From positions 124,001 to 188,000 of the forward strand of contig JAQBOV010000005.1 of assembly GCA_028287895.1 (NCBI GenBank): a DNA stretch of 64,000 nt. The letters run 5' to 3'. Below are positions 1-64,000 of this stretch, one piece after another (position 1 is the first letter of the stretch; each line of letters opens with the position of its first letter). A program made the translations under genes and the position numbers. The DNA comes from Mucilaginibacter sp. GTDB lineage: Bacteria; Bacteroidota; Bacteroidia; Sphingobacteriales; Sphingobacteriaceae. Under the pieces are notes generated by a model, which saw only the letters and a program-made list of their open reading frames with translations, was not told where the DNA came from and made no database searches.

Positions 1-100
1 CACAATATTTTTTGAGATTAACCAAGGCTTTAATCGATTTTTCTGTTTCCCCGGCAACATACAACCTTAGTTCCCATTTTTTTTCGTCTTCCATAATCAT
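1..100 (-). CDS. kaiB: KaiB family protein, partial (N-terminus only, cut by window edge)
   Basis: Reverse-strand translation M(I)MEDEKKWELRLYVAGETEKSIKALVNLKKYC matches the KaiB N-terminus (LRLYVAG...S..AL.NLK..C). Its ATG overlaps the kaiC TGA (ATGA at 97-100). Confidence 0.85.
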   Translation of the reverse strand, partial: MIMEDEKKWELRLYVAGETEKSIKALVNLKKYC

Positions 101-1836
101 TTGGTCTGCGGTTTGGACGCCGAATCGATCTCTCCCTTTCTAATACGCGTAATTTCCTGCCTTGTTTTTTCCATTACGTCTTTTTTTAACGCTTCCTGTA
201 AATAAATTTTATTTAATTCTTCCTCGACAGATTCAAATTCGGTTTGCAAACTCGATATTTTTGCTTCCAAAACTTTTCTTTTCCTATTGACCTCCCGGTC
301 TTTCGCTGTTATTGCATAATCATGCAATACCCTACCTGTTTGCTCTTTTACCTTTTGCGCCTCACGGGCAGATCCGGTTAGTACGCCTTCCGGTCCAAGA
401 TAAACCTCTACAAGGTCAAGCCCTTTATCCGTAATAATAAATTCTCTTACCTGGTTGGAATGCTTCATACCGCGTGATTTCATTATATACATACCCCGGT
501 TACGTTCGCCATTGAACTCAATATCCCTAACCAGGATCCAGGTATCGACCAGCGACGATATACTTTCATCTGTTTGTTCCGTTACACTGGTGTTCAGGGT
601 AAGTGCGGTAAACATTACCGTAATCTGTTCATCCTGTAAAAAATCTGTCAAACGGATCAGCATCGCCTTTACTTCACCTACCGAGCCAACAGTTACCAGG
701 TTGGTAATCGGATCAAGTATAACTACTTCCGGCTTAAGGCTCCGGATCAGTTTATAGATAGAAACCAGGTGCATTTCGAGCCCATATAAAGTCGGCCTTG
801 AGGCATGTATTTGAAGCAGACCCTTTTTAATATGTTTATCAAGGTCAATATTTATCGATTTCATATTGCGGACGATCTGGTTGGGTGATTCCTCAAAAGC
901 GAAATAAATACACTTTTTACCGTCATTACAGGTTTGATTTGCAAAGTAAGCCGCCAAACTGGTTTTACCTGTACCGGCAGCGCCTGAAATCAATATACTA
1001 CTGCCTTTAAAAAAACCTCTGCCGCCTATCATTTGATCAAGAGCCGGAATCCCTGATGATATTCTTCCTGTTGAAACTTCCTTTTCTAACGTTAATGAGG
1101 TTACAGGCAAAACAGATATGCCATCATCGTCGATCAGGAAAGGGTATTCATTTGTTCCATGAAAAGATCCGCGGTATTTCACCACCCTGAGCCGTCTTGT
1201 TGATATCTGGTTGATAATCCTGTGATCAAGCAATATCACACAGTCTGATATATATTCTTCAAGTCCCTGCCTTGTTAATATGCCGTCACCCCTTTCGGCG
1301 GTAATAATGGCGGTAACCTTCTTTTCCTTCAGCCAATGAAACAGGCGGCGTAGTTCGGCACGTAAAATAGCCTGGTTATTTAAGCCCGAAAACAAATTTT
1401 CTATGGTATCGACCACTACTCTTTTGGCGCCAATACTGTCAATGGCATATCCCATTCTGATAAACAGACCGTCCAGGTTATATTCGCCGGTTTCCTCTAT
1501 TTCACTTTTTTCTATATGTACCTGATCAAGCCTGATCATATTATCTTTTTGCAACTGGTGAAGATCAAACCCAAGCGAAGCCACATTTACAGCAAGTTCT
1601 GCGGCCTGTTCTTCAAATGCCACAAAAACCCCGGGCTCTTTATACTCCAAAGCACCTTTTACCAAAAATTCTAATGACATTAAAGTTTTACCGCATCCGG
1701 CTGCGCCGGCAACCAAAGTTGGCCGGCCCGTGGGAAGTCCGCCCCCTGTAATTTCATCCAAGCCTAAAATTCCCGTCGGGGTTTTAGGCAGTGATGAATG
1801 ATTATTAGTACTTTTTTTCTTTTTGTTCTGACTCAT
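97..1836 (-). CDS. kaiC: KaiC-like circadian clock ATPase/kinase, two RecA-like domains plus C-terminal coiled-coil
   Basis: Two Walker A motifs (GAAGCGKT, GAAGTGKT), catalytic EE pairs (FVAFEEQ, YFAFEES), C2 motif TDESISSLVDTW, charged helical C-terminal tail. Confidence 0.93.
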   Translation of the reverse strand: MSQNKKKKSTNNHSSLPKTPTGILGLDEITGGGLPTGRPTLVAGAAGCGKTLMSLEFLVKGALEYKEPGVFVAFEEQAAELAVNVASLGFDLHQLQKDNMIRLDQVHIEKSEIEETGEYNLDGLFIRMGYAIDSIGAKRVVVDTIENLFSGLNNQAILRAELRRLFHWLKEKKVTAIITAERGDGILTRQGLEEYISDCVILLDHRIINQISTRRLRVVKYRGSFHGTNEYPFLIDDDGISVLPVTSLTLEKEVSTGRISSGIPALDQMIGGRGFFKGSSILISGAAGTGKTSLAAYFANQTCNDGKKCIYFAFEESPNQIVRNMKSINIDLDKHIKKGLLQIHASRPTLYGLEMHLVSIYKLIRSLKPEVVILDPITNLVTVGSVGEVKAMLIRLTDFLQDEQITVMFTALTLNTSVTEQTDESISSLVDTWILVRDIEFNGERNRGMYIMKSRGMKHSNQVREFIITDKGLDLVEVYLGPEGVLTGSAREAQKVKEQTGRVLHDYAITAKDREVNRKRKVLEAKISSLQTEFESVEEELNKIYLQEALKKDVMEKTRQEITRIRKGEIDSASKPQTK

Positions 1837-2049
1837 TGATGGTAGAAATTTTCAAAATTGTCTTCTGTTTTTATACTGATTCCATAGTTTTCAGCAATAA
1901 TTTAGGATAAAAACCAGCTTTTTTTAAAAATGTTTTTAACGCATACCGCTTAAATCTCAACAGCTCTGATTACCGGTCTGTTGAAAATCAGAATTTCATG
2001 AAACATTAACCTCATTGATATGTTAATTAATTATACCTTAAATATAATC

Positions 2050-2523
2050 ATGGATGCTCTTCAACATACAGAGTGCCAGGTTTCTGCCTTAAATGACCTG
2101 ATAAGAATAAATAACGACAGGATAACTGGCTACAAAAAAAGAATAGACATCACCGCAAATGATGACCTGGCCGGGCTGTTTTGGCAATTCATTTATCAAA
2201 GCCGGCAGAATATTCATGATTTGATCCAATACATTCACCAGTTAGGCGGCCAACCGGCCGATGGCACTTCCTTATCCGGAAAATTCTATTACGCATGGAT
2301 GGATTTAAAATCGGCCATTTACCGGCAGGACAGGCAAACTATGCTTGATTATTGTGAGTATGGCGAAGATGTCGCAAAAAGTGCCTATCAAAAAGTATTT
2401 GATGATAAAGAAATAAATTGGGGTAAAAAAGTGATCTATCTTTTGAAAAAGCATCTTGATGATCTGAAAAAATCACATGAACTCATCAAGGAGCTTCAGG
2501 AAGATTCTGCCGCCTCGGCTTAG
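2050..2523 (+). CDS. PA2169-type / DUF2383 four-helix-bundle protein
   Basis: ORF 2020..2523; helical protein with ALNDLIRINNDRITGYKKR...; the internal Met at 2050 (MDALQHTECQ) is the more typical start. Confidence 0.65.
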   Translation: MDALQHTECQVSALNDLIRINNDRITGYKKRIDITANDDLAGLFWQFIYQSRQNIHDLIQYIHQLGGQPADGTSLSGKFYYAWMDLKSAIYRQDRQTMLDYCEYGEDVAKSAYQKVFDDKEINWGKKVIYLLKKHLDDLKKSHELIKELQEDSAASA

Positions 2524-2666
2524 GTTTTCATTAAAAAGATCGATCGTGTCCGCGCGATCAGAAATCAGGTTTTAAATCTAACCTGTCTGTCAATGTATTA
2601 ATTAAAATACATTTCATTTTCCGGCTAAAACTTCATAATTTGATCCGCTGTTTTCATCATCTATAA

Positions 2667-4145
2667 ATGATCAATCTTACTCTTGAAAATTTACCCGGTG
2701 ATCTTTTCCGGGTGCTCTTCGAAAAATCGCCCGGTTCAATACTGGTTAAAGCCGATGCGCCTAGATTTACCATACTTGCTGCCAGTGACGCCTATTTAAA
2801 AACAACCCTGGTAACGCGCGAAGAAGTATTGGGCAAGGGTTTTTTTGAGGTTTTTCCGGATACGGATGACCTGCATGATGAAACCACGGCCCGCGAAGTA
2901 TTTACAAAAGTAATCGAAACGCGCAAAAAAATGGACGTACCGGTTTACAGGTATGATGTTTTTGAGCCGGGAACCGATAACAAACAACCGCACTACTGGT
3001 CGTGTTCCAATATTCCCATCTTTGATGGCGATAACAGTGTAGCCTATATTTTAAACACTATTATTGATATAACAGGTGAGGTGAAGGCCAAAGAAGCCGC
3101 TATTGAGAGCGAAAATCGTTTGTTGCTTGCTGCTGAAGCTACAGGCCTTGCCATATGGGATCTGGATATCCCGGAAATAAATCTCACTTTTTCACCACAA
3201 TTTGGCAGCATATTCGGCCATCAGGCGGGAACACTGATCACCCTTGCGGACATCCGTAACCAGGTTCACCCGGATGATATGCAAAATATCGTATTAATAT
3301 CCTATTATGAATCATTGGTAACGGGCAGTTATTTTTATGAGATAAGAATATTCTGGCCTGATAAGTCGCTTCACTGGATACGCATTAAAGGCATTGTGCT
3401 GTTTAATAAAAACAAGGAACCCATAAGAATGCTGGGAACTGTTGTAGATATAACCGAAAACAAGCGGGATGAGATCAGAAAGAATGATTTTATAGCCATG
3501 GCCAGTCATGAATTAAAAACACCTCTTACCTCGCTTAAGGCTTATTTACAATTACTGGAAACAAAACTATCCGGAACCACCGATCCTTTTATAAAAACGG
3601 CGGTGGTTAAATCAGGCAACCAGGTAAATAAAATGACCGCCCTGATACACAACTTTCTCGATCTTTCGAAACTCGAACCCGGTAAACTGCAGCTCACCAG
3701 GAATACATTTGATATCAATCAACTCATTGGAGAAACTGTTTCGGAAAGCCGGTTGCTGAGTAATAGCCATAATCTTCATTTTGAACCTTCGGATGCGATC
3801 GAAGTGAATGCCGACAGAGAAAAGATAGCCCAGGTGATCAGCAACTTTATAAGCAATGCTAGTAAATATTCCCCAAAAGGAAGCAACATTACCTTGCACA
3901 GTACGGTAAATGACGACAACGTACAGGTGTCGGTAGCCGATGAAGGAATAGGCGTTAAATTGAAGGACCAGGAAAAAATATTTCAGCGGTTTTTCCGCTC
4001 TGAAGAAGAGGGACTGAAAAACATCTCGGGCTTTGGCATAGGACTATACCTGTCGAGCGAGATCATCCAGCGCCATAAAGGGAAAATATGGGTTAAGAGT
4101 GAACAAAACAGAGGATCAACTTTTTATTTCAGTTTGCCATTATAA
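2667..4145 (+). CDS. PAS-domain sensor histidine kinase
   Basis: PAS-like N-terminus, H-box MASHELKTPLTSLKAYLQ, HATPase motifs DEGIGVK and GFGIGLYL. Confidence 0.93.
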   Translation: MINLTLENLPGDLFRVLFEKSPGSILVKADAPRFTILAASDAYLKTTLVTREEVLGKGFFEVFPDTDDLHDETTAREVFTKVIETRKKMDVPVYRYDVFEPGTDNKQPHYWSCSNIPIFDGDNSVAYILNTIIDITGEVKAKEAAIESENRLLLAAEATGLAIWDLDIPEINLTFSPQFGSIFGHQAGTLITLADIRNQVHPDDMQNIVLISYYESLVTGSYFYEIRIFWPDKSLHWIRIKGIVLFNKNKEPIRMLGTVVDITENKRDEIRKNDFIAMASHELKTPLTSLKAYLQLLETKLSGTTDPFIKTAVVKSGNQVNKMTALIHNFLDLSKLEPGKLQLTRNTFDINQLIGETVSESRLLSNSHNLHFEPSDAIEVNADREKIAQVISNFISNASKYSPKGSNITLHSTVNDDNVQVSVADEGIGVKLKDQEKIFQRFFRSEEEGLKNISGFGIGLYLSSEIIQRHKGKIWVKSEQNRGSTFYFSLPL

Positions 4146-4166
4146 TGTCTGTCTGAATCAGACGAA

Positions 4167-4799
4167 CTACAAGCTCATAAAATACCTGGTAAAATCAGTA
4201 AAGCTGTCAAAACTGATGTCATGATCATCAGTTGCACCAAAGCCATAGCTTACGAATACAAAAGGAATACCTGCCAGCCTGCTCTGTTCCCCATCGCCTA
4301 CAGTATCGCCTACATAAACGGGACTCTTCAGATCATGACGCTCTATCAGCAGTTTAATATTATGACTTTTGGGCATGTAATTAGTACCGTAAGCGATTTC
4401 ATCAATAATTTGCCCGCCAATGCCGGCCCAGTCAATAAATAATTTAATAACGCCTTTGGCACAATTACTTAAAATAAAAAGCTGGTATTTTCCCGCTAAT
4501 TGCTGTAAACCATCCTTCACACCATCATATAATATCCCTCCCCTTTGCGGCAGCAGTTCTCTTCTTATCTCATTTACCTTTTCGTAAATACTTAGCTGCA
4601 TTTGTTCATCGTATTCAGGCATTATGGTTTTCAATACTTTTTTTCCTTCCCATCCGACCATTTTCGCCAGTTCGTCGCGCGACATCGATTTATCAATCCC
4701 TAATTGTTCAAAAACCATGTTCCATGATACGGCGTAGGTGTCAACAGCATCCCAAAGGGTACCGTCCATGTCAAATATTATACTATCCGGTTTTTGCAT
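4167..4799 (-). CDS. HAD family hydrolase
   Basis: DMDGTLWD motif I, LSNCAKG motif II, YVGDTVGDG motif IV. Confidence 0.9.
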   Translation of the reverse strand: MQKPDSIIFDMDGTLWDAVDTYAVSWNMVFEQLGIDKSMSRDELAKMVGWEGKKVLKTIMPEYDEQMQLSIYEKVNEIRRELLPQRGGILYDGVKDGLQQLAGKYQLFILSNCAKGVIKLFIDWAGIGGQIIDEIAYGTNYMPKSHNIKLLIERHDLKSPVYVGDTVGDGEQSRLAGIPFVFVSYGFGATDDHDISFDSFTDFTRYFMSL

Positions 4800-5087
4800 A
4801 CTTTGTTTTTTAGTTTAGGCAAGAATACTAATTAAGCATTAAACCCCAACAAAGTGATAATAATATTACATCCTTTTTCTTCTGTGTGTTGACAATCAGG
4901 AGTGTTCAATATTGGCTTGCATAGCTAAGGATATAACCACTTATTTTTTTGTATCTAAATTAACTACACAACCTGTTTAAATTCACTAATTATTAAAATA
5001 TATTCCCTGTAATCTAATTGTGCATTTTTTGAAAAAATTTTTGTCAAAACTTCAGAATAAAATTACATTTTTGTCACTGATAAGGTT

Positions 5088-5163
5088 TAGGTTTGACCTG
5101 AATTAGCGAGTAAGACAGGTCACTATTATCCCCTGCCAACCCGGCAGGGGGTTCTTTTTTTTT
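5088..5163 (+). ncRNA. Candidate small RNA or standalone structured transcript
   Basis: TAGGTTTG at 5088-5095, inverted repeat TGACCTG/CAGGTCA (5094-5100 / 5116-5122), then terminator CCCCTGCC-aaccc-GGCAGGGG plus T-tract, with no ORF upstream on this strand. Confidence 0.4.
5130..5163 (+). terminator. Rho-independent terminator
   Basis: 8-bp GC-rich stem CCCCTGCC/GGCAGGGG followed by GTTCTTTTTTTTT. Confidence 0.85.
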
Positions 5164-5216
5164 GCACGCCCTGATAATTCATCAATAAGTAAAAAAGACC
5201 ATTACTGCCCCGATTA

Positions 5217-6149
5217 TTGCCATTTAAAATAGCACAGAACGCTTACTTTTGTTGCATGCAAAGCAGGTTTCCGGTATATGACATTTGTAAGCTTGCTGAT
5301 TTTCAGCAGGAAGACTTACTTATCAGCCGCTTTGCTGTCTATCTGCAAAAGCACAAAAATCTTTATTTTCCTCATAAACATAATTTCTATCACCTGGTTC
5401 TGTTTACAAAAGGAGGCGGTACGCATTCGATCGACTTTAAAACGTTTGATGTAAGGCCTTGCCAGATCTATTTTATGATACCCGGGCAGGTCCATAGCTG
5501 GAATTTTGAAGGCGATGCCGATGGTTATGTTATCCACTTCTCCTTGGCATTTTTTCAGTCCTTCCTGTTAAAAAACGAATATCTTGACCAGTTCCCATTT
5601 TTTAGTGGTAATATAGATGATGCAGTTATTCAAATTCAGCCACAGTTTCAACAAAAAGTAATTAGCCTTTTTGAAGATATCATTACCGAAAGTGAGAACA
5701 CGGGCCGCATGGGCATTGATCTGCTCAGGGCACTAATGCTGCAGGCGTTTATCCTTATAAGCCGCATAAATGCTGACAATAAAGAGAAACAATTGCCTCC
5801 TTACAATTACACACTTTTAAAAACCTTTCAGAAGCTGATAGAAAAAAACTTTGCTACGCTAAAATTACCTAGGGACTATGCAGAATTGTTGTACATCACT
5901 CCCAACCACCTGAATGCAATATGTAATGATTTGTTAGGCCTTTCAGCCGGCGAAGTGATCCGTAACCGCATTCTGCTTGAAGCAAAAAGACTATTGATCA
6001 ACCTTAACCTGACTATTGCCGAAATAGGCTATCAGTTAAACTTTAGCGACAATTCATACTTTTCTAAATTTTTTAAAAAATATACCGGTTTAAGCCCTGA
6101 AGAATTCAGGAAAAGAACCTTAAAACAATCCCAAAATGGCACCCGCTAA
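5217..6149 (+). CDS. AraC family transcriptional regulator (start may be 5256)
   Basis: N-terminal cupin-like HKHNFYHLVLFTKGGGTHSID; C-terminal HTH IAEIGYQLNFSDNSYFSKFFKKYTGLSPEEFR. Confidence 0.92.
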   Translation: MPFKIAQNAYFCCMQSRFPVYDICKLADFQQEDLLISRFAVYLQKHKNLYFPHKHNFYHLVLFTKGGGTHSIDFKTFDVRPCQIYFMIPGQVHSWNFEGDADGYVIHFSLAFFQSFLLKNEYLDQFPFFSGNIDDAVIQIQPQFQQKVISLFEDIITESENTGRMGIDLLRALMLQAFILISRINADNKEKQLPPYNYTLLKTFQKLIEKNFATLKLPRDYAELLYITPNHLNAICNDLLGLSAGEVIRNRILLEAKRLLINLNLTIAEIGYQLNFSDNSYFSKFFKKYTGLSPEEFRKRTLKQSQNGTR

Positions 6150-6567
6150 TACAGAATTAACCCAGGAAAAACCGCTGTCAGAATTTAAAGCTGCATTGCT
6201 ATGCAAATGCCCCAAGTGTCGTAAGGGCGATATGTTTGCTAATAGCATGTACAGTTTCCGTGGGCAAAAAAGCTATACCAACTGCCCCTATTGTAATTTC
6301 CAGTTCGAAATAGAACCCGGCTACTTTTATGTGGCCATGTTTGTAAGCTATGGCATGAATGTGGCGCAAATGATCACCTTTGCTGTAGGCACTTATATGC
6401 TTACAGGGTCCGAATCGCCCTGGCTGTACGTGGGTATTTTGCTTGGAGTAGCCCTTTTGCTTTCGCCATTTAATTACAGGTATTCAAGGGTGATCCTGCT
6501 GTATTGGCTGACACCTAATTTAAACTATGATCCCAAACGGGCGGAAAAGCCTTATAATGCTAATTAA
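6136..6567 (+). CDS. DUF983 domain-containing membrane protein
   Basis: CPKCRKGDMF ... NCPYCNFQFEIEPGYFYVAMFVSYG followed by TM helices. Confidence 0.88.
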   Translation: MAPANTELTQEKPLSEFKAALLCKCPKCRKGDMFANSMYSFRGQKSYTNCPYCNFQFEIEPGYFYVAMFVSYGMNVAQMITFAVGTYMLTGSESPWLYVGILLGVALLLSPFNYRYSRVILLYWLTPNLNYDPKRAEKPYNAN

Positions 6568-6615
6568 TTGACTCATCCCCTGCCCGGCTCCGCTCAGCAA
6601 AAAGGGCGTAAGAAC

Positions 6616-6648
6616 AAAGCCACTTCTGATTGCTCAAAAGTGGCTTTA
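6616..6648. terminator. Bidirectional terminator between convergent genes
   Basis: AAGCCACTT/AAGTGGCTT inverted repeat with flanking A/T tracts. Confidence 0.6.
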
Positions 6649-6669
6649 TAACAAGTCATTATCCGCAAA

Positions 6670-9600
6670 CTATTGCTGCTTTCCTAAAACTGGGGAGAAT
6701 TTGCTTTCGTAATCTTTTAATTGCTTTTGCAGCTTATCAGACAGAGCAGCCTGGTGATTCTCTTTTGCCAGTTGTGATACGCCATTCAATAATTGCAAGC
6801 CTATCTGAACGGCACGGGCATCAACTGCTGAGGCATCTTTTTGAAGCAGGCTATAATTATAATCCAGCTGATCGGTCAGATAAGTATCTATACTATTGGC
6901 AAAACGGTTGGCGTAGCTGATGTCTTCCAATGTATAGGCGGTAGCTACCAGGTAAAATTTGTTTCTGGCCATATCTATATACGGATAGATATCCGGCATC
7001 TCTGCATCATATTTGTGCAGCACCTTTAATGCCAGGTCGCGGTGCCCTTCCTGTATCAGGTTTTGTGTCAGATCCAATACGGTAGACAATATAACCGGAT
7101 AAAACATTGTGGTTGATTCCGGATCGAGGTATTTTGCTGTTTTAAAATGCCCCCACTTAAATTTATTCATGATGTTATCATACATTACCAGGGTATTAGT
7201 TTTACCCAGCTGATCATGTGCAGCTGTATCCGGTTTAAATGGGATCAGGTGATAAGTAAATCCCTCTTTATACAGGTATGGTTGTAAACCCATCATATTT
7301 TCCTGGCCAACGGTAATGGTAAAGCAGATAGGCCTTTTCCAATTGTTATGCGCCAGTATATCTATAAAGGCCAGGTTATCCTTGGTAACAAAGTTCGACG
7401 TATATTTCCATTTCATGGTATCAACAAGCTTGCTCTTTTGATCTGCCGATACGACGCCGCTTTTAACTACCTCATCAGGATTGATGTTTATTTTAAAGCT
7501 TTTGGTTGGCAAGTAATTCACCTTTGAGCCGTCCTGAAGTTCCACTTTGGCGGCATCATCATCAGAAGTGATAAAATCAAAAACTTCTTTTATATCAGTT
7601 GAGCCAACAATTTTCTTATCATAAAACTGTATTGCATCACGCACGCCTTCTTTATATTTATCATAGGTCATCGTGATCGGCAAGGGTTCAGATGCATTCA
7701 TCTTCCTTGTCATCTGGCGGATATACCAATCGCCGCTAAACAAGCTCAGATTCACTATGCGCACATCGGGCCTTATACCCTCCACTTCCTGGTCGTACCA
7801 TAAGGAGTAGGTATCATTGTCGCCATAAGTAAATAAAATAGCATTCGGCGGGCACGATATCAGGTAGTTGTAAGCCATATCATGCGGCGTCATCTTGGTT
7901 GAACGATCATGCGCGCCCCATTCTTTACTCGCCAGTAAAAGAGGTATAAGCAGGCAGATCAGTGTAGCGCCAATGGCAGCCGTTTTTGGGTTTACCCATT
8001 TTTTTGCAAACTCAGCTATCCCGATTGCCCCTAAACCTATCCATATGGCAAATGCATAGAATGAACCTACGTAGGAGTAGTCACGCTCACGAGGCTGCAC
8101 ACTCGGCTGGTTTACATATATTACAATGGCCAGTCCGGTAAAGAACCATAGCAATGTTACTATAAGCGCGTCTCTCTTTTTAGTCTGAAAATGATAGATG
8201 AGTCCTATCAGTCCTAATATAAATGGCAGGGCATATAAAGGTGTATAAGCATTGCTTGCATCAATAGGTTTATCCGGACTTTTATGTATTAAAGAATTTG
8301 GCAAGTGTTTACCGGCATCAAATATCCCTGTGGTCCAGTTGCCGTCAATCCCTTCGGTACTTTGCTGACCATCTAATTGATTATAACGCCCTGCAAAATT
8401 CCATAAGAAATACCTGCCATACATTTGCCACATCTGCCAGCTGAACATCCATCTCAGGTTATCGCCAAAAGTAGGCGCATCTGTTTCACCCATGTGCAGC
8501 CATTGCCTGTAAAACTGTGCATCCTGTGCATACGAACCATCCGAGTTTTCGGTATTATACATCCGAGGCAAAATGGTGGTATGGTCATAAACAGTATTTA
8601 GCTTGCGGCCGGCCTGTTCGTAACTCTTTTCACCCTTACGGTAAATGATACTGCCCTCTGTCTGATCGATAACCTTGGCATCAAAGTAAGGCCCAAAAAG
8701 TAAAGGTGTTTCACCATACTGGATACGGTTAAGATAACCGTATAGCGTGAATGCATTATCAGGGTGCGAGTTATTCAGATCGGGATTGGCAGTTGCGCGG
8801 ATCGGTATATAGGCAAACGAGCTGTAACCAAAGTAAATAAAGGCCACACATAGCAGGGCCAGGTTTAATGCCGGCTTATTGTTTTTAATGCTCCACCATA
8901 TACCAAATACAATCGCCCCGATCAGGATAACAAAAAACACCAATGCGCCGGTGCCGAAACCCATACCCAGTGTATTGACAAAGAAAAGGTCGAAATAGGC
9001 AGAAAACATTACCGTATAACCCCTTATGCCATATTGGACCAATCCAAGAATAACTATACTGATCAGGAAAGCGATAATGGCGCTTTTGATATTAATATTT
9101 TTATACCTGCGGAAGTAATATACCATCACTATAGCCGGAATGGTCAATAAATTAAGCAGGTGGATACCGATAGATAAGCCGATGATATAGGCGATAAAGA
9201 TGATCCATTTGTCAGCACCCGGCTCATCCGAATGGGCATCCCATTTTAATATTGCCCAGAAAACGATAGCCGTACACAAGGCTGATAAAGCAAATACAAT
9301 AGTTTCCACAGCCGAGAACCAGAAGGTATCGGTAAAGGTGAAGGCCAGTGCACCTACCAAACCGCCACCCATGATCAGTATCATTTTGTAGCTATCAACT
9401 TGTTCGCCCTTATTAACCAATAGCTTTTTTGCCAGGGCGGTAATAGTCCAGAACAGGAACATGATCGTAGTCCCGCTCGCCAGTGCCGAACCCATATTGG
9501 TATAATAAGGCACCTTGGTTACATCGCCGAAAGACAGCAATGAAAACGCTTTGCCAAGCATAGCAAAAAGCGGGTATCCCGGCTGGTGGGCCACCTGTAA

Positions 9601-9732
9601 ACGGTAGGCGCAGGAGATAAACTCGCCGCAGTCCCAAAAGCTTACCGAAGGCTCCAATGTTGAAATATAAGTTGCAGAGGCAATGATAAAGCAAAGCCAG
9701 CCAAATAGATTATTGATCTTGTTGTATTGCAT
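6670..9732 (-). CDS. DUF2723 domain-containing membrane protein (putative GT-C-like)
   Basis: N-terminus SATYISTLEPSVSFWDCGEFISCAYRLQVAHQPGYPLF typical of DUF2723; multiple TM segments. Confidence 0.93.
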   Translation of the reverse strand: MQYNKINNLFGWLCFIIASATYISTLEPSVSFWDCGEFISCAYRLQVAHQPGYPLFAMLGKAFSLLSFGDVTKVPYYTNMGSALASGTTIMFLFWTITALAKKLLVNKGEQVDSYKMILIMGGGLVGALAFTFTDTFWFSAVETIVFALSALCTAIVFWAILKWDAHSDEPGADKWIIFIAYIIGLSIGIHLLNLLTIPAIVMVYYFRRYKNINIKSAIIAFLISIVILGLVQYGIRGYTVMFSAYFDLFFVNTLGMGFGTGALVFFVILIGAIVFGIWWSIKNNKPALNLALLCVAFIYFGYSSFAYIPIRATANPDLNNSHPDNAFTLYGYLNRIQYGETPLLFGPYFDAKVIDQTEGSIIYRKGEKSYEQAGRKLNTVYDHTTILPRMYNTENSDGSYAQDAQFYRQWLHMGETDAPTFGDNLRWMFSWQMWQMYGRYFLWNFAGRYNQLDGQQSTEGIDGNWTTGIFDAGKHLPNSLIHKSPDKPIDASNAYTPLYALPFILGLIGLIYHFQTKKRDALIVTLLWFFTGLAIVIYVNQPSVQPRERDYSYVGSFYAFAIWIGLGAIGIAEFAKKWVNPKTAAIGATLICLLIPLLLASKEWGAHDRSTKMTPHDMAYNYLISCPPNAILFTYGDNDTYSLWYDQEVEGIRPDVRIVNLSLFSGDWYIRQMTRKMNASEPLPITMTYDKYKEGVRDAIQFYDKKIVGSTDIKEVFDFITSDDDAAKVELQDGSKVNYLPTKSFKININPDEVVKSGVVSADQKSKLVDTMKWKYTSNFVTKDNLAFIDILAHNNWKRPICFTITVGQENMMGLQPYLYKEGFTYHLIPFKPDTAAHDQLGKTNTLVMYDNIMNKFKWGHFKTAKYLDPESTTMFYPVILSTVLDLTQNLIQEGHRDLALKVLHKYDAEMPDIYPYIDMARNKFYLVATAYTLEDISYANRFANSIDTYLTDQLDYNYSLLQKDASAVDARAVQIGLQLLNGVSQLAKENHQAALSDKLQKQLKDYESKFSPVLGKQQ

Positions 9733-10504
9733 GGACTATAATTAGTATTCTTTTTGCGCGGCTAATATCCGCATTTTTATAAATCTTTTTAATTAAATCA
9801 CAACCCCGTTAACATATTTTAACAAAACGCCACCGAAATTATAAAAAATAAGGAAATAAAAAGAGTGTTTGGAGAATGAAGGGTGCCGGCAGGCGCAGGG
9901 CGATTATTCGCCGGTTGCAGATCCGCTGTTTTTTTGTCCGGAATCAAAAATATTATAAATCCGGACTGACATTACAGACAGCGGCCATCGTAAAAATTTA
10001 GCTACAGAAGTTCTTGGGATGGTATAGTAACCCGAGAATTTTATTTTACTGCTTAAACCTTATTCAATTCATGAAGAAACTTCTACTTACTTTCAGCTTT
10101 ACAGTAGCAGCCTTTGTTTTCGCGGCTATGTTTATGTAAAAATATTGTTCGATACCCGGCCAGCAATAATTATTAATAATGAAGGATGGTAACTAAGCAA
10201 AAAAGAGCCGGTAGTTATCAATTGGAATAATTTAGATCATATCGGCAGTCATGATAAAAGCAGATTTATTGTACCAGTGTTAAAATACTGAAGAATATTT
10301 CAACAATACGACAAACAAACGGGGGGAACTTTGAATAAATTTAATATCAGCGCTGAAGTTTCTCAACCTGTTCAGATTTCAACAGTCGGATTAAATGCTC
10401 CTTTGATGCCTTAAGGGATATCCTTGAAACTAAGCTAAACGATACGAAGCTAAGCTGATGCGATCATTAGCAGAGTTAGCTTACTCGTGTCTCATTAACC
10501 ATTT

Positions 10505-13500
10505 TCAATAAATAATAGTTACCGATCCGCTGTACTTTTGCGTTCCGTTTTTTATCGTAATAATATAATAATAAGTTCCTGTCTGTAGCTTTTTTCCCGC
10601 ACTCCCGCCGTTCCATGGCGTACCATATCCTTTACTTTGATATACTTGTTGTCCATAACGGTTAAAGACGCTCACCAATGCGGTCTTATCATATTCCAAA
10701 CCCGCAATTACCCACGTGTCGTTTATCCCGTCACCGTTGGGGGTAAAGGTGTTGGGTATTTTCACATCCGGGCAGTCATCTGTTATATGAATTTCCTGTG
10801 TGGCTTGGCAATTATTGACATCGGTTACTGTTAAGATTACTGTTTGCGGGTGATCCGCAACGTAGGTTTCAGTCCCGGCTTGTCCGTTCCAGGTGTAGGA
10901 TGCCAGGCCTGCAGGCGCTGTTAGTTTTGCTGTTTTATGTGAGGAGACGCATACGCCTGCATCATTGATGTTCAAAACAGGGTTAGGTAAAAACGATACG
11001 TCAATGCTGGTTTGGGTCTGGCATCCGGCAGGTGAAGTAACTGTCAGCGTATAATTTCCGCTTGTGCTTACACTAATCTGGTCTGCTTTTTCCCCGGTGG
11101 ACCATTTTACGCTACCCGTATTGTAATGCGCTTTCAGGTCCATGGTCTGTCCCTGGCAGAGCGTGGTTCTTACTATCTTTTCTATGCTAACTGCCGGTGG
11201 CGGGTTAAACACGATGATTTGCACCGCAGAAGTTTGTGAACAAAACGTTCCGTCGGTATTTGCCTGGTTGCTTTTTATTGTCACTGTATAACTGCCTGCT
11301 ATGTTGGTGCTCAGCGAGGTTTGATTGGTGTAAACCGGTAAAAGCACATTGTCCCTGTACCAGTTAATGGTACAGGCAGGGTTTATTGGCCCAGAAATCG
11401 AAAGGGTGGCATTATCGCCCGTACAATAAGCCGGTTTATCTGTCGTCATTACCGGCGCCACATTGATCAAATCCACCTGCACCTCTTTGGATGGTAGCCA
11501 GGAACCGTCGCAGGCGCTTACCTCCACTTTATATTTCGCTGATTGGGTTACCGATAATGATGCAGTGACATCTCCTGTTAAAACGTCGTCTTTATACCAC
11601 CGGTACTGATAAGCAGCACTCCCTTCCGCTTTCAGGGTTACCGGGGTACCGGTGCAATACCTTAATTCGTCCGGATAATTAAAGGTATAAACGGGAGTTG
11701 GTGTAAATGCGACCTGTTGCGGCGCCGATGTCTGCGTACAGGACGCAATAATGCTGCGGATGGTTACCGTATAATTTCCGCCAGCAGTTACCGGGATGCT
11801 GGTTTTATCCTGGTCCGCACTGATCACAGTGCCATCTTTATACCAATTGATCGTATAGCCGGGGTTGCGCGGGGTATTGACCATAAGCATTGCTATGTCG
11901 CCTGCACAATACTTGGTCTTATCGGCTGTAACGATTGGAACGGGCAGGCTGATCAGGTCTACTTCAATTTCCTTTGAAGGCACCCAGCTATTCATACAGG
12001 CGCTTACCTCGACTTTGTATTTGCCGGATCGGGTGACAGTATAATTATAAGTAGTAACGCCATTGAGCGTATCATTGGTGTACCAACGGTATTGATAGCC
12101 AGGGTTGTTGTTATTCGTTTTGAGTGTTGTGGATGTGCTGTCGCAATATTGCAGCCTGTCGGGATAATTGAAGCTGAAAACAGGTCCGGAAATAACCTGT
12201 ACCTTCAGATGGTTGGTTTCAATGTGTACATTTTCGCATTGCAGATATAGCACTGCATTATAATCGCCACTATCTTTAACCGCAAGAGTCGATGAAACTG
12301 CACCCGGTATATCTATCCCATTCTTTCTCCATTGAATAAGATTATGATTGATGCTGGCATTATTAACCTTCAGATTAATTGAATTACCGGCACATATTTT
12401 TGTTGAGAATAACGTATCCGGGTAAGGCAAAACAGGTAAATCAAAATATGCCGCCCAAACTTTTTCACTGGTATTAAAGTATTTACTATAATCGGGTATG
12501 AGAAGGTATAATCCATCATTTGTACCGAGCCACACTTCATTTTCGCAGCCCGTGGCAATATCGACCCACGACTTTGCTGTCCCGGTGACACAGATATCGT
12601 TTACCTGTAGGTTTCCCAGGTCATCATAATGCGACAGTGAAAAATCGGTAAGTTCATCGGCCCCTACCTTTCCAAATAATGAACTACTGAAATACAACCC
12701 CTGATTGGTACCAATAAGCAGGTTCTCCTTATTTATGATTTTATTGTTGATATCGATATTGCCAATACTTGTCAGGCCATAAATATCAGTGATCTTATTT
12801 ACTGTTATCCCGTTCAGAGACTGCTTATAAGCACTGATCCAACCATAAGAAGCGTTAGGATTATTCCAAATCTGGAACATGCCATTGCTATTACCCCAAA
12901 AAATATTGGAATTATATTGCATTCCGTTTAAATCAGAGTTTGAGTAGAAGGCGGTGTTGGTTGCCAGAGCATTTCCAAAAACACCACCTTGTAAAAACGA
13001 CCTGTAATAGCTGCCCCAGATATCAGAAACAACCACGGGAACCTGCCTGGTAATATCAAAAGAACCGGATTGTGAATAATCGCTATAAATCAATCGCCGA
13101 TAAGTAGATCCAAAAATTTTGAAAGGGCCGTTAACGCCAGCCAGTTGGAATGCATTACTATTAAATAGATAGACATAGCCACCTGAATCCGTTCCGATAA
13201 GCAGACCATTTGCATAATAGGAAAAGGAGGGGATTTCGATTGAATTAATAGGATAATTAACACGATTAGTAACTGGAGATAATCCGGCGACGCCTTTAAA
13301 ACACTGTATTAGTTTTGAGCGCGAGGCAAGCCAAACGCTATCCTGGTTTTTTCCGGCAATGTCAATAAACTGCTGATCACTGAAAGCACTAAACTTTGAA
13401 CTGTAATCATCTATCGCAAGGGTGGTTGTATTGACACGGTAAACCTCATTATTCTTTGCCAATACCCATAAATATGGGTCATTGATATCCCATTTTACTT

Positions 13501-13624
13501 TTAATATAATTTTGCCCTTTAATAGTTGATTGTTTAAATGAAAAGTGAGATCCTGTTGCTGGCAATACGCCTTTGAGCAAAAGAATAATACAACAGTTAA
13601 CAGGAAATTACGATAAGGCCACAT
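10505..13624 (-). CDS. Secreted multi-domain protein, N-terminal propeller-like region, Ig-like repeats, gliding-motility/T9SS type B C-terminal domain
   Basis: C-terminus IPNTFTPNGDGINDTWVI...VFNRYGQQVYQSKGYGTPWNG...LQTGTYYYII; repeated YCxGxxATL / INWYKDG modules. Confidence 0.9.
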   Translation of the reverse strand: MWPYRNFLLTVVLFFCSKAYCQQQDLTFHLNNQLLKGKIILKVKWDINDPYLWVLAKNNEVYRVNTTTLAIDDYSSKFSAFSDQQFIDIAGKNQDSVWLASRSKLIQCFKGVAGLSPVTNRVNYPINSIEIPSFSYYANGLLIGTDSGGYVYLFNSNAFQLAGVNGPFKIFGSTYRRLIYSDYSQSGSFDITRQVPVVVSDIWGSYYRSFLQGGVFGNALATNTAFYSNSDLNGMQYNSNIFWGNSNGMFQIWNNPNASYGWISAYKQSLNGITVNKITDIYGLTSIGNIDINNKIINKENLLIGTNQGLYFSSSLFGKVGADELTDFSLSHYDDLGNLQVNDICVTGTAKSWVDIATGCENEVWLGTNDGLYLLIPDYSKYFNTSEKVWAAYFDLPVLPYPDTLFSTKICAGNSINLKVNNASINHNLIQWRKNGIDIPGAVSSTLAVKDSGDYNAVLYLQCENVHIETNHLKVQVISGPVFSFNYPDRLQYCDSTSTTLKTNNNNPGYQYRWYTNDTLNGVTTYNYTVTRSGKYKVEVSACMNSWVPSKEIEVDLISLPVPIVTADKTKYCAGDIAMLMVNTPRNPGYTINWYKDGTVISADQDKTSIPVTAGGNYTVTIRSIIASCTQTSAPQQVAFTPTPVYTFNYPDELRYCTGTPVTLKAEGSAAYQYRWYKDDVLTGDVTASLSVTQSAKYKVEVSACDGSWLPSKEVQVDLINVAPVMTTDKPAYCTGDNATLSISGPINPACTINWYRDNVLLPVYTNQTSLSTNIAGSYTVTIKSNQANTDGTFCSQTSAVQIIVFNPPPAVSIEKIVRTTLCQGQTMDLKAHYNTGSVKWSTGEKADQISVSTSGNYTLTVTSPAGCQTQTSIDVSFLPNPVLNINDAGVCVSSHKTAKLTAPAGLASYTWNGQAGTETYVADHPQTVILTVTDVNNCQATQEIHITDDCPDVKIPNTFTPNGDGINDTWVIAGLEYDKTALVSVFNRYGQQVYQSKGYGTPWNGGSAGKKLQTGTYYYIITIKNGTQKYSGSVTIIY

Positions 13625-13816
13625 AGTAATCTGGGCAATTTACGGATAATTGCTGAATGCAGTTTAAACAGCTTGACGATTTGAGATTTTTTTTTCACTA
13701 ATTACAATGAGATCACCGGGGATTGCCAATGCCCGAACTACTGGAAAACAACAAGCATCCGCCAGAAAATATCCCGGCGGATGCACACTTACCACTTATA
13801 AAAAGTCCAGGTCGGA

Positions 13817-16800
13817 TTATTGGTGTTTTCCCATTATGCTTGAGAACTTACTCGTATAATCATTCAATTGCGCTGTTAACTTACTGTTCAAGGCCATCTG
13901 TTCATTCTCTTTGGTCAACTGCGTCATGGCATTTAATACCGATACGCCATATTGTACATTCTGCGTATTGACATCATCCGGACTGCTTTGCAACAGGTTG
14001 TAATTATAGTTCAGCTGATCGGTGAGATAATTATCCACGCTGTTTACATACTTGTTGGCCATTTCGGTAGCATGCAACTTGTAAGCCGTATCAATAATAT
14101 AATATTTGCTTTGGGTGATATTAAAGTTGGGGTACAGGTCGGGCATTTCATGGTCGTACTTTTGCAGGGCTTTTAGTGCCAGGTCATTATGTCCTTCCTG
14201 CATCAGGCTCTGGGTCAGTTCCAAAAAACTGTAGGTGATAATAGGGTAAAACAAACCGGTTGATTGCTCGTCGAGGTATTTGGCATGTTTAAAATTACCC
14301 CATTTAAACGTGTCCATCACGTTATTGTACATCACCATGCTGTTCACTTTAGTTTGCTCATCATTACCTTTTCCATCCTTTTTAAAAGGAATGAGATGGT
14401 AAACAAAGCCTTCCTTGTACAGATAGGAATCAAGTCCGTTCAGGTCCTTGCCGCTCGTGGTAACGGTAAAGCAGATCGGCCTTTCCCAGTTATTGTGAGC
14501 CAGTATATCTATCATTGCCAGGTTATCTTTGGTTAGGTAATTACCGGTAAACTTCCATTGCATGCTGTCGGTTATCCTGCTTTTCTGGTCTGGCGTAACC
14601 ACACCATTTTTTATTACCGCGTCTGCGTTTACGGTCAGTTTAAAGTTTTTGGTGGGCAGGTAATTTAATTTTGAGCCGTCGTTCATTTCCACTTTCGCCT
14701 GCGGATCATCTGAGGTAATAAAATCAAACACCTCTTTCAACTCTATCGAATCGGGAACTTTGGCATCACTATAAGGAATATAATCGCGCGTACCGGTTTT
14801 ATATTTGTCATATGGCATAGTAACAGGCAACGCGTCTGACTGGTTGATGCTCCTCTGCATCTGGTGGATATACCAATCGGTGCCGAAAAGCGTATTGATC
14901 ACGATGCGCACATCGGGCCTTATGCCTTCCACTTCCTGGGCGTACCAAAGCGAATAGGTATCATTATCCGCACCGGTAAAGAGTATTGCGTTTTTGGGGC
15001 ATGATATCAGGTAGTTATAAGCCATATCATGCGCTGTCATTTTGGTTGAACGGTCGTGCGATTTCCATTCCTGTTTTATCAGCAGCGCAGGTGCTATCAA
15101 TAAAGATAAACCGATAGCCATATAGCTTGCTGTGCGGGCATTTATTCTCCTGCGCATAAATTCAGCCAGACCGATCACCCCAAACCCTATCCAGATGGCA
15201 AAAGCATAAAACGAGACCACATAAGAGTAATCGCGTTCGCGCGGCTGCACCGCCTGGTTCACATATATCACAATGGCAATGCTGGTAAAGAACCAAAGAA
15301 AAGTGATGACCAGCGCGTCCCTTTTGCAATGACGGTAATGGTAGATCAGACCGATCAACCCCAAAATTAAAGGAAGTGCATAGAGCGGCGTATACGTATT
15401 GTTGTCAATAACCGAATTGGGCAAATGCCTGGCCTTGTCAAATATCCCGGTTGTCCAGTCGCCATCGGCATAGCCGTGTAAGCCGCCCATTTGCTGCTGC
15501 CCGTCCTGCTGATTATAACGACCGGCAAAATTCCATAAAAAATACCGGCCGTACATCTGGTATATCTGCCAGCTAAACATAAATTTTAAGTTGTCAGCAA
15601 ATGTGGGCACATCATTTTCGCCCATTTGCAGCCATTGCCTGTAAAACTGCGGATCTTGTCCTTCCTGGCTGGTTATGCGCGGCAATATGGTATTGTGGTC
15701 ATAAGTTTCAACCAGTGTATGGCCCGCCTGTTCATATCGTTTATTACCTTTCTGATAGATAATACTGCCATTCTGCTGATCAGTGATCTTAGCATCAAAA
15801 TAGGGCCCGCTAAACAATGGTGCGCTTGGATACTGAATGCGATTAAGATACCCATACATGGTAAAGGCATTATCAGGGTGCGAATTGTCGAGGTTAGTAT
15901 TTGCAGTAGCACGAATGGGGATGTAAGCGAATGAGCCATATCCAAAATAGATAAAGGCCAGGCACAAAAATGCCAGGTTCAGTGCCGGTTTGTTTTTGCG
16001 GATGCTGTACCGTATGCCACCAACCAATGCCCCTATCAGCAATAAAAAGAATACAATGGCGCCGCTGCCAAAACCCATACCCAGCGTATTAACAAAGAAC
16101 AGGTCAAAATAGGCGGCAAACATTACCGTATATCCCCTGATGCCAAATTGTACAAAAGCCAGTATGGCTATACTGATCAAAAAAGCAGCAGTTCCACTTT
16201 TAAGGTTAATGTTTTTATATCTGCGGAAGTAATACACCAGTACGATAGCAGGGATGGTCAACAAATTGAGCAGGTGTACACCGATAGACAAACCGATAAC
16301 GTAAGCGATAAAAATGATCCACTTATCAGCGCCGGGCTCATCCGAATGGGCATCCCATTTCAATATCGCCCAAAAGACAACCGCCGTACAAAGTGCCGAC
16401 ATGGCAAATACAATCGTCTCGACGGCCGAGAACCAAAAGGTATCTGTAAAGGCAAAGGCCAGGGCGCCCACCATACCGGCTCCCAAAATGAGGGTTTGCT
16501 TCGCCCGGTCGGTTTCTTCGCCCTTTTTGATCATCATTTTTCTGGAGGTCAGTGTGATTGTCCAAAAGAGGAACATGATGGTTGCACCGCTGGCCAGCGC
16601 GCAGGCCATATTGGTAAAATAGGCCACTTTAGCGACATCGCCCATGGATAGCAGGGAAAACGCCTTACAGATCATCGCGAAAAGCGGATAACCCGGTTGG
16701 TGCGATACTTGCAGACGGTAGGCACAGGCAATAAACTCACCGCAGTCCCAGAAGCTTACCGAAGGCTCTAAAGTTAAAATGTAAGTGCCCGAGGCGATGA

Positions 16801-16846
16801 CAAAACAAAGCCAGCCCAAAAGGTTGTTGATCTTATTGTATTGCAT
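13817..16846 (-). CDS. DUF2723 domain-containing membrane protein, paralog of 6670..9732
   Basis: Near-colinear with the other copy (MQYNKINNLLGWLCFVIASGTYILTLEPSVSFWDCGEFIACAYRLQVSHQPGYPLF). Track start is 16873; the Met matching the paralog is at 16846. Confidence 0.93.
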   Translation of the reverse strand: MQYNKINNLLGWLCFVIASGTYILTLEPSVSFWDCGEFIACAYRLQVSHQPGYPLFAMICKAFSLLSMGDVAKVAYFTNMACALASGATIMFLFWTITLTSRKMMIKKGEETDRAKQTLILGAGMVGALAFAFTDTFWFSAVETIVFAMSALCTAVVFWAILKWDAHSDEPGADKWIIFIAYVIGLSIGVHLLNLLTIPAIVLVYYFRRYKNINLKSGTAAFLISIAILAFVQFGIRGYTVMFAAYFDLFFVNTLGMGFGSGAIVFFLLLIGALVGGIRYSIRKNKPALNLAFLCLAFIYFGYGSFAYIPIRATANTNLDNSHPDNAFTMYGYLNRIQYPSAPLFSGPYFDAKITDQQNGSIIYQKGNKRYEQAGHTLVETYDHNTILPRITSQEGQDPQFYRQWLQMGENDVPTFADNLKFMFSWQIYQMYGRYFLWNFAGRYNQQDGQQQMGGLHGYADGDWTTGIFDKARHLPNSVIDNNTYTPLYALPLILGLIGLIYHYRHCKRDALVITFLWFFTSIAIVIYVNQAVQPRERDYSYVVSFYAFAIWIGFGVIGLAEFMRRRINARTASYMAIGLSLLIAPALLIKQEWKSHDRSTKMTAHDMAYNYLISCPKNAILFTGADNDTYSLWYAQEVEGIRPDVRIVINTLFGTDWYIHQMQRSINQSDALPVTMPYDKYKTGTRDYIPYSDAKVPDSIELKEVFDFITSDDPQAKVEMNDGSKLNYLPTKNFKLTVNADAVIKNGVVTPDQKSRITDSMQWKFTGNYLTKDNLAMIDILAHNNWERPICFTVTTSGKDLNGLDSYLYKEGFVYHLIPFKKDGKGNDEQTKVNSMVMYNNVMDTFKWGNFKHAKYLDEQSTGLFYPIITYSFLELTQSLMQEGHNDLALKALQKYDHEMPDLYPNFNITQSKYYIIDTAYKLHATEMANKYVNSVDNYLTDQLNYNYNLLQSSPDDVNTQNVQYGVSVLNAMTQLTKENEQMALNSKLTAQLNDYTSKFSSIMGKHQ

Positions 16847-17150
16847 AGGATATCCAGGTAAAAATTTTATCATTACCTAAATATCCGTGCTTTTTATAAG
16901 TTATTTATATCGAGCAGGTTACTTTAACATCTTTTAACAATATTTAACTATTTGATTTTCAATTTGCCGCCGGCGGTGTGGTGGGCAGTGCGGTAACAAC
17001 AGGAACGATAGGATACCAGTGCGCCGGTAGCTTCCATCCCACTATAGCACCGATTTCGATTAATTAATCATATCCTAAAAATAGTGCAATAAAATCAATT
17101 GTAAAGGCGGTAAAAATGACATTCCCGAGGGCTGATTGCCACATTGATGA

Positions 17151-17300
17151 TTAGTCTTCCTTCTTCCTCAACCCGGAAAAAAGGATCATCAGTACGACAG
17201 CCAATAGAATACCAATGGGCATATCCCGGGTAGCCAATCCTGCCGATAAGCCAATAATGATTGCAGCTGCATAATAACTTTTTGGACCGGGATTTCTCAT
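17151..17300 (-). CDS. Small membrane protein (49 aa), not in ORF track
   Basis: Translation MRNPGPKSYYAAAIIIGLSAGLATRDMPIGILLAVVLMILFSGLRKKED: two hydrophobic segments and a charged tail. Confidence 0.55.
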   Translation of the reverse strand: MRNPGPKSYYAAAIIIGLSAGLATRDMPIGILLAVVLMILFSGLRKKED

Positions 17301-17540
17301 TGCAGGGCTAAAGATATATCTAGCACCGCTAACAGGGCAGATTTTTTTTAATTAATTACTCATTTTTATGATTTGTTAACCTTCCGGAGAAGGTCAGGTG
17401 AAGGCTAAAAAGTTAAAGGATGTTAAACCAATTCCGATTACCATAGTCAAAGTTTAGCTTTGGTGATCTTATTAAATTAATTCCGGAATTTGAATTGATA
17501 GAACCTGTACGCGACAACAATCCTTATTAAACAAACAAAG

Positions 17541-17903
17541 ATGCGAAAGCGTATATTGGTATTAGATGACAACCAGTCCATTCTGGATATGGTTGAAGAA
17601 GCTTTATCCTACGAAAAATTCCAAGTACTTATTACTTCCGACAGTGATAACCTGATCGAAATCGCTAAAATTTTTCAACCCCACCTGTTTATACTGGACG
17701 ACAGGCTCGCCGCCCGTAAAAGCGAGGATATTTGCAAACAGATCAAATGGCATCCGCTGTTAGGCAATACCCCGGTGATGTTATGCTCGTACTACTATTA
17801 TAATGACACCGATTTTTCGGCAATGCCTTGCGACGATATTATAGCCAAACCATTTGGGCTGGAAGAATTGATGAGCAAGGTGAATAACCTGATCGTTCAG
17901 TAG
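17541..17903 (+). CDS. Single-domain response regulator (receiver)
   Basis: VLDDN, FILDDRLA phosphoacceptor, MLCSYY, IAKPFG. Confidence 0.9.
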   Translation: MRKRILVLDDNQSILDMVEEALSYEKFQVLITSDSDNLIEIAKIFQPHLFILDDRLAARKSEDICKQIKWHPLLGNTPVMLCSYYYYNDTDFSAMPCDDIIAKPFGLEELMSKVNNLIVQ

Positions 17904-17904
17904 G

Positions 17905-18114
17905 TCATTTTCGTTTTACTTCCGTACTATGACTATCATTGTGTGGCTTTAATGCCGGCAACAACACTTTTATTATCGCTATCAGGGCCACTGCAATCAC
18001 CTTTAAGGCCTTGTATGAAAAAATCACAAACGGTTTCATTACTTCCCAATTGTCGCCGTGAGTATGCCTGACTTTTTTTGGGGGACTGATTATCTTTACT
18101 TTATTTCTGTCCAT
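17905..18114 (-). CDS. Small hypothetical protein
   Basis: 69 aa with a hydrophobic segment; fits between neighbours without overlap. Confidence 0.4.
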   Translation of the reverse strand: MDRNKVKIISPPKKVRHTHGDNWEVMKPFVIFSYKALKVIAVALIAIIKVLLPALKPHNDSHSTEVKRK

Positions 18115-18176
18115 AGCATAGATATTATATAATTTATAAGCTATGAAATCACAATTTGTTTAAATTAATTCGGCTG

Positions 18177-19442
18177 TCAGCTCAGCCTTTTCTTCAGGGT
18201 GATCACGGTCACCTCCGGCCATATACCCAACCTGCCCGAGAAAGCCAAAAAGCCGAAACCGCGGTTCACATATAGTTGTCGCCCATTTTGTTCAGCCAAT
18301 CCCGCCCAGTCGAAGTAGCGGTATTGCACAGGGCTCCATCGTAAACCGGGCAGCTCTACCCCAAACTGTGCGCCGTGCGTATGCCCTGCCAGGGTCAAAT
18401 GTATCTTTGTGGGGTTATACCTCACCTTTTCTTCCCAGTGGGTCGGGTCGTGCGACAACAGTATCTTAAAGGCATCCTTATCTACACCCTTGATGGCCTT
18501 ATCCAGATCGCCTATTTGTATAAAGCCCCGGCCCCAGTTTTGCACACCAATCAGGCTTATCTTCTGCCCACCTTTTTCTATCAGCACATTTTCATCCAGC
18601 AAAAGGCGGTAGCCCAATTTTTGATGCTGCTCTTTCAGGTGCTCCAGGTTAGCAGTTTTTTCAGCTTCGCTGTCCCATTTTATATAATCGCCATAATCAT
18701 GGTTGCCTAATATCGAGTACTGCCCATAAGGCGCTTTGAGCTGACTGAAACGTTCAATATAAGGTTCTATCTCCCAGGCGGCGTTATTGACCAGGTCGCC
18801 TGTAAAAACAAACAGATCGCTCTTTTGAGCTTTAGCCATGTCGATTCCGCGTTGTACAGCATCGGTATTATCGAAACTGCCCGAGTGGATATCAGATACC
18901 TGGGTAATGGTAAACCCGTCGAAGGCATCGGGCAGATCATCAAAATAAACCGTTTGTTTATGCAGTTTGAAATCATATTTACCTTTTAACATCGCATAAA
19001 AGAAACCTGTAAAAGGCACTGCGGCAACAAGTATGGCTGCCTCGCTGATAAACTTACGACGGGCGGGGAAAAATGGCTCGCCTGTTTTACTGCCGGGGTT
19101 TATAATATGATCACCAATACCATATAAAAAACGTCCCGTATCACCTAAAAATAGTATAACGACAAAAAATATTTTGGTGAAAAAAAAAGTAAGAAACAGG
19201 CTTAGCATCCATTCGTGAAAAGGCCTCATCCCCTTTACTGTACTAAAACTGCCGAAGCCTAACAGAAACAAGGCGGTAACCCCTACCGATATTACCAGGT
19301 ACCCCCAAAGTACAGCGCGTTTCAATTTTCGCGATTGCCAATCGCTAACAAATGTTCTTAAACCATAAAAAACATACCAGTCGAGCAATAGAGTAATAGC
19401 CCCTATGATAAGAAATATTCTTAAAAAACCACCTCTATGCAT
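18177..19442 (-). CDS. Membrane-anchored metallophosphoesterase
   Basis: QVSDIHSG, FTGDLVN, LGNHDYGDY, LLSHDP, LAGHTHGAQ motifs. Confidence 0.93.
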   Translation of the reverse strand: MHRGGFLRIFLIIGAITLLLDWYVFYGLRTFVSDWQSRKLKRAVLWGYLVISVGVTALFLLGFGSFSTVKGMRPFHEWMLSLFLTFFFTKIFFVVILFLGDTGRFLYGIGDHIINPGSKTGEPFFPARRKFISEAAILVAAVPFTGFFYAMLKGKYDFKLHKQTVYFDDLPDAFDGFTITQVSDIHSGSFDNTDAVQRGIDMAKAQKSDLFVFTGDLVNNAAWEIEPYIERFSQLKAPYGQYSILGNHDYGDYIKWDSEAEKTANLEHLKEQHQKLGYRLLLDENVLIEKGGQKISLIGVQNWGRGFIQIGDLDKAIKGVDKDAFKILLSHDPTHWEEKVRYNPTKIHLTLAGHTHGAQFGVELPGLRWSPVQYRYFDWAGLAEQNGRQLYVNRGFGFLAFSGRLGIWPEVTVITLKKRLS

Positions 19443-19627
19443 AAAATTAAACTTGTGTTGTGCAATTTATAAAAGGGAAAGTAATTAAAAGGTAAAAACA
19501 GTTTTGGTTATTCAGAAATTTAGTACCTTTTCACTTTCATCATACCAAAAAGAAAATTCTCAGGGACAGCAATTCAGGGCTACCTGGTGGGCAAATTTAT
19601 TACAGTAATATTGCGAAATAAACCTTT

Positions 19628-20491
19628 ATGAAAACTATTTTTTCTTTATCTATTCTGACACTTTTTATCGCTCCGCTATGTATGGGGCAGCAAAAAACCA
19701 AAACTGACACTGTCTTTTTTGAAGATTTTAACGGCAAAACGCTCAACCGCAGCAAGTGGAATATAGAGGTTACGGGCAATACGGTAAATGATGAACAACA
19801 GGCCTATGTGGATTCCTCATCGGTTTTGTACATCGTGCGCGGTAAAAATGCCGAAGGTGCTAAAAACGGCGCGCTGGTTATCAAGGCTATCTTTCGTCCC
19901 GGATATACCAGCAAGGAACAAAAGAAATACGATTTCATTTCGGGCAGGATAAATACCCGCCATAAAATGGAATTCACCTACGGCACCGCTTCGGCCCGCA
20001 TGAAGATGGCCTCGGGCGCTGGGATGTGGCCGGCTTTCTGGGCTCTGGGCAATGGGAAATGGCCCGGTTGCGGCGAAATTGATATGATGGAGACCGTTGG
20101 CGATTCGAGCTGGATAAGCAATGCACTCCACGGCCCCAATTATTTTGGCGACACTCCCTTAGCTTACCGGTATTTTTTCCCCGCCCAAACCGATGTAAGC
20201 CAGTGGCACATTTACTCCGTAGATTGGACACCTGATAAAATTGTGTTTAAAACGGATGGAAAAATAACCTATACCGTCACCCGTGCCATGGTGGAGCATT
20301 ATGGCCGATGGGCTTTTGATAATGCCAAATTCATCATCCTCAATTTTGCATTGGGTGGCGGCTATCCAAGCGGGGTAAATAAGATCAAGTCCCCGTATAA
20401 TGGCATTTCGCAGGCCACTGTAGACAAGATAAAAACAGGCAGGGCAAAAGTGCTGGTAGATTGGGTTCTGATAACCCGTAACAAAAAATAA
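19628..20491 (+). CDS. Glycoside hydrolase family 16 protein
   Basis: Catalytic motif GEIDMMETVG; signal peptide; FFEDFNGKTLNRSKWNIEV start typical of GH16. Confidence 0.93.
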   Translation: MKTIFSLSILTLFIAPLCMGQQKTKTDTVFFEDFNGKTLNRSKWNIEVTGNTVNDEQQAYVDSSSVLYIVRGKNAEGAKNGALVIKAIFRPGYTSKEQKKYDFISGRINTRHKMEFTYGTASARMKMASGAGMWPAFWALGNGKWPGCGEIDMMETVGDSSWISNALHGPNYFGDTPLAYRYFFPAQTDVSQWHIYSVDWTPDKIVFKTDGKITYTVTRAMVEHYGRWAFDNAKFIILNFALGGGYPSGVNKIKSPYNGISQATVDKIKTGRAKVLVDWVLITRNKK

Positions 20492-22409
20492 TCGAGTAGG
20501 AAAGTAGGGATTATTTCCCTACTTGTCCTCTCACACCACCGTACAAGCCGTTCGGCATACGGCGGTTCATTAAACACTAACAGACAATAAGGGGTTTGTT
20601 ATCTCGCGCAGAGATATCAGCCCCTCTTTCTTTAAAAATGCATTGTCAAGAGCCCGTTTTAGGATTGGGCTTTGAACCGTTCGCCAGTACCCATGCCGGG
20701 TGTTGCCCCACATATAGGCTTGGTTTGGTTTTATTCCCAATCTTTCCAGATGCTTAATTCGAGTTTTCGGTTTCTTCCACTGTTTCCAGTAACATAACCG
20801 CACCCGGCTTCTGACCCATTCGTCCAGTCTTTCGAACACCGATTTGGCTTCGCTTAACTTAAAGTAGTTTCCCCATCCATAGTTGAGCCGTCTGATTTCC
20901 ATCATCCGCTGTTCCATCGGGTAGGGTTTGCTCCGGCATGTGACCAGCCGGATCTTGTCCTTGTATGCTGCAATGCTTTTCCGGTGGACCGTAATCCCCT
21001 TTTCTCCTTTCCTGTGATAGAAAGTGAAGCCCAGCAGCTTGCTGAGCCATGGGCGGGTGACTGAACTCTTTTCGATGTTAACCTTTAGCTTCAGTTCCTT
21101 TTCAATATAGGTACTGATGCTTTCCATCACCCGCTCACCTGCACGTTTGCTTTTGACGTAAATACTAATGTCGTCTGCATAACGCACAAACCGGTGACCG
21201 CGCTTTTCCAGTTCCTTATCCAGTTTATCTAAGATAATATTGGAAAGCAGCGGGCTTAACGGGCCGCCTTGCGGAACTCCCTGTTTACTGGGCAATGATT
21301 GCCCATTTTCCTGAATGTCTGCACGCAATATCTTATGGATAAGTCTTAATACCCGCTTATCCAAGATCTTCCGGCTTAGTTCATTCATCAGGTAGTCATG
21401 GTTAACCCGGTCAAAGAATTGAGCCAGGTCCAGATCGACTACATGGCTGTAGCCCTCGTTAATGTACTCCCTGGCCTTTTGCAGGGCCTGATGTGCATTC
21501 TTTTCTGCCCGAAAGCCGTAGCTGTGTTCCGAGAAGTCAGTATCATACATTTTGGTCAGTTCCTGTGATATGGCTTGCTGTATCAGCCTGTCCATATATG
21601 TAGGGACGCCGAGTTTGCGCTCGCCGCCGTTGGGTTTGGGAATTGTCACACGCTTTACTGCTTGTGGCTGGTACGTTCCGGCTTCCAGTTTAGTTTTTAC
21701 TGCTTCCCATTCAGCTTTTAGCTGTCCGGCAAAGTCAGCTGCCGCTATCCCGTCGACTCCGGCTGCTCCCTTGTTCCCTGTGACCTTTTGGTAGGCAAAC
21801 CTGATGTTTGTTTTACTGAGGATCTCTTCCAGTAGCATTACTTAGGGCATTTTGTTTTCTGTTTCCTTGTTTCTTTCCTTCTTTCAAGACATCGCTCAAC
21901 GCTCACTACCCGCCTTTCTGCTTCCAGCATATCCGTAGGTAATCGAGCCCTCTATTCAGAGTTTTCTGCTTTCGTTACGATGATCCCGTTGCCAGAGATA
22001 CTCCTCGGACGTTTAATGTTCGGCCCTTCCCTTTTTTCAAGGTACTACGGCTTCGGCTGACTTCTGTTAAACAAGCCTTGCATCACTGCACGCTTTTGCT
22101 CCTTCGGGACTCGCTTTGCCCTCCGTCCACCATTTAACAGATCTCCCCGGGTAAGAACGCAAACTTTCTCTCCATCTACTGTCAGATTTACAGCCCATCG
22201 TTTCGGATAGTTTCGGGCTTCGTTTTGTTCGGCAAACTCACCCACTTTGGACTGCCTAATCTACTTCCTGTTCGTCAGGCCGGAGATTTACCGCTGGCTT
22301 CCTTCAGATTCGCAGTCACCCGCGACACCCTTGCCTTTGGTTAACGCTTCCTCCTATCAAGGCGCGTTCGGGACTTGCACCCTAGAGTTTGCGCCCATGC
22401 CGGGCGCAC
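20491..22409 (-). mobile_element. Group II intron, probably class C (IIC), with IEP
   Basis: On the minus strand: 5' end GTGCGCCCGGCATGGGCG at 22409; LtrA-like ORF; domain V ACCGCCGTATGCCGAACGGCTTGTACGGTGGT (20535-20566); 3' end ...CCTACTCGAT at 20491; insertion just after a terminator hairpin. Confidence 0.85.
20570..21838 (-). CDS. ltrA: Group II intron reverse transcriptase/maturase
   Basis: RT motifs QGVPQGGPLSPLLSNI, FVRYADDISIYVKS; maturase domain; no obvious C-terminal HNH endonuclease. Confidence 0.96.
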   Translation of the reverse strand: MLLEEILSKTNIRFAYQKVTGNKGAAGVDGIAAADFAGQLKAEWEAVKTKLEAGTYQPQAVKRVTIPKPNGGERKLGVPTYMDRLIQQAISQELTKMYDTDFSEHSYGFRAEKNAHQALQKAREYINEGYSHVVDLDLAQFFDRVNHDYLMNELSRKILDKRVLRLIHKILRADIQENGQSLPSKQGVPQGGPLSPLLSNIILDKLDKELEKRGHRFVRYADDISIYVKSKRAGERVMESISTYIEKELKLKVNIEKSSVTRPWLSKLLGFTFYHRKGEKGITVHRKSIAAYKDKIRLVTCRSKPYPMEQRMMEIRRLNYGWGNYFKLSEAKSVFERLDEWVRSRVRLCYWKQWKKPKTRIKHLERLGIKPNQAYMWGNTRHGYWRTVQSPILKRALDNAFLKKEGLISLREITNPLLSVSV

Positions 22410-22415
22410 AGACAT

Positions 22416-22444
22416 AAAAAAACCGCTTTCGAAGCGGTTTTTTT
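22416..22444. terminator. Bidirectional Rho-independent terminator
   Basis: AAAAAAACCGCTTTCGAAGCGGTTTTTTT: 8-bp stem with A and T tracts on both sides. Confidence 0.88.
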
Positions 22445-22464
22445 ATTAAAATAGGTTATCGATT

Positions 22465-22626
22465 TTAATGATTGAAATTGCGATAATCATGGTCGTGATC
22501 GTCACGATCGTGGTGCTCATCATCTGAATGACGCCGGTGATGTTCACGGTATTCGATTGAACAACTTGACATAGCCACTGATGCAAATATCAGTAAAGCT
22601 ATTAATCTTATCATTTGCGTTTTCAT
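22465..22626 (-). CDS. Small His/Asp-rich lipoprotein (53 aa), not in ORF track
   Basis: MKTQMIRLIALLIFASVAMSSCSIEYREHHRRHSDDEHHDRDDHDHDYRNFNH: lipobox-like AMSSC, His/Asp-rich tail, own terminator downstream. Confidence 0.65.
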   Translation of the reverse strand: MKTQMIRLIALLIFASVAMSSCSIEYREHHRRHSDDEHHDRDDHDHDYRNFNH

Positions 22627-22821
22627 GGTGGTACTAATTAATGTTTATATTTAACAGATGTAACAAACAAACCCCAGGTAAAAAGAGTTTGTCATTGAAG
22701 TTATTGACATCCATTTACTGAAATGGTTTAATCGAACCTGAACCGTACTGCAACCGGGCAGCCCGGTAAAGGTTTTATTTCGTACTTTTAACATCCGATA
22801 TTAAAGCGGATCGTCACTTAT

Positions 22822-23556
22822 ATGATCTTTAAATACTCTTTTAAGGCGTTCCTGGCTTGTATTGCCCTAATCATATCAAATATTTTTAATAATGCTTTGG
22901 CACAAGCGCCCAAAATCACTTACCCGTCGCCTCCGGCAAGCTACCCCATAAACGTTCCAATAACACCGCTTATGCCAACCAATAATGACGGTGCTGTGCC
23001 TGCTACTATTTATGGGCAGGTTAGTACTTTTGCAGGCGGTCGCGGCCTGTTACCTATGACAGTAACGGCACCGACGCCGGTTTCAATTTACCTTCAGGCA
23101 TCGCCGTTGGAGCAGCCGGAAATGTTATCCAACGCCCCAGACTTATACAGCAGGTTTACCGATAACACCATTGGTGCCAATTTCTACAGGCGGTGCAGTG
23201 CCGGCTACGATATTTGGTGGTGGTCCGTCTGCCAACTATGCCATCAATCAAACCCTGCGCGCAGGCTTAACATTTGACCCTGCAACAGGCACCATAAGCG
23301 GCACACCCACTGTAGCTTCGCCGGCTACGGATTATAAAATTACTGCGACCAATAATGGCGGCAGCGGTTCGTTTACCATCAATATTACTGTAATTGCCAA
23401 AGTATTGGCGCCACAAACCATTACTTTTGGCCCTATAAAAAGGCTATCCCAAATCGTGGAATGGCACCTATAATGGCCCAGGTTGCGGCAGGCACTTACC
23501 TCGATCTTAAAAACGGCACGCCGCAATTATCAGGCTATGTAGCGGTGATACGCTAA
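22822..23556 (+). pseudogene. Frameshifted remnant of a secreted putative Ig-domain protein
   Basis: Signal peptide ORF 22822..23277 loses the Ig reading frame near 23170. LTFDPATGTISGTPTVASPATDYKITATNNGG resumes in another frame (23171..23473), then YLDLKNGTPQLSGYVAVIR* in a third segment. Confidence 0.7.
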
Positions 23557-23646
23557 GGTTCAGATTTTTTATATACATATCTTACTGATATTAAAAAGCT
23601 TAACCCTTAGAAACTTATTTAACTATTATATCGTATTAACAGTAAA

Positions 23647-23916
23647 ATGAGAGGTTATATTACCATCCCTGAATCTATTGAATGCCGAACATGCAAACAC
23701 TGCGGCTCGCGCCCGGTCATTTCCCTTGCCGGAAAAGACGAATACGTGCTTAAATGCCCGGTTGATGACAACCATTGTCAAACGCAGGGTGGAATGATCG
23801 ATATTGAAGACTGGAACATGCAGAATATCCCTCTTGCTGAGCCTGAACCGGAAGCTGCCAACATGGTGGCCTGCTATGACAGCAAGTTAAATTATACCTT
23901 TTTTCTTCCTGTGTAA
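23647..23916 (+). CDS. Small hypothetical protein with Cys pairs (zinc-ribbon-like)
   Basis: CRTCKHCG ... LKCPVDDNHCQ. Confidence 0.5.
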   Translation: MRGYITIPESIECRTCKHCGSRPVISLAGKDEYVLKCPVDDNHCQTQGGMIDIEDWNMQNIPLAEPEPEAANMVACYDSKLNYTFFLPV

Positions 23917-23968
23917 TTGTTACAAAGGATTCATTTATGTCTTAAAATCTTTTCCCTACCTTGTTCTC

Positions 23969-24427
23969 ATGAACAAGATCATCTCTTTAAAACTTTCCGT
24001 CCTGCTAACTGCCTTTATGTTTTCCGGCCTTTGCTACGGGCAGGATAACAAGCCAACACTAAACCATATAGCTGTTTGCGCGCGTGACCTAAAAAGAAGC
24101 GTGGCTTTTTATAGTAATGTACTGGAATTAAAAAAAATACCCAACCCCTTTCATGATACCGTTCACCAATGGTTCAGTATCGGACCGGGCACACAATTAC
24201 ATGTAATACAGGCGGATTGCCCCACTGTTACACACGATATCAACAACCACCTGTGTTTCCGAGTAGCTTCCCTGCCCGATTACATGAAACACCTTGATCA
24301 GCTCAATATTAAATATGGTAACTGGGCCGGTGATTATAAGAAGACGCAGTTAAGAGCCGACGGCGTGGTACAGATCTATTTCCAGGACCCGGATGGTTAT
24401 TGGATAGAGGTAAATAATGCAAAGTAA
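23969..24427 (+). CDS. VOC (glyoxalase/bleomycin resistance) family protein with signal peptide
   Basis: LNHIAVCARDLKRSVAFYSNVLELK ... IYFQDPDGYWIEV. Confidence 0.9.
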   Translation: MNKIISLKLSVLLTAFMFSGLCYGQDNKPTLNHIAVCARDLKRSVAFYSNVLELKKIPNPFHDTVHQWFSIGPGTQLHVIQADCPTVTHDINNHLCFRVASLPDYMKHLDQLNIKYGNWAGDYKKTQLRADGVVQIYFQDPDGYWIEVNNAK

Positions 24428-24531
24428 GCCCTCTCCAGGGGTAACGATATATGAGTTGGGACAAAGCGGCATCCACCTGTCACCCATAGCGCCATGAAAT
24501 ACTTCTACAATGCCCGGCGGCTCGTAAATCA

Positions 24532-24753
24532 TTAGGCGTCGATATATGATGATCGATGCTCACCGCCGTATTCTCTGCCTCGCTCGTCTGCAGACTTTAC
24601 TTTCTTTTTAACGAACAAGTTTGCCTTTTTGGATTTGATGGTCCTAACCGCTTGATTTATCAAAATGATCGCGATTACAAGTATGAACGTGTTCGTTGCC
24701 ACAAATACTAATAGTGCCCACCAGGGAAGTTGCATAAAAGATTCCATCGTCAC
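24532..24753 (-). CDS. Small membrane protein, hypothetical
   Basis: Single TM segment WWALLVFVATNTFILVIAIILI followed by a basic tail. Confidence 0.45.
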   Translation of the reverse strand: MTMESFMQLPWWALLVFVATNTFILVIAIILINQAVRTIKSKKANLFVKKKVKSADERGREYGGEHRSSYIDA

Positions 24754-24973
24754 ATAGTTTTTTGGTTAAATTGGTATCATTCAGGTTGGTTATATAAAGG
24801 TAAGGTATTTTTATAAGAACTTCAAGTACAGATTTTTAAGCGTGGTTTTTTAAAGCTCAGGGAAGCCTTTTTCCTTGCCTTGTTTGGCGGGTTAGCGTTT
24901 TGTTAAGCAAAATTACCTATTGCAGCATGTACTGCTAAGTAAACTTTGCCCAAAAAGTGGGCTCAGGACATTC

Positions 24974-25831
24974 CTACGAGGCTTTTTCGCCATAAATAAT
25001 AGTGGCACCAAAATCAAGCAACGCGCGGCCATCAATACTGCTTGTATTAATGATACCGTAAACATCATTTTTAATAGCTGCAATTGTGGCCTCATCTGCT
25101 TTAGCCAGGGCGGCAACCAACGATTCTGACAAATCCATCCTATTTTGCCAGTATGTATCCGTGTCAATAAAATCGACCTTGGCGGTGATCTCCTGCCCGC
25201 CAATATGTTTAAAACCTGCTTGCGCAAAAATACCGGTCATAAGCCCCACTTTGGAGCAACGGAACATGCCCGGCGCATCCGCCGGTGGTTGTGGCAGTTC
25301 AATATATTTATTGATGACATCCGTCATTGCGGTATACCAAAAGTTTTTATCCGGGGAACTCCAAACTGCGGCAGCGAGGCGCCCCCCGGGCTTTAACACA
25401 CGGTGCATTTCATTAGTTGCCAATTGCATATCCGGAAAAAACATAAATCCCATCCGGCAACTGATCTTCGTAAATGTATTGTCCTCAAACGGCAATTGGC
25501 AAACATCGGCTGCCTTAGTGCTATAGTTTTTTAGTCCTTTGGCAGCAGCATTCGCAGCAGCTATCATCAACATTTCGTCCGACAGATCGGTGCCGGTAAC
25601 CTTCCCCTTTTTTGCAATCGCGGCAATCGTCAGTCCCGGCTGGCCCGTACCGGCGGCAACATCCAAAACAATATCGTCTTCTTTTATTTCGAGCCGCTCA
25701 ATAATGGCCTGGCCCATTGGACGCAAAAATTCCATGATAAACCGGTCCCATTTTTCCCATCCCGGTGACACTTTGCTCCAGCTCTGCTTTTGTTGCTCGC
25801 GAATTTGTTCTTGCTGAAATTCCATGATCAA
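24974..25831 (-). CDS. Class I SAM-dependent methyltransferase
   Basis: VLDVAAGTGQPGLTIA, MHRVLKPGGRLAAAVW. Confidence 0.92.
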   Translation of the reverse strand: MIMEFQQEQIREQQKQSWSKVSPGWEKWDRFIMEFLRPMGQAIIERLEIKEDDIVLDVAAGTGQPGLTIAAIAKKGKVTGTDLSDEMLMIAAANAAAKGLKNYSTKAADVCQLPFEDNTFTKISCRMGFMFFPDMQLATNEMHRVLKPGGRLAAAVWSSPDKNFWYTAMTDVINKYIELPQPPADAPGMFRCSKVGLMTGIFAQAGFKHIGGQEITAKVDFIDTDTYWQNRMDLSESLVAALAKADEATIAAIKNDVYGIINTSSIDGRALLDFGATIIYGEKAS

Positions 25832-25845
25832 TTTTTTATATCAGG

Positions 25846-26262
25846 TTATTGTAAACTAATTGATTGCCCAAAAGGGACGATGCCTCCTTTACCGTCAAGA
25901 TGCGCCGCCCAAATATCAGTAACCATTTTTTGATCTATCCAGTTCAGCCATTTTAATGTTTCGCCTGACGCATTGATGGCTACTCTAAATAGCTTATCAA
26001 TGTGAACAAGTTCGAAGACAAGATAACAGGTTATGTCCGAGCCATCATAGGTATATCCCAATACCACTTGGTTACCTAAGGTATGGTGCAAAATGTCCGC
26101 CCACATCGCATTTAATGTAATCAAAATTAAATGGTGTGTACCATTATCCTGACTGATCATTCTCACACCCTGTATTTTCGGCTGGATTTCATCCATAATC
26201 AAATATACCTGTTCCAGAATAAATAACTGCTTATACTTTTCTATCCCGGAGGGCCCCCTCAA
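25846..26262 (-). CDS. Hypothetical protein (start may be 26196)
   Basis: Intact ORF directly downstream-facing of neighbours; no recognised motif. Confidence 0.5.
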   Translation of the reverse strand: MRGPSGIEKYKQLFILEQVYLIMDEIQPKIQGVRMISQDNGTHHLILITLNAMWADILHHTLGNQVVLGYTYDGSDITCYLVFELVHIDKLFRVAINASGETLKWLNWIDQKMVTDIWAAHLDGKGGIVPFGQSISLQ

Positions 26263-26511
26263 AAATTTAAGTTAACCCATAAAACCTTGTTGGGAAATAA
26301 AAATTGATGAATTTCACCAGGAGTTGCTATGGAACGCACTTGCGCGGGGATACTTTTTTTACCGACCAGTCGTCCGCCTTGGACCAAGGAGATAAAAAGC
26401 GTCCTGTAAGGACGCCTGGTTGGTAGCAGCCGGATCTCATCTTTTGAGGTTTGCCATCAGGATATATGATGAGTTTGTGAATATTAAATCTCGATAAGAA
26501 ATTTATTCCAT

Positions 26512-28347
26512 CTACCTATACCCCATCGCCTGCAAGTCAAACAATTCGGCGTAACGGCCGCCTTTTATTAGTAACTCCTCGTGGCTGCCTATTTCTATCA
26601 GTTCGCCTTTTTCCAGAACAAGTATCCGGTCGGCCATACGTACGGTACTGAAGCGGTGCGAGATCAGCACGGCCGATTTGCCTTTGGTGAGCTCGGCAAA
26701 ACGCTTAAAAACCTCATACTCCGCCCGTGCATCAAGCGCCGAGGTTGGTTCATCCAATATCAGCAACTGTGCATTACGCATGTAGGCCCGGGCTAAAGCC
26801 ACTTTCTGCCATTCGCCGCCTGATAGTTCTACCCCGTCTGCAAAACGTTTGCCCAGCATCTGGTCGTACGCGCCGGGTAATTTAGCCGTGAGCGCATCAG
26901 CCATGCTCTGCTGTGCCGAAGCTTTAATAAGAGGCCGGTTCTCTTTCTGGTTGATATTTCCGACGGCAATATTCTGTGCAAAGGTCATCTGGTAACGCAA
27001 ATAATCCTGGAATATGATGCCCACGTTAAGGCGAAGGTCTGCAAGGTCATATTCGCGCAGGTCTATGCCTTCCAATAAGATACGACCTTCTGTTGGGTCA
27101 TACAAGCGGGCAAGCAACTTCACCAGGGTGGTTTTGCCCGCGCCGTTCTCACCTACTAAAGCCAGCTTTTCGCCGGGGTTGAGTGTAAAGCTTAAATGCC
27201 TGTTGGCCCAGCGGTCTGAATTGACATACCTAAAACCTACATCCTGAAAAGCAAAGCCCTGTTGAAGCTTTTTGGGGAATGGCAATGGATTGGCGGACGC
27301 TTTAATTTTAGGCACGATCTGGAAGAACTCAAAAAAGTCGCGCAGGTAAATAGCCCCCTGCGATACGGTTGTAAAACGGGTTAATATGCCCTCGAGCAAA
27401 GTACGCAACTGCCTGAACGAGCCTGCCAGGAAAACCAATTGCCCCATGGTAACGCTGCCATCAACGGTTTTGATAATGATCACCACATAGGCGGCGTAAT
27501 ATCCCAGGCTTCCTAATATTGCGAAGAAGGTACCCCAAATGGAACGGCGGATAGCCAGCCTGCGGTTATCGTTATAAAACTTATCCGACAATTGCCGGAA
27601 ACGCTCGATAATAAAACCCGACAGGTCGAATATCTTTACTTCTTTGGCCGTTTCGTCACTGGCGCCCAGATAACGCACATAATCAAGCTCACGGCGTTCC
27701 GGCGTTTGGCCGCGGGTAAGGGCGTAACTCTGATCATTAAAATAAGCTTCCCCCAAAAAAGCAGGGATAATAGCGATCAGCAGCAGGACGATAAGCCAGG
27801 GATTAAAGGCCATTAACCCTACGGCCAGGAAACCCATCGTGATCAGATCCTGTACCTGGCTCATGACCTGTGATAGCAGTATCGTACGACCAACCGTTTG
27901 CTGTCTTGCGCGTTCCAGTTTATCATAAAAAACAGAATCCTCAAATTGGTCAAGGTCAAGCGTGGCAGCATGCTCCATTATCTTCACCGAGGTATGGTTG
28001 CTGAAAAGATCCCCGAGCAAGCTATCCATCAGCGTGATGGCCCTGCTGAGTGAATCAGTTAGTATAGCCAGTGCCAACTCAGTTGCTACCAGTGCCCATA
28101 AATGATGGGTATCTGCCGAATGCGAATGATTTAATTTAAGGACTTCGTCAATAATAAGTTTGCCAACATACAACAAAGCAAGGGGCATGGCCGAACGCAG
28201 GATGCGCAACGCTGAAGTAACGATTGTCATCCAGTGGTTGGTTTGCCAAACCAATTTAAAAAAGGCCGGCAAATTGCGCAGCGCGGCCAAACGTTCTTTT
28301 AAAGTTAAAGGGTCTATACGTGTATTTTTGGGCGGGCTGATATTCAA
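26512..28347 (-). CDS. ABC transporter, fused permease/ATP-binding protein
   Basis: Walker A GENGAGKTT, signature LSGGEWQKVALARAYMR, Walker B LLILDEPTSALD. Confidence 0.95.
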   Translation of the reverse strand: MNISPPKNTRIDPLTLKERLAALRNLPAFFKLVWQTNHWMTIVTSALRILRSAMPLALLYVGKLIIDEVLKLNHSHSADTHHLWALVATELALAILTDSLSRAITLMDSLLGDLFSNHTSVKIMEHAATLDLDQFEDSVFYDKLERARQQTVGRTILLSQVMSQVQDLITMGFLAVGLMAFNPWLIVLLLIAIIPAFLGEAYFNDQSYALTRGQTPERRELDYVRYLGASDETAKEVKIFDLSGFIIERFRQLSDKFYNDNRRLAIRRSIWGTFFAILGSLGYYAAYVVIIIKTVDGSVTMGQLVFLAGSFRQLRTLLEGILTRFTTVSQGAIYLRDFFEFFQIVPKIKASANPLPFPKKLQQGFAFQDVGFRYVNSDRWANRHLSFTLNPGEKLALVGENGAGKTTLVKLLARLYDPTEGRILLEGIDLREYDLADLRLNVGIIFQDYLRYQMTFAQNIAVGNINQKENRPLIKASAQQSMADALTAKLPGAYDQMLGKRFADGVELSGGEWQKVALARAYMRNAQLLILDEPTSALDARAEYEVFKRFAELTKGKSAVLISHRFSTVRMADRILVLEKGELIEIGSHEELLIKGGRYAELFDLQAMGYR

Positions 28348-28578
28348 TTGTTGATCTCTCTTGCTAAAATTTAGGGTAAAAATAGTGATTAACCCAGCCT
28401 TTTTAACGATTAATGGTTTTTGTGAACAACAAATGACATAATGACAATGCTTTAGATTTAAAGTCTATTAATTTAGTAGAATAAATTTACATTTGCGAGA
28501 CGGTTTAAATTAGGTGTTTAAACATCAAATGAATACCTTTGCAGTCGTTAATTTAAAACAATCATAAAGAGAAATTAA

Positions 28579-29151
28579 ATGAAAAAGATTATCCTGTTAG
28601 CTGCGGTTGCCCTGATGAATACTGCAGTATTTGCACAAACGTGGAAAGTAAACAAGGCGCATTCGCATTTTACTTTCACCATCACCCACCTGGCCGTATC
28701 TGATGTTGACGGTGTATTTAAAGATTTTGATGCGACCATCACCGCTTCAAAACCTGACTTCAGTGATGCTAAATTTGATTTCACCGCCAATACCGCTTCT
28801 GTTTCTACAGGTGTTGATGCACGCGACAATCACATTAAAAGCCCTGATTTTTTTGATGTAGCCAAATATCCAACTGTTGCTTTTGTAAGTACTTCTATTA
28901 AACCTACAACTGCTAACCACTACAAATTAACCGGTAACTTAACTTTAAATGGCGTAACAAAACCAGTTACACTTGATCTGTGGTACCGTGGCACCGTCAC
29001 CAACCCTATGAGCAAAACACCTGATGCAGGTTTCCAGGTTACCGGTACGATCAACCGTTCCGATTTTACTTTCGGAAGTAAATTTAGCTCTCCAATGCTT
29101 AGCGATGAAGTTGCTTTCAAAGCCGCAGGCGAGTTTGACAAAGCAAACTAA
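28579..29151 (+). CDS. YceI family protein
   Basis: WKVNKAHSHFTFTITHLAVSDVDGVFKDFDATI..., LTLNGVTKPVTLDL. Confidence 0.94.
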   Translation: MKKIILLAAVALMNTAVFAQTWKVNKAHSHFTFTITHLAVSDVDGVFKDFDATITASKPDFSDAKFDFTANTASVSTGVDARDNHIKSPDFFDVAKYPTVAFVSTSIKPTTANHYKLTGNLTLNGVTKPVTLDLWYRGTVTNPMSKTPDAGFQVTGTINRSDFTFGSKFSSPMLSDEVAFKAAGEFDKAN

Positions 29152-29180
29152 ATATTTCCCTGCTTAATTTAACTATTTGG

Positions 29181-29213
29181 AGCGCTCCGTTTTTAACGGG
29201 GCGCTTTCTTTTT
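29181..29213 (+). terminator. Rho-independent terminator after yceI-like gene
   Basis: AGCGCTCCGTT ttt AACGGGGCGCT followed by TTCTTTTT. Confidence 0.7.
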
Positions 29214-29217
29214 GCAT

Positions 29218-29664
29218 TTATGATGCTCTTTTGAAAGTCATCGTACGACCCAATATCTTGAAGTGCCAGTAGCCCTTTACTTTAAGCAATCCATCTTTAT
29301 CAATATAGCCTGCAGCGTCCCATTGTTTGCCATGCTGGGCATCATAGATCATACCATCCTCCCAGGAGTGGTTTTTTTCATCATATTTAAGGCCGCTTAA
29401 TACATCCATACCTAATATTTTACGGCTGCGCAATGCAGGGTCAGGGTTTTTGGCGTCACACCATTCGTTAATAGCTTTGCTTGGATCATCCCTGAACCAC
29501 AAAATTCTGGCTCTGAACCGGTCATTCTCTTTATAAACCTGTACAATAAGGTTTTTATCGGTTGATATCCATTTACCGCATATCCGGTCGCACTCCGGCG
29601 CAGTACCTGCTGATGTATACAAACCTAAACTGATAAAAAACAGAAATGCCAAACACTTAATCAT
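29218..29664 (-). CDS. DUF2147 domain-containing secreted protein
   Basis: ICGKWISTDKNLIVQVYKENDRFRARILWF ... GYWHFKILGRTMTFKR. Confidence 0.88.
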   Translation of the reverse strand: MIKCLAFLFFISLGLYTSAGTAPECDRICGKWISTDKNLIVQVYKENDRFRARILWFRDDPSKAINEWCDAKNPDPALRSRKILGMDVLSGLKYDEKNHSWEDGMIYDAQHGKQWDAAGYIDKDGLLKVKGYWHFKILGRTMTFKRAS

Positions 29665-29910
29665 AACCTTTAAACAATCATAGCTTTTAAACGCATACTA
29701 AAACAATTGGTTTTGTTTGGGTCGGGTTTATTTGATTAAGTGATTGAGTTAACATCTCAGCTTTTACAAGGAATTGCACTTAATCAACCACTCAGCTACT
29801 CATCAACCGCTCACAAATCTCTATCCCCTGCTGCGTTGTCACTTTTGCAGATAATTCGCCGATCAATTGATAGGGGATATCCATTTCTCATCAAACCCAG
29901 GTACAATTGA

Positions 29911-30102
29911 TTAAGGTAACAGGATACTAAGATCAATATCACCGTTTATACTTAAACTACTGCCGGTCAATGTAATTTTGCCCTCATGATGGTGCAGGGG
30001 TTTTACAAGGGAAAACAGGGCCCTTATTTCATCTTTAAGCCCGCCATCGGCAACTTCACCGGCATAACTCCATAAAACATGGGCGTTCATTAGTATATTC
30101 AT
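29911..30102 (-). CDS. Hypothetical small protein
   Basis: 63 aa ORF in an otherwise empty interval; no recognised motif. Confidence 0.3.
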   Translation of the reverse strand: MNILMNAHVLWSYAGEVADGGLKDEIRALFSLVKPLHHHEGKITLTGSSLSINGDIDLSILLP

Positions 30103-30212
30103 AGGATAAACTTAGGAATATTTTGATTGTAACAAAAACGCGAAAGAAAGCTAATTTTTTAATACTTATTTTACATCCTCTATATTTGATAAAACCTCTA
30201 TTTCCAAACCTA

Positions 30213-32615
30213 ATGAAAAAACTGCTACTGCTACTACCATTACTGCTGCTGTTACTCCAGGCTGCATCAGCCCAACAAAAAAGCATCTACCACAAAGGCT
30301 GGGTCGATTTTAATAAGAACGGCAAAATGGATGTGTTTGAGGATTCATCTCAACTCGTTGACAAGCGCATTGCCGACCTGCTGAGCCAGATGACTGTTGA
30401 GGAAAAAACCTGTCAGCTGGCTACTTTATACGGGTATAAAAGAGTCTTAAAAGAGGAAATGCCCGCAGAATCATGGAAGAACGAGGTTTGGAAAGATGGC
30501 ATCGCCAATATTGATGAGGAGTTGAATAACCTCACCTCGCATACTGATGCGGCATATACACAATACTCCTACCCTTACAGCAAGCATGCCGCAGCCATCA
30601 ATACCATACAAAAATGGTTTGTTGAGGAAACACGCATGGGTATCCCGGTTGATTTTACCAACGAGGGTATCCACGGGCTTAATCATGATCGTGCTACTTC
30701 ATTGCCCGCCCCGATCGGCATTGGCAGCACCTGGGATAAGAATTTAGTAAGACAGGCAGGGCAAACTGTAGGTCGTGAGGCAAAGGCTTTGGGTTATACC
30801 AATATTTACGCGCCGATACTCGATCCTGCCCGCGATCAGCGCTGGGGTCGCGTGGTGGAATGTTATGGCGAAAATCCCTTCCTGATAGCTGAGCTGGGCA
30901 AGCAAATGACCCTGGGCATACAGGAGCAAGGCGTGGCGTCAACGCTAAAACATTTTGCCGTGTACAGCGTACCCAAAGGCGGGCGTGATGGCGCTGCCCG
31001 CACCGACCCGCATGTGGCCCCGCGCGAAATGTACCAGATATACCTCTACCCTTTTCGCCGGGTGATTCAGGAAGCACATCCCATGGGCGTAATGAGCAGT
31101 TATAACGATTGGAATGGCCAACCCATTACCGGCAGTTATTATTTCCTGACTGAACTGCTTCGCCAGAAGTTCGGATTTACCGGTTATGTGGTTTCTGACA
31201 GTGAAGCCGTAGAATATTTATATTCCAAACATCATGTAGCCGCCGATATTAAAGAAGCCGTCCGCCAGGCTATTGAGGCCGGTTTGAACGTGCGGACGAA
31301 CTTCACTATGCCGCAAACCTACATTATGCCCTTACGCGCTTTGGTAAGCGAGGGCAAAGTATCCATGAAAACCCTCGACTCCCGCGTGGCGGATGTATTA
31401 AGAGTGAAATTTAAACTTGGCCTGTTTGATGATCCTTATGTAAAAGACCCGAAGGCCGCTGATAAAATTGTCCATACCGCACAGGCCCAGGCTATGGGTC
31501 TGCAAATGAACCGTGAGTCGATGGTGCTGTTGAAGAATGCCAATAAGCTACTGCCATTAAATAAAAGTTCAATCAAAAAAATATTGGTAACCGGTCCGCT
31601 GGCTGCTGAGACCAATTATGCGATCAGCCGCTACGGTCCATCGCATAACCCCGTTACCAGCGTATTAGATGGAATAACAGCGTATATGGGCAACAGCGCC
31701 AGGGTAAGTTACGCTAAAGGCTGCAATATCATCGACGCCACCTGGCCCGAAAGTGAGATCATTGAAACATCCCTCACGCTGCAGGAACAGGCAAGCATTG
31801 ATTCGGCAGTAACACAGGCTAAACAGTCTGACGTTGTCATAGCCGTTGTGGGCGAGGATGTGGACCGTGTGGGCGAAAGCTTATCGCGCACGGACCTTAA
31901 TCTTCCCGGCCGCCAGTTAAAGCTTATACAGGCTTTGCAAGCTACCGGTAAGCCCGTCGTGATGGTGATGATCAACGGGCAGCCGCTAACCGTTAATTGG
32001 GAAAACAAATACGTACCCGCTATATTGGAAGCCTGGTTTCCCGGCCCCGAAAGCGGAAAAGTAATAGCTGAGACTCTATTTGGTGATAACAATCCGGGCG
32101 GAAAACTATCTATCACCTTCCCAAAAACCACCGGGCAAATAGAATTTAACTTCCCTTTTAAACCGGGTTCGCAAGCTGGGCAGGGCGGAGCCAACAGCTG
32201 GGGCAAAACCAGCGTGAACGGTGCGCTTTACCCATTTGGCTATGGCCTAAGTTATACCACTTTTGATTTCAGCAACCTGCAGGTATCACCCGAAAAAGAG
32301 CACCAGCAGGGCGATATAAAAGTTACGGTGGATGTAACCAATACCGGTCAATGCAAAGGAGATGAAGTAGTGCAGTTATACCTCAAGCAGGAGATCAGCA
32401 GCGTTACCACCTACGAATATGACCTTCGCGGATTTGAACGCGTGGGCCTAAACCCCGGCCAGAAGAAAACCGTGGAATTTACCCTTCACCCGGACGACCT
32501 GGCCATACTGGATAAAAACATGAACTGGACTGTTGAGCCCGGTAAATTCCAGGTGATGATCGGTAATTCATCCGAGGACATCAAGCTGATCAAAGAGTTT
32601 GAGGTGGAGAAGTAG
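30213..32615 (+). CDS. Glycoside hydrolase family 3 beta-glycosidase with fibronectin III-like C-terminus
   Basis: MKKLLLLLPLL signal peptide, GYVVSDSEAVEYL nucleophile region, C-terminal Fn3-like DEVVQLYLKQE. ORF track start is 30123. Confidence 0.94.
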   Translation: MKKLLLLLPLLLLLLQAASAQQKSIYHKGWVDFNKNGKMDVFEDSSQLVDKRIADLLSQMTVEEKTCQLATLYGYKRVLKEEMPAESWKNEVWKDGIANIDEELNNLTSHTDAAYTQYSYPYSKHAAAINTIQKWFVEETRMGIPVDFTNEGIHGLNHDRATSLPAPIGIGSTWDKNLVRQAGQTVGREAKALGYTNIYAPILDPARDQRWGRVVECYGENPFLIAELGKQMTLGIQEQGVASTLKHFAVYSVPKGGRDGAARTDPHVAPREMYQIYLYPFRRVIQEAHPMGVMSSYNDWNGQPITGSYYFLTELLRQKFGFTGYVVSDSEAVEYLYSKHHVAADIKEAVRQAIEAGLNVRTNFTMPQTYIMPLRALVSEGKVSMKTLDSRVADVLRVKFKLGLFDDPYVKDPKAADKIVHTAQAQAMGLQMNRESMVLLKNANKLLPLNKSSIKKILVTGPLAAETNYAISRYGPSHNPVTSVLDGITAYMGNSARVSYAKGCNIIDATWPESEIIETSLTLQEQASIDSAVTQAKQSDVVIAVVGEDVDRVGESLSRTDLNLPGRQLKLIQALQATGKPVVMVMINGQPLTVNWENKYVPAILEAWFPGPESGKVIAETLFGDNNPGGKLSITFPKTTGQIEFNFPFKPGSQAGQGGANSWGKTSVNGALYPFGYGLSYTTFDFSNLQVSPEKEHQQGDIKVTVDVTNTGQCKGDEVVQLYLKQEISSVTTYEYDLRGFERVGLNPGQKKTVEFTLHPDDLAILDKNMNWTVEPGKFQVMIGNSSEDIKLIKEFEVEK

Positions 32616-32775
32616 CCAGATGTGCAGATGTGTCTGCTATGGAACATCGCTTCTAAATTTATTAAAATAGAAGTACCTGGTAATTGGCGAACGAGTGATC
32701 AACCTAATCATCATATTTGTAAAGCATGAAAACAAAAATACCACTTATCTAACTTCACATTATAAATCGAACAAA

Positions 32776-33162
32776 ATGAACAAGATAGGCATTTTAGGCT
32801 CGGGTGTAGTAGCTACCACGCTGGCCGGTGGTTTTATTAAAAATGGTTACCAGGTTTGCCTGGGAACAGGGCACACTGAAAAATTAAGTGACTGGAAAGC
32901 AAAGCAGGGCGATGAGGCTTCGGTCGGCTCATTCGCTGATGCGGCCCGTTTTGGCCAGATGCTGGTCTTATCTGTTAAAGGGGATGCCGCGTTAAAGGTT
33001 TTGGAAACTGCGGGAAAAAATCTTGAGAACAAAACCGTCATCGATACCACCAATCCCATTGAAGCCGCACCACCTGTTAATGGTGTATTAAAATTCTTTA
33101 CCACGACAAATGCCTCGACGGACATGCCTTTAAATTACTGCAAAAGCAGTATTGAACCTTAA
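32776..33162 (+). pseudogene. Truncated NAD(P)-binding (F420-dependent-reductase-like) protein fused out of frame to an AraC-like C-terminal fragment
   Basis: MNKIGILGSGVVATTLAGGFIKNGYQV Rossmann start; homology stops at ...LKFFTTTNASTDM; an alternative frame then reads LNSYLKNHYTGWQLNRLAGYFNITYFYKYFKKFFPVRL*. Confidence 0.7.
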
Positions 33163-33297
33163 CAGCTATCTGAAAAATCATTACACGGGCTGGCAATTAA
33201 ATCGTCTTGCAGGTTATTTTAATATTACCTACTTTTATAAATATTTTAAGAAGTTTTTCCCCGTGCGTTTATAAACCTTAAGAACCTGATTTATTGA

Positions 33298-34509
33298 ATG
33301 GAAATTAAACCAAAGACTGTAAAAAGCGTCCAGTTAAAAAGTATGATCGTTAAGCAGCTTTATTTTGATAAGGCGCTTTCATGTGCTGAGCTGAGCGAGC
33401 TTTTTGAGAAAAGTATTCCTTCAATAACAAAAGCGGTTAATGAACTGATGAGCGAAGGCTTTGTAGTAGAACAGGGTTATGCGCCTTCCAGTGGCGGCCG
33501 GCGCCCGCTGCTGTATTCCATTAAACCTGATGCCATGTATATATTGGCGGTGGCTATGGATCAGCTTTCTACACGCATTCAATTACTTGACCTTTCTAAC
33601 CGTCCGGTAGCTGGCTCATTAACGCTTGAATTGAAATTGCTGAACAATAATGAAGCGCTTGGCATACTGATCAAGAACATCAACAGCTATATCGCTAAGG
33701 CAAATGTACCTAAAGAGAAAATCGCCGGCATAGGTATGGGCATGCCCGGCTTTGTAAATGTGGTGCAGGGCATCAATTATACTTACCTGAACGCAGGGGG
33801 CAAAAGCCTTACTCAATATCTGAGGGAACAAACGGGCCTGCCGGTGTATATTGATAACGACTCAAGCCTTATCGCCCTGGCCGAGCAAAAGTTTGGCATT
33901 GCCAAGGCACAGCAAAACGTGATGGTAATTAACCTGGGCTGGGGTATTGGATTGGGGATGATCGTTAATGGCGACATATTCAGGGGGCATAATGGCTTTG
34001 CCGGTGAGTTGAGCCATATCCCGTTATCAGATGATGATACCCTTTGTAACTGCGGAAAGCGCGGCTGCCTTGAAACGGTGGCTTCCATGCTGGTAGTGGT
34101 TCAAAAAGGTATTGAAGGTATTAAATGCGGCAGGGTGACCAGCTTAAAGAATACGGATAGCAGCCCTTCCAAAGCTTTGGCGGATGCCATATTGGATGCC
34201 GCTGATAACGGCGACCAGTTCGCCATCGACCTGCTATCAGACGCAGCATATAAGATAGGCAAGGCATTGGCTATCCTTATTCATATTATGAACCCCCAAA
34301 CTATTGTACTGAGCGGCCGTGGGGCGCGAGCGGGCAAAATACTGATGGCACCAATACAACAGGCCCTGCACAAATATTGCATACCACGCCTGGCAGAAAG
34401 CACCCAATTGCTGATATCAAACCTTGGTTTTGACGCCGAACTGATAGGCGCCGCCGTGCTGATGATGGAAAACTTCGATAAAGAAGTAAAAACGAGGGCC
34501 AAGGTGTAA
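33298..34509 (+). CDS. ROK family transcriptional regulator/sugar kinase
   Basis: N-terminal HTH; ROK zinc motif CNCGKRGCLETVAS; NLGWGIGLGMIVNG. Confidence 0.94.
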   Translation: MEIKPKTVKSVQLKSMIVKQLYFDKALSCAELSELFEKSIPSITKAVNELMSEGFVVEQGYAPSSGGRRPLLYSIKPDAMYILAVAMDQLSTRIQLLDLSNRPVAGSLTLELKLLNNNEALGILIKNINSYIAKANVPKEKIAGIGMGMPGFVNVVQGINYTYLNAGGKSLTQYLREQTGLPVYIDNDSSLIALAEQKFGIAKAQQNVMVINLGWGIGLGMIVNGDIFRGHNGFAGELSHIPLSDDDTLCNCGKRGCLETVASMLVVVQKGIEGIKCGRVTSLKNTDSSPSKALADAILDAADNGDQFAIDLLSDAAYKIGKALAILIHIMNPQTIVLSGRGARAGKILMAPIQQALHKYCIPRLAESTQLLISNLGFDAELIGAAVLMMENFDKEVKTRAKV

Positions 34510-34723
34510 ACTACTATTTATGAACCGAATGCAAACCGGGTTTTCACTTTGGCATATTAATCTTTATATTTAAGCTGGTTATTGTCCTTATATTATTCTA
34601 AAGTGCAGAACAACTTCATGTGATAGCTGTTAGTGCTTTGATCGTTGGCTTTATGGGCGGATTATTGTTTGAACGGGTGTGGAACCGGCTCGAAATAGAC
34701 GAACACAAAATTGATCAGTTACC

Positions 34724-35383
34724 ATGCATATCCTCATCTTAGGCGCATCAGGGAGAACAGGCAGAAGATTGCTGAACGAAGCTTTAAACCGGGGATATCG
34801 CGTAAGTGTCCTGGTGGGCCATAAAAGCAGTTTAAAAGCCTATGACCGGCAGACAATCGATGTGCATGAAGGTACCCCGTTAAATAAATTCACGCTTGCT
34901 AATGCGATGAATGGCTGCCAAGCGATATTGAGCACTTTAAATATTTCACGCATATCCTATTCTCCCTGGGCTAAACTACGTACGTCAAAAGATTTTTTAT
35001 CCTCATCGATGGAAATAATCCTGGAATTAGCCCAGGAGAAGCGCATCGGCCGTATAATAATTACAACCGCCTGGGGTGTTGCCGAAACAAAAAAAGATAT
35101 ACCCTTTTGGTTCAGATGGCTCATCAATAAAAGCAATCTCCGCTACTCCTACCGTGATCATGAGCGGCAGGAAGAATTACTGAGACAGTCTGGCATAAAC
35201 TGGACAGTAGTGCGCCCGGCAGGACAGATCGATTCGGAAAAAGAAAAACAGGTGCAGATAACGCTAAATAATTCCCCTAAACCTTCGTTAAGGGTCAGCA
35301 GGAAAAATGTAGCCCTTTTTATGCTGGACGTCCTGGAAAACAATCTTTACAGAAGGGAATGTCCTGTTATATCGGAAAAGTAA
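34724..35383 (+). CDS. NAD(P)H-binding SDR-type protein
   Basis: HILILGASGRTGRRLLNEALNRGYRVSVLV. Confidence 0.9.
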   Translation: MHILILGASGRTGRRLLNEALNRGYRVSVLVGHKSSLKAYDRQTIDVHEGTPLNKFTLANAMNGCQAILSTLNISRISYSPWAKLRTSKDFLSSSMEIILELAQEKRIGRIIITTAWGVAETKKDIPFWFRWLINKSNLRYSYRDHERQEELLRQSGINWTVVRPAGQIDSEKEKQVQITLNNSPKPSLRVSRKNVALFMLDVLENNLYRRECPVISEK

Positions 35384-35516
35384 CGCTATCCTCAGCCCGG
35401 TGTCCCTGCAGCAAACGACCCGATCCCGTCTATACAAGGGGGGTTGGCAAACCGACTGTTGTAAGTCCGGGATTGCTTGGGCAGATCGCCTATCCATAAC
35501 AAGTTGTTTTTACCAC

Positions 35517-35540
35517 ATGGGCGTCTGAGGCCCATTTTTA
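35517..35540. terminator. Terminator hairpin
   Basis: ATGGGC gtctgag GCCCAT followed by TTTTT. Confidence 0.6.
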
Positions 35541-35558
35541 ATTTAAGCCGGCGAGTCT

Positions 35559-36212
35559 CTATAACAACTCCGCCAGTTCACTAAGCCCGCTAATGGTTGC
35601 GATCTGCCCTTGCTCAACCTTGCCAAAACCATAATCAGCAAATATAAAAGGTACGCCGGCTTTTGTTGCCGAAGTATAATCGCCCATGGTATCACCTATA
35701 TAAACGGGCGCCTGCAATTGATGATCGTTCACAATATCTTTGATATTTTCAGCCTTAGGCCGACCTTTAGTACCATAGCATTGATGGCCCAAAAAGTAGC
35801 CGGCCACAGCGCAATGGCTCAAAAACGTTTCGATATAGCCACTCTGGCAATTGCTAACAATATAAAGCTTGTATTTACCGGCAAGAGATTTAATGGTATC
35901 ATCAAGGCCCGCGTACAGGTCACCGCCTTTGGCACTGAGGGTATCGATCTCACTTTGGGCACAAATCGCTTTAAAATAATTCCGTTTTTCTACATCCAGG
36001 TCAGGCAGTAATACTTCGAATATCACATCATAGGCCATGCCTGTTATCGACTTTACACGCTCCACCGTAATAGCCTCAGTAACATAATCTACCTGCTTGC
36101 GGGCCGCTTCCCAGGCAAGAGCCACGTTACCTGTTGAATCCCACAGCGTACCATCAAGGTCAAAAATAATACTGTCAAATTTATTTTTTAATGAGTTGCT
36201 CTCTGTTTGCAT
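35559..36212 (-). CDS. HAD family hydrolase, paralog of 4167..4799
   Basis: DLDGTLWDSTGN, VSNCQSGYIETFL, YIGDTMGDY; colinear with the other HAD protein. Confidence 0.9.
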   Translation of the reverse strand: MQTESNSLKNKFDSIIFDLDGTLWDSTGNVALAWEAARKQVDYVTEAITVERVKSITGMAYDVIFEVLLPDLDVEKRNYFKAICAQSEIDTLSAKGGDLYAGLDDTIKSLAGKYKLYIVSNCQSGYIETFLSHCAVAGYFLGHQCYGTKGRPKAENIKDIVNDHQLQAPVYIGDTMGDYTSATKAGVPFIFADYGFGKVEQGQIATISGLSELAELL

Positions 36213-36351
36213 GGCCGCAAAAATAGCAGATTTATTTTTGCCTGAACGTCGATTGTTCTTTTCAGCCTCAAAATTTTATGACTATAAGTATTTTAACTGT
36301 TGTTCGTTTATATTTAAACACATTATATTTAAACACGCAAACAGCAATCCA

Positions 36352-36864
36352 ATGAAAACTATAAAATATCTCATCGCTATCATCCTTTTTGCAGCAGTAA
36401 GTAAGGTACAGGCAGGTCCCTTAGATGTAAATGCAGCGATAAACCAGGTTTTAAAAAACTACCTGGGCATTAAGAATGCCCTGGCTACGGATAATACCAA
36501 AGGCGCAAATGATGAGGCTAAAGAATTCACTGCTGCACTTAAAGAAGTACCTGTAGCCCGGATGAATGCCAAACAAAAAGCAGAATGGGCTAAATACGCT
36601 GAAAAACTGCGTTACGATGGCCAGCACATCGGCGAATCAACTGCTATTGTGCATCAGCGTGAACATTTCGGCAGCCTGTCGGCCAATATGTATGCAGTTT
36701 TAAAGGCATTCCATTCAAACGACCTGGTGGTTTACCGGCAATACTGCCCGATGGAAAAGAAATCATGGATCAGCGAATCGGCAATCATCAAAAACCCGTA
36801 TTTGGGCAAAAAGATGCTGGATTGCGGCGTTACAAAAGAAACGCTCAAAGCATCGGCTAAATAA
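36352..36864 (+). CDS. DUF3347-like secreted protein
   Basis: Signal peptide MKTIKYLIAIILFAAVSKVQA; CPM...WISESAIIKNPYLGKKMLDCG. ORF track start 36097 is too long. Confidence 0.75.
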   Translation: MKTIKYLIAIILFAAVSKVQAGPLDVNAAINQVLKNYLGIKNALATDNTKGANDEAKEFTAALKEVPVARMNAKQKAEWAKYAEKLRYDGQHIGESTAIVHQREHFGSLSANMYAVLKAFHSNDLVVYRQYCPMEKKSWISESAIIKNPYLGKKMLDCGVTKETLKASAK

Positions 36865-36890
36865 ATAATTATCGCGAACAATCTCGGCTT

Positions 36891-37640
36891 TTATACCAAA
36901 ACCTTATTTACTGGCGATAAGCTTTTCCATTGCCTCAGATATTGCCTTCCTATGGGTATTTCGATTTTGCCAATTTCGACATCATAATTGGTAAAAGCAG
37001 TAATTCTGTTAACGGCGACAATAAAAGACCTATGGACCCTAACAAATAAATTATTCGGCAACTTGGCTGCCAAAGCTGTCAAAGAGTACTTAACCAGCAA
37101 AGGTGCACTAAGATGTCTGTAAATCTTAATGTAATCTTTAGCGCTTTCTATGTAAACAATTTCATCTAAAAAAACCTTAGCTGTTTTTCTGTTTGCTTTA
37201 AGATATATGCATTCGCGTTTCTCTGGCATATTCGGTCCTGTTTCCGGAGGCATGCCGATACTGATCACCTTATTTACCGCTTTTAAAAAACGATCTAAGC
37301 TTATTGGCTTTAGCAAATAATCAACTGCATTTAATTCAAAAGCCTCGGCGGCAAATTCCTTATAAGCGGTTATAAAAATTACTTTGGGAGGGTAAGGCAA
37401 AGTCCTCAGAAAACTAATTCCCGATAAATCAGGCATTTGTATATCCAGAAAGAGCAAATCTATTCTTTCTGTTTTCATAATTTCCATCGACTGAAAAGCG
37501 GTGCTACACACATCGACAACCTCAAGCTGCTCCACCATGTCGGTCCATTTTTTAATTATCATTAAAACAATTGGATCATCATCTATTATTAAGCATCTCC
37601 ACCTCATATTTCGCAAGTTTATCTGATTTCCATATTGCAT
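36891..37640 (-). CDS. LytTR family response regulator
   Basis: Receiver LLFLDIQMPDLSG; LytTR IVYIESAKDYIKIY ... FVRVHRSFIVAVNRI. Confidence 0.94.
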   Translation of the reverse strand: MQYGNQINLRNMRWRCLIIDDDPIVLMIIKKWTDMVEQLEVVDVCSTAFQSMEIMKTERIDLLFLDIQMPDLSGISFLRTLPYPPKVIFITAYKEFAAEAFELNAVDYLLKPISLDRFLKAVNKVISIGMPPETGPNMPEKRECIYLKANRKTAKVFLDEIVYIESAKDYIKIYRHLSAPLLVKYSLTALAAKLPNNLFVRVHRSFIVAVNRITAFTNYDVEIGKIEIPIGRQYLRQWKSLSPVNKVLV

Positions 37641-37850
37641 ATTTAGACAAGGAATAGATAACTCAAATAGTTTTTATACTACGACAAAAACTTAAAATAG
37701 GCTCTGCAAAGGTTTTCTCATTAATATTTCCCGGATTGATGCGTTCTGTCTGACTGGTATCTTTATTTGATATAAAAATAAAAAGACTTTCTCAATTAAA
37801 TAAACATAATTGTATCAATTATTCATATGACTAGGTTAACTGTTCAATTG

Positions 37851-38058
37851 TTACAAAATGCAATACATTTAGACAAACGAGCGAAAAAGTGCACCAACGA
37901 CTTAGTCCGGCCAATGAGCTGCCCGACCCGGTCAATCGTGTACTCTATCGACATAACCTTGTCGTATAAATCCAAGCGGCCTATATATATACACACTATA
38001 ACTTAGCCCCTTAAGGGCTCTTTATATTTGCCTTGGGGTTAATTTAAAACGAAGCATC
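37851..38058 (+). repeat. Upstream non-coding repeat, copy A
   Basis: Shares long stretches with 39299..39513 (e.g. GACCCGGTCAAT, CATAACCTTGTCGTATAAATCCAA, TTAGCCCCTTAA, TTTATATTTGC). Confidence 0.85.
38023..38030 (+). promoter_or_regulatory. Bacteroidota -7 type promoter element TATATTTG
   Basis: Matches TAnnTTTG; same element is present in copy B at 39473-39480. Confidence 0.55.
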
Positions 38059-38547
38059 ATGAAAAAGTTGATTATTCCCTTCCTGTTAAGTGGACTGATA
38101 TTCACTGCAGGGACCAAAAGTGCATCTGCTCAAGTTCAGCTCAAAGAGGTTATTATTTCCGGCGCATCGGGTAAAACGGTAATAACACAAAAGGTTTCAG
38201 ATTCATTTAACGAGTTATTTAAAGGCGCTGTTGCACCAGAATGGGTTCAGGCTAATAAAAACTTTATTGTAAATTTTATTCTGGATAACCAGAAAAACAA
38301 AGCTGAGTTTACAAGTGGCGGCCGATTAGTGTATCTTATCGTTTATGGAAAAGAAAAGGAGATGCCTGCCGATCTGCGAACTATTGTGAAAAGTGCCTAT
38401 TTCGATTATGGAATCAACTCTACCATCAAAATAAAATTTCAAGGAAGAATTTTCTGGATTATTAATCTTGAAGATGCCAATAACTTCGTAGTGTTAAGAG
38501 TTGAAGATGGCGATATGGATGTGATAAAGAAAATTAAAAAAGTTTGA
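38059..38547 (+). CDS. Small secreted protein, tandem paralog 1 (PepSY-like/BLIP-like fold suspected)
   Basis: Signal peptide MKKLIIPFLLSGLIFTAGTKSASAQ; mature domain shared with next two genes. Confidence 0.85.
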   Translation: MKKLIIPFLLSGLIFTAGTKSASAQVQLKEVIISGASGKTVITQKVSDSFNELFKGAVAPEWVQANKNFIVNFILDNQKNKAEFTSGGRLVYLIVYGKEKEMPADLRTIVKSAYFDYGINSTIKIKFQGRIFWIINLEDANNFVVLRVEDGDMDVIKKIKKV

Positions 38548-38768
38548 GGGTATCGTATCAATCGTTTCAAATACAGTTGTACGTCTTATAAAATGAATAT
38601 AACGCTGCGGTTATAGAACGATCAAAAAATAAAATATTCCTTGTTGAAACAAAAGCCCGAAGGCGGCGGGCACATTTATGCTGTTGATTTCCCATTTGCA
38701 TATTTGGCCTTTACGTAAATAAATATAGATATAGAACAAGAAGCTTTTTTCTTTAACAATTAAAAATC

Positions 38769-39257
38769 ATGAAAAAGTTAATCATTGCCTTGCTTCTGTG
38801 CGGATTGATATTCACAGCAGGAACAAAAATTGCCTCAGCTCAGGTCCAATTGAAAGAGGTTACCGTTTCGAGTGCGCCGAATAAAACCGTAGTCTCACAA
38901 AAGGTTTCAGATTCATTTGACCAGTTATTTAAAGGCGCTGTAGCACCTAAATGGTTTCAGTATGATAAAAATTATATTGTAGATTTTATTATGGATGACC
39001 AGAAAAACAAAGCGGCGTTTACAAAAAACGGCCGGTTAGTGTATCATATGATTTTTGGAAACGAAAAGCAGATGCCTGCTGATATAAGAGCTATCGTGAA
39101 AAGTAAATACTTCGATTACGCAATTAGCTCTACGCTTAAAGTGAGTATTGATGAAAAAAGCGCCTGGATTATTAATATTGAAGATCCCGAGCAATTTTTT
39201 GTGCTAAGAGTAGTAGACGGCGTTATGGATGTTTTAGACAGAGTTAAAAAATCGTGA
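38769..39257 (+). CDS. Small secreted protein, tandem paralog 2
   Basis: MKKLIIALLLCGLIFTAGTKIASAQVQLKEVTV...; same length (162 aa). Confidence 0.85.
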   Translation: MKKLIIALLLCGLIFTAGTKIASAQVQLKEVTVSSAPNKTVVSQKVSDSFDQLFKGAVAPKWFQYDKNYIVDFIMDDQKNKAAFTKNGRLVYHMIFGNEKQMPADIRAIVKSKYFDYAISSTLKVSIDEKSAWIINIEDPEQFFVLRVVDGVMDVLDRVKKS

Positions 39258-39298
39258 GGCGATAAATCATTTTTATGACTATTTAACTAATTAATCAT

Positions 39299-39513
39299 TA
39301 CAAAAAAATGCATTAATTTAGATCAACAGGCCAAAAAATTGCACCAACAACGTACTCCGACGAATGAGCGACCTGACCCGGTCAATAGCGTATTTCATCT
39401 GCATAACCTTGTCGTATAAATCCAAACGCCCTATTTATATACACGCTATAATTTAGCCCCTTAAAGGCCCTTTATATTTGCGTTTTATATCAATTAATTT
39501 AAAACGAAGCATT
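39299..39513 (+). repeat. Upstream non-coding repeat, copy B
   Basis: See copy A 37851..38058. Confidence 0.85.
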
Positions 39514-40002
39514 ATGAAAAAGTTGATTATTCCCTTTCTGTTAAGTGCACTAATATTAACAGCAGGGACCAAAATTGCGTCAGCTCAAGTTCAGTTGAAA
39601 GAGGTTACCGTTTCAGGTGCGCCGACTAGAGCGGTAGTCTCAAAACAGGTTTCAGATTCATTTACCAGTTTATTTAAAGGGGCTGAAGCACCTAAATGGT
39701 TTCAGGCTGATAAAAACTATGTGGTAGATTTTATCCTAAATAGCCAGGTGAACAAAGCGGAATTTACGAGAAAAGGCCGCTTAGTGTATCATATGGTTTT
39801 TGGAAACGAAAAGCAGATGCCTGTCGATATAAGAACTATTGTGAAAAGTAAATATTTCGATTTTACGATTAACTCTACGCTTAAAGTGAATATTGACGAA
39901 ACAAGCGCCTGGATTATTAATATTGAAGATGCCAGCCAATTCCATGTTTTACGGGTAGTGGATGGCGTTATGGATGTTTTGGATACAATTAAAAAAACAT
40001 GA
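39514..40002 (+). CDS. Small secreted protein, tandem paralog 3
   Basis: Start placed at 39514 (MKKLIIPFLLSALILTAGTKIASAQ) by homology to paralogs; the ORF track extends upstream to 39478. Confidence 0.85.
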   Translation: MKKLIIPFLLSALILTAGTKIASAQVQLKEVTVSGAPTRAVVSKQVSDSFTSLFKGAEAPKWFQADKNYVVDFILNSQVNKAEFTRKGRLVYHMVFGNEKQMPVDIRTIVKSKYFDFTINSTLKVNIDETSAWIINIEDASQFHVLRVVDGVMDVLDTIKKT

Positions 40003-40081
40003 GGTCAGAAATTTATTTTATTTATATCCGTTTGCTCAGCGTGCAACAGCCGCAGTGCTTTTATTATAGTTAGTTAATGGA

Positions 40082-40119
40082 AAAGCCTCCTGGTCACCCG
40101 GGAGGCTTTAATTTTTATT
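40082..40119. terminator. Bidirectional terminator
   Basis: AAAGCCTCC tggtcacccg GGAGGCTTT, then AATTTTT. Confidence 0.65.
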
Positions 40120-40131
40120 ATTCAGCAAATC

Positions 40132-40332
40132 TTACGAGCATTTAGCACCGCAAGTTTTCATGTCCGGACAAGAATTCGCATCCTTACAAGTTCCGCTTTT
40201 GGATGCCTTTAAACATCTGCCCTGGCATTCCTTTTTTGTTTGTTCAGTATCGATTTTAGCAGCAGGGCCATTTGCATATACGGTTGCGCCGGCCAATAAT
40301 ATGGCCACTACGCCTAAGCTTATTGTTTTCAT
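40132..40332 (-). CDS. Small Cys-rich secreted protein
   Basis: Signal peptide then CQGRCLKASKSGTCKDANSCPDMKTCGAKC: seven Cys in about 33 residues. Confidence 0.65.
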   Translation of the reverse strand: MKTISLGVVAILLAGATVYANGPAAKIDTEQTKKECQGRCLKASKSGTCKDANSCPDMKTCGAKCS

Positions 40333-40389
40333 TTTATTGAATTTGAATGTTAAATAATAATTACCCTGATTCAGGTTGACTTTGAGAAT

Positions 40390-40739
40390 TCAGGATAACA
40401 GCTCGGGCGGGCGCCAGCAATCAGCTAAATAGGCCGAAGTAATATCTTCATTAATTGTTGGTTTCTTGTTTTTTGACAGCTCGAGCACCCGGTTTGCAAA
40501 ATCCGGCCGCTGAAGACGATAAACTATCGAAATTCCACAGGGCACAAAAGGGTTACAAAAAGTCGGTATTGCAAATCACTGCAGGGTGAGCTCTTTTTAT
40601 GCTGGCTCTGCTGTTTTTTGCCATACAGGTCGGCATTGCAAAATTTGACAGGTTTAGCCATGACCAGGTCCATATGATAAAATGGCTGCATCATCAGCAG
40701 GCCGAAATAGATGATCAATATGGAAGCAATGATTTTCAC
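40390..40739 (-). pseudogene. Frameshifted small Cys-containing membrane/secreted protein (DUF6660-like?)
   Basis: ORF 40524..40739 leaves frame at a T5 run. A +1 shift continues as CNPFVPCGISIVYRLQRPDFANRVLELSKNKKPTINEDITSAYLADCWRPPELLS*. Confidence 0.6.
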
Positions 40740-40806
40740 CGGGTCAAATATATCTATTATAACGATCAGCTAAAATGAGTTTGGTCATGGTAATGTTGAT
40801 ATTTAC

Positions 40807-41748
40807 CTATTTCTCAAACCGCGAAAAGTCGCATTCCAACGTTTTTCTGTCCCACTGGCCGGTATTGGCGGCAGCCTCATAGGTGGATTGCAGAAATTGC
40901 ATTAAAACGTCTGCAGGGTCGTCAGAGCGTTGGACAAGTTCATATAACAGCATAAACTCGCCCATTTCCGCGCTAAAAAATGCTTCATCGGGTTTAACCG
41001 GCTGTTGACTAAACCCGGGCGGTGTTGGATAACAATAAGAATAAAAAACAGGTTGTGGAAATTGCTCGTTCCCGGGCCAGAACCCACATGAGCTTACCTC
41101 GTGCGAATAGGCCTCCCGCATCACACTTAAAGGGATATTCGGTACCCGGCCAGAATACGGGGGCGCCGGCCTGCCCGAAAACCGGGTAACTGCCACATCA
41201 AAAGCGCCCCAGAAAAAATGTACCGGGCTGCATTTACCGGTAAATCTCGCTCTGAATTTGGTAAATACATTATGGATTTTAACCAATGCCATATAAAAGT
41301 CATGCATTCTTTCGGCATCGTAGGAGCGATGTATTTCGTCCTTTTCAAAAGGAATAGCCGGATCAATTTCATTTGGCGCCGCGTAAATATAAGCGCCTAT
41401 TTCTACACTGTCTAATTTATCAAATAGTTCCCTGTAAAAATTGGCTACACTGCGCGGATAAAGTTCAACTCTTGCCACACCGCCCGCGCTGGTAGTGATA
41501 TGCAGCACATGGTGTATAAAATCAAAATCGATCTGGAACACACCACCGTTATAGGGGATGCTGCCGGTGGTTAAGCCATTGGCGCTCACATAAAGCGTAA
41601 CATGCCAGGAGTGATTTAACCAGGGCATCTGCTTGAGCCTTACTTTGCCGACGATCTGCGTCCACAGATGTACCGTAGCCAGCGTATCCTTCCAGTTTTC
41701 AAATGCCAGATCGGGCCATTGGGTGGTATTAATGGTTGCATTGAGCAT
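40807..41748 (-). CDS. DUF5996 family protein
   Basis: WPDLAFENWKDTLATVHLWTQIVGKVRLKQMPWLNHSWHVTLYVSANGLTTG. Confidence 0.88.
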   Translation of the reverse strand: MLNATINTTQWPDLAFENWKDTLATVHLWTQIVGKVRLKQMPWLNHSWHVTLYVSANGLTTGSIPYNGGVFQIDFDFIHHVLHITTSAGGVARVELYPRSVANFYRELFDKLDSVEIGAYIYAAPNEIDPAIPFEKDEIHRSYDAERMHDFYMALVKIHNVFTKFRARFTGKCSPVHFFWGAFDVAVTRFSGRPAPPYSGRVPNIPLSVMREAYSHEVSSCGFWPGNEQFPQPVFYSYCYPTPPGFSQQPVKPDEAFFSAEMGEFMLLYELVQRSDDPADVLMQFLQSTYEAAANTGQWDRKTLECDFSRFEK

Positions 41749-41751
41749 GAT

Positions 41752-42852
41752 TTATATCCTCTCTTTTTTGCCTGAATCCAGGCTGCGGTAAATGGCATCT
41801 ACCACCTTCATATCCTTCCTGCCTTCTTCGCCCGGTACGCGCGACTGTTCATTCCGCATCACACAATTGGCAAAATCATCCATTTGTGCAGCTTGCTGTA
41901 TGATCTGCGGAAATGGCATGGGCCCTTTTGGCGTATAGCCGTCAATGCCTCCATAGCCAAAAGCCGGCTCCAACCCGAATTTTCCCCGTTCAGCTTCTGC
42001 ATGCAGATAGCTCCAGTCGTGGTTATAGCTCGATTTGCCTTTGGCCACAAATCCGCCGGGAAACTCCAGTTCCCAAAATACCGTTTCGTCCACTTCTTTA
42101 AAAAAGTCCGGACGTGTTTTTTCCTGTGTGGCAGTTACAGCGATCGGCTCCTGCCCGAGCGTATACCTGGTCCCTTGTATGGAGTAGATGCCCATATCCA
42201 TCAGTCCGCCGCCCCCTGCCAGAGCTTTTTTCAAACGCCATGCATTTGGGTCGCCGCGATAGGTGAAGCCGTTGCCCGTGTCGATGGATTTCACCTTGCC
42301 ATACACCTGCTTCTGTCCGAGCTTCATAATTTCCATGTTGTGCGGCTCAAAATGCAGGCGGTAACCTATAGAAAGCAAGCGGCCGGCTTTTTTGCAAGCG
42401 GCTATCATATCTTCACAGTCTTTTGCATTCAGGGCCATCGGCTTTTCGCAGATCACATGCTTACCAGCCTGGGCCGCCCTGATGGTATATTCCTTATGCA
42501 TAGATACCGGCAGCACTACGTAGATAATATCAATGTCCGGGTTGTGCGCTACCTGATCGAAAGTCTCGTAGTTGTAAGTATTCTTTTCGGAGACATTGTA
42601 CTGCTTTTGCCAGGCGGCCGCTTTGGCAGGATGCCCGGTAACGATACCCGCCAGGTAACAGTTCCGGGTATGCTGCAATGCCGGAGCCAGCTGGCCAGAA
42701 CTATAATAGCCCAGACCCACTAATGCTATCCCGAGCTTTTTGCCCGCTTTGGCTGCAGATAAATTGAAAGGATTGCCCAGGGCCAATGTTCCGGCGCCAA
42801 TTGCTCCTGCACGTATAAAATCGCGCCGCGAAAAATTGTTGGATGTTTTCAT
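41752..42852 (-). CDS. Gfo/Idh/MocA family oxidoreductase with Tat signal
   Basis: SRRDFIRAGAIGAGTLALG; GLGYYSSGQLAPAL; VICEKPMALNAKDCEDM. Confidence 0.93.
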   Translation of the reverse strand: MKTSNNFSRRDFIRAGAIGAGTLALGNPFNLSAAKAGKKLGIALVGLGYYSSGQLAPALQHTRNCYLAGIVTGHPAKAAAWQKQYNVSEKNTYNYETFDQVAHNPDIDIIYVVLPVSMHKEYTIRAAQAGKHVICEKPMALNAKDCEDMIAACKKAGRLLSIGYRLHFEPHNMEIMKLGQKQVYGKVKSIDTGNGFTYRGDPNAWRLKKALAGGGGLMDMGIYSIQGTRYTLGQEPIAVTATQEKTRPDFFKEVDETVFWELEFPGGFVAKGKSSYNHDWSYLHAEAERGKFGLEPAFGYGGIDGYTPKGPMPFPQIIQQAAQMDDFANCVMRNEQSRVPGEEGRKDMKVVDAIYRSLDSGKKERI

Positions 42853-43043
42853 GATTTAACGATCAGGCTGTAATATGTAAATATAGCTATGAACTCCTAA
42901 TATCTTCAAAATAAACATGTTATTAATAAAAAATAAACATGCTATTAGTAACGTCTTTAGTTGGTTTTCGTATGATCAAATTCCCCTATTGTGACTCAAA
43001 AAAGTTATTATTCAATTAATTTTGGCACGCGATATTATTTACT

Positions 43044-43387
<344 letters not shown>

Positions 43388-43469
43388 TCCTGCTTTATAT
43401 CTGCCTTTCATATTATAAAAATATGTCTTAAATTGCTGCGTATCAGCAGAGGCAGTAATTATAAACAAG

Positions 43470-45209
43470 ATGAGATTGAAATACACCGTTACGATAATAT
43501 TTGTGTCGGTCATTGCTTTTATAATGGCTCAATCTTTCTATTACTCCAAGAAAAAGGAAGCAGTAGTTACCCAATCCTATTTCAAGGCATTTGCTGTCAA
43601 AGTCTCACTGTGTGCACCGCTTTATGATCACCAGGATTTTCTTGCTGATATACCGGCATTAAAAGGCTGGGGAAATTATAAATGGAAAATTTCTTCTGCC
43701 TCAGATAGCACCCAGTTTTATTTTAACCAGGGGATAAGTATGTACTATGCTTTTCATTCAATAGAAGCTATCGCTTCATTCACCAAGGCTACCCATCTTG
43801 ATCCGGATTGTGCAATGGCCTGGTATGGAAAAGCACTGGCCATGGGCCCGACCATAAATTACCCCAATGGTTACCGCCCGCCTTCGGATGCGCTTGAAGC
43901 TGCGGTTAAAAGCCAAGAATTATCCGCCCAGTGCACCGCTTTGGAAAAAGACCTGATCAATGCCATTGGGCAACGTTACAGTGCGGATACCTCCATGAGT
44001 ATAAAGCAATTAAGGATCAATTATGCAAATGCGATGCAGCTGGTTTATGCGAAACATCCTGCAAATGCTGATGCGATAACACTTTGTGCAGATGCATTAC
44101 TTTTATTGCATCCTTGGGACCTTTATACTTACGATTTTAAATCCAGACCATGGACACCGAAAATAAAGCGTCTTTTGGAAAAGGCTATGGTCATCTCGCC
44201 CAAGCATCCCGGTGCCAACCATTATTATATTCATACAATGGAGGAATCTGCCACGCCGGGTTTAGCTGCAAAAAGTGCACACCTGCTCGATACCCTGATG
44301 CCACAGGTATCACATATGACACATATGCCGTCGCATATTTATGTCCGCACAGGGGATTATCAAAGAGGAATAAAAAACAATAACGATGCTGTTGCCGCTT
44401 TTGGCGCCTATGTTAAACAATATGCGCCGGTCAGGAATGGGTTTGCCTTGTACCAGGCTCATAATATGCATATGAAAATCAGCTGCGCACAAATGGCCGG
44501 CAATTATAAAACATCAATAGATGCGTCCAAAGAACTCCAAGCCCAGGCCCTGCCTGAATACCTGGCGCTGAAAAGTGGCGATGGCAATTATATGCAATAC
44601 CTTTATTTAGAGCCGATACTAACGGATGTCCGTTTTGGAAAGTGGGAGGATGTCTTAAAGGCACCGGTTGTTGATACTTTAGCTTATGCTTCTGTTCTAC
44701 AACATTTTGCCCGCGGCATGGCGCTTAGCCGTAAAGGGAATACAGCAATGGCTCAGCAGGAATTAGATCAGCTCAACAAAAAGATGCTGGATAAATCTTT
44801 GAAATACGCCATGGATAACTCTAATTCTGTTTATCAGACCGCCGCTATTGCCAGGTTGATATTACAGGGGGTAATTGCCGAAGGGCAAAAACGGTACGGA
44901 CCGGCCATTGAACATTTACAAAAAGCAGTTTATGCAGAAGACCACTTACTTTACAGTGAACCCCGCGACTGGCCCATACCTGCAAGGCAATATTTAGCCA
45001 ATATATTAATTGAGGCGGGCAAGTACAGCCAGGCGATAGCAACCTTAAAACAGGATCTTGTGATCAACCCCAATAACGGATGGTCGTTAACCGGGCTTCA
45101 ACTGGCTTATAAACAAACGAATAATGATATCGCATTGAGGAAAGTGCAGTCACAAATGAAAAGCGCCTGGAAAATCAAAGATATGCCCATTCAGCGGCCT
45201 GTGTTTTGA
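43470..45209 (+). CDS. Tetratricopeptide repeat protein
   Basis: AIASFTKATHLDPDCAMAWYGKALAMG; C-terminal TPR-like YSQAIATLKQDLVINPNNGWSLTGL. Confidence 0.85.
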   Translation: MRLKYTVTIIFVSVIAFIMAQSFYYSKKKEAVVTQSYFKAFAVKVSLCAPLYDHQDFLADIPALKGWGNYKWKISSASDSTQFYFNQGISMYYAFHSIEAIASFTKATHLDPDCAMAWYGKALAMGPTINYPNGYRPPSDALEAAVKSQELSAQCTALEKDLINAIGQRYSADTSMSIKQLRINYANAMQLVYAKHPANADAITLCADALLLLHPWDLYTYDFKSRPWTPKIKRLLEKAMVISPKHPGANHYYIHTMEESATPGLAAKSAHLLDTLMPQVSHMTHMPSHIYVRTGDYQRGIKNNNDAVAAFGAYVKQYAPVRNGFALYQAHNMHMKISCAQMAGNYKTSIDASKELQAQALPEYLALKSGDGNYMQYLYLEPILTDVRFGKWEDVLKAPVVDTLAYASVLQHFARGMALSRKGNTAMAQQELDQLNKKMLDKSLKYAMDNSNSVYQTAAIARLILQGVIAEGQKRYGPAIEHLQKAVYAEDHLLYSEPRDWPIPARQYLANILIEAGKYSQAIATLKQDLVINPNNGWSLTGLQLAYKQTNNDIALRKVQSQMKSAWKIKDMPIQRPVF

Positions 45210-45217
45210 TATTCAAT

Positions 45218-46072
45218 TCAATCCTCGAAACTCTCTTTGTATTTTTTGATGGCCCTGACGATGGATTGTACAATTTCGGACTGGCCTTCGGTTGAATTTA
45301 AGTAGTCTTCGTCCCGGGGATTATTGATAAATCCCGTTTCCACCAATACGGCGGGCATCGTGCTTTGCTGTAAAACCAGTACACCCTGTTCCTTTACGCC
45401 CAGGCTATGCCTGCCATCCTCTTTTTTAAATTCATGGTTTACCAGGTCGGCAAAACGGATACATTCCTTACGGTATTTTTGCTGAAAATTGCTCAGCACA
45501 ATAGTGTTAATCGCATCGTTTTGCCCGTAACCACTGTACTTCTCTTTATAATCCTTTTCAATAAATATTGATGAGTTCTCTCTCAATGCTTCAAGTTGTT
45601 CACCAGCCCGGTGATAGCCATAAACCAGTAAAAGTACGCCACGCTCATCACTCACCCTTTCAGGCGAGGCATTGCAGTGGATGGATATAAACAGGTTGCC
45701 CTTGTGTTCACTGGCTATACGATCTCTTCGGTGCAGTTCTATAAACTCATCGGTGGTACGCGTCATCACCGCATCCAAGGATGGCATCTGTTCGCCAAGG
45801 GCTCTGCGTAGTTTTTTGGCGATAGCCAGTGCCACGTTTTTCTCTTTGGAGTAAGAGCCGTGTGCGCCGGGGTCCTTACCCCCGTGCCCGGCATCGATAA
45901 TGACCGTTGTGAATTTAAATGCAGGCGCTATAGCCGGGATTTCAACAGTTTTTTTATGATGCTTCTTTTTAACCGTCTGAGCCAGACTATTCTGGCAGAA
46001 AACAAATACCGTGACAACAACAGGAATTATAAATATTTTAAGAGCTGACGAGTATCGATGAACCATATCCAA
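45218..46072 (-). CDS. N-acetylmuramoyl-L-alanine amidase (Amidase_3)
   Basis: VIIDAGHGGKDPGAHG, FISIHCNA, VLVETGFINNPRDE. Confidence 0.95.
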   Translation of the reverse strand: MDMVHRYSSALKIFIIPVVVTVFVFCQNSLAQTVKKKHHKKTVEIPAIAPAFKFTTVIIDAGHGGKDPGAHGSYSKEKNVALAIAKKLRRALGEQMPSLDAVMTRTTDEFIELHRRDRIASEHKGNLFISIHCNASPERVSDERGVLLLVYGYHRAGEQLEALRENSSIFIEKDYKEKYSGYGQNDAINTIVLSNFQQKYRKECIRFADLVNHEFKKEDGRHSLGVKEQGVLVLQQSTMPAVLVETGFINNPRDEDYLNSTEGQSEIVQSIVRAIKKYKESFED

Positions 46073-46542
46073 TTTGATGCAATTTTAATTAATAAGCACG
46101 GCATGCGCATTATATTTTGTCAAAAAAAGTAATATTCACATTGTGTTTCAAGTGTTTAAATTTTATCCGAAAGAAAAATAGTTGCTTCAGCCAAGCCATC
46201 CAGCAGGGCATACTTCATCGCAATAGGTTATCTGGACCAAATAAAATCAAGTCTAAAAAAATATATGATAACAAATTACGTTATACCAATAGGTTAGCCG
46301 TGAGGTTTTGATGGAGTTAAGAGCGTGAAGGATTGGAAAATAAACATTGCAGTAAGGCAACCTTTTTCGGTTACAAAACGTAATCATACAATAACCGGCA
46401 GGAGCTAAGTGAAGAGGATGATCGCTGATCATTATATGAGCGGCGGGGTGGTGTAGTAGTTCATAGTGCCCTTGCCGCTCTTTTTTTATCGGCTCATTTC
46501 TCTATCAATTTTCCCCTGAGACAACCCGCCGCAATTATCATG

Positions 46543-47592
46543 CTATTTTATGCTGATAAGTGATTGTCCGGTTTGCTCTATTAACCAACCAAAAGAGATA
46601 ATGTTTTTTTCAGGGATATCGTTTTGCCGCAATAAAGTTTCAAATTCATTTTCATGACCCGCCTCAACTGCCACCAGCAGGCCGCCGCTTGTCTGCGGAT
46701 CCGCAAGAATATGCTTTTGTTTGTCTGTTAACTCACCAATTTTATGTCCATAGCTGGCCCAGTTGCGGTTGGTACCACCCGGAACGCTATTTTGTTCCAG
46801 GTACTCATCCAGCACGTCAATTTTGGGTACTTTATCAAATTCAATAACTGACTGCAAATTGCTGCCCTGGCACATTTCTGATAAATGGCCAAGCAAACCG
46901 AAACCGGTTACATCGGTCATGGCTTTTACATAGGCTAATTTGCCAAGCTGCTCCCCTATTTTGTTGAGTTTAACCATGCTTTCAAAAGCAATTGAAGCGT
47001 GTTCCGGCTTCAAAATCCCTTTCTTTTGGGCGGTAGTTAATATGCCCACTCCCAAAGCTTTGGTCAAATACAGGCGGCATCCGGCAGTAGCCGTTGAGTT
47101 TTGTTTAAGGTGTTTAATATCGGCCAGACCGTTAACAGCCAAGCCAAAAACCGGTTCCGGACAATCAATACTATGCCCGCCGGCCAGGCTTATCCCTGCT
47201 TCGGCGCAAACCGCTCTTGAACCTTCCAATACTCTTTGGGCTATTTCGGGAGGCAACTTATCTACCGGCCAGCCTAATATGGCAATGGCCAGTATGGGTT
47301 TGCCGCCCATCGCATACACATCGCTGATAGCATTGGCCGATGCAATACGCCCAAAATCGTAGGCATCATCCACTATCGGCATAAAGAAGTCGGTAGTTGA
47401 TATCAATGCTGTGCCATTGCCCAGATCATAAACAGCGGCATCGTCGCGCTTGTCATTGCCAACCAGTAAATTACTGTCAGTTTGATAAGTGATGGGGCTA
47501 TGCAGCATCTTATCCAGTATAGCCGGACTGATCTTGCAGCCGCAGCCTGCCCCGTGAGAGTATTGTGTAAGTTTAATTTCTTCTAAGATCAT
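46543..47592 (-). CDS. selD: Selenide, water dikinase
   Basis: [10 protein letters not shown] catalytic Cys motif; [12 protein letters not shown] at 47592 ([20 protein letters not shown]) preferred over 47691. Confidence 0.95.
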
Positions 47593-48643
47593 GTGAATGA
47601 ATATGAGGGAGAACCCCTGCCATTTTACAGGAAAATTCCAGTATTGGTGAAGCATTTTTTGAGGCATCTGTATCCTGACAATCCAGTTCATAAGTGCTTT
47701 CGGCTGGCCGTTTACTTAACCCTGCCCGGTAAGTTTTGTCATAATACACCAAGACCAGGCTGATAAAATCGGCCATACGACCCTCGTTTATAGCTGATAT
47801 GGCATTTTTTGTTTGCTCGGGGCCAAGCCGTTTCCAGATGCGTTGGGTGCACCCGACCAGGAAGTCCTTATCCAGCCGGCCATATTCCTGCACTAAAAAT
47901 TCGATCCTTTGAGCTGCCGGTATTCTTATATTCAGCAGGTTGGCCTCTCTCATTTGACGCCATAACCCATTGGGTATTGATCGCTTACCAATGGTAATGC
48001 TTTCATCCTCGATCCATATCGGTTTATCCTTGTTTGCCTGGTATAATTGCGCGGCGAGTTCGTTTTCAAACTGCTCCTGGCTGGGTTGGATCATCCTTTG
48101 CATTGAGCCGTATGAGGACCCCTGGTGCTGAGCCAGGTCTTCCAGGTCGATGATTTGCTCGCCCAGGTTTTTTAGTTGATGAAGAATGAGCGTTTTTCCC
48201 GATCCTGTCATCCCGCCCAATACCAGCAGATTATACTTTTGTTCAAACTGATCTAAAACCCAGCGGCGGTATTTTTTGTAGCCGCCTTCCAACAGGTAAA
48301 CTTCGAAGCCATACAGGTTGAGCGCCCAGGCCATGGCGCCGCTGCGCATACCGCCACGCCAGCAATGCAGGGCGATCTTTTTACCCGGGGCAATTTCCAG
48401 CGCTTGTTTTATAAAGCCCGACCATTTAGAACCCGTCAGATCAAAACCAAGCAATATTGCCGGTTCCCGTCCCTGTTGCTTATAAGTAGTGCCCACCTTC
48501 ACACGCTCTTCATTACTAAAAAGCGCGATGTTATACGCCCCGACTAGATGCCCCTGTGCAAACTCGGCAGGTGTGCGCACATCGACCACTGGGATAGTTT
48601 TATCCAGGCTGATGAAGCGATCTATTGCAAGGTTTTTAATCAT
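47573..48643 (-). CDS. mnmH: tRNA 2-selenouridine synthase
   Basis: Rhodanese domain [17 protein letters not shown]-loop GGMTGSGKT; 20-nt overlap with selD start. Confidence 0.95.
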
Positions 48644-48697
48644 CAGGCTATTCTAGCGCGTAATTGAAGGTGCAAAAATAGCGTATTTATAACAGGA

Positions 48698-50269
48698 TTA
48701 CTTCGCCGTTTTCGACAATAAAAAGTCAAGCCCGTCCTTACCAGGTAATTTTTCTGCCGATGACTTTTCGTCAAACACCATAACCATATTCCCGCCGGTG
48801 TTATACTTTGGCCACAGGGGCAATCCATCACCATTGGGGTTGCCTGTTTTTACAAAATTGACCCAGTATGCCGACATCTGCTTTGCCAGTTCCCGATCAG
48901 CAGGCGCAAATGGACGGTTGTTTAAAAATTTGAGGTTATCCATCATATAAGGTACTTCTGCGGTGTGGAATGCACCATATTTTACCATATCGCCCATGGC
49001 AGGAACTTTCCGTGCAAAATTGTAAACATACACCGGGGAGTTGGGTATTTCGCTTTGCACATTCGCCCATTGATAGCCCGATAAAGCAAATATGCGGTCC
49101 CTGTTCAGCTCAATCTGTGACCTTTTGGCCTGCTCATCGGTTTGTGCAGGGAAATACTTTAAAAACGTTTCTGCATCGCTGCCATAATCCTTCTGTGCTT
49201 TCTTTCTAAAATCCTCCTTGCTCTGGGTGCCTCCGCCAAACTCATCACCATTCCACCCGATGATTACGGGCACATGATTTTGCTTATTTGCCGCAAAAAT
49301 ATCAGCCACCGGTTCCGGCAATACGTAACCATCAATAATGGGTCCGTAACTTCTCTCGAATTTTTTCTGCACTTGTTCAGCAGATAAAGCCCGCATTTGT
49401 GCCAGCGATCTGGCGCCGGCCTTTTCGGCCAGTTTCACGCCCTGCTCCTGTGCAGTTTGCAGCGAGGCCCAGGCCAGTAAAGGATTTTTTATCAACAGCG
49501 AACCACTCTCGGCAATAGCGCTGCTGAACAAGCCCTTTGCCAACGGCGAGGCCACCAAACAATTCACACTCATGGACCCTGCCGACTGTCCGGCAATGGT
49601 CACCTTATGAGCATCACCGCCGAAAGCCGCAATATTTTTCTGGATCCATTTTAAAGCGGCTATCTGGTCGAGCAGGCCATAATTTCCGGATGCTTTCCCC
49701 TTAGATTCTTTGGTCAGTTCCGGATGGGCAAGAAAACCAAAAGCCCCTACCCTGTAATTGATAGAAACAAATACCACTCCTTTTTTAGCCATCGCTTCGC
49801 CATCATAAATAGCGCAGGCACTGCCCCCGCTGCCAAAACCGCCGCCATATATCCATACAAAAACCGGCTTTTTATCCGCTTTGGTTTTGGCATTCGTCCA
49901 CACATTCAGATAAAGACAGTCCTCGCTGATGGGTTGCTCAGGTATCAGAAACTCGGAGGTATACACCATAAACGGTACCGGCTTTGACTGCATGGGACTT
50001 GGACCAAAGGCGTCGCATTTTTTTACACCATCCCAACGGGCAACAGGTTGCGGGGCCTTCCATCGCAGGTTGCCAACCGGCGGCGCGGCAAATGGAATCC
50101 CTTTATAGGCAGTTACATCGCCCGAGCTGTTCTCTACGCCCGAAACCAAGCCTGCATCTGTTTTTACAACAGATAAAAACATGGCCCTATTGACAATAAA
50201 TGAATAAAAAAGGAAAGACGCTGACAGGATCAAAACGCCAAAGGCAATTTTAGTTTGTTTTTTCATCAT
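48698..50269 (-). CDS. Carboxylesterase/lipase family protein
   Basis: GQSAGSMS nucleophile elbow, EDCLYLNVWTN, YNFARKVP. Confidence 0.95.
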   Translation of the reverse strand: MMKKQTKIAFGVLILSASFLFYSFIVNRAMFLSVVKTDAGLVSGVENSSGDVTAYKGIPFAAPPVGNLRWKAPQPVARWDGVKKCDAFGPSPMQSKPVPFMVYTSEFLIPEQPISEDCLYLNVWTNAKTKADKKPVFVWIYGGGFGSGGSACAIYDGEAMAKKGVVFVSINYRVGAFGFLAHPELTKESKGKASGNYGLLDQIAALKWIQKNIAAFGGDAHKVTIAGQSAGSMSVNCLVASPLAKGLFSSAIAESGSLLIKNPLLAWASLQTAQEQGVKLAEKAGARSLAQMRALSAEQVQKKFERSYGPIIDGYVLPEPVADIFAANKQNHVPVIIGWNGDEFGGGTQSKEDFRKKAQKDYGSDAETFLKYFPAQTDEQAKRSQIELNRDRIFALSGYQWANVQSEIPNSPVYVYNFARKVPAMGDMVKYGAFHTAEVPYMMDNLKFLNNRPFAPADRELAKQMSAYWVNFVKTGNPNGDGLPLWPKYNTGGNMVMVFDEKSSAEKLPGKDGLDFLLSKTAK

Positions 50270-50509
50270 GGGAAAAATGCTGATGTGTCGGTTTGACGCA
50301 ATCTAATATTTGTTTTTGGCAAATCAAAATGTGAACTCATCCAACAACATCACGGTGCCTATCAAGATTGCCAGGCCTCTGCTATTGAATCTTATGAAGA
50401 TTTGTTGAATTATCATTAAATTCAGACTTACGGGAGTTAGCACGGAACTAAAAAGGCCATTCCTTGGGAACCGCCCTTTAATTTTGATCATAACCAGCTA
50501 TTTGGTTTT

Positions 50510-50695
50510 CTAAGCCAGCTGTTTTTTTAATCTCTTTTCAACAGCAGTGACCGAATTTCCGACAGCCCTTATCGCTGATTTTAATTGTTCAACGGTAACA
50601 CCAAATTTCTTTGCCCAATATTCAGCCTCATAATATTCGCTTACGTTAATATGGTCATTGGTTGTGAAGTTTTTAGAGAAAATTTTATTGTCCAT
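50510..50695 (-). CDS. DUF3606 domain-containing protein
   Basis: INVSEYYEAEYWAKKFGVTVEQLKSAIRAVGNSVTAVEKRLK. Confidence 0.85.
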   Translation of the reverse strand: MDNKIFSKNFTTNDHINVSEYYEAEYWAKKFGVTVEQLKSAIRAVGNSVTAVEKRLKKQLA

Positions 50696-50809
50696 AGATT
50701 ATTAACAATTAGTTTACCTATAACAATAGAATTTTTGAATGGTTTTGAACCTGATCTTTAAAGTGGCGCTCGTAATTAGTTAATCCGGACTGACAGGATA
50801 AACATCAAA

Positions 50810-51712
50810 TTATCTGGCCGCCCAAATACCTGAAATAGGTGCTGCCGATACCTTATCATCAGATGGCAAACCATACATAGCCTCCAGGGTATGCAGCACA
50901 TGATAATGATTGATGGGCTTACTGTATTCCATCTGATTAACCCTGTCGCCATAAAAAATAGTTGCTATTCTGTTGCCATTTTTCGTGTCATAATCATCTT
51001 CGTCGAAAGTCACTATCAGTAAGCTGTTATGCTTTTTGGCCCAGTCGGCATAGTCAGAAATATTTTTCTTTAACCAATGGTCGCCCCGCCGGATAGCAGC
51101 CGCGTCACCTGCAAATCCGATGTTGTGCATGTCATTATCCATATCGGGGACAACAAATGATACAGTGGGTAAATGTTTAAAGTTCTTTGGGAAATCGTCC
51201 ATCGATACGCTGAGCGATTCCGGTATAGTATTAGGCCCCGTACCCAGCCAGTTCACCCATGGCGTGTGCTTACGGGCGTAAAGATGCCCTACTGTGACTG
51301 AACTGGAAAGTGAAGTACATCCCAGGAAACCAGTGGCGGGCATAGTTTGTGCATACCCTATAAAGGTAAATCCCTTGCTAATCAGGGCCGCTCCCAGGTT
51401 GGGCGTTTTGAACGGGGTTTTACCTGCCAGGCACCCGTCTCCCTTCACTCCCTGGGTACTGCCGGAATACAGGGCAAGGTAATTCGGCTGGCTTGGATGC
51501 CCTATGCCATGTGAATCGGTAAATAAAGTCCCCCCTTTTGCCAGTTCGTTAATATAAGGGGCATTGGCCGAACCGATCAGTTCGCTGTAGGCATGGTTTT
51601 CTTCTATCACAACAACAACATGATCATATCGGGGAATATCAGTTTGACCTTGAGGTGAAGAAAAGAAAGCGCTTAAAATGATCAGGCTGGTTAATAATGT
51701 TAGTATTTTCAA
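50810..51712 (-). CDS. Acid phosphatase / phosphoesterase family protein
   Basis: YDHVVVVIEENHAYSELIG; HPSQPNYLALYSG; FDEDDYD. Confidence 0.92.
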   Translation of the reverse strand: MKILTLLTSLIILSAFFSSPQGQTDIPRYDHVVVVIEENHAYSELIGSANAPYINELAKGGTLFTDSHGIGHPSQPNYLALYSGSTQGVKGDGCLAGKTPFKTPNLGAALISKGFTFIGYAQTMPATGFLGCTSLSSSVTVGHLYARKHTPWVNWLGTGPNTIPESLSVSMDDFPKNFKHLPTVSFVVPDMDNDMHNIGFAGDAAAIRRGDHWLKKNISDYADWAKKHNSLLIVTFDEDDYDTKNGNRIATIFYGDRVNQMEYSKPINHYHVLHTLEAMYGLPSDDKVSAAPISGIWAAR

Positions 51713-51839
51713 CTTTTTTAAAAAAAATGATTTAGGTCAGCAACAACCGACCAATGGGGTAACATCAAAATTAGCTATCTGGTTTAACTATTTTTAAAAT
51801 ATCTTTCAGATATCTGCCAGGCTCATTCCTAATCTAAGC

Positions 51840-53243
51840 CTACATCACCACTTTCACCTTTATCTGCCCGTTCAACAGCGTGCGGATGACCAGTTTATCG
51901 TTGGTTGGATAAATGGCCTGGATATCCAGATCTTTTATAGTTACATCTGAGCGGATATTGTTGCCAAGGTCGCGGCTTAGTTCGTGCTGGAGCCTGGTTT
52001 TACTATCGGCAATAAACTTCGTGAAGTTGTAGGTAGCCCTTTGGCGTATCATATCGGTTATCTTACCGTTGAACATCCACCTGGCAGCTTTCAGCATCCA
52101 GGCTTTTGTTTGCAGGTCAAAACTCAAATCGGGAAAAGACAGTTCATGGGTAGCAGGATCGTAGCTCGGCGTTCCAACGAGGTAAATCGTCCCCGTGCTG
52201 GAGCCTTTAAAATCTACCTGCATCACTATCTGCTTACCTATACCGCCAATTTTGGTATGGCCGACAACAAACTCTTTGCCGGCCACCTGGCTGTTCATAC
52301 CAACTACCTGCTGGTTTACCATATTGGTAAGATGATCGTAATTCTCTAACAAATCGAGATAAACATTAAAGCCGTTTGCTGGTGTATAGGTGCTTAAATT
52401 TGGCAATGGTTTTGGCGGCTGCGGATTGCTCACCGTCGTTACCGCAGGTTTTGCAGACAAGCCCACCGAAAAATTGAGCAGTGAACCATTTAAACTAAAA
52501 CTGCTTAGGCGTACGCTTTGCGGATTGATGGAAAGATAACCTACGTCCCCCACTTTAATTTCGGTGGCAATGTTTTTCCATAATTCCTCTACCATGGGTT
52601 TAATATTATAAGCGGCAATTTTGGCGTCCACCTGTTTGCCCAGATCGCTTAGCGGGTTGTTTAAATATTGTATCAGCCGGTCGGTAACATCTATATTTCC
52701 CATAAACACGTTGCAGCGGTCAAGCGGTTTGGGAGCTGGGTATAAAATTGTCTGGGAGCGCAAATGATAATCGGGCATCACATTGATGGTGGACCGGTAG
52801 GATATTTCCATTCTCCTCAGCGGCTCGTCGATGCCGCATTGGGCAGAAACCGTTGGTACGATGCATTGCGGACCCGAACCTAAAAGGGTTGAGCATTTGG
52901 CACAATACGATGCCGTGAAGCCATAGCTGCCAATAAATTTTAAGTAGACCACATTATTGCTGCCAGTAACTACAAAAGGTGTACGGTTAAAAGTATAATT
53001 ATACCGAAAACCCTGGCAAGGCTGCTGGTTGTCCGAATATTTATTGGGCACTGAATTTTCGGCCTGGATAAAATAGCTTCTCAGATCAGCAGTAACCGGC
53101 ACCTCGACATTGGAAACGGGCTGAACGATCTTTGGGATATCAACTTCAGTACGGGCCGGCGCAAGCGGCTTAACTGTGGCACAGGAATAAAGCACAAGGG
53201 GCAATATGAATGCCGCTAAAAATTGTATTGGTTTAAGTGTCAT
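51840..53243 (-). CDS. DUF4403 family lipoprotein
   Basis: Lipobox LYSCATV; overall length and C-terminal FVGTPSYDP-like region of DUF4403. Confidence 0.8.
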   Translation of the reverse strand: MTLKPIQFLAAFILPLVLYSCATVKPLAPARTEVDIPKIVQPVSNVEVPVTADLRSYFIQAENSVPNKYSDNQQPCQGFRYNYTFNRTPFVVTGSNNVVYLKFIGSYGFTASYCAKCSTLLGSGPQCIVPTVSAQCGIDEPLRRMEISYRSTINVMPDYHLRSQTILYPAPKPLDRCNVFMGNIDVTDRLIQYLNNPLSDLGKQVDAKIAAYNIKPMVEELWKNIATEIKVGDVGYLSINPQSVRLSSFSLNGSLLNFSVGLSAKPAVTTVSNPQPPKPLPNLSTYTPANGFNVYLDLLENYDHLTNMVNQQVVGMNSQVAGKEFVVGHTKIGGIGKQIVMQVDFKGSSTGTIYLVGTPSYDPATHELSFPDLSFDLQTKAWMLKAARWMFNGKITDMIRQRATYNFTKFIADSKTRLQHELSRDLGNNIRSDVTIKDLDIQAIYPTNDKLVIRTLLNGQIKVKVVM

Positions 53244-53380
53244 GTTTCAGGGGCAAAATAACCCGTGCATTGGCAAATAGCGGCGCAGGTTTAATGGGGG
53301 TAAAAATAATAAGGTTTGGGGTTATCTCACAAATATTTTATAGTTTGGTGGTCAATTATTATACGACCTATTTTTTGATT

Positions 53381-53872
53381 ATGAAAAAAATTAACCCTGA
53401 CCAGGTTGTCTCTGTTGTTTTAAAGTACTTGTTACATTTTCTGATAAACGCCGGTATTTATTTCGCCCTTTTATTTATTTTCACTTCGTTCTGGCTGCAT
53501 CAATTGTTCAGCAAATTTTCACATATGGCTTATTTATCCGATGATGATTTTCATCGGCTGATCTATTTCGAGCTGGCTATCTATACCTTATTTTGTTATT
53601 TTGCCAACAACTTTGTTTTCGATCTTTATCACCGTAAGCGGGCCAAACAACTAATGTTCTCTGTGATCGTAGATCTGCTGATCATCCCTGTTGATATGTT
53701 TATCATGATCGCTTACAATAATATTGCGCTAAAACACACGATCATGATGGAAGCTTCCCTGTATAATGTTTACCTGATCACCGTATTAATAGTAATTAAA
53801 GAGTTAATTACCGGGATCATACTCTCCCGGAAAAAAACTGAAGGAGGAAAACCAAACTATACAGCACGGTAA
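53381..53872 (+). CDS. Hypothetical integral membrane protein
   Basis: Four TM segments; start 53381 (MKKINPDQVVSVV) preferred over 53237, which overlaps the opposite gene. Confidence 0.65.
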   Translation: MKKINPDQVVSVVLKYLLHFLINAGIYFALLFIFTSFWLHQLFSKFSHMAYLSDDDFHRLIYFELAIYTLFCYFANNFVFDLYHRKRAKQLMFSVIVDLLIIPVDMFIMIAYNNIALKHTIMMEASLYNVYLITVLIVIKELITGIILSRKKTEGGKPNYTAR

Positions 53873-53907
53873 CAAACAGGAGTTCAATAAAAATCCTGAA
53901 AACAGGC

Positions 53908-55344
53908 CTATGAGAAGGGGATACTGACTTTAAATCTACTGGATACACCGGGCTCCGATCGCACTTCAATTTTACCGTTCAATTGGGTTACCGCGTCTTT
54001 TACAAGGTAAAGCCCTATACCCGAACTCCTTTTGTTATCGCCAGACATGTAAAACTTATCAAAAATACGTTCCTGATCTTTTTGCCGTATACCCAAACCA
54101 TTGTCCTCCACCTCAATTATCATTTGGGTATCCGAGCGATAGCTTTTAACCTTTACCCATTGCTCCGGTTTTTTCCAATCGCTGTATTTAACAGAATTTG
54201 ACACCAGGTTATTTAATATTACCTGCAGTTTGAGAGCATCACTTTGAATTTGGGTTAATTCGAGTTCTTTATAAAACATTATTTCCTTACCGCCATTATA
54301 ATAATTATTTTGTGATATTACATCGTCAACAATGGTGATAAGGCTGCACTCAGTTTTGTTTACGCCCATGTGCTTGCTTTTAATAAATGTCAGCATCTCA
54401 TTAATAAAGCGGTCCTGTTTTTCCAGGCTTCCTTTCATCATTAAGATATACTCTTTAATCTGACCAAGGTCGGTTTCATCATCTATCAAATCGATCAAAC
54501 CGACCAACGATGCCAGGGGCGAACGCAGGTCATGCGTTACATTAAAAACAAATTTGTCAAGCCCGGCATTGATCACCTGCAGATTTTCGTTTTGTTCCAT
54601 TATTCTCTTTTTTGACTTCGCCAGGTTGCTGATCATAATGGCCGCAGAGGATAATGAACTGAATACAATAACAAGGGTGATCAATACATTTACTATAAAA
54701 ACATACCGATTAATTTTACGGCTGATGTCACCCAGCGCTGCCGAAAAGGCTTGTTCTTTTAGCGTCAGGCCTGCCGAGTTACTATTGATAGCCAGTATCA
54801 TTGCTCTTTTTTCTTCTGCTGGAATTTTCCCGGCTATTATTTTTTTATGTGCGGCGATACCCTGGCGGTCAAGGTCGCTTATCATCGCATCGCCATCCTG
54901 CCATATCGTTATTGCTTTTTCAAACATTGCCAAACGCCGAAACCGGTTAAAGAGCCATATCATATCATCAATATCCTCCGGATGATTTTTCCCCTGCAAA
55001 AAACCTTTTTTTGCCAGTTCGTAATTGCTATTGTTTAAAGATAACGCCCGCTGGGCTCTATTATCGCCTTTGGGTATGCTGATTGCCTTCTCAAAGGCAG
55101 CGTAATCAGATTCGTTTTCAAACGAGATATAATTGATCAAATGAGCTGACGCATCCTTCTGACCTTTTGAATATTCTGATTCACCATTAATATATGCGCC
55201 GGCGCCTGAAAGTATTTTGATTGAATAATAGTTAACCATGATAATAGCAGCCGATGCCATTGCCATCAGCAGTAGCAATACCAGCGCCTTTTTCTTCTTT
55301 AACAATTTTAGTGCTGTTATCGTGCGATTTAATACATTTTTCAA
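53908..55344 (-). CDS. Membrane sensor histidine kinase
   Basis: Two TM segments flanking a periplasmic helical region; H-box NVTHDLRSPLASLVGL; VEDNGLGIRQKDQERIFDKFYM, SSGIGLYLVKDAV. Confidence 0.93.
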   Translation of the reverse strand: MKNVLNRTITALKLLKKKKALVLLLLMAMASAAIIMVNYYSIKILSGAGAYINGESEYSKGQKDASAHLINYISFENESDYAAFEKAISIPKGDNRAQRALSLNNSNYELAKKGFLQGKNHPEDIDDMIWLFNRFRRLAMFEKAITIWQDGDAMISDLDRQGIAAHKKIIAGKIPAEEKRAMILAINSNSAGLTLKEQAFSAALGDISRKINRYVFIVNVLITLVIVFSSLSSAAIMISNLAKSKKRIMEQNENLQVINAGLDKFVFNVTHDLRSPLASLVGLIDLIDDETDLGQIKEYILMMKGSLEKQDRFINEMLTFIKSKHMGVNKTECSLITIVDDVISQNNYYNGGKEIMFYKELELTQIQSDALKLQVILNNLVSNSVKYSDWKKPEQWVKVKSYRSDTQMIIEVEDNGLGIRQKDQERIFDKFYMSGDNKRSSGIGLYLVKDAVTQLNGKIEVRSEPGVSSRFKVSIPFS

Positions 55345-55671
55345 ATCAATATATTTTAACTATTGTGCATGGTATATTTTTATTTTGTCATACTTTTTCG
55401 TTAGAAAAGATAAACAATATTACATCCTTAAGTATTTGACAATTATCTATGCCAAGTTATCAGAAGTTTCTCATTTTTAGCGATTAACGAATAATTTAGT
55501 AAGTGACAGCTATTTAAAATACGATTCAAGTTAACCGTATGCGTATACCTAAAGGGACTTATCTTTGTTGCATTTTCAGCAAATAATATTTGCTGAACAC
55601 TCAAATTGTTACAAAACAGATGCAATGTATTTTGCAATTTCAATAATCTATCGTAATATTGCGATTAAATT

Positions 55672-56001
55672 ATGGGCTTAACTAAAACTGAAATATTTAC
55701 GACGGAGCAAAATCGCCTTGCTGTTATGCTCAGAGCGCTGGCACATCCGGCACGCATAGCCATTTTGCAGCAGCTTATCAACACCAATGCCTGCGTGTGC
55801 GGCAGTTTGGTAGAAGAGCTGGGACTGGCACAAGCCACTATTTCGCAGCATTTAAAGGAGCTCAAAAATGCCGGTTTGATACAGGGCACCATTGAGGGCG
55901 TAAGCGTTTGCTACTGCATTGAAGCCAATGCCTGGAAATTATTACAAAAGGAGTTAAATGCATTTTTCGGGTCGTATACCGATCCGGCTAAGTGCTGCTA
56001 A
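55672..56001 (+). CDS. arsR: ArsR family transcriptional regulator
   Basis: ALAHPARIAILQQLINTNACVCGSLVEELGLAQATISQHLKELKNAGLI. Confidence 0.95.
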   Translation: MGLTKTEIFTTEQNRLAVMLRALAHPARIAILQQLINTNACVCGSLVEELGLAQATISQHLKELKNAGLIQGTIEGVSVCYCIEANAWKLLQKELNAFFGSYTDPAKCC

Positions 56002-56052
56002 AAAAATTTATATTAATCAATCGCAATATTACAATAAAAAAATTCACCGATC

Positions 56053-56895
56053 ATGAACACGGATAACCAAATCAAAGACCTGGTAAGGCAAAAATACAGT
56101 GAGATCGCTTTGCAGGATAAGGAAACCAACCAGTCAAGCTGTTGCGGCTCCGGATGCTGCTCAACCGAAGTTTATCATATCATGAGTGATGATTACAGTA
56201 CCCTTAGCGGTTACAATGCGGATGCCGACCTGGGTTTGGGCTGCGGCTTGCCGACACAATTCGCAAAGATCAAAAAAGGCGATGTGGTGATTGATCTTGG
56301 CTCGGGAGCAGGCAACGACTGCTTTGTAGCTCGTGCCGAAACAGGCCAGACCGGCAAAGTAATAGGAATAGATTTTACCGAAGCGATGATAAGCAAAGCA
56401 CGGCAGAATGCTGAAACGCTGGGTTTTCATAATGTGGAGTTCAGGCAGGGGGATATCGAAAACATGCCCCTTACTGCGGGTGTAGCCGACGTGGTGATCA
56501 GCAATTGTGTTTTAAACCTGGTGCCAAATAAGGATGGGGTGTTTAAACAGATATACCGTGTATTAAAACCCAAAGGACATTTCAGCATATCTGATGTGGT
56601 ATTGGTGGGCGATTTGCCGCCGAAACTAAAAAGCGACGCAGAAATGTATGCCGGATGCGTATCAGGAGCTATTCAGAAAGAGGTGTATATGGAACTGATA
56701 AAGGTTAACGGATTTGAAAAGATCATCATCCAAAAAGAAAAACCAATTCACATCCCGGATGATATCCTCTTAAAATATTTAAACGATACAGAATTATCCG
56801 AATTTAAAAATGGGAAAACCGGAATATTCAGTATTACGGTTTATGCTGAGAAACCTGAAGCAAAGGCCTGCTGCGGACCTGATTGCTGCTCCTGA
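56053..56895 (+). CDS. arsM: Arsenite methyltransferase
   Basis: SSCCGSGCCS N-terminal Cys cluster, VIDLGSGAGNDCFVA, ISNCVLNLVPNK, C-terminal ACCGPDCCS. Confidence 0.95.
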   Translation: MNTDNQIKDLVRQKYSEIALQDKETNQSSCCGSGCCSTEVYHIMSDDYSTLSGYNADADLGLGCGLPTQFAKIKKGDVVIDLGSGAGNDCFVARAETGQTGKVIGIDFTEAMISKARQNAETLGFHNVEFRQGDIENMPLTAGVADVVISNCVLNLVPNKDGVFKQIYRVLKPKGHFSISDVVLVGDLPPKLKSDAEMYAGCVSGAIQKEVYMELIKVNGFEKIIIQKEKPIHIPDDILLKYLNDTELSEFKNGKTGIFSITVYAEKPEAKACCGPDCCS

Positions 56896-56904
56896 TTAAA
56901 AGAT

Positions 56905-57336
56905 ATGGAAATTAACGAAGCTGTAAATTACAGGGAAAGTATACTAGAACTGCTTAGAGCCGAAAGGCTGCCGGTGGATGATCTGCCGGCTACTTTAGAG
57001 AATTTCCTTGTTGCCCTACAAAACGATCAAGTTATTGGTGTAGCCGGCCTGGAAATTTATGGTGACTATAGTTTATTACGCTCATTAGCGGTAAAACCAA
57101 ATTTAAGGAGCCATGGCATAGCAGGTAAATTACTTCAACAAATCGAAACACTTGCTCATTCAAAAGGATTAAAGGCGATCTACCTGTTAACTGAAACAGC
57201 GTCTGATTATTTTTACCGTAAGAATTATATAAGGATAACCCGAAACGAAGTTCCTGCCGGGGTGCAGCGATCCTCAGAGTTCAGCCATGTGTGCCCCCAA
57301 TCAGCCATAGTGATGATGAAAACTTTAAGAAAATAA
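56905..57336 (+). CDS. arsN2: Arsenic resistance GNAT N-acetyltransferase
   Basis: GNAT motif LRSLAVKPNLRSHGIAGKLLQQIE; position within ars cluster. Confidence 0.9.
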   Translation: MEINEAVNYRESILELLRAERLPVDDLPATLENFLVALQNDQVIGVAGLEIYGDYSLLRSLAVKPNLRSHGIAGKLLQQIETLAHSKGLKAIYLLTETASDYFYRKNYIRITRNEVPAGVQRSSEFSHVCPQSAIVMMKTLRK

Positions 57337-57339
57337 AAA

Positions 57340-57756
57340 TTGAAAAACGTACTAGTACTATGCACAGGCAACAGTTGCCGCAGCCAGATAGCCGAGGGCT
57401 ATTTAAGACATTTTGCAGGCGACAAGGCCACAGTTTACAGCGCTGGGATAGAAACTCACGGCCTGAACCCAAAAGCTATACAGGTAATGGCCGAGGATCA
57501 TATCGATATATCCAAACACACCTCTAATAATGTAGACGAGTACCTGGATGTCCCTTTTGATTATGTAATCACTGTTTGCGATAATGCCAAAGAGAATTGC
57601 CCGTACTTTCCGACAAAAGCTGTGCGCTTTCACTATGACTTTCCCGACCCGGCAAAAGCTACCGGCAGCGCGGATGAAGTGATGAACGAATTCAGAAGGG
57701 TGCGTGATATGATAAAAGTATACAGCAGGGATTTGGTGAAAGAGCATTTAAATTAA
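57340..57756 (+). CDS. arsC: Arsenate reductase (low-MW phosphatase fold), TTG start
   Basis: VLVLCTGNSCRSQIAEG P-loop; DYVITVCDNAKENCPYFP. Confidence 0.95.
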   Translation: MKNVLVLCTGNSCRSQIAEGYLRHFAGDKATVYSAGIETHGLNPKAIQVMAEDHIDISKHTSNNVDEYLDVPFDYVITVCDNAKENCPYFPTKAVRFHYDFPDPAKATGSADEVMNEFRRVRDMIKVYSRDLVKEHLN

Positions 57757-57796
57757 ATAAACTTAGAACGATCAATAACCATTTCAGCCTGACGTT

Positions 57797-57892
57797 ATGA
57801 CACAAGGCGATGCTTTATTGCTGGGTATTCACCATTCGGCCCGAAGCCAAATGGCCGAAGCCGATAAAGCGAATCATTTTGTCATTTATTGA
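57797..57892 (+). pseudogene. Decayed arsC-like fragment
   Basis: ALLLGIHHSARSQMAEADKANHFVIY*: resembles the ArsC P-loop (LCxHNSARSQMAE) with the catalytic Cys position replaced and an early stop. Confidence 0.5.
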
Positions 57893-57982
57893 ACAGGCGA
57901 AAAACGCGATTTCTGGCTTAGCTAAATCCTGATCGCCCACTTATTATTAAAATTAATAAAACATAAAACTTACAAATAGCAT

Positions 57983-59065
57983 ATGAGCGCTAACGATTGT
58001 GCCCCGGCGGCGGAAAGAAAAAAACTGAGTTTTCTTGACCGGTATTTAACCTTGTGGATATTTTTAGCAATGGCCATCGGCGTAGGTGTTGGATATTTTA
58101 TCCCGGCATCGGCAACCTTCATCAATTCGTTTTCGAGCGGCACTACCAATATTCCATTAGCTACCGGCTTGATATTAATGATGTACCCACCGTTAGCAAA
58201 AGTGAAATATGAAAACATGGGTAAAGTATTTAAGGATACTAAAGTATTAAGCGCCTCTTTGGTACTTAACTGGATTGTTGGTCCGATATTGATGTTTGTT
58301 TTGGCTATTACGTTTTTACGTGATCATCCTGCGTACATGATTGGTGTAATCCTGATCGGCCTTGCCCGTTGTATAGCAATGGTGGTTGTATGGAATGAAC
58401 TCGCCGGAGGCAGCCGGGAGTATGCAGCGGGATTAATAGCTTTAAACAGCATATTTCAGGTACTGCTTTACAGTGTTTATGCGTATATATTTATCACGGT
58501 TTTACCACCCTTGTTCGGCTTAAAAGGCTTGGCAGTAAATATTACTATTATTGAAATAGCCAAAAGCGTTGGCCTCTATTTAGGTATTCCTTTTGCCGGC
58601 GGTATTCTCAGCCGTTATACGCTTATTAAAATTAAAGGCGAAGAATGGTTCCAAAAAAAATATGTGCCGATTATTTCGCCTGTTACACTGATTGCCCTGC
58701 TGTTTACCATTGTTGTAATGTTCAGCCTGAAAGGAAATCTGATTGTTCAGATACCTATGGACGTTGTGCGTATCGCTGTACCGTTAGTGGTTTATTTTAC
58801 CATTATGTTCCTGTTGAGCTTTTTTATCGGCAAATCATTTGGCGCCGATTACTCAAAGAGTACCTCTATTGCTTTTACTGCTACAGGCAACAACTTTGAA
58901 CTGGCCATCGCTGTTGCTATAGGAGTATTCGGCATAAATTCAGGAGAAGCGTTTGCCGGTGTGATTGGGCCGCTTGTGGAAGTGCCTGCTTTGATCGCTT
59001 TAGTTAATTTAGCTTTTTGGCTGCGTAAAAAATATTATACCAACAAAACCACAACGATTGTATAA
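57983..59065 (+). CDS. acr3: ACR3 family arsenite efflux transporter
   Basis: [62 protein letters not shown]. Confidence 0.96.
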
Positions 59066-59219
59066 AATTATCCTTTGCTTGTAAATCATCACCCTGCTGC
59101 ATTAGATACGATGGTTGGCGGGCTCATTCCAAATCCCATATTGAAGTTTTATATATTTACTTGCAGGAACTACAAAAATAATTTCGCGATGAGATTTGGC
59201 TACCAAAGATAGGATACGT

Positions 59220-60317
59220 TTAAAAGACAGTCGGTCGAAGCATTTGGTAATACCCAACAGCTCTTCTCTGATGGTAGCCATGATATATCACAGTTGGGTA
59301 GCTTTTGTAAGCCGCTTTGTTATTCATTGTTCTAAAAAAATCCTCCAGTTGCTCAATATGGTTCTCCGTAAGCAATTCACCTTTACCGCTGCGATGGCCA
59401 AACGCCCTGGGCTCAAGCACTTGTACAAAATGAACACCCAACTCCTTTGCGAACTTCATGTAGGGTAATAAATGCCTTCCATCAATAAATTCCATTGTGG
59501 TACAAACACTTAATGCCGTTACCAGGCCTGAGTTAAGCGAGGCTTTTACACCTTCAACCGCCTTATCAAATATTTCTGGGTGTTTACGGAACTTGTTATG
59601 CAGCTGAGGCACATAATGGTCAATGCTTACAATTATTCCTTTACAACCGGCATTCTTTAACAACCGGGCATTGATCGGGGTTAAATTAAATCCTGATGTT
59701 GCCACGTAGCATTCACATTGATCTTTTGCAAAGCTGATCACATCAACCAGGTCTTTAATACGCAACAGCGGCTCCCCTCCGCTAAACTGAATTTGATTTA
59801 CCCCCAGATTTTGGTATAGGGTCACCATTTTTATCAGTTCATCTTTGGTAAATGTTCCTTTTTGATCCGGGTTATCCCATTCAAAACGATGTTCGCATCG
59901 TAAAGGGCATTTGCCTGTAATGTCGAAAAACATAAATTTCAGCTTATTTTCTGTCTGCATTGGTGATCCGCAACGCAATAGTTCATCTTTTATAACATTG
60001 TCATAGGCGACTGAAGGCCAACCGGGCGTATAAAGGTTGAAATAATATTTACCATCCACTTTATACATTTTTTTCAAATTTCCGCTCCATGCTGCCCTTC
60101 GTAAGTTCAAAAGGGCAATAAGCGCTTTTCTTATTCTTTTAAAAGACCGCAATGTGATGCAGGCCATAAAAAGGATGCGCAGCTTTACAGCTACCAGGAT
60201 TATATGGCGTTCTAAATCGCTTAATCTTTTTTGTTGATACGGTTCATGAGCGGACAGATGATCAGCCTCTGTTTCATCTTCTTTATATTCCGAATTAAAT
60301 ACAGTCGGGGTCTCCAT
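59220..60317 (-). pseudogene. Radical SAM protein with mutated Fe-S motif and truncated C-terminus (probable pseudogene)
   Basis: TGKCPLRCEHRFEW (third Cys to Arg), FSGGEPLLR, C-terminal sequence stops after YHGYHQRRAVGYYQMLRPTVF. Confidence 0.75.
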
Positions 60318-60495
60318 GTCTTCTCTGAGTTGATAAATAGTTATTTATTTAAAATGCCGCCGTAAACAGATTTAAATGGCAACCCCGCTTGATAAAAGGT
60401 TACTTTGCTACGGATAAAGAGTAAATCGCATTTGAGCCGGATAAACGCTGTCCGGAATTTTTAAGCTCCGGATAGCGTTGTCATTGATTTTGATA

Positions 60496-61026
60496 TTAAA
60501 ACCTGTAGGCCAAACGTAAATTTATCTGGCCTACAGTGCTCCCGTTTGTCCAGCCTTCATAACGAACGCCTGCCTCAAAGCCACCGTTGAAACTGTAGCC
60601 TATGCCTGGTGACCACACAAACGCATGGCCGCCGCCGCTTTCGGTGGAGAATACAATACCTAATTGGCCTTCAATAAAAAAGTTCCCTTCAGAATAGTAT
60701 TTAGCACCGGCTTTGACCGGAATAAAGCCGGAAGTGGAGGGTATGCCAATTCCTTTAAGCACACTTTTCAATAAAAAGGCGTTATAACCGGCAGAAAGTG
60801 TAAAATAAGAGCGGCCCGATGTAGGCAATTCATACTTAACTGAACCACCTATTACAGCGCTGTAAACCTTGCTTATCTCACCAACGGGTAAACCGCCTTC
60901 TGCGCCAATGCTAAATTTTCCGCCGCCGCTTGTTGGTGATGATGAGGCAGTGGTGGCAGTTGTTTGGGCAAAACCGCTGAATGCTATTCCGCCCGCTAAT
61001 GCAAAGGTTAATAATAATTCTTTCAT
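60496..61026 (-). CDS. Outer-membrane beta-barrel protein
   Basis: Signal peptide; alternating strands FSIGAEGGLPVGEISKVYSAVIGGSVKYELP; terminal INLRLAYRF. Confidence 0.85.
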   Translation of the reverse strand: MKELLLTFALAGGIAFSGFAQTTATTASSSPTSGGGKFSIGAEGGLPVGEISKVYSAVIGGSVKYELPTSGRSYFTLSAGYNAFLLKSVLKGIGIPSTSGFIPVKAGAKYYSEGNFFIEGQLGIVFSTESGGGHAFVWSPGIGYSFNGGFEAGVRYEGWTNGSTVGQINLRLAYRF

Positions 61027-61316
61027 GATAATAAGTTTTAATGTTGACGTAATAATAATTTAATAATGATTTATTTTTAAATATCCCGGTAATATTTATT
61101 AAGTAAAGCTAGCCGGGTTTACAACACTATAAAAACTGGAAAATCAGCCGATTACGAAAGATTAAGTAAATAACCGTATTACTTTTCAGATATTGTTATA
61201 TCCAAGTAATTATTACTATATTTAATTATTGTTAATTCACTGATTAGTATTTTTTGCAAATAATAACCAGGCGATTAATAAATAACCCCTAAAATTTAAA
61301 CCAAAAATCCGGGCTT

Positions 61317-62315
61317 ATGGACCATAACCAAACCCAGGCTTTGTTTTTTAATCATATCAGGTCAAGACTCCCGGCTCATCTTTCATTTGTGGATGAGGTG
61401 GCTGAACTGCTCAGCATCAGCAATGACAGCGCCTACCGGCGCATACGGGGCGAAAAGTCATTAGGACTTGACGAGGCACAAGTGCTTTGTAATAAATACC
61501 ATGTTTCGCTTGATCAGTTGCTTCATATAAAAAGCAATACAGTCATTTTTTCGTATGATAAAGTCGATCATCTTTCTTTCGATTTTAATAAATTCCTGCA
61601 TTTTGTGGCACAAAGCCTGGGTTTATTCAATACGCTGCAAAGCCCGAAGATGTATTTTTATAGTAAAGACATACCGCTTTACCATTTCATGCCATTCCCC
61701 GAATTAAGGGCCTTTAAGTTCTTTTTCTGGAAACGTACGGTAATAGGTTATCCTGAACTCGCAAGGCAGCAGTTTACAGGAGCGGACGATGACCCGGAGT
61801 GTAATGAACTGTCAAAAAAAATCGATGAATTATATGCACAAATACCTTCTATTGATATTTGGAATGAAGAGAGCGTAAATGTCACCATCAGCCAAATTGA
61901 GCTTTACCGGCAATCAAATATTTTTGTTAACAAAGCGCTTTTGCTGAAAGTATATTTGCAACTGGAACAATTGGTCGACTATCTTGAACTTCTGGCTGAA
62001 ACCGGGAAGAAAATATTATATAACCAGCCCCATGCGCACAGTAATGCCACTTATGACGCATACATCAACGAGGCCCTTATCGGAGATAATGCTATTTATG
62101 TGCAGAGCAACAACAGGCAGATCACTTTTATCAATCATAACGGGCTGAATTTTATGTCAACCGAAGACAAAGATTTCTGTGACTATACTTATAAACACAT
62201 GCAAAACCTTATCCGGAAATCAACACACATCAGTGTGGTAGGCGAAAAAGAAAGAAGTATGTTTTTTAATACCCTTAGGTGGAAAATTCAGGAACGAAAG
62301 AAGAATATCAATTGA
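61317..62315 (+). CDS. HTH transcriptional regulator with C-terminal helical domain
   Basis: VDEVAELLSISNDSAYRRIRGEKSLGLDEAQVLCNKYHVSLDQLL. Confidence 0.8.
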   Translation: MDHNQTQALFFNHIRSRLPAHLSFVDEVAELLSISNDSAYRRIRGEKSLGLDEAQVLCNKYHVSLDQLLHIKSNTVIFSYDKVDHLSFDFNKFLHFVAQSLGLFNTLQSPKMYFYSKDIPLYHFMPFPELRAFKFFFWKRTVIGYPELARQQFTGADDDPECNELSKKIDELYAQIPSIDIWNEESVNVTISQIELYRQSNIFVNKALLLKVYLQLEQLVDYLELLAETGKKILYNQPHAHSNATYDAYINEALIGDNAIYVQSNNRQITFINHNGLNFMSTEDKDFCDYTYKHMQNLIRKSTHISVVGEKERSMFFNTLRWKIQERKKNIN

Positions 62316-62322
62316 CTGGATA

Positions 62323-63249
62323 TCATTTTTTTTTATTTTTATATGCTTCAATGCTTTTAACAGCAGCACATCTGCCTGATTCAACCATTTCTTCAGCTTT
62401 GTAAAAATCATAACCCGAACAAGACTGCCGGGATACATTGATCAGCATATCCGGTTTGTACTTTTCCAGCAACATTTGCGTGTTGTAATAGGTCATTAAA
62501 CTAAGCGTTTTATTAAGCACGTTAAAATAACCAAGCTTTTCCTCGGTATTATTCATAGGAAGGATATTATGTAACTGACTGAAAAAGGCCTTAATCTTTT
62601 TTTGATATATTGATTGTTTGACTTCCGCTCCATTTTTTGCGTTAACCGGTTTCTCCAAAGGGATGTCAGCGTTTACATTTACTACAACTAACATATCACC
62701 AGGTATTCTTTTGACATGATTAACCGGTACATTATTTATAACACCACCATCTACCAGTAACCCGGTCTCCGTTTTTACAGGCGTAAAGATCGTCGGAATG
62801 GCAACCGACGCCCTTACGGCATTAAATGCGCTTCCGCTTGTAAAAACCACCTCCTTTTTATTGATGATATCGGCAGCTACCGCTGCAAAAGGTATGCGCA
62901 GATCTTCAATATTTGCGTCTCCGATGAACTGCTTTGTTATGCTGAACAATTTGTCGCCCTTAACCAATCCTTGTGAACTGAAACTAAAATCAACCAAGCT
63001 AAACACTTTTAATTTATCAAGGGTACAGAGCCATTTTTTATATTCTTCCATCTTTCCCAATGCATAAACGCCCCCTATAACTGCCCCCATTGAAGTTCCC
63101 GAAATAGAAGATATTTCAAACCCCTGTTTTTCTAACTCCTCAATAGCTCCAATATGGGCAATTCCCCTGGCGCCGCCCCCCGACAATACCAGGGCCACTT
63201 TTTGTTTCTTGTTACTGGGTTTTCTTTCCCGCCATGCCAGTAGCTTCAT
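62323..63249 (-). CDS. Patatin-like phospholipase
   Basis: LSGGGARGIAHIGAI, GTSMGAVIGG, VDGGVINNVP. Confidence 0.95.
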   Translation of the reverse strand: MKLLAWRERKPSNKKQKVALVLSGGGARGIAHIGAIEELEKQGFEISSISGTSMGAVIGGVYALGKMEEYKKWLCTLDKLKVFSLVDFSFSSQGLVKGDKLFSITKQFIGDANIEDLRIPFAAVAADIINKKEVVFTSGSAFNAVRASVAIPTIFTPVKTETGLLVDGGVINNVPVNHVKRIPGDMLVVVNVNADIPLEKPVNAKNGAEVKQSIYQKKIKAFFSQLHNILPMNNTEEKLGYFNVLNKTLSLMTYYNTQMLLEKYKPDMLINVSRQSCSGYDFYKAEEMVESGRCAAVKSIEAYKNKKK

Positions 63250-63396
63250 ATTTTCGTTTCCTAAATGTACTAAAGTTAATAACTCACCGCTATGTTAAAT
63301 GTTATACTCCGCTTATACGTATTCCATCCGGATAATGTAATTAAACTAACCAAATAAATTTAATCTGACTAAATTGCATCGGTCTAATTATTAAGG

Positions 63397-63984
63397 ATGA
63401 ATATCAGAAAGATCACCCCGTCGCAAATTTTTACGGTATTGCTGGTTCTGTTTACCATCGTATACCTTTACAGCGCCAGGGTAAAAAGCTGGGCGATCAT
63501 GGGTTTGCTGCTTCTGGGTTTTTATAAGCCACCTATCCCGCAGGTAAAACCGGGCGAAAAATTACCGCAGGCCCCTGCTCTGATCGTGCAAAACACCGAT
63601 GGTAAAGTAATTGATCTGCAGCAGCAAAAGGGCAAGGTGGTCTTTATCAACTTTTGGGCCACATGGTGCCCGCCCTGCCTTGCAGAACTACCATCCATAA
63701 ATGATTTTTACCAAAAGGTAAAAGACCAGCCCAACATTGTTTTTCTTTCAGTTGATGTGGATCATGACCTGGCAAAATCATCACTGTTTCTTCAAAAAAA
63801 GGGTTACCCGTTTCCTGTATATGCCGGCACGCTGAACAGGCTGCCTTCCCAATTTTTTTCGGGCAGCATACCCACCACTTTGGTTATCGATAAAAAAGGC
63901 TTCGTGGTATTTAATCATACCAGCGGGGCCAATTACGATGATGATCAATTTGCGCAATATGTTATCGGGCTGAGCAAGCAATAA
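63397..63984 (+). CDS. TlpA family thiol-disulfide oxidoreductase
   Basis: INFWATWCPPCLAELP; N-terminal TM anchor. Confidence 0.93.
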   Translation: MNIRKITPSQIFTVLLVLFTIVYLYSARVKSWAIMGLLLLGFYKPPIPQVKPGEKLPQAPALIVQNTDGKVIDLQQQKGKVVFINFWATWCPPCLAELPSINDFYQKVKDQPNIVFLSVDVDHDLAKSSLFLQKKGYPFPVYAGTLNRLPSQFFSGSIPTTLVIDKKGFVVFNHTSGANYDDDQFAQYVIGLSKQ

Positions 63985-64000
63985 AAGAAAGCTACGCCGG

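Follow-up and report, generated by a model that had tools for sequence, protein, structure and literature searches.

A conserved kaiC–kaiB–kaiB–histidine kinase operon with an R. sphaeroides-like KaiC in Mucilaginibacter and related Bacteroidota

The window analysed here, a stretch of 64,000 nucleotides from Mucilaginibacter sp. (G000:C8:124001-188000, on a contig that runs on further left), carries a kaiC gene on the minus strand at its left edge. Reading the contig leftward past this edge reveals a tightly packed operon in the order kaiC, kaiB1, kaiB2 and a PAS/PAS histidine kinase gene, with 2 nt separating kaiB1 from kaiB2 and 12 nt separating kaiB2 from the kinase. Here kaiB1 and kaiB2 are simply the two kaiB genes numbered in operon order; the cyanobacterial subtypes so named are not meant. 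The features are listed in window coordinates unless the contig is given:

97..1836, minus strand: kaiC, 579 aa, KaiC2-type (R. sphaeroides-like), with CI and CII ATPase domains (PF06745 twice)
1684..1707, minus strand: CI Walker A motif GAAGCGKT, residues 44-51, from alignment to 8dba
961..984, minus strand: CII Walker A motif GAAGTGKT, residues 285-292, from alignment to 8dba
553..558, minus strand: Ser427-Ser428, the predicted site pair for autophosphorylation, matching R. sphaeroides S413/S414 in the alignment
100..357, minus strand: C-terminal extension of KaiC past the A-loop, 86 residues, most of its length aligned with the R. sphaeroides coiled coil
97..100, minus strand: ATGA, the kaiC stop overlapping the first possible kaiB1 start, read from the bases
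1..100, minus strand: kaiB1, first 33 residues; the remainder lies left of the window, to G000:C8:123804 (98 aa in total)
G000:C8:123478-123801, outside the window: kaiB2, 107 aa, PF07689 at 86.7 bits
G000:C8:121798-123465, outside the window: kinase, PAS-PAS-HisKA-HATPase_c, 555 aa
2020..2523, plus strand: DUF2383 / TIGR02284 four-helix-bundle gene, a divergent neighbour upstream of kaiC, outside the operon
2667..4145, plus strand: PAS histidine kinase, 492 aa, likewise a divergent neighbour upstream of kaiC and outside the operon

The original prediction had placed a KaiC–KaiB module in a member of the Bacteroidota, and the genus Mucilaginibacter does carry one: KaiC contains two PF06745 domains (360 bits over the whole protein), each with an intact Walker A motif and catalytic Glu pair, and the left-edge reading frame, which had been taken for a KaiB, extends to a complete protein matching PF07689 at 96.4 bits (KaiB2, 86.7 bits; cut-off 27). 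The ATGA overlap and tight kaiC–kaiB coupling that it described can be read on the minus strand, but because a second in-frame ATG lies two codons downstream (ATGATTATGGAA) the overlapping ATG is not certainly the kaiB1 start; nor is the overlap universal, as nominal kaiC–kaiB1 spacing across 55 relatives ranges from overlaps to +39 nt. The gene order, with kaiC before kaiB, is indeed the reverse of that in cyanobacteria, but is not unusual, since kaiC-first order is usual outside cyanobacteria (PMC4794148; kaiC contexts in PMC3164672). Further kaiB and kinase genes, which the prediction suggested looking for leftward, are present in the same operon as kaiB2 and the PAS/PAS histidine kinase, so that the ‘two-protein timer’ it envisaged gives way to a locus with two KaiBs and a kinase. 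Around the operon, a gene for a serine beta-lactamase-fold hydrolase (G000:C8:120155-121702) follows the operon kinase immediately on the same strand, a DUF2383 homologue lies close to kaiC in eight relatives' loci, and other sensor kinases are close to the operon in several relatives.

Judged by its sequence, the KaiC is of the R. sphaeroides type (KaiC2), a subgroup described as having a Ser-Ser KaiC, an extended tail, KaiA-independent phosphorylation and an hourglass driven by ATP:ADP (PMC10076222). Its best solved relative is R. sphaeroides KaiC (8dba), to which it is 52.5% identical; the match to 8dba spans residues 16-546, taking in much of the C-terminal extension, and its 619 bits are nearly double the ∼330 bits obtained with cyanobacterial KaiC. 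It scores 734.6 bits against NCBIfam PRK09302 (cut-off 408) and 350 bits against TIGR02655, the cyanobacterial KaiC equivalog, which is below the cut-off of 546. The Ser-Ser phosphosite pair typical of KaiC2 and the R. sphaeroides hourglass occurs in all 54 Bacteroidota KaiCs compared, and at least 60 residues follow the A-loop in 53 of 54 relatives' KaiCs. Hydrophobic periodicity, with a median period of 4.2, is not decisive for a coiled coil in this extension and was dropped as proof of one. The KaiC of Ginsengibacter hankyongi (L083 5962-7479) is ∼70 residues shorter and lacks the extension, with the other operon genes intact. Three further PF06745 matches in the source genome are weak (at most 57.5 bits), leaving the operon KaiC as its only clear KaiC.

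The lack of a KaiA gene, claimed originally for the window, extends to the source genome (92% complete), in which no match was obtained at E≤1 by a search that scored above the cut-off in one control genome and gave matches in control genomes that include S. elongatus; the KaiA that would mark a cyanobacterial KaiABC system was thus not found. A bacteriophytochrome was looked for and none was found, and light input is therefore not evident. The corresponding search for rhodopsin had no match in any control genome, and so is uninformative on rhodopsin presence.

The four-gene arrangement is widely conserved among relatives. A scan of named genomes with the window KaiC, biased to close relatives because exact query peptides were used, gave 61 loci, 56 of which contain kaiC, two kaiBs and the kinase in order and packed; 54 of these complete loci are from Bacteroidota and two from Oligoflexales, and among the remaining loci are some on truncated contigs and some from phyla further removed. 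In the relatives' loci kaiB1 and kaiB2 are separated by −4 to 27 nt, and kaiB2 and the kinase mostly by no more than ∼10 nt. A less biased draw of 248 genomes of the phylum yielded 25 with KaiB, including 12 in the window's own class (10 with an adjacent pair and two with a single copy), and none of the KaiB carriers from the phylum's other classes had an adjacent pair. The phylum of L085, a betaproteobacterial MAG, gave 27 KaiB carriers among 249 genomes, three with an adjacent pair. Within the window's genus, KaiB occurs in 39 of 60 other genomes, nearly always paired, and is lacking in the remaining 21, so that the kai module is accessory yet common there. Two Bacteroidia genomes (L178, L179) have kaiC–kaiB1–kinase without kaiB2, and the kinase can therefore exist without kaiB2.

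Several variations on this arrangement were also observed. A single-domain receiver of ∼135 aa comes right after a shorter (∼430-aa) kinase in eight relatives (L059, L062, L063, L064, L067, L070, L078, L081), where it is likely the phosphate acceptor; no receiver follows the longer kinase in the source genome. Fusions of kaiB2 to the kinase were sought among relatives and none was found, the long frames (for example, 360 aa in G176) proving to contain ordinary KaiB ORFs with separate neighbours. Extra single KaiB copies lie away from the operon in genus mates G031, G041 and G059. In the L085 phylum, loci L168 and L172-L176 carry a canonical KaiB plus a second, very divergent KaiB lineage (a 100/98 branch), adjoining KaiCs of ∼330-360 bits, and L168 has two kaiB–kaiC units in tandem. 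Carriers of KaiB/KaiC include cultured soil Bacteroidota, among them named Mucilaginibacter, Pedobacter, Spirosoma and Segetibacter.

The two KaiBs of the operon belong to separate lineages. In the KaiB tree, KaiB1 falls in one branch with R. sphaeroides KaiB (support 100/99), and KaiB2 forms its own clade (98/87), with one long-branched member (L181) standing apart. KaiB2 and KaiB1 of the same locus are on average 46% identical, and KaiB2 is the faster-evolving, with a mean identity of 68% among KaiB2s versus 85% among KaiB1s. KaiB2 has nearly invariant residues of its own, N20, R23, Q49 and Q50 (T. elongatus numbering) among them, at positions where KaiB1 mostly differs. Isomerisation of three prolines limits fold switching in R. 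sphaeroides KaiB (PMC11551320), and the three switch prolines (R. sphaeroides P58, P65, P67) are present in 56 of 56 KaiB1s. The source genome's KaiB2 has Met at the third position, but 41 of the 56 KaiB2s keep all three prolines, so that their loss was rejected as a class-wide mark of KaiB2 and the sequences do not establish lost switching. The tandem kaiC–kaiB–kaiB–kinase order also occurs in Pseudomonadota (L169-L171) and Oligoflexales (L090, L091), but the second KaiBs found there have no firm placement with KaiB2 of the Bacteroidota; the tree, with its few columns, long branches and straying L181, does not show whether the second KaiBs of all phyla share one origin.

Fold predictions also differ between the two KaiBs. 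We ran AF2 with equal-sized ortholog alignments (25 sequences each), in the spirit of AF-Cluster (PMC10808063), on the orthologues from Mucilaginibacter dorajii (L041) in place of the source genome's own KaiBs. The KaiB1 orthologue was modelled, at low confidence (pLDDT 59.7), in the ground-state fold, with TM-scores of ∼0.8 against ground-state KaiBs (1vgl, 2qke, 1r5p) versus ∼0.4 against fold-switched ones. The KaiB2 orthologue was modelled in a thioredoxin-like fold (pLDDT 78.1), with Legionella Lpp1115/KaiB (4kun) as its closest match, followed by KaiC-bound KaiB (8fwj, 5jwo) and then the SasA N-domain (1t4y, 6x61). As AF2 may have memorised how KaiBs fold (PMC11344769), we take these contrasting folds as indications, not proof.

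We propose that the products of kaiC–kaiB1–kaiB2–kinase form a KaiB/KaiC timer that runs as an hourglass, like the KaiC2 system of R. sphaeroides, and signals through the kinase, with KaiB2 as a permanently binding-competent partner that would feed the kinase; we put the probability of this reading, somewhat better than even, at 0.55. What the analysis itself establishes is the order of the genes, the intactness of the motifs, the orthology, the distinct lineage of KaiB2 and the contrast between the predicted folds. We infer the timer core, a KaiC–KaiB1 hourglass, from homology. At high ATP:ADP, KaiC would autophosphorylate Ser427-Ser428 without KaiA because its A-loop is, by the same homology, presumably exposed, the C-terminal extension would pair and stabilise KaiC rings, and changes in ATP:ADP would reset the KaiC–KaiB1 hourglass, again without KaiA. 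KaiB2 may meanwhile stay in the thioredoxin-like, binding-competent fold and, in the weakest step of the scheme, might bind CI in competition with KaiB1 or after it, and relay the state of KaiC to the co-encoded PAS/PAS kinase. This role of KaiB2 as kinase-feeding partner is a testable guess.

A more specific version would make the operon a ‘split SasA’. Cyanobacterial SasA and KaiB are rivals for one surface on CI (PMC6769508), and KaiB2 is predicted to adopt the fold of the SasA docking domain. The output might thus come in two pieces, with kaiB2 coding for the one that docks: a permanently thioredoxin-folded KaiB2 would dock on the CI ring of KaiC, pass the timing state to the separate PAS kinase and compete with the slowly fold-switching KaiB1. 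If true, the operon would hold two neighbouring KaiBs, one that switches and belongs to the clock and one that does not switch and acts as adaptor for the output. We consider this rather unlikely; against it, the kinase occurs without kaiB2 in two Bacteroidia genomes, and the operons published for R. sphaeroides and R. palustris contain a single kaiB.

Other readings dispense with the timer or with a separate role for KaiB2. It is possible, if doubtful, that the operon is a metabolic or stress switch lacking any daily function, in which KaiC and KaiB sense ATP:ADP or stress and set the kinase; a role of this sort has been put forward for the kai operon of Legionella. The closest fold match of KaiB2, Lpp1115/KaiB, is linked to stress response and not to rhythm (PMC10808063), and the neighbouring DUF2383 gene and sensor kinases in several relatives, the failure to find a phytochrome and the patchy occurrence of KaiB in the genus all fit such a switch; against it, the nearer relatives of KaiC and KaiB1 are the KaiC and KaiB of R. 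sphaeroides, which form an hourglass in vitro (PMC10076222), and the phosphorylation and switch residues are all kept. With the timer core unchanged, KaiB2 could instead be a relaxed duplicate with the function of KaiB1, occupying positions on CI or raising the dose, as might be expected from its faster evolution, its retained PF07689 domain and mostly retained switch prolines, and its absence from a few relatives. Yet 56 of 61 loci, from several families, have an intact kaiB2 at this position, and KaiB2 has its own clade and its own nearly invariant residues; we therefore regard such redundancy as unlikely.

A circadian oscillator that sustains itself, as cyanobacterial KaiABC does, has in its favour that the catalytic parts of KaiC and KaiB are all present, but we consider such an oscillator very improbable here: no KaiA was found, the KaiA-less R. 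sphaeroides system needs an environmental change in ATP:ADP every cycle (PMC10076222), and timing in R. palustris is only proto-circadian (PMC4794148).

Much of this system has precedents, and the original view of a KaiA-less timer as poorly characterised is at least overstated. The KaiBC of R. sphaeroides is a KaiA-less, ATP:ADP-driven hourglass characterised structurally and kinetically (PMC10076222), and Bacteroidetes with only KaiB2/KaiC2-type genes were noted in 2017 by Schmelling et al. (PMC5520375). In a species description from 2024, KaiB/KaiC are termed rare among Bacteroidota (PMC11573002). We found no description of the conserved kaiB pair in open-literature text; an example may be depicted in Figure 4 of PMC3164672. 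Gene order, KaiA-less timing and Bacteroidota KaiB/KaiC being already known, it is the conserved pairing of KaiBs that makes this variant worth testing. The carriers, which include many cultured soil Bacteroidota, bear on the question of timing beyond the cyanobacteria; with one switch-type and one apparently locked KaiB per operon, the purpose of fold switching could be compared between paralogues in the same cell, and the operon may show how a KaiBC hourglass reaches its output without SasA.

The closest known systems include the KaiB/KaiC hourglass of R. sphaeroides (PMC10076222) with its kaiC–kaiB–PAS/HK operon, which R. palustris also has (PMC4794148). With R. sphaeroides (8dba, 8fwi, 8fwj) the present locus shares a KaiC2-type Ser-Ser KaiC with a long C-terminal extension, an orthologous KaiB1, no KaiA, a PAS histidine kinase in the operon and kaiC as first gene; it differs in the divergent kaiB2 that is inserted ahead of the kinase gene, its Bacteroidota host, a kinase with two PAS domains and, in eight relatives though not in the source genome, a single-domain receiver after the kinase. 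Cyanobacterial KaiABC–SasA resembles it in the two-domain KaiC, the fold-switch prolines of KaiB1, a kinase in the likely pathway and the likeness of the KaiB2 model to the KaiC-binding domain of SasA, but here there is no KaiA, the phosphosites are Ser-Ser and not Ser-Thr, the gene order is opposite, and the KaiB-like domain that SasA fuses to its kinase is a separate protein, the kinase having only PAS domains. Legionella KaiB (Lpp1115, 4kun), the top fold match of the KaiB2 model, and fold-switched-state KaiBs such as KaiBTV-4 (8ubh; PMC10808063) share with KaiB2 the predicted thioredoxin-like state, but KaiB2 shares its operon with a switch-type KaiB1. The Pseudomonadota and Oligoflexales loci noted above have the same kaiC–kaiB–kaiB–kinase order, with second KaiBs that do not place firmly with the Bacteroidota KaiB2.
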